From NCBI GenBank assembly GCA_947178045.1, contig CAMWWR010000005.1:1-14470 (forward strand): a stretch of DNA of 14,470 nucleotides, read 5' to 3'. This document shows, piece by piece, positions 1-14,470 of the stretch (position 1 is its first letter; each line of letters starts with the position of its first letter). This DNA is from an uncultured Clostridia bacterium (GTDB taxonomy: Bacteria > Bacillota > Clostridia > Lachnospirales > Lachnospiraceae). The notes under the pieces are model-generated. The model saw only the letters and a program-made list of their open reading frames with translations. It did no database searches and was not told where the DNA came from. A program made the position numbers and the translations under genes.

Positions 1-157
1 CCTCAGGAACGACCGAAACTTCATCCGAAACCGTCGGCTCTCCCCCAGGAACGACCGAAACCTCATCCTCCGCAAATGCACGCTGCGGAGCTATGCCGAC
101 CAGCATGACAAACAGCATAAACGAAAAGAAGCATATAAGCTTTTTCAACCATTTCAT
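1..157 (-). CDS. Secreted repeat protein, N-terminal part (runs off the left edge)
   Basis: Only the first 52 codons are in the window. The reading frame starts at ATG 157-155, preceded by GAGGGA at a normal distance. The product begins with MKWLKK, a hydrophobic stretch of about 17 residues, and a signal peptidase I type site ending AFA before EDE, so it should be exported. Directly after the cleavage site comes an acidic repeat of 14 residues (DEVSVVPGGEPTVS, then DEVSVVPE at the edge). The DNA shows the same 42-base period (aggaacgaccgaaac at 5 and again at 47). It lies 63 bases downstream of the DUF4367-type gene on the same strand and may share its transcript. The function cannot be told: the main body of the protein is missing. 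Confidence 0.75.
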   Translation of the reverse strand, partial: MKWLKKLICFFSFMLFVMLVGIAPQRAFAEDEVSVVPGGEPTVSDEVSVVPE

Positions 158-220
158 AATTTTTATTCCCTCAATTCATCTCATTTCACCCTATATAACG
201 ATGGAATTCGTCAAAACATC

Positions 221-1057
221 TCACTTAATTTCAAAAAATTTTAAATTTTCCACGATTTTTTTCAGCTCCGCCTGCTCCAGGTCCGTATATATGAGCGTGA
301 CTATCCCGTCGGGCATATAGCAGATCGCGACTCCGTTTTCCGGATCATCCTCTTCCCCCATGCAGATCACCTCCGCCTCACCCCAGTTGTATCGGCCCAC
401 CTCGACATCCCAATCGGTAAAGAAAGTACTCTCATTCCGCGAAAAGTATTCGAAAACGAGCTGCTTCTCTCCGTTTTTATAGGTTCTGCTGATATTGTCC
501 CCATAGCTCCAGCTCTCCCTCCACACATAGCCCTTTGGGACATAATCCGGATAATAATAGCCCTTCCGCCCGGCGGGGATCACACCCTCTGCGGCATCTT
601 CATGTTCACTGAAAATTTTAATTCTATCATCGTCCTCTTCCGTAATCTGATGCTGCCACGGGCTGTGGAACAGCGCGTTTGCGCTCATGGTAGCCCCTGC
701 AAGCAGTCCTACGGTCAGTACGGCCGCTCCCGTGATTCGCCGCACCTGCCGACGGTATCTTTTCCGTAGCAGCTCCGCCGACGGCCCGCCCTGCGCGAGC
801 ACTCCCGCCTCCGGGGCACGGTGTGATCCGATCCTGCCGATATTTTTTGAAAATCTGCCGAACCAGAAATCCAGAGGCGTGGTGGAACCGGCACGCATCG
901 GCGGTTTTCTCTTCTCTGTCTCCTCCCAGCTTTTAAAACCGAGATGGGAGAAATAAGTCTCGGACAGCTTTTCCATATATCGCTCGTGTTTTACCTTCAC
1001 CTGCTTCAGCGGTCTGCTCCTTTTTTTCAGCCTGTACAGCTTCTCCCGGGCAACCAC
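221..1057 (-). CDS. DUF4367-type single-pass membrane protein (anti-sigma-like), 278 aa
   Basis: I chose the GTG at 1057-1055 because a purine-rich GAAAGGGGGG lies just upstream and the in-frame sequence further up is AT-rich and not protein-like. Residues 1-107 are basic and cytoplasmic-looking. Residues 108-129 form one membrane helix. The rest is an outer domain of about 145 residues, with YYYPDYVPKGYVW near residue 170 matching the PxYxPxGY start typical of DUF4367, then alternating beta strands ending in LKKIVENLKFFEIK. In Clostridia such proteins often sit beside an ECF sigma gene as anti-sigma or sensor partners. Here no sigma gene is adjacent: upstream is an AT-rich gap and then hicBA. 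So either the pair has been split or the protein acts alone. The DUF4367 assignment is by pattern recognition only. Confidence 0.7.
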   Translation of the reverse strand: MVAREKLYRLKKRSRPLKQVKVKHERYMEKLSETYFSHLGFKSWEETEKRKPPMRAGSTTPLDFWFGRFSKNIGRIGSHRAPEAGVLAQGGPSAELLRKRYRRQVRRITGAAVLTVGLLAGATMSANALFHSPWQHQITEEDDDRIKIFSEHEDAAEGVIPAGRKGYYYPDYVPKGYVWRESWSYGDNISRTYKNGEKQLVFEYFSRNESTFFTDWDVEVGRYNWGEAEVICMGEEDDPENGVAICYMPDGIVTLIYTDLEQAELKKIVENLKFFEIK

Positions 1058-1113
1058 AGTGTCATCCCCCCTTTCTAAATATTTTTGACTGTCAACAAAT
1101 TTTCCTTTTTCTA

Positions 1114-1143
1114 ATATTAGCACATACTGCCCCGCAATTACAA
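1114..1143 (-). promoter_or_regulatory. Candidate sigma-A promoter with extended -10
   Basis: Read on the minus strand: TTGTAA (1143-1138), an 18-base spacer, then TAATAT (1119-1114) preceded by TGC, an extended -10 arrangement. It lies about 57 bases upstream of the GTG at 1057. The palindrome TTGACTGTCAA at 1085-1095 falls just downstream, where a repressor could act. This is sequence matching only. Confidence 0.4.
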
Positions 1144-1338
1144 TAGAAAATCTGCTTATTTTACTTCTAAAATATATTCTATGACAATATATCTTTTTCT
1201 GTAGATCATTAAATATATTTTTATTTTTTCTAAATAGTGAGAAATAACACTTTATATTCATGAAATAAGGTAGTTTGTATATCCCTGCCCATCTGGCTGA
1301 TGTAAATCAAAGAAAGAAAAGAAATGTAAGAAATTGTG

Positions 1339-1376
1339 CCGCCCTATCCGGCATCAAACTGCGCCGGATAGGGCGG
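1339..1376 (-). terminator. Strong hairpin downstream of hicB, possible terminator
   Basis: Bases 1339-1352 pair perfectly with 1363-1376: 14 base pairs, GC-rich, with a 10-base loop. It begins 37 bases past the hicB stop. On the minus strand the stem is followed by a T-rich but interrupted stretch (ACAATTTCTTACATTTCTTT), so a minus-strand terminator for hicAB is the best reading. The lack of an unbroken T-run leaves doubt. Confidence 0.45.
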
Positions 1377-1383
1377 GCTAAAG

Positions 1384-1402
1384 GAATGTGCTGCTTCGCG
1401 AC
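1384..1402 (+). repeat. Imperfect direct repeat, copy 1 (copy 2 at 2682-2700)
   Basis: GAATGTGCTGCTTCGCGAC here and GAATATGCCGCTTCGCGAC at 2682-2700 match at 17 of 19 positions in the same orientation. A second shared word, GCCGGATAG, occurs nearby at 1363-1371 and 2746-2754. The two copies bracket hicB, hicA and the 105-residue orphan gene. This could mark the ends of an acquired module, or be a dispersed intergenic repeat of this genome. Confidence 0.4.
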
Positions 1403-1412
1403 TCTCTATAGA

Positions 1413-1832
1413 TTATCGAGCCTGTACCTTTGCGAGTAGAGCCTCTTGTAATACCTGTGAAAAATTAATGTCCATTTCCAAAGCTGCAGTATTAAGCCAT
1501 GCAGGGATGGTAAGTGTCTTTCTGACAGATTTATCAAAGTGCTCCTTCGCATACGCTTCCACATCCACTGAAATCATATTGACAAAAGCCTCTTCTGGTT
1601 CAATTTCCAGCTCTTTTGAAATTGCTGCCAGGTCAATGGAATTCATCGGTGATGGTTCGGGAATCGGCTCACCATCCTTCTCAAGCCAGCGAAGACGTCC
1701 AGCCAGACAATCTACAGCCATGGCCATAGCTTCATCCATAGTTTCGCCACAGGTAGCTACATCTAAATCTGGGAAAATGACCGAATAACCGTTTTCTTCT
1801 TTAAAGAAACAAGCCGGATATATTGATAACAT
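1413..1832 (-). CDS. hicB: HicB-type antitoxin, 139 aa
   Basis: The antitoxin of a type II HicAB toxin-antitoxin pair: it should bind and block HicA and repress the shared promoter. Residues 1-60 show the HicB partial RNase H-like fold, with YPACFFKEENGYSVIFPDLD, then CGETMDEAMAMA and a helix. Residues 103-137 (VRKTLTIPAWLN... to LLAKV) look like a C-terminal ribbon-helix-helix DNA-binding segment. The length is usual for the family. The ATG at 1832 is preceded by AGGAGG (1849-1844). It follows hicA by 36 bases on the same strand, giving the toxin-first order common for hicAB. Its stop is followed by a strong hairpin at 1339-1376. Confidence 0.9.
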   Translation of the reverse strand: MLSIYPACFFKEENGYSVIFPDLDVATCGETMDEAMAMAVDCLAGRLRWLEKDGEPIPEPSPMNSIDLAAISKELEIEPEEAFVNMISVDVEAYAKEHFDKSVRKTLTIPAWLNTAALEMDINFSQVLQEALLAKVQAR

Positions 1833-1868
1833 CGTTTCTTACACCTCCTGTATCTGGAAAACACCGGG

Positions 1869-2057
1869 TTATTTAAGCCCCGCCTGCCTCCTGATGTTGT
1901 TTTCTGTACCCTTGGGAAGATCTTTGCTGTGGAATGGTATTGTGACCTTACCGGGCTTTGCTGGGTGTATGTAGTTCTTATGAGAACCTTCCTGATTCTT
2001 GAACACCCACCCATCAGCAAGGATTAGCTTTTCCATTTCCCTTGGTTTTATTGGCAT
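1869..2057 (-). CDS. hicA: HicA-type mRNA interferase toxin, 62 aa
   Basis: A small basic toxin with a double-stranded-RNA-binding-like fold that cleaves mRNA when not bound by HicB. The sequence shows the family hallmark GSHKNY at residues 24-29, whose His26 is the expected catalytic residue. It also has the N-terminal helix (KPREMEKLILADGWVF), the strand VTIPFHSKDLPKGT and the final IRRQAGLK helix. The length of 62 is typical. The ATG at 2057 is preceded by AAGGAGG at 2071-2065. A near-consensus promoter lies directly upstream (2081-2109), and hicA is the first gene of the pair. The toxin appears intact, with no frameshift and its catalytic His present. Confidence 0.92.
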   Translation of the reverse strand: MPIKPREMEKLILADGWVFKNQEGSHKNYIHPAKPGKVTIPFHSKDLPKGTENNIRRQAGLK

Positions 2058-2080
2058 ATCATTTTCCTCCTTGCACTATT

Positions 2081-2131
2081 ATTGTAGCATCCAATACGCA
2101 TAAAGTCAATACGTACAAATAGGATGCGCAT
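2081..2131 (-). promoter_or_regulatory. hicAB promoter with candidate HicB operator
   Basis: On the minus strand TTGACT (2109-2104), exactly 17 bases, then TACAAT (2086-2081): a near-consensus sigma-A promoter just upstream of the hicA ribosome binding site. Overlapping it are an inverted repeat GCATCC (2087-2092) / GGATGC (2122-2127), two direct copies of AATACG 15 bases apart (2093-2098 and 2108-2113), and the palindrome ATGCGCAT (2124-2131). Such repeats across the -35/-10 region fit autorepression by a HicB ribbon-helix-helix domain. The operator role is inferred. Confidence 0.65.
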
Positions 2132-2177
2132 AAAAGCGGTGAAGGATGAAACGTATTAAATTTCATCACTTTTCCCA

Positions 2178-2206
2178 ATGACCCGATATGGATTATTTGC
2201 TATAAT
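2178..2206 (+). promoter_or_regulatory. Candidate sigma-A promoter for the 105-aa orphan gene
   Basis: ATGACC (2178-2183), a 17-base spacer, then a perfect TATAAT (2201-2206), 34 bases upstream of the chosen ATG at 2240. The -35 matches the consensus at four of six positions. It points away from the hicA promoter. Confidence 0.6.
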
Positions 2207-2239
2207 GCTCTCAGAAAAGTTTTGATGGAGGTAAACGCA

Positions 2240-2557
2240 ATGGGCTTCTGGGTTGGCGCATGGCTTCATGATACGCCGGATACCGGATATGATGCAAAAG
2301 GTAAACGGGCCGTTGTCAAGCATTTATGTTTTGGACCGCTTGAGACGCGAATATGGTATCAATGTAAGGACGGTCAATACTGCCGCGAGATTCATTTTAT
2401 AGAAGGACTTCAGGCAGAAGAGTTATTTACTGACTTTATCAGCAAATCGGAAATGCTTAAAGTTATTGAAGCCGAGATTGCACTCTGCAAAAAATACAAC
2501 CAAACCGAGCTGTCTGTTCTATTTCAAGCGGAAAAAGAAGAAATCGAGACATCTTGA
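2240..2557 (+). CDS. Unrecognised 105-aa protein divergent from hicA
   Basis: I do not recognise a family. The ATG at 2240 is chosen because GGAGGT (2227-2232) sits 7 bases before it; TTG and ATG codons at 2222 and 2225 lie too close to or within that site. The product is soluble, with no signal peptide or membrane helix. It opens with an aromatic-rich segment (MGFWVGAWLHDTPDTGYDAK), continues with short strand-like stretches (LETRIWYQCKDGQYCREIHF), and ends in a charged helical half (FTDFISKSEMLKVIEAEIALCKKYNQ region and EKEEIETS). It has its own good promoter and is transcribed away from hicBA within the stretch bracketed by the 19-base repeats. It could be cargo of the same acquired module. 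No function can be assigned. Confidence 0.75.
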   Translation: MGFWVGAWLHDTPDTGYDAKGKRAVVKHLCFGPLETRIWYQCKDGQYCREIHFIEGLQAEELFTDFISKSEMLKVIEAEIALCKKYNQTELSVLFQAEKEEIETS

Positions 2558-2595
2558 TTTCCATCCAGAAATAAATTCTACTAAAGCAGCATTGA

Positions 2596-2668
2596 TTAAG
2601 GAAGCGTCGATTAAATCATCACTTCCTTAAAGCCTCCGGCGGGATACAAAGCCTCTGGAAGAGGCTTT
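2596..2668 (+). terminator. Two successive hairpins downstream of the orphan gene
   Basis: The first hairpin pairs TTAAGGAAG (2596-2604) with CTTCCTTAA (2622-2630), loop 17. The second pairs AAAGCCTCT (2648-2656) with AGAGGCTTT (2660-2668), loop GGA. Both stems are perfect. Neither is followed by a long T-run, though the second arm ends in TTT. They probably separate the orphan gene from the ptb-buk transcript. Confidence 0.4.
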
Positions 2669-2681
2669 CGGATTTGCCAGT

Positions 2682-2700
2682 GAATATGCCGCTTCGCGAC
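2682..2700 (+). repeat. Imperfect direct repeat, copy 2 (copy 1 at 1384-1402)
   Basis: GAATATGCCGCTTCGCGAC, 17 of 19 positions identical to the copy at 1384-1402 and in the same orientation. It lies 114 bases upstream of the ptb start codon, between the hairpins after the orphan gene and the Rex-like box. Confidence 0.4.
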
Positions 2701-2753
2701 GTAAATGTCCACGGGAGATTTCCGCATTCTTTCGTTGCAATTTCAGCCGGATA

Positions 2754-2771
2754 GTGTTATTATTTTAACAA
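2754..2771 (+). promoter_or_regulatory. Candidate Rex operator upstream of ptb-buk
   Basis: GTGTTATTATTTTAACAA matches the Rex consensus TTGTTAANNNNTTAACAA at 12 of 14 defined positions. It lies 43 bases upstream of the ptb ATG, a typical place for a repressor site. Rex is the NADH/NAD sensing repressor known to control fermentation genes, including butyrate genes, in Clostridia. The half-sites lie between a wider inverted repeat GATAGTG (2750-2756) / CACTATC (2784-2790). I see no convincing separate -35/-10 pair, so the exact promoter is unresolved. Confidence 0.6.
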
Positions 2772-2814
2772 ACAAAGAACAAGCACTATCGAAAACGATC
2801 AATGGAGGCAAATT

Positions 2815-3738
2815 ATGAGCAAAGGATTTGATGAACTGATTTCTGCCGTCGGCAGCAAAAAGAAGGTGTCGGTCGCTGTTGCGCAGGACGCGCCCGTGCT
2901 GGAGGCAGTCAAGGCCGCGAAGGAAAAGGGCATCGCGGATGCTATTCTCGTCGGCGACGCAGATAAGATCACAGAGATTGCAGCCGAACTCGGCATGGAC
3001 CTCAGCGAATATGAGGTGATCGATGTCAAGGATGTGCAGGAAGCTGCCCACACCGCGGTAAGCCTTGTGCATGACGGCAAGGCGGATATGTATATGAAGG
3101 GACTCATCGATACCAAGAGCTTTCTGAAGAGCGTACTGGACAAAGAAGTCGGCCTGCGCACCGGCAAGCCGCTTTCCCATGTCGCCGTATTCGAGCTGAA
3201 GGGCATCGATCATCTGCTGTTCCTCTCGGATGTGGCATTCATCCCGTACCCGACCCTTGAGGACAAGAAGGCCATCATCGAGCACACCGTGCAGGTGGCG
3301 AGAGCATGCGGTATCGCCTGCCCGAAGGTTGCCCCGCTCGCCGCGGTCGAGGTGGTCAACCCGAAAATGCAGGCTACGGTCGACGCAGCGGAGCTCACCC
3401 GCATGAACCAGGAGGGCGAAATTAAAAACTGCATCGTGGACGGCCCGCTTTCTCTCGACCTTGCCATCGACGCGGAGGCCGCGAAGCACAAGGCTGCGGA
3501 GGACAGGAAAATTGTCGGCGACGCAGACGTCCTGCTCTTTCCGGATATTCACGCGGGAAATCTCGTATACAAGGCGCTCGTTCATCTCACGGAGTGCAAA
3601 AACGGCTGCCTGCTGACCGGCACAAAGGCTCCGGTCATCCTGACCAGCCGCTCCGATACCTTTGAGACGAAGGTAAATTCCATCGCTCTGGCCGCCATCG
3701 TCGCGGAAGAGCTGAGAAAATCCGGGGAGCCGGTATAA
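2815..3738 (+). CDS. ptb: Phosphate butyryltransferase, 307 aa
   Basis: Converts butyryl-CoA and phosphate to butyryl phosphate and CoA, the first step of the kinase route to butyrate. It is a soluble cytoplasmic enzyme of the phosphate acetyl/butyryltransferase family. The sequence shows family motifs in order: VSVAVAQDAPVLEAVKAAKEKG near the N-terminus, MKGLIDT (94-100), AAVEVVNPKMQAT (177-189), VDGPLSLDLAI (208-218), FPDIHAGNLVYKALV (242-256) and the end segment SRSDTFETKVNSIALA. About 300 residues is the usual length. The ATG at 2815 is preceded by GGAGG eight bases away. It is followed by buk on the same strand, the classic ptb-buk order, and a Rex-like site lies upstream. Its last five codons and stop are part of a duplicated tract. 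A promiscuous acyl range cannot be excluded, but the pairing with buk makes butyrate the likely product. Confidence 0.95.
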   Translation: MSKGFDELISAVGSKKKVSVAVAQDAPVLEAVKAAKEKGIADAILVGDADKITEIAAELGMDLSEYEVIDVKDVQEAAHTAVSLVHDGKADMYMKGLIDTKSFLKSVLDKEVGLRTGKPLSHVAVFELKGIDHLLFLSDVAFIPYPTLEDKKAIIEHTVQVARACGIACPKVAPLAAVEVVNPKMQATVDAAELTRMNQEGEIKNCIVDGPLSLDLAIDAEAAKHKAAEDRKIVGDADVLLFPDIHAGNLVYKALVHLTECKNGCLLTGTKAPVILTSRSDTFETKVNSIALAAIVAEELRKSGEPV

Positions 3739-3793
3739 AACAAGCGGGCGTATATAAATCCAGGGAGTCGGCATAAAACGCACGGGCGTATAT
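3721..3793 (+). repeat. Tandem duplication of the ptb 3' end (2 x 35 bases, period 38)
   Basis: Copy 1 (3721-3755) holds the last codons of ptb, TCC GGG GAG CCG GTA TAA, plus 17 more bases. Copy 2 (3759-3793) repeats it with 29 of 35 positions identical and reads TCC AGG GAG TCG GCA TAA. The second copy is thus a diverged, untranslated duplicate of the gene's tail with its own stop codon. Confidence 0.8.
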
Positions 3794-3848
3794 TCTGCCG
3801 CGCAGGTTTCCTGCTGCCCGGACTTCCCGCAGCTACCGGAGGTATTTT

Positions 3849-3950
3849 ATGCTTGACACCCTCATAGAACTCGCCATCGAAGCCGCGGCGGAAGTGGCCG
3901 AGGCCGTTATCACCAAAACCGTCACAAACCACATCCACAGGAGGAAAAAC
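3849..3950 (+). other. In-frame 34-codon leader fused to buk, with its own ribosome binding site
   Basis: An ATG at 3849 follows a strong GGAGG (3838-3842) by six bases and runs without a stop straight into buk. The encoded stretch starts [20 protein letters not shown] and ends TNHIHRRKN: an acidic, Ala-rich amphipathic helix followed by a basic tail. Butyrate kinases normally begin at the [16 protein letters not shown] segment, so this would be an unusual N-terminal extension. It could instead be a small protein that has lost its stop codon, or a stretch whose translation brings ribosomes to the buk start. The basic end (ArgArg) is written by the AGGAGG that serves as the buk ribosome binding site. 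Confidence 0.5.
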
Positions 3951-5018
3951 ATGTCCATCAAAAGCTTGATCATCAATCCGGGCTCCACCTCCACCAAGAT
4001 CGGTGTTTTCGAGGATGAGACCCTGCTGTTCGAAGAGACGCTGCGCCATTCCACGGAGGAAATCGCAAAATATGATTCCGTCGTCGACCAAAAGGATTTC
4101 CGCAAGGAGATCATTGTCTCTCTGTTAAAGGAAAAGAATTTCGATATCAATTCCCAGAATGTCATCGTCGGCAGGGGCGGCCTGTTAAAGCCGATCGTAT
4201 CCGGCACTTATGCCGTGAGCGATGCGCTGCTCGCCGACCTGTACAACAGTTCCCAGGGCGAGCACGCGTCGAATCTCGGCGGTATCCTTGCGCGGGAGAT
4301 CGGCGATTCCATTGGTGTACCGTCCTATATTGTTGACCCGATCGTCGTCGACGAGCTTATGCCGGCGGCCAGATATTCCGGCGTACCGGAGCTTCCGCGT
4401 GTCAGCATTTTTCATGCGCTGAATCAGAAGGCAGTCGCAAAGCGCTACGCAAAGGAAACCGGAAAGCCTTATGATTCCCTTCGCCTGATCGTCGTCCACA
4501 TGGGCGGCGGCGTTTCGGTCGGAGCACATTTGAACGGCAAGGTTGTCGACGTCTTCAACGCTCTGGACGGCGACGGCGCCTTCTCGCCGGAGCGCGCCGG
4601 TGCAGTACCGAGCGGCGCTCTTGTGAGAATGTGCTTTTCCGGCAAATATACCGAAAAGGAAGTCTATAAAAAAATCGTCGGAAACGGCGGCTTCAACGCA
4701 TATCTTGGCACAAACGACATGCGCAATGTCGAGAAAATGGTCGATGATGGCGACGAGAAGGCAATCGCCCTGCGCGAAGCCTTCCTTCTCCAGGTTTCAA
4801 AGGATATCGGCTCCATGGCATGCGTGCTGGAGGGCCGGGTAGACCAAATCATCGTGACCGGCGGTATCGCTTATGACAAGTATGTTGTCGGCGAGCTGCA
4901 GAAGCGCGCCGGCTTTATCGCTCCGTTCACCGTATATCCGGGCGAGGATGAGCTGCTTGCGCTCGCGCAGGGCGGTCTCCGCGTCATGAAGGGCGAAGAA
5001 AAGGCGATGGAGTACTGA
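3951..5018 (+). CDS. buk: Butyrate kinase, 355 aa
   Basis: Transfers the phosphate of butyryl phosphate to ADP, giving butyrate and ATP: the energy-yielding last step of butyrate formation. It belongs to the acetokinase family (ASKHA fold) and is cytoplasmic. The first signature [14 protein letters not shown] is at residues 8-21 and the second, [18 protein letters not shown], at 183-200. The [15 protein letters not shown] segment (211-225) and the C-terminal ITGG-like [12 protein letters not shown] (301-312) are also present. The ATG at 3951 is preceded by AGGAGG (3939-3944) six bases away and gives the usual length of about 355. An upstream in-frame ATG at 3849 with an equally good site would give 389 residues. 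It lies 212 bases after ptb with no terminator between, so the two should be one operon. Confidence 0.95.
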
Positions 5019-5071
5019 TTAAGAGATATTGACAGAAGTATTATTTAAAGAAGCGTTCCAGAGATTACTGA

Positions 5072-5157
5072 CAGAGCGCCGTCCCACAGCAGAAAATATA
5101 CAGCAGGGAAACCGGAATCCGGGCTGCTGCAAAGATATGCTGCGGGGCGGCGCTCTG
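5072..5157 (+). other. Nested structured hairpin between buk and the sigma-factor gene
   Basis: CAGAGCGCCG (5072-5081) pairs perfectly with CGGCGCTCTG (5148-5157). The stem extends inward (CCC 5083-5085 with GGG 5144-5146, CAGC 5087-5090 with GCTG 5139-5142) with one wobble and one mismatch. A second stem lies inside: CAGCAG (5101-5106) with CTGCTG (5124-5129), enclosing CCGGAATCCGG. No T-run follows the outer stem, so it is not a standard terminator. It could slow or process the buk transcript, or be a small inverted-repeat element. Confidence 0.5.
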
Positions 5158-5185
5158 CTGATCTTCCGAAAATTCACGAAACCTT

Positions 5186-5213
5186 GTAACCCGCCCGCTC
5201 CAAGCGGTGCTTA
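5186..5213 (+). promoter_or_regulatory. Candidate ECF-type promoter of the sigma-factor 1 operon
   Basis: GTAACC (5186-5191), 16 bases, then TGCTTA (5208-5213). An AAC-containing -35 with a 16-base spacer and no TATAAT is the general form of ECF sigma promoters, so the operon may drive itself. The start codon lies 77 bases downstream of the -10. The match is loose and no second copy was found in the window with the same spacing. Confidence 0.35.
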
Positions 5214-5289
5214 TCAGAGTGAACCCCCTGTCAATGCAGAGCGCTTCCCGATGCGGTTAAACCGGGGTACGGGAAAGGAGAAAAGGATT

Positions 5290-5850
5290 TTGGATAACGA
5301 AAAAATTGTGGAGCTGTATCTGCTCCGGGACGAATCGGCAATCACAGAAACTGCCGAAAAATACGGCAGCCGCCTGCGCGCGCTGGCGCTCGGTATTACA
5401 GCGGACAGGCAGATCGCCGAGGAATGCGAAAACGATACCTATCTGGAAGCCTGGAACTCCATCCCTCCGCACGAGCCGAGAAGCTATCTGTACGCCTTTC
5501 TGGCGCGAATCACCCGGCATATCGCCCTGAACTGCTGCCGCGAGCGAAGCCGGCTGAAACGCAGCGCGCTGCTCTGTGAGCTGAGCTCTGAGGTGGAGCA
5601 GTGCATTCCTGCTCCCGACGACACGGAATGCCGCCTGGAATCCATCGCGCTCGGCAAAGCGATCAACAGCTTCCTTGGAACGCTTGCCGAGGAAAAGCGA
5701 AATGTGTTTCTTCGCCGTTACTGGTATTTTGATTCCGTCGCCGATATTTCCAGGCGTTACTCGCTTTCTCAAAGTAAAGTAAAAACCATGCTTTTCCGTA
5801 TCCGCAACCAACTTCGGGAATATCTTGAAAAGGAGGGCTATATTCTGTGA
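5290..5850 (+). CDS. ECF-type sigma-70 family factor 1, 186 aa
   Basis: Directs RNA polymerase to a small regulon, probably in response to an envelope signal passed by the membrane protein encoded next. Residues 20-90 are the region 2 core: ALGITADRQIAEECENDTYLEAW and the -10 binding helix around SYLYAFLARITRHIALNCCRER. Residues 120-182 are region 4: SFLGTLAEEKRNVFLRRYWYFDSVADISRRYSLSQSKVKTMLFRIRNQLREYL, a helix-turn-helix. The start is TTG at 5290, chosen because AAAGGAG lies nine bases upstream and the protein then begins MDNEKIVELYLLRDESAI, as is usual for this group. An open frame reaches back to 5029 without a ribosome binding site. The stop overlaps the next start in GTGA, so the two are translationally coupled. 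Confidence 0.85.
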   Translation: MDNEKIVELYLLRDESAITETAEKYGSRLRALALGITADRQIAEECENDTYLEAWNSIPPHEPRSYLYAFLARITRHIALNCCRERSRLKRSALLCELSSEVEQCIPAPDDTECRLESIALGKAINSFLGTLAEEKRNVFLRRYWYFDSVADISRRYSLSQSKVKTMLFRIRNQLREYLEKEGYIL

Positions 5851-7202
5851 GAGGTGATGAATTTTTAGAAAAAATGGAACTTGTTGATCCTGCCTATATC
5901 GAAGCAGCGGACAAAATGCCGCCCGCCGGACATCGGAGCCGGAGTCGATGGATCGCAGCAGCCTGCCTATGCCTTATCGTCTGTCTGTGCACCGCTTTTA
6001 CTGCGTTTTTTCTCCGCCGCAAAAGTCCGGGAAGGCCCGATGATCCGCTTACATCCTCAGAGATCGAACAGCAAAGGATAACCGAGCTTGCTTCCGCATA
6101 CGGCGGAACACTTCTCGCCGCGAATCTTGCGCTCCCGGATTTCAGGATTTCCAAGATCCGGCTGACCCATTCGGAGAGTGGAGATATTTCGGATCCTTCC
6201 ACCTGGAGTGAGCTTTCTGTCACCGCGGAATATGACGACACCGACCTGACCTTGCTCTGCTCGTTTGACGACTCCACAAAGGAGGAACCTTCTTCCGAAC
6301 CCGTAGAGCCCCTGCGATACGGGGACATTCTCGTGAATATATACCAGGCTGATGCCATGTCAGAATCAGAGAATATGTACTATGCCGTATTTGAGTATGA
6401 GGGGCTCCACTATGAGCTGTCCACCCAGGTGAATGATCCGGACCGCATCACTGTTTTGCTCGAGCGGATCCTCGGCACGCGTTTAGGGCCAGCTGATTTC
6501 ACGACGGATTTTTCGGACATCTCCGATCCCGCAGCGGGCGCTTCCGATTCACTCGATCCTGCGACAGGCGTCTCTGATCCATCCAATCCTGCGGCAGTTA
6601 TTTCCGATCCATCCGATCCTGCAGCGAACGCTTCCGATTCACTCGATTCTGCGGCGGGCATTTCCGGTTCCTCCGGCGGAGGCTGGCTTCCTGCTGCATC
6701 AGAAACAGCTCCTGCTCCGTCCGGCGCCCCGGACATCCTTCCCCCGCTCCTCGGCTTTACGCAGTACCATATCAAAATCGAGGAGGTTTCCCCTTGGCTT
6801 TTCTTCTGGCACTATTACGCCGAAACAGCCAACGGAGACGAACAGTGCATCGCCGAGGTTTTCGGTCCTGGAGATGAGCCCGAAGCTTATATCGTTGACC
6901 TCGACAGCGACGGGATAACCGAGCTGATCTGCAACTGTGAATATGGCGACAGTGCGAAGCGCGTCTATATTTTCCGCAGCAAAGACGGCATAATCGAGGA
7001 GGGCGTCTTCAACGAGGATTATTACAGAACGGAATTTACAAATATTGATACCATGTGCGGCGCAGCCCGCATCGTCCAAAAATATGATCCGGAGAAAAGG
7101 GCTTTCTTTGTCGCCAACATAGAAGCGGAGGAGCTCATCAACCAAACCTTCTTTATGGGGTTGGATTATTTTAACTTCCGTCCGTTTATACACATAAAAT
7201 AG
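5847..7202 (+). CDS. Membrane partner of sigma factor 1 (putative anti-sigma/sensor), 451 aa
   Basis: Starts at GTG 5847, overlapping the sigma stop by four bases; AAGGAGG lies about ten bases upstream. Residues 1-34 are cytoplasmic; DEFLEKMELVDPAYIEAAD is the short N-terminal helix typical of clostridial sigma-factor partners and the likely sigma contact. Residues 35-56 form one membrane helix. Residues 72-215 form an outer beta-rich domain resembling the DUF4367/DUF4179 kind. Residues 223-272 are five 10-residue repeats rich in Ser, Asp, Pro and Ala, followed by a Gly/Pro linker. Residues 300-451 form a second outer domain with DLDSDGITE (351-359), a calcium-loop pattern (DxDxDGxxE) seen in FG-GAP and dockerin-like proteins. 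The anti-sigma role is inferred from layout; no zinc-binding anti-sigma motif is present. Confidence 0.7.
   Translation: MRGDEFLEKMELVDPAYIEAADKMPPAGHRSRSRWIAAACLCLIVCLCTAFTAFFLRRKSPGRPDDPLTSSEIEQQRITELASAYGGTLLAANLALPDFRISKIRLTHSESGDISDPSTWSELSVTAEYDDTDLTLLCSFDDSTKEEPSSEPVEPLRYGDILVNIYQADAMSESENMYYAVFEYEGLHYELSTQVNDPDRITVLLERILGTRLGPADFTTDFSDISDPAAGASDSLDPATGVSDPSNPAAVISDPSDPAANASDSLDSAAGISGSSGGGWLPAASETAPAPSGAPDILPPLLGFTQYHIKIEEVSPWLFFWHYYAETANGDEQCIAEVFGPGDEPEAYIVDLDSDGITELICNCEYGDSAKRVYIFRSKDGIIEEGVFNEDYYRTEFTNIDTMCGAARIVQKYDPEKRAFFVANIEAEELINQTFFMGLDYFNFRPFIHIK
6513..6662 (+). repeat. Tandem repeat, 5 x 30 bases, in the membrane-partner gene
   Basis: Five units encode SDISDPAAGA, SDSLDPATGV, SDPSNPAAVI, SDPSDPAANA and SDSLDSAAGI. 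Units 2 and 5 are closest to each other, as are units 3 and 4, which suggests block duplication. The result is an acidic, flexible linker between two outer domains, and its length is likely to vary among strains. Confidence 0.85.
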
Positions 7203-7229
7203 GAATTACAAATCCGAAGAAATCCGAAA

Positions 7230-8999
7230 TTACGGTTTCTTGTCCGCGGCGGCGGCATCCTCCTCTTTTTCAATCGCCGCCGGCTGCCGGTTGATTGCGC
7301 GGATGATTTCCGGAGAAAATTTCGGCTTCCGGTCGTAGGTGTAAAGTCCGTTCACCTCCTGCTCGATATCGTACAGCTGGGTATAGCAGAAGCCCATAAT
7401 ATTCGAATTGGCAAGCAGGCATTCCGTGAGGCGCCGGTATCTTTCCAGAAATTCCTCCTCCGTCTTCGGCGCTTCTCCGTAGCCCCATGCCGAGGCGTTG
7501 GTATTGGAAACATCCCATTTGATGCCGCCGTATTCGCTGACAAATACCGGAAGCCCTTCCGTGTAATGCTGCCTCGGCTCCTGATCGTCACGAAATTTCC
7601 CGCCGTTTTTCAGTCCCTCATAATAGGAGGCAAAGACGGCGGCATCCTGCGTATAGTTATGTACATCGTAAATATCCGTCTCGACATGAAAATTGCCGCT
7701 TGTGTCGATACACGGTCTGGTAGGGTCGAGCTGCTTCGTCATCCGGTAGATCAGACGCAGCGTATCGTCGTATTGCTTCCTGCCGTCAAAATCCCAGGTC
7801 TCGTTGAACGGGCACCAGCCAATGACGGACGGGTGGTTGAAATCCCGGTCAACCGCCTCCAGCCATTCTCCCATAAACGGATGGAGCGCGGCGGGATCGG
7901 ACAAGTCAAGTCCCCAGTTCCCATGCTCACCCCACACAAGGTAGCCCATACGGTCGCAATGGTACAAAAACCTCGGCTCGAATATTTTCTGGTGCAGTCT
8001 TGCCCCGTTAAAGCCGAGCCCGATCGAGATCCGGATATCGTTTATCAGCGCTTCCTCCGTCGGGGCAGTATAAATGCCGTCCGGATAAAAGCCCTGGTCG
8101 AGCACGGTCCGCTGGAATACCGGCTTCCCGTTGAGCAGGAAACGCCTGCCGTCCAGCCGCACCTCGCGCAGGCCCGCATAACTTTTTACCTTGTCGCAGA
8201 AGCCCTCGCCGGAAAAGGTAAATTCCAGATCGTAGAGCCTCCCGCAGCCCGCTTCCCACAGATGGATCTCGTTCAGTTGCAGCGCCATCCGCACCGTGCC
8301 ACAGCCGGTTTTCCCGACCACCGCCTCGCAGCGGCCGCAGGCGCGCCCTTCATAATAAGCATCGACACAGAGCTTTCCCGTGCCGGTCAGGCTCGCTTCG
8401 ATGTTCAGGATACCCCCTTCAACATCCGGATAATATCTGACCGACCGGATATAGTTTTTGGGCACAAATTCAAGCCAGACTGTCTGCCAGATCCCCGTCG
8501 TCCTTGTGTAGTCGCAGCCGGACGAGGCGTAAGCCGCGCTCTGCTTGCCCCTCGGCTGGCGTCCGCTCCGGTTGTCGTCCTCGGCGCAGACAACAAGCTC
8601 ATTGCTCCCGGCCTTTAAATACTCTGTGATGTCGAACGTAAAGGAGGAATAACCGCCGCGGTGAGCGCCCGCCTGCCTGCCGTTGACATAGACAACAGCC
8701 AGATAATCAACCGCACCGAAATGGAGCAGTACTGTGCCGCGAAGCTGCTCCCCCGTGATCCCAAAAAAGCGCCGGTACCACGCGCACGGGATAAAATCTC
8801 TGTACCCGATGTCGCTTAAAGAGCTTTCAGGGCAGAACGGAACAACGATCTTCCCCTCGTATTTCCCGTTTTCGTAAAAATGCCGGTCGCGCCCGCTTCT
8901 GCCAAAATCAAACGCAAAATCCCATTCGCCGTTGAGATTCTGCCATTCCGCCCGCTCCATCTGCGGGAACGGGTGCTCCGGTCTCGGAATATTTTTCAT
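7230..8999 (-). CDS. Glycoside hydrolase family 2 enzyme, 589 aa
   Basis: A retaining exo-glycosidase of the beta-galactosidase/glucuronidase/mannosidase clan. Residues 1-180 are the jelly-roll sugar-binding domain (NLNGEWDFAFD at 21, VYVNGRQAGAHRGGYSSFTFDIT from 103). About 185-280 is the immunoglobulin-like domain, and 285-575 is the TIM barrel. The acid/base should be Glu400 in GWCPFNETWD and the nucleophile Glu489 in VFVSEYGG. No signal peptide is seen, so it acts inside the cell on imported oligosaccharides. The ATG at 8999 follows GAGG and opens with the usual NIPRPEHPFPQMERAEWQNL; an upstream open frame of 28 codons looks like chance. It lies downstream of the sigma 2 pair on the same strand with no clear terminator between. 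The substrate cannot be told from sequence; the lysine-rich tail (DAAAADKKP) is unremarkable. Confidence 0.92.
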   Translation of the reverse strand: MKNIPRPEHPFPQMERAEWQNLNGEWDFAFDFGRSGRDRHFYENGKYEGKIVVPFCPESSLSDIGYRDFIPCAWYRRFFGITGEQLRGTVLLHFGAVDYLAVVYVNGRQAGAHRGGYSSFTFDITEYLKAGSNELVVCAEDDNRSGRQPRGKQSAAYASSGCDYTRTTGIWQTVWLEFVPKNYIRSVRYYPDVEGGILNIEASLTGTGKLCVDAYYEGRACGRCEAVVGKTGCGTVRMALQLNEIHLWEAGCGRLYDLEFTFSGEGFCDKVKSYAGLREVRLDGRRFLLNGKPVFQRTVLDQGFYPDGIYTAPTEEALINDIRISIGLGFNGARLHQKIFEPRFLYHCDRMGYLVWGEHGNWGLDLSDPAALHPFMGEWLEAVDRDFNHPSVIGWCPFNETWDFDGRKQYDDTLRLIYRMTKQLDPTRPCIDTSGNFHVETDIYDVHNYTQDAAVFASYYEGLKNGGKFRDDQEPRQHYTEGLPVFVSEYGGIKWDVSNTNASAWGYGEAPKTEEEFLERYRRLTECLLANSNIMGFCYTQLYDIEQEVNGLYTYDRKPKFSPEIIRAINRQPAAIEKEEDAAAADKKP

Positions 9000-9016
9000 G
9001 CTTTTCCTCACTTTCC

Positions 9017-9032
9017 GCCGCCGGCAGGCGGC
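9017..9032 (-). promoter_or_regulatory. GC-rich hairpin just upstream of the GH2 ribosome binding site
   Basis: GCCGCC (9017-9022) pairs with GGCGGC (9027-9032), loop of four. It ends eight bases before the GAGG site of the GH2 gene and could affect translation. The rest of the 187-base gap 9000-9186 shows no gene and no good minus-strand promoter; a TATACT at 9148-9143 lacks a -35. This fits read-through from the sigma 2 operon but does not prove it. Confidence 0.3.
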
Positions 9033-9186
9033 CTTTTCCTTTTTATCAGCGAGGTCCTTCGCTACTGACGGACGGCCCTGCACAGGGACATTTCAATTCT
9101 GCAGAGCTCCGGACCTCTTCTGCTCCTCCTTACAATTTGCAGTATAATGGATGGCAGGGAAAAAGGAAATAAGAAATACGGCGGCA

Positions 9187-10344
9187 TTATTCGACAATGA
9201 TTTCCGCATCATTATAATTGACATTTCTTTCCTCATACAGAATTTCCATTGTTTCACAGTTCAAGATAGCAAAGCTCCTTTTCGCCTCGTCTGCCTCAAC
9301 AAAAAAGCCTATATATTCTCCCTTTTCATCCAGAATCAGGGTGTCAACCAGCCGTTCTCCCGGCTCTGTTTTATAATATATTGTCTCCTCCTGATCCGCA
9401 ATTTTTTCCGACGCCGGCCCCGCTCCAAAATGAGGCGCGGGCTGCACATAATAGAGCTTGTCATAATTGCCGTCCCAGGTAAAAAAAAGACCGTAATATT
9501 CTTCAAAGCTGTTCTGCTCCAGATGATATACAATATACACGTTCAGAGAGGGATTTCTATGCCCCTCTAAAACAACGCGTTCCTCACCGATCCAGCAAAA
9601 ATCATTCAGCGAGGAAAAAAATACATCTGTCAGCTTGCATTCCTTTTCCGTCCCGTCTTCCAGTGTGACCTTCAGAGCCTGGAAACTCCATCCTTCCACC
9701 GGTATCAGCTCCGCTTTTTTGCCGGAAGGGCTGAATACTGCAGAGTCCGGTCCCGGCTCCTGCGCCGGATATCCATTTGTTTTTTTCCTCAGATAAATAC
9801 TTTTTTCGCCGTCGCTCCAGATTGGCCCGTCGTCTTCTTTTGCTGTATCAGGAGCCTTTGTAATCGGATTCTTCTCGTTTGCTGTCCCCGGTGTCACGCT
9901 CACGCTGTCCGCTGTGTTGCCCGCGCCGTTTGTCGAATCCGACGGATCCCGCTCAAAAATTTCTTCGCTGCCCGCCGCATCCCTGTTCCCCGATGCTTTA
10001 TCCGATGCAGGACTGTGACCGGAAGGATCGCCATCCGGCAGGTTGTCGCTGTCCGGCAGATGATCGTTTCCCAGCAAATTATCGTTCCCTGGCAAATCAT
10101 TGTTTCCCGACAAATTATCGTTTCCTGACAGACTACTGCTCCCCTGTGCTTCCCTTTCATGATCCGCCGCGCCGCGGCTGCTTTTGCCGTACATCACTCC
10201 GACGCCGATCACTGCCGCAAGTGCAAGGGCTGCCGCCGCAGAGGCAGTCCACACCGCAAGCTGTCTCTCCCTTTTTCTCCTTTTCTCCGCTTCCTTCCTG
10301 CTGCGCCGCAATACGCTTTCCGCGACCTCTCTATAATCCTTCAT
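9187..10344 (-). CDS. Membrane partner of sigma factor 2 (putative anti-sigma/sensor), 385 aa
   Basis: The ATG at 10344 lies inside the end of the sigma 2 gene (14-base overlap) with AAGGAGG nine bases upstream, so the two are translationally coupled. Residues 1-30 are very basic (KDYREVAESVLRRSRKEAEKRR region) and cytoplasmic. Residues 31-53 form one membrane helix. About 68-104 is a Gly/Asn/Asp/Leu hexapeptide repeat, continued by a Ser/Asp/Pro-rich linker to about 170. Residues 175-385 form a beta-rich outer domain (IWSDGEKSIYLRKK, DDVFFSSLNDFCWIGEERVVLE-like strands, ETIYYKTEPGERLVDTLILDEKGEYIGFF) that resembles part of a beta-propeller, but I cannot name it. The layout copies that of the sigma 1 partner although the outer domains are not alike. 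The role in holding the sigma factor is inferred. Confidence 0.7.
   Translation of the reverse strand: MKDYREVAESVLRRSRKEAEKRRKRERQLAVWTASAAAALALAAVIGVGVMYGKSSRGAADHEREAQGSSSLSGNDNLSGNNDLPGNDNLLGNDHLPDSDNLPDGDPSGHSPASDKASGNRDAAGSEEIFERDPSDSTNGAGNTADSVSVTPGTANEKNPITKAPDTAKEDDGPIWSDGEKSIYLRKKTNGYPAQEPGPDSAVFSPSGKKAELIPVEGWSFQALKVTLEDGTEKECKLTDVFFSSLNDFCWIGEERVVLEGHRNPSLNVYIVYHLEQNSFEEYYGLFFTWDGNYDKLYYVQPAPHFGAGPASEKIADQEETIYYKTEPGERLVDTLILDEKGEYIGFFVEADEAKRSFAILNCETMEILYEERNVNYNDAEIIVE
10037..10144 (-). repeat. Tandem repeat, 6 x 18 bases, in the sigma 2 partner gene
   Basis: Six units of 18 bases start at 10037, 10055, 10073, 10091, 10109 and 10127 (for example GGCAGATGATCGTTTCCC and GACAAATTATCGTTTCCT on the plus strand). 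They encode a hexapeptide of the form GNDNLS/GNDNLL. The linker lies just outside the membrane helix. Confidence 0.85.
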
Positions 10345-10888
10345 AGATAAAGCCCTCCTTATCAAGCTCTGATTTCAGCGACATTTTTGCACGGTACATA
10401 AGGTTTTCAATCTGACGCCTGCTCTTTTTCATGACGGCTGCGATCTGCCCGTTATCAAAGTCCTCAAAGAATGACAGGTACAATACCTGCTGATATTCGG
10501 ATTTTAATCTGTTCATCGTCCTGTGAAGCATGATCTTCTGCTCTTCACGCAGATATGCCTGCTCCAGTCCCGCCTCGTCGCTTTCTATGTTCTGCAGCTC
10601 CTCCACAGATGTCAGAATTGTCCTTGCACTGTGCCTCAGATAATCGATTGCCACATTTCTTCCGATCGTATACAGCCACGTTTTAAAGGAATGTCTGGCG
10701 GAAAATTTGGGCTTCTTCACCACAAGCCGGACAAAGGTATCCTCCATCAGATCCTCCGCCGTGTGGATATTCTGCGTAAAGCCATTCAGATACAGGATCA
10801 GACCGTCCTTGTAATCCCTTATGATCTCGACAATGCCGTTCTCGTCACCATCAAGGAAACGGCGGTAGCTACTTGCACCGTTATCCAT
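10331..10888 (-). CDS. ECF-type sigma-70 family factor 2, 185 aa
   Basis: A second ECF sigma factor. Residues 20-86 are region 2 (IVEIIRDYKDGLILYLNGF, AEDLMEDTFVRLVVKKPKF, and the -10 helix HSFKTWLYTIGRNVAIDYLRH). Residues 118-175 are region 4 (RLKSEYQQVLYLSFFEDFDNGQIAAVMKKSRRQIENLMYRAKMSLKSEL). The ATG at 10888 is preceded by AAAGGAG seven bases away and gives the normal length; eleven upstream in-frame codons lack support. Its last residues (DKEGFIYEGL) overlap the start of the membrane-protein gene, and the AAGGAGG inside this end serves that gene, the same device as in sigma 1 (EKEGYIL). The protein differs from sigma 1, so the pairs are probably not a recent duplication. I found no clear promoter of its own in 10889-11223. 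Confidence 0.9.
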   Translation of the reverse strand: MDNGASSYRRFLDGDENGIVEIIRDYKDGLILYLNGFTQNIHTAEDLMEDTFVRLVVKKPKFSARHSFKTWLYTIGRNVAIDYLRHSARTILTSVEELQNIESDEAGLEQAYLREEQKIMLHRTMNRLKSEYQQVLYLSFFEDFDNGQIAAVMKKSRRQIENLMYRAKMSLKSELDKEGFIYEGL

Positions 10889-11223
10889 TGATTTACTCCT
10901 TTCCGAAAGGTGTGGGGCCAATCCGGGCTTTGCAAAATTCCCCGGATATCCGACGCCCGCTCACCGCCCTTCACCTCTTAAACGGACAGCACGCGGTTTT
11001 CTCTCACCGCAGGGCGGCAATTTTTCAGAGCTCCGATTCCCGGCCGGACCGCCGCAGATTTATTGCAGCGGCTCCGCTTGCTGTTTGTGTCATTTTGTTA
11101 TATGCTTATACCACGAACAACAGGCGGAGGAACCTGAGTGGAACACCCCAAAATCACATATTTTCAACTTCTTCATTGATTCAGTACCACAGGCAGCCAC
11201 AAAATAAAGCAAGGAGGCCCATT
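10889..11223. other. Divergent intergenic region between sigma 2 and the ankyrin-type gene
   Basis: These 335 bases carry no convincing gene. An open frame runs through them into the ankyrin-type gene but has no ribosome binding site. On the plus strand TTGCTG (11078-11083), 17 bases, TATGCT (11101-11106) is a weak candidate promoter for the ankyrin-type gene. GCAGCGG/CCGCTTGC around 11065-11081 can form a small stem just before it. On the minus strand AAAACC and TTTAAGAGGTGAA near 10972-11000 recall ECF promoter parts, but the spacing is too short to call one. Confidence 0.5.
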
Positions 11224-12309
11224 ATGGCAAGGAAAAGAAAAATTCTCATTGAAAATTTTCAGGAAATTATCGACAGCGGCGACCTCGCCGCATTTCAGGC
11301 TGTGTTTGATAAATGCGAAATCACCGCTGTGAACGGGCGCGGCAAGACCACTTGCAACGCGTTTTCCTTCAAGGGCCTCACCCCCGCCCACATCCAGTTC
11401 CTGATCGATCAGGGACTTGATCCGAACGCCGACTGCGGCTTTGGCCGGACCGCTGTCTATTTTCAGGCATACAGCCTTGAAAACCTTCAATGTCTTATCC
11501 AAAATGGTGCGGATGTCGACCTGACGATTTCCAATCTGACCGGAAACGCACTTTTCTGCACCGTAGCAGGCGGAGGCCACGGCAGTAACAATGAAAGTGT
11601 CACATGCGTTAAAAACCTGTTGTCCTGCGGCGCAAAAGTAACCGGAAGATTCGGGCTAATGAAAGAAACGATCCTCGAAAATCTGCTGTCAGGTTGCATG
11701 AACGCATATATCATAAACGCCCTCGCAATTGCGCGCCTCCTGTTAAACGCAGGCGCGCCGAAGACGCTGGAAATAAAAGAATCTGTACATCGGATCGGAG
11801 AGCGCTTTGAATTTTACCGGGCCGACTTCAACAAAGAATGTTTGGACGAATTCAGCGATGCGCTGATGGAATTGTACAAATTATTTGATGTGGAGCCCGT
11901 TCCGCAAAGAGTAGTGTACGACGGCAGCTCGCCCATTGTGGTAAAGTCCGGAACCTGGCAGAAACAGCACGCTGAGCTGTGGGATTTGCTGGTGCCGGGG
12001 CGCGGCCATGCCGACACCGTGCAGGGCGAGGTCATCCGCATCATCGGAAAGGTAAATCATGAAATACTGGACAACGGGGCAATTAACTGGGACGCAGATT
12101 ACAAAAAGCTTCCGCTTGCCATGGCAGATTATTTCAAACTGGCGGACGGCCTGGAAGCCTCCCTCGTGAATGAGGCGTGCATCCTTGCTAAAAAGGTATC
12201 CGCGAATTCCAGCCAGGCGATGCTGTATCGGCTCAATGAGCTGACCGTTCGCTGGGTGCTCGCAAATCCGAATCCAATCAAGTTGCAGAAGGTTGATTAT
12301 GAACGATAA
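11224..12309 (+). CDS. Ankyrin-type repeat protein with unknown C-terminal domain, 361 aa
   Basis: The ATG at 11224 is preceded by AAGGAGG nine bases away. Residues 9-36 (ENFQEIIDSGDLAAFQAVFDKC), 50-70 (KGLTPAHIQFLIDQGLDPNA), 73-101 (FGRTAVYFQAYSLENLQCLIQNGADVD) and 105-140 (LTGNALFCTVAGG to LLSCGAKV) read as diverged ankyrin repeats, with a fifth helix pair near 163-180 (LAIARLLLNAGAPK). Such arrays bind proteins. Residues 235-361 (SGTWQKQHAELWDLLVPGRG, TVQGEVIRIIGKVNHEILDNG, then helices to ELTVRWVL) form a separate domain I cannot name with confidence. No signal peptide or membrane helix is seen. It overlaps the methyltransferase gene by 11 bases, so the two should be made together. Confidence 0.8.
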   Translation: MARKRKILIENFQEIIDSGDLAAFQAVFDKCEITAVNGRGKTTCNAFSFKGLTPAHIQFLIDQGLDPNADCGFGRTAVYFQAYSLENLQCLIQNGADVDLTISNLTGNALFCTVAGGGHGSNNESVTCVKNLLSCGAKVTGRFGLMKETILENLLSGCMNAYIINALAIARLLLNAGAPKTLEIKESVHRIGERFEFYRADFNKECLDEFSDALMELYKLFDVEPVPQRVVYDGSSPIVVKSGTWQKQHAELWDLLVPGRGHADTVQGEVIRIIGKVNHEILDNGAINWDADYKKLPLAMADYFKLADGLEASLVNEACILAKKVSANSSQAMLYRLNELTVRWVLANPNPIKLQKVDYER

Positions 12310-12910
12310 ACAGCTTCGAACCATCATCTCTCACTATGATGCCCTGATCGCCGAGAACAACGACCCCGTCCATGACCCGAAACCCCTGCGGGATTATATG
12401 GATCAGTGGGACGGACAGTGCTTCATTGATTGTATGGAATTAAACAAAACCAAATCCGTCCTTGAAGTCGGTGTTGGTACCGGACGACTCGCCGTTCGTA
12501 CTGCCCCGCTGTGCAGCGCGTTTGTCGGCATTGACCCCTCCCCAAAAACGATAGAGCGGGCTGGAGCAAACCTCAGGGATTACAAAAACGTGACGCTTAT
12601 CTGCGATGATTTCCTGCGCTGTCCTTTTGACAGAGCATTTGACGTTGTCTATTCCTCTCTGACTTTTATGCACATCGAGAACAAGCAGGCAGCCATCGAC
12701 AAAGCAGCGTTCCTGCTGAAAAACGGACGTTTTGTTCTGTCAATTGACAAAAATCAGGATCAATATATTGAAATGCCGGGGCGAAAAATCAGGATTTATC
12801 CGGACAATCCCCGTGATATCAAAAATTACATCCGGACAGCGCACCTGAATCTGATCCGGCACTATGAAACTCCATTCGCGCATATTTTTATCGCAGACAA
12901 ATTTTTATAG
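12299..12910 (+). CDS. Class I SAM-dependent methyltransferase, 203 aa
   Basis: Transfers a methyl group from S-adenosylmethionine to an unknown acceptor. Motif I is VLEVGVGTGRLA (54-65), motif post-I is FVGIDPSPKTIERA (76-89), an acidic DDF follows at 103-105, and the motif IV region is FDVVYSSLTFMHIEN (114-128): the order of the Methyltransf_11/25 type. The C-terminal part (residues 145-203) has strands VLSIDKNQDQYI and AHIFIADKFL. The ATG at 12299 is chosen because AGAAGG lies six bases before it; it sits inside the end of the ankyrin-type gene. The length is typical of a stand-alone small-molecule methyltransferase. The substrate is not evident from sequence or neighbours. Confidence 0.88.
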   Translation: MNDKQLRTIISHYDALIAENNDPVHDPKPLRDYMDQWDGQCFIDCMELNKTKSVLEVGVGTGRLAVRTAPLCSAFVGIDPSPKTIERAGANLRDYKNVTLICDDFLRCPFDRAFDVVYSSLTFMHIENKQAAIDKAAFLLKNGRFVLSIDKNQDQYIEMPGRKIRIYPDNPRDIKNYIRTAHLNLIRHYETPFAHIFIADKFL

Positions 12911-12952
12911 TCCAAAATCACCGAGGTGCAAACGAACCGCAACACTCGTGCC

Positions 12953-13007
12953 CCGGCGGCGGTAAAATCAGTGGAAAATTCATCACCGTCGTTTTAACCG
13001 CCGCCGG
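12953..13007. terminator. Large hairpin between the convergent methyltransferase and GH26 genes
   Basis: CCGGCGGCGGTAAAA (12953-12967) pairs with TTTTAACCGCCGCCGG (12992-13007) over 15 base pairs with one bulged base, loop of 24. It is centred between two convergent genes, where a two-way terminator is expected. However, the A/T tracts are on the loop side of the GC part and no T-run follows the outer stem on either strand, so its efficiency is doubtful. A small second hairpin CGGAA/TTCCG lies at 13005-13020. Confidence 0.45.
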
Positions 13008-13052
13008 AATAATCTTTCCGCCTGACCGCCTTCCCAGATTCCGGATGCCTCC

Positions 13053-14021
13053 TCAATACAGCTTTGGCAGCGTTTCCTTCGTCACCGCATAAGGGCTTTC
13101 ATAAAGCGTTTTCAGATACTCAAAGCTGTTGAAATCCTCCGTAAGGCAGAAAACTCCTGACCATGTCATATAGCTTGCCCAGCCGATCCCCCGGTCATGG
13201 ATTTCGCCCATATCCGGCAGGCTGCCGATCTCGCCGATAATCGTTATTTTCGGCTGTCCGGTGATTTTTATCAGCTCGTTGTACTGGTCGGCACAGGCTG
13301 TGTGAACATGCTTTTCCGGGTACATATCTCTGGAAATAATATCCACCACATCATCGCCGGGATAGCACTCCGGTACGGCGGTGTTCCACACCCAGATCAG
13401 GTTGTTCAAACCGTGCAGGCCGGTGTACCTCTCATACATCATACGGTACAGCTTCTTCACAACCGCAGGCCCTTTCACTCCCCACCAGAACCAGTCGCCG
13501 TCGCCCTCATGGAACGGCCTCCAGAGGATCGGTATCCCCTTATCGCAGAACGGCCGGAGCAGCCCCGCCATCATGTCCATATCGGACAGCAGCGCTCTGT
13601 TTTCCGGCGTCCCGTCCATCACTGCCCTGCCTGCATCAAAGTCCGTGTTTTTGGTGAAAAACGCCTTGGAACGCCCTCCAAGCGGTGAGAACCAATGCCA
13701 TGTAAAGGTGAGCAGTCCCTTTTTCTCCGCCCATTCCCAAGCTCTTTTCAGCGTGCCGAAATTGTTTACAACCTCGGTCATGCATTCCTCATCGGTATCA
13801 AGATAATTGATATTCGGGGAGTATGACAAAAGCTCAAACCCCAGCAGGGCAGGCTCATGGCCGGTTATCTTTCTGATGTGATGAAGCTCCTCCATCGCCA
13901 TCGTCTGTGTATGCTGACCCGTTATCACTTTATTGTACGAAATATCGGACAGGTACTTTAATACATTCTTAACACCCTCCTGCGCGTTCGGATTCACGGG
14001 CGTATTTATTTTGCCGCTCAT
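13053..14021 (-). CDS. Glycoside hydrolase family 26 (beta-mannanase type), 322 aa
   Basis: A retaining endo-acting TIM-barrel enzyme, most likely cutting beta-1,4-mannan or manno-oligosaccharides. The acid/base motif WRPFHEGDGDWFWWG has Glu172, and the nucleophile segment TIIGEIGSLPD has Glu264. The family's N-terminal pattern is present: KYLSDISYNKVITGQHTQ (22-39), PALLGFELLSYS (57-68) and LLTFTWHWFSPLGG (103-116). The ATG at 14021 follows GAGGTGGAG. An open frame extends 39 codons upstream but crosses a strong hairpin and has no better start. There is no signal peptide, carbohydrate-binding module or anchor, so it should be intracellular, unlike most GH26 mannanases. It is alone on its transcript and converges on the methyltransferase gene. 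Confidence 0.9.
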   Translation of the reverse strand: MSGKINTPVNPNAQEGVKNVLKYLSDISYNKVITGQHTQTMAMEELHHIRKITGHEPALLGFELLSYSPNINYLDTDEECMTEVVNNFGTLKRAWEWAEKKGLLTFTWHWFSPLGGRSKAFFTKNTDFDAGRAVMDGTPENRALLSDMDMMAGLLRPFCDKGIPILWRPFHEGDGDWFWWGVKGPAVVKKLYRMMYERYTGLHGLNNLIWVWNTAVPECYPGDDVVDIISRDMYPEKHVHTACADQYNELIKITGQPKITIIGEIGSLPDMGEIHDRGIGWASYMTWSGVFCLTEDFNSFEYLKTLYESPYAVTKETLPKLY

Positions 14022-14038
14022 AGCTCTCCACCTCGTAT

Positions 14039-14085
14039 AATAAGTTTGTAAGCAAGAAAAACAGCTTACAGACTTATTCTTTTTT
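14039..14085 (+). terminator. Plus-strand intrinsic terminator upstream of GH26
   Basis: AATAAGTTTGTAAGC (14039-14053) pairs with GCTTACAGACTTATT (14064-14078) over 15 base pairs with one G-T pair and a 10-base loop. CTTTTTT (14079-14085) follows at once on the plus strand: a textbook intrinsic terminator in the plus direction. On the minus strand no T-run follows the stem. It lies in the 5' region of the minus-strand GH26 gene, 18 bases from the ATG, and no plus-strand gene precedes it closer than the methyltransferase ending at 12910. Confidence 0.8.
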
Positions 14086-14179
14086 ATGTATAAATGGTAA
14101 GGACATCTAAGAGGAACTCCCCTCATCCCGATTCCCATCTATACACTTAACAGTTACCTTTCAATATAGGTAGATCCTG

Positions 14180-14188
14180 TGGTATGAT
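14180..14188 (+). promoter_or_regulatory. Extended -10 promoter for the candidate bridge RNA
   Basis: TGGTATGAT matches the extended -10 form TGnTATAAT with one change. A poor -35 (TTCAAT, 14160-14165) lies 17 bases upstream. In IS110 elements the -35 can be supplied by the other end when the element circularises, so a weak -35 next to a good -10 near the left end is expected. Read in the other direction, TTGAAA (14164-14159), 15 bases, TATAGA (14143-14138) could be a weak GH26 promoter that overlaps it. Confidence 0.45.
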
Positions 14189-14194
14189 ATCAGA

Positions 14195-14446
14195 TAGAGT
14201 CTGATGTCCGAAGGCACTGCTGTTCCTCCTTTCAGCCGGCTTAGTCCGAGACTGCTTTTGTAGCATTCAGCCTGGCACATACGGCATATTCCGCTGACAC
14301 AGAATTTTCATCCCCAGTCGCCAGCCCCAGCAAGAAAGGCTGACTGGGTGCATGCTCATTGCGCGAGGTTTCGGTCACCGTATGCAGCACAGGATAAACC
14401 TTTAGCCTCAGGCTTCACAAATCCTGACCAGAATGGAGGTGATATC
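14195..14446 (+). ncRNA. Candidate IS110 bridge RNA / structured leader
   Basis: There is no open frame of note in these 252 bases, but stems are present. AGTCT (14198-14202) pairs with AGACT (14249-14253), enclosing a GCTG/CAGC stem-loop (14219-14236) with a pyrimidine loop. CCCAGTC (14313-14319) with AGCC (14323-14326) pairs with GGCT (14338-14341) and GACTGGG (14342-14348), leaving a three-base bulge and an 11-base loop. TCAGG (14408-14412) pairs with CCTGA (14423-14427) just before the ribosome binding site. In IS110-group elements the non-coding left end encodes a bridge RNA with target and donor loops. The RNA ends and the guide segments cannot be fixed here. Confidence 0.4.
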
Positions 14447-14470
14447 ATGTTAAAGATCAACTATATGTCC
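14447..14470 (+). CDS. Probable IS110-type recombinase, first eight codons
   Basis: ATG at 14447 is preceded by GGAGGTGAT (14435-14443), a nine-base match to the 16S anti-Shine-Dalgarno sequence, so a real gene starts here. The visible product is MLKINYMS. I recall this start, followed by a CCGxDVHK motif, from clostridial IS110 transposases, but the catalytic DEDD and Ser domains are outside the window. That a gene starts here is nearly certain; the family is a moderate-confidence call. Confidence 0.55.

Follow-up and report, generated by a model that had tools for sequence, protein, structure and literature searches.

Genes and features at the locus

The window, that is, the whole stretch of DNA analyzed here, is an entire contig (C5) of 14,470 nucleotides from an assembly that is 69% complete and in 431 contigs. 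An IS110-group insertion sequence lies at the end of this contig, and the contig stops within the element, next to a glycosyl hydrolase family 26 (GH26) gene on the minus strand (Table 1).

Several other genes are present in the window. A gene for a HicB-like antitoxin (1413-1832, minus strand; PF15919) adjoins a 62-amino-acid open frame (1869-2057, minus strand) that resembles HicA by its motif, and the two are a probable toxin-antitoxin pair. A gene for a phosphate acetyl/butyryl transferase is followed by what is, by eye, a likely butyrate kinase (2815-5018, plus strand). After each of two sigma-70-like genes (5029-7202, plus strand; 9187-10921, minus strand) comes a gene that encodes a hydrophobic stretch and could be an anti-sigma partner, again as judged by eye.

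We located the left boundary of the element by aligning copies. Similarity among the copies begins with CGTATAATAAG at 14034, and to the left of this position the copies have in common the core dinucleotide CT (14032-14033) and letters of a target that resembles a Shine-Dalgarno (SD) sequence. A sequence-only reading of this DNA had recognized the left end of an IS110-type element and had started it at 14160. The identification was correct, but the left end, ~413 bp long, reaches ~125 bases further left and includes two hairpin regions (14040-14085 and 14088-14144). The right end of the element is TTGACATATCACCAGAATG, with variants, followed by CT. The same assembly contains a second left end, on contig C336, and one right end, on contig C238.

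Table 1. Features of the visible part of the element and of its insertion site.
Feature	Position	Strand	Basis
Host target gene, glycosyl hydrolase family 26 (GH26)	13053-14021	-	minus-strand ATG 14019-14021; PF02156 E 1.8e-54 (scan of 13053-14024, one codon longer than the gene)
Left target, the SD of the GH26 gene, AGGTGGAGA on the minus strand, ending in core CT (14032-14033)	14025-14033	-	sequence and left flanks of other copies
Visible element (left end and first recombinase codons), cut by contig end	14034-14470	+	boundary common to other copies
TATAAT at element edge, -10 half of a predicted circle-only promoter	14036-14041	+	17 bp from right-end TTGACA in reconstructed junction
Terminator-like hairpin (13-14 bp), then TTCTTTTTT	14040-14085	+	folding energy and covariation
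Second hairpin-like module, GTATAAATGG...CCATCTATAC	14088-14144	+	alignment of copies
Likely extended -10 of the bridge RNA's own promoter	14180-14188	+	TGGTATGAT; conserved with small variants, 34 aligned copies
Predicted bridge RNA, approximate ends	14195-14385	+	structure, covariation, guides
Target-binding stem-loop (lower stem 14212-14219/14268-14273; upper stem 14233-14239/14246-14254)	14212-14273	+	
Left target guide (LTG) GUUCCUCCU, including core CU; anti-SD sequence	14222-14230	+	covaries with left flanks; equals the L192 empty site
Right target guide (RTG) UUUUGUAG, predicted right target CTACAAAA	14256-14263	+	covaries with right flanks
Donor-binding stem-loop (stems 14278-14284/14378-14384, 14291-14293/14372-14374, 14309-14317/14344-14354, 14322-14326/14338-14342)	14278-14384	+	
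Left donor guide CACAGAAU	14298-14305	+	variants track left donors of other copies
Probable right donor guide AUUGCGCGAG, matching CTCGTATAAT with interruptions	14358-14367	+	inspection only
Ribosome-binding site GGAGGT of the recombinase gene	14435-14440	+	sequence
IS110 recombinase gene, first codons (MLKINYMS); truncated by contig end	14447-14470	+	full protein from related copies

The recombinase

Only the first 8 codons of the recombinase gene are visible in the window's copy. They follow the near-perfect ribosome binding site that had been pointed out: GGAGGTGATATC at 14435-14446, after which the ATG at 14447 opens the frame that runs to the end of the contig. We found the recombinase behind several of the related left ends. 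In the one copy scanned for domains (L004; protein P0001, 433 amino acids), DEDD_Tnp_IS110 (PF01548, E 6.9e-28) and Transposase_20 (PF02371, E 4.7e-20) domains were both above the cut-off, and PDB matches of the related-copy recombinase included chains of ISCro4 and IS621. As seen in the related copy, then, the gene after the leader is an IS110 recombinase, as had been proposed. A search of the rest of the assembly found neither the remainder of this gene nor any other recombinase gene of this type, as would be expected had contigs been broken at repeats.

Predicted promoters and hairpins in the left end

The left end contains, in order, one half of a predicted junction promoter, a hairpin with a run of T's, a second module, and the likely promoter of the bridge RNA. 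In the reconstructed junction of right and left ends, predicted to read ...CCAGAATG-CT-CGTATAAT... in the circle, we found TTGACA-N17-TATAAT in 38 of the 38 copies that have both ends. Judged by these sequences, joining of the circle ends would rebuild a promoter.

The hairpin at 14040-14085 is stable (dG -15.5, z -5.2). Among 35 copies, 98.2% of cells were paired, and both sides had changed in 26 cells. A pattern scan did not report this hairpin because the loop limit of the scan was 8. Transcription from the junction promoter would terminate here. The module at 14088-14144 had an MFE z of -1.2, and RNAalifold retained just 4 pairs with a covariation term of about zero. This module appears to be tandemly duplicated in seven copies (L034, L035, L042, L056, L057, L074, and L170).

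An extended -10 with a poor -35 had been described inside the left end. The extended -10 (TGGTATGAT) is indeed present, and the -10 region is kept, with small variants, in 34 aligned copies. A scan of both strands from 13950 to 14470 found no promoter, consistent with the poor -35. Transcription probably starts at ~14195. A palindrome at 14190-14204 begins before this likely start, and we therefore do not claim a 5' stem-loop within the RNA. An internal promoter, ~150 bases into the left end, thus seems to serve the bridge RNA, which could be made while the element is integrated. We saw no clear promoter pointing outward from the left end toward the host gene, either by eye or in the scan of 13950-14470.

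A candidate bridge RNA with covarying stems

The alignment of copies supports an RNA, encoded in the left end, that has two stems with internal loops, the arrangement expected of the IS110 group. We compared 36 of 38 bridge RNA stretches (alignment A1), leaving out L013 and the outer, interrupted copy at L045; stretches that contained N or were identical to another had been skipped beforehand. For 37 proposed pairs, 98.5% of cells were paired and 0 of 500 shuffles were as good, although most of these pairs derive from the consensus that RNAalifold predicted for this alignment, which favors them. Compensatory changes on both sides were found in 15 pairs, compared to 5.6 by shuffling, and sliding the partners destroyed the fit. 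Changes on both sides were present in 6 of the 7 pairs of the outer donor helix. The number of further pair types was unremarkable (25, compared to 22.8 on shuffling; 73/500).

Single-sequence folding gave a different result. The MFE of 14190-14392 was no better than that of shuffled sequences (z = +0.48), and 138 of 200 shuffles folded equally well. That is, the sequence-only reading of a stem-rich region with a candidate bridge RNA is upheld by covariation and not by folding energy. No Rfam family reached its gathering score in the window. The RNA region ends ~60 bases before the start of the recombinase.

Some left-end matches had no recognizable bridge RNA (L024, L025, L028, L080, L103, L104, L136, L138, and L169). 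Several of these are still at SD-like sites; they are decayed copies, solo ends, or chance matches.

The element is inserted at Shine-Dalgarno sequences

Typically, the left flank of a copy reads AGGAGG-spacer-ATG on the minus strand. We counted insertion sites with this arrangement among 128 left-end matches. Before counting targets we removed twelve that lack the hairpin, some of which are perhaps real copies (L011, L028, L104, L142), and four more whose left flank was shorter than 120 nt. Among the 112 sites kept, a few, such as L126, may have matched by chance, which weakens the signal.

At 100 of the 112 sites, an open frame begins with a start codon located 8-21 nt from the core (87 ATG, 7 GTG, 6 TTG); 12 sites lack this arrangement. 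The distance from start to core was 12 or 13 nt in 76 of the 100. In controls from the same loci, a start and frame were found at 255/878 CTCCT sequences, 81/244 CCTCCT sequences, and 733/4440 random positions; a looser control pattern gave 933/3984. With a stricter definition (ATG only, 11-15 nt from the core, open frame), 84/112 sites scored, compared to 95/810 CTCCT controls and 35/213. Allowing GTG and TTG as well gave 95/112, compared to 129/810 and 52/213. Insertions are therefore beside a start codon, at the SD and in a fixed orientation, by the broader (100/112) and the stricter (84/112) definition. Based on these comparisons of sequence, the target of the element is the Shine-Dalgarno sequence of the host gene to its left. 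This enrichment may partly reflect survival, since insertions that fall within genes are lost.

The left guide copies the anti-SD sequence of the ribosome (CCUCCU). The anti-SD tail of 16S rRNA is GATCACCTCCTTTCT, and in near copies the guide and the next bases, CCUCCUUUC, are the same string as this tail. A guide RNA with the letters that the ribosome uses to find gene starts would explain why most copies sit directly before genes. We also searched 12 genomes for the pattern GGATCACCTCCTNNCNA. There were 23 sites, known by pattern alone, in 7 of the 12 genomes, all reading ...CCTCCTTTCTA; the pattern was not found in the other 5, including the window's own draft and the single-contig genome G265.

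Guides agree with the flanks and the left donors of their own copies

The sequence-only reading had suggested that loops of the RNA match the flanking target and the donor junction. We found that both target guides agree with their own flanks, copy by copy, on either side of the core, as is characteristic of the first loop in the IS110 group. The window's guides are GTTCCTCC(T) for the LTG and, as its complement, CTACAAAA for the RTG. In 44 copies, the LTG had 213 matches to its own left target at positions -9 to -3, compared to a shuffled mean of 174.8 (sd 5.1), and none of 20,000 shuffles did as well. Position -6 agreed with the flank in 37/44 copies (15.4 expected). In 35 copies, the RTG matched the first base past the core 30 times (13.9 expected) and the second 25 times (18.8 expected). 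These two bases together gave 55 matches, compared to 33.2, with 0/20,000 shuffles as good. Beyond them the RTG signal was weak. Both signals remained when one copy per distinct guide was used (19 and 19).

Individual copies illustrate this agreement. L058 has the guide TTTTTCACC(T) and the flank TTTTTCACCT; L046 has the guide TTTTCTCCC(T) and the flank TTCTCCCT; and in L059 the RTG complement CTTA equals the right flank CTTA. Matches were poor in L003, L009, L061, L212, and L219. Most LTGs retain CTCCT, the complement of the SD (-4 T in 40/44 and -5 C in 40/44), and the departures CACCT, CTCCCT, and ATTCCT are each mirrored in the flank. Right ends that had been assigned to L066 and L075 proved to be false.

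In all 29 copies compared, the left donor guide agreed with the left donor of the same copy, over three variants (CAGAA, CAGAT, and CAGGA). These 29 are the rows, out of 36 in alignment A1, that have a right end, with no motif filter. A fourth variant is present in three deeper copies (L141, L178, L112). The expectation of a match to the donor junction thus stood for the left donor; the probable right donor guide was found by inspection and leaves two bases unmatched. It rests on inspection because the right donor hardly varies, leaving covariation nothing to test. Another candidate for the left donor guide, GCATGCTC, was rejected: part of it pairs in the donor stem, and CAGAA/CAGAT/CAGGA track the left donor instead.

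At L045 (2395-4410), one copy of the element has entered the stretch that encodes another copy's target guide, and the rest of the outer copy is missing. Such an insertion could be expected because the DNA of the guide is itself a target.

An empty site in a related genome matches the window's guides

We found an uninterrupted homologue of the GH26 gene (73% identity) in the same-genus genome G715 (L192), the only one of five other same-genus genomes in which the match extends to the start of GH26. It carries GTTCCTCCTACAA. Upstream of the gene, G715 reads CGTTCCTCCTACAAGC, and the empty site at the RTG side is CTACAAGC. This site matches 9/9 letters of the LTG and 6/8 letters of the RTG (core CT and the next four). 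The guides, read from the window's own RNA, had thus predicted the sequence present in G715.

The window's own left flank, CTCTCCACCT, fits the LTG less well than the empty site does, perhaps due to later change. Only one right end, on C238, turned up in the assembly. The sequence after it, CTTCATTT, disagrees with the RTG (CTACAAAA), and this end may belong to the second copy, on C336. Searches for empty sites of L008 and L058 found none.

Distribution of related elements

By DNA similarity, similar left ends are present in 29 of 397 genomes of the family, the window's own included; some are short left-end matches only. Scans of genome contigs and viral contigs gave 40 and 3 further loci. Carriers include the commensals Blautia sp. 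An81 and Robinsoniella peoriensis. An order-wide pattern count of 33/392 genomes (own included) is not a prevalence, as one mismatch was allowed and a reversed control also matched several genomes.

Relatives on plasmids (L211-L218; Bacillaceae, Alicyclobacillus; 42-45% identity) have similar ends and SD-like left flanks, and in 5 of the 8 an annotated start codon is beside the core (L211, L212, L213, L217, L218). Among more distant relatives (L219-L226; 26-40% identity), 3 of 8 have an annotated start beside the left end (L220, L221, L222); for L223 and L224 this could not be judged. Guides could be read in 12 of these 16 relatives, and 94 of 108 letters matched the flank (0/20,000 shuffles), where the guide stretch was chosen after seeing the sequences and the permutation was run after this choice. 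L212 (3/9) and L219 (6/9) fit poorly. It appears that relatives near 38-45% identity mostly behave alike. One distant relative, L222 on an Enterococcus faecium plasmid, is directly before a streptothricin resistance gene, with a GTG start beside the presumed end of the element.

Comparison to known systems

As described for IS621 and the IS110 group, the left end encodes the bridge RNA and the recombinase has DEDD and Transposase_20 domains (Durrant et al. 2024, PMC11208160). The element here is like IS621, as described there, in its recombinase domains, its left-end bridge RNA with the target loop 5' of the donor loop, its core CT, its short effective RTG, and a sigma70-like promoter at the joined ends (PMC11208160). 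It differs from that description in its target, an SD site rather than REP elements (PMC11208160), in a bridge RNA that seems to have an internal promoter ~150 bases inside the left end, in a junction promoter that leads straight into a terminator-like hairpin, and in a left end of ~413 bp with an extra hairpin module. Like the seekRNA systems of IS1111 and IS110 elements, in which a DEDD transposase finds its specific site by means of a non-coding RNA (PMC11187229), ours would be an RNA-guided DEDD transposase. In contrast to IS1111, in which the RNA is in the right end (PMC11208160), the RNA here is in the left end. The recombinase is a distant relative of that of IS621 (PDB match, E 2.6e-9).

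Going by its title, a 1997 study by Doran et al. reportedly found that IS900 targets translation initiation signals, linked to expression of the hed gene. In the account of IS900 from Mycobacterium avium subsp. paratuberculosis in PMC8141618, the element prefers the target motif CATGNNNNNNTCTCCTT and the hed gene is on the opposite strand. As described there, IS900 inserts where translation begins, at a site with CAT, a spacer, and CTCCT in this order (PMC8141618). The element here likewise inserts at translation starts and has the start codon on that side. The host phylum differs, and the likeness is to the reported motif of IS900 rather than to its own sequence. With AGCTGG given as the SD motif of the host organism of IS900 (PMC7823733), the IS900 motif may be an SD there only to some extent. 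A term search of the seekRNA paper found no mention of 'IS900' or 'Shine' in the text searched (PMC11187229). Among the matches listed from the open-licence literature, no paper explained insertion at translation starts by an RNA or combined bridge RNA with SD, and none on IS110 with anti-Shine-Dalgarno was found in that literature. Thus IS110 anatomy, IS900 at translation starts, and bridge RNAs (2024) were known, and the anti-SD guide and the seemingly separate RNA promoter seem to be new.

Interpretation

We consider it very probable that positions 14034-14470 are the left end of an IS110-group element inserted, with core CT, in the SD of the GH26 gene, and that a bridge RNA with an anti-SD target guide directs insertion. 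The internal extended -10 promoter would probably make a bridge RNA of ~190 nt. Its first internal loop would carry the LTG, which copies anti-SD (CCUCCU), and the short RTG, both pairing with the target; its second loop would pair with the element's own joined ends. By analogy with IS621, the recombinase would be loaded with this RNA and cut the element out as a circle, which it would join to an SD site by RNA-guided strand exchange. The LTG would bind the SD strand of the target, as the ribosome does. The insertion would land between the promoter and the ribosome-binding site and leave the coding sequence untouched; the GH26 gene would keep its SD and start, and its promoter would be separated from it by ~1.8 kb. 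The gene might then be silent, or be expressed by read-through or from within the element.

It is very unlikely that the leader is only a folded 5' UTR that regulates the recombinase mRNA, with protein or DNA shape picking the SD sites. The position of the RNA region directly upstream of the recombinase gene and its unremarkable single-sequence folding energy would fit such a leader, but loop bases change with both the left and the right flank of the same copy, and the left donor guide varies in step with its left donor; a mere leader would have no reason to do so. A different view of the SD bias is that the element inserts at many CCTCCT-like sites and that mainly the insertions beside ribosome-binding sites survive, so that the bias is partly selection. 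Insertions in coding sequence would be harmful, and outside coding sequence CCTCCT commonly occurs as an SD; the insertion at L045, in another copy's guide DNA, indicates that non-SD sites can be used. We regard this view as possible though on balance doubtful. The guides mostly keep CTCCT, with departures matched in the flank, and covariation of guides with targets does not follow from survival alone; guide preference and survival may both contribute.

We think it unlikely that the window's copy is a dead remnant that has no working recombinase. Such a remnant would account for the contig ending after 8 codons and the assembly having no recombinase gene of this type, and left ends without a recognizable bridge RNA do exist elsewhere. 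However, repeats of this kind often break contigs in an assembly as incomplete and fragmented as this one, the left end is complete up to the start codon, and the genome has the second left end and a right end.

Under our preferred interpretation, that of an RNA-guided element targeting SD sites, it seems fairly likely that a Bacillota clade of IS110-group elements has fixed its target guide on the anti-SD sequence: what 16S rRNA recognizes in mRNA, this RNA would recognize in DNA. The tail of 16S rRNA hardly varies between species, and so very many gene starts in very many hosts would be landing sites. One could speculate that the bridge RNA touches SD sequences of mRNAs while the element is integrated. 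The findings also offer a possible reason, at the level of RNA, for the old observation of IS900 at translation starts. For bridge recombinases, a site upstream of many genes would be a new general class of target. This apparently unstudied family provides a guide with its own promoter, natural variation in the guide, and many natural insertions, and the effect on the separated host gene becomes directly testable. If this interpretation is correct, then the element would be freed from host-specific targets while the coding sequences of its hosts are kept intact.
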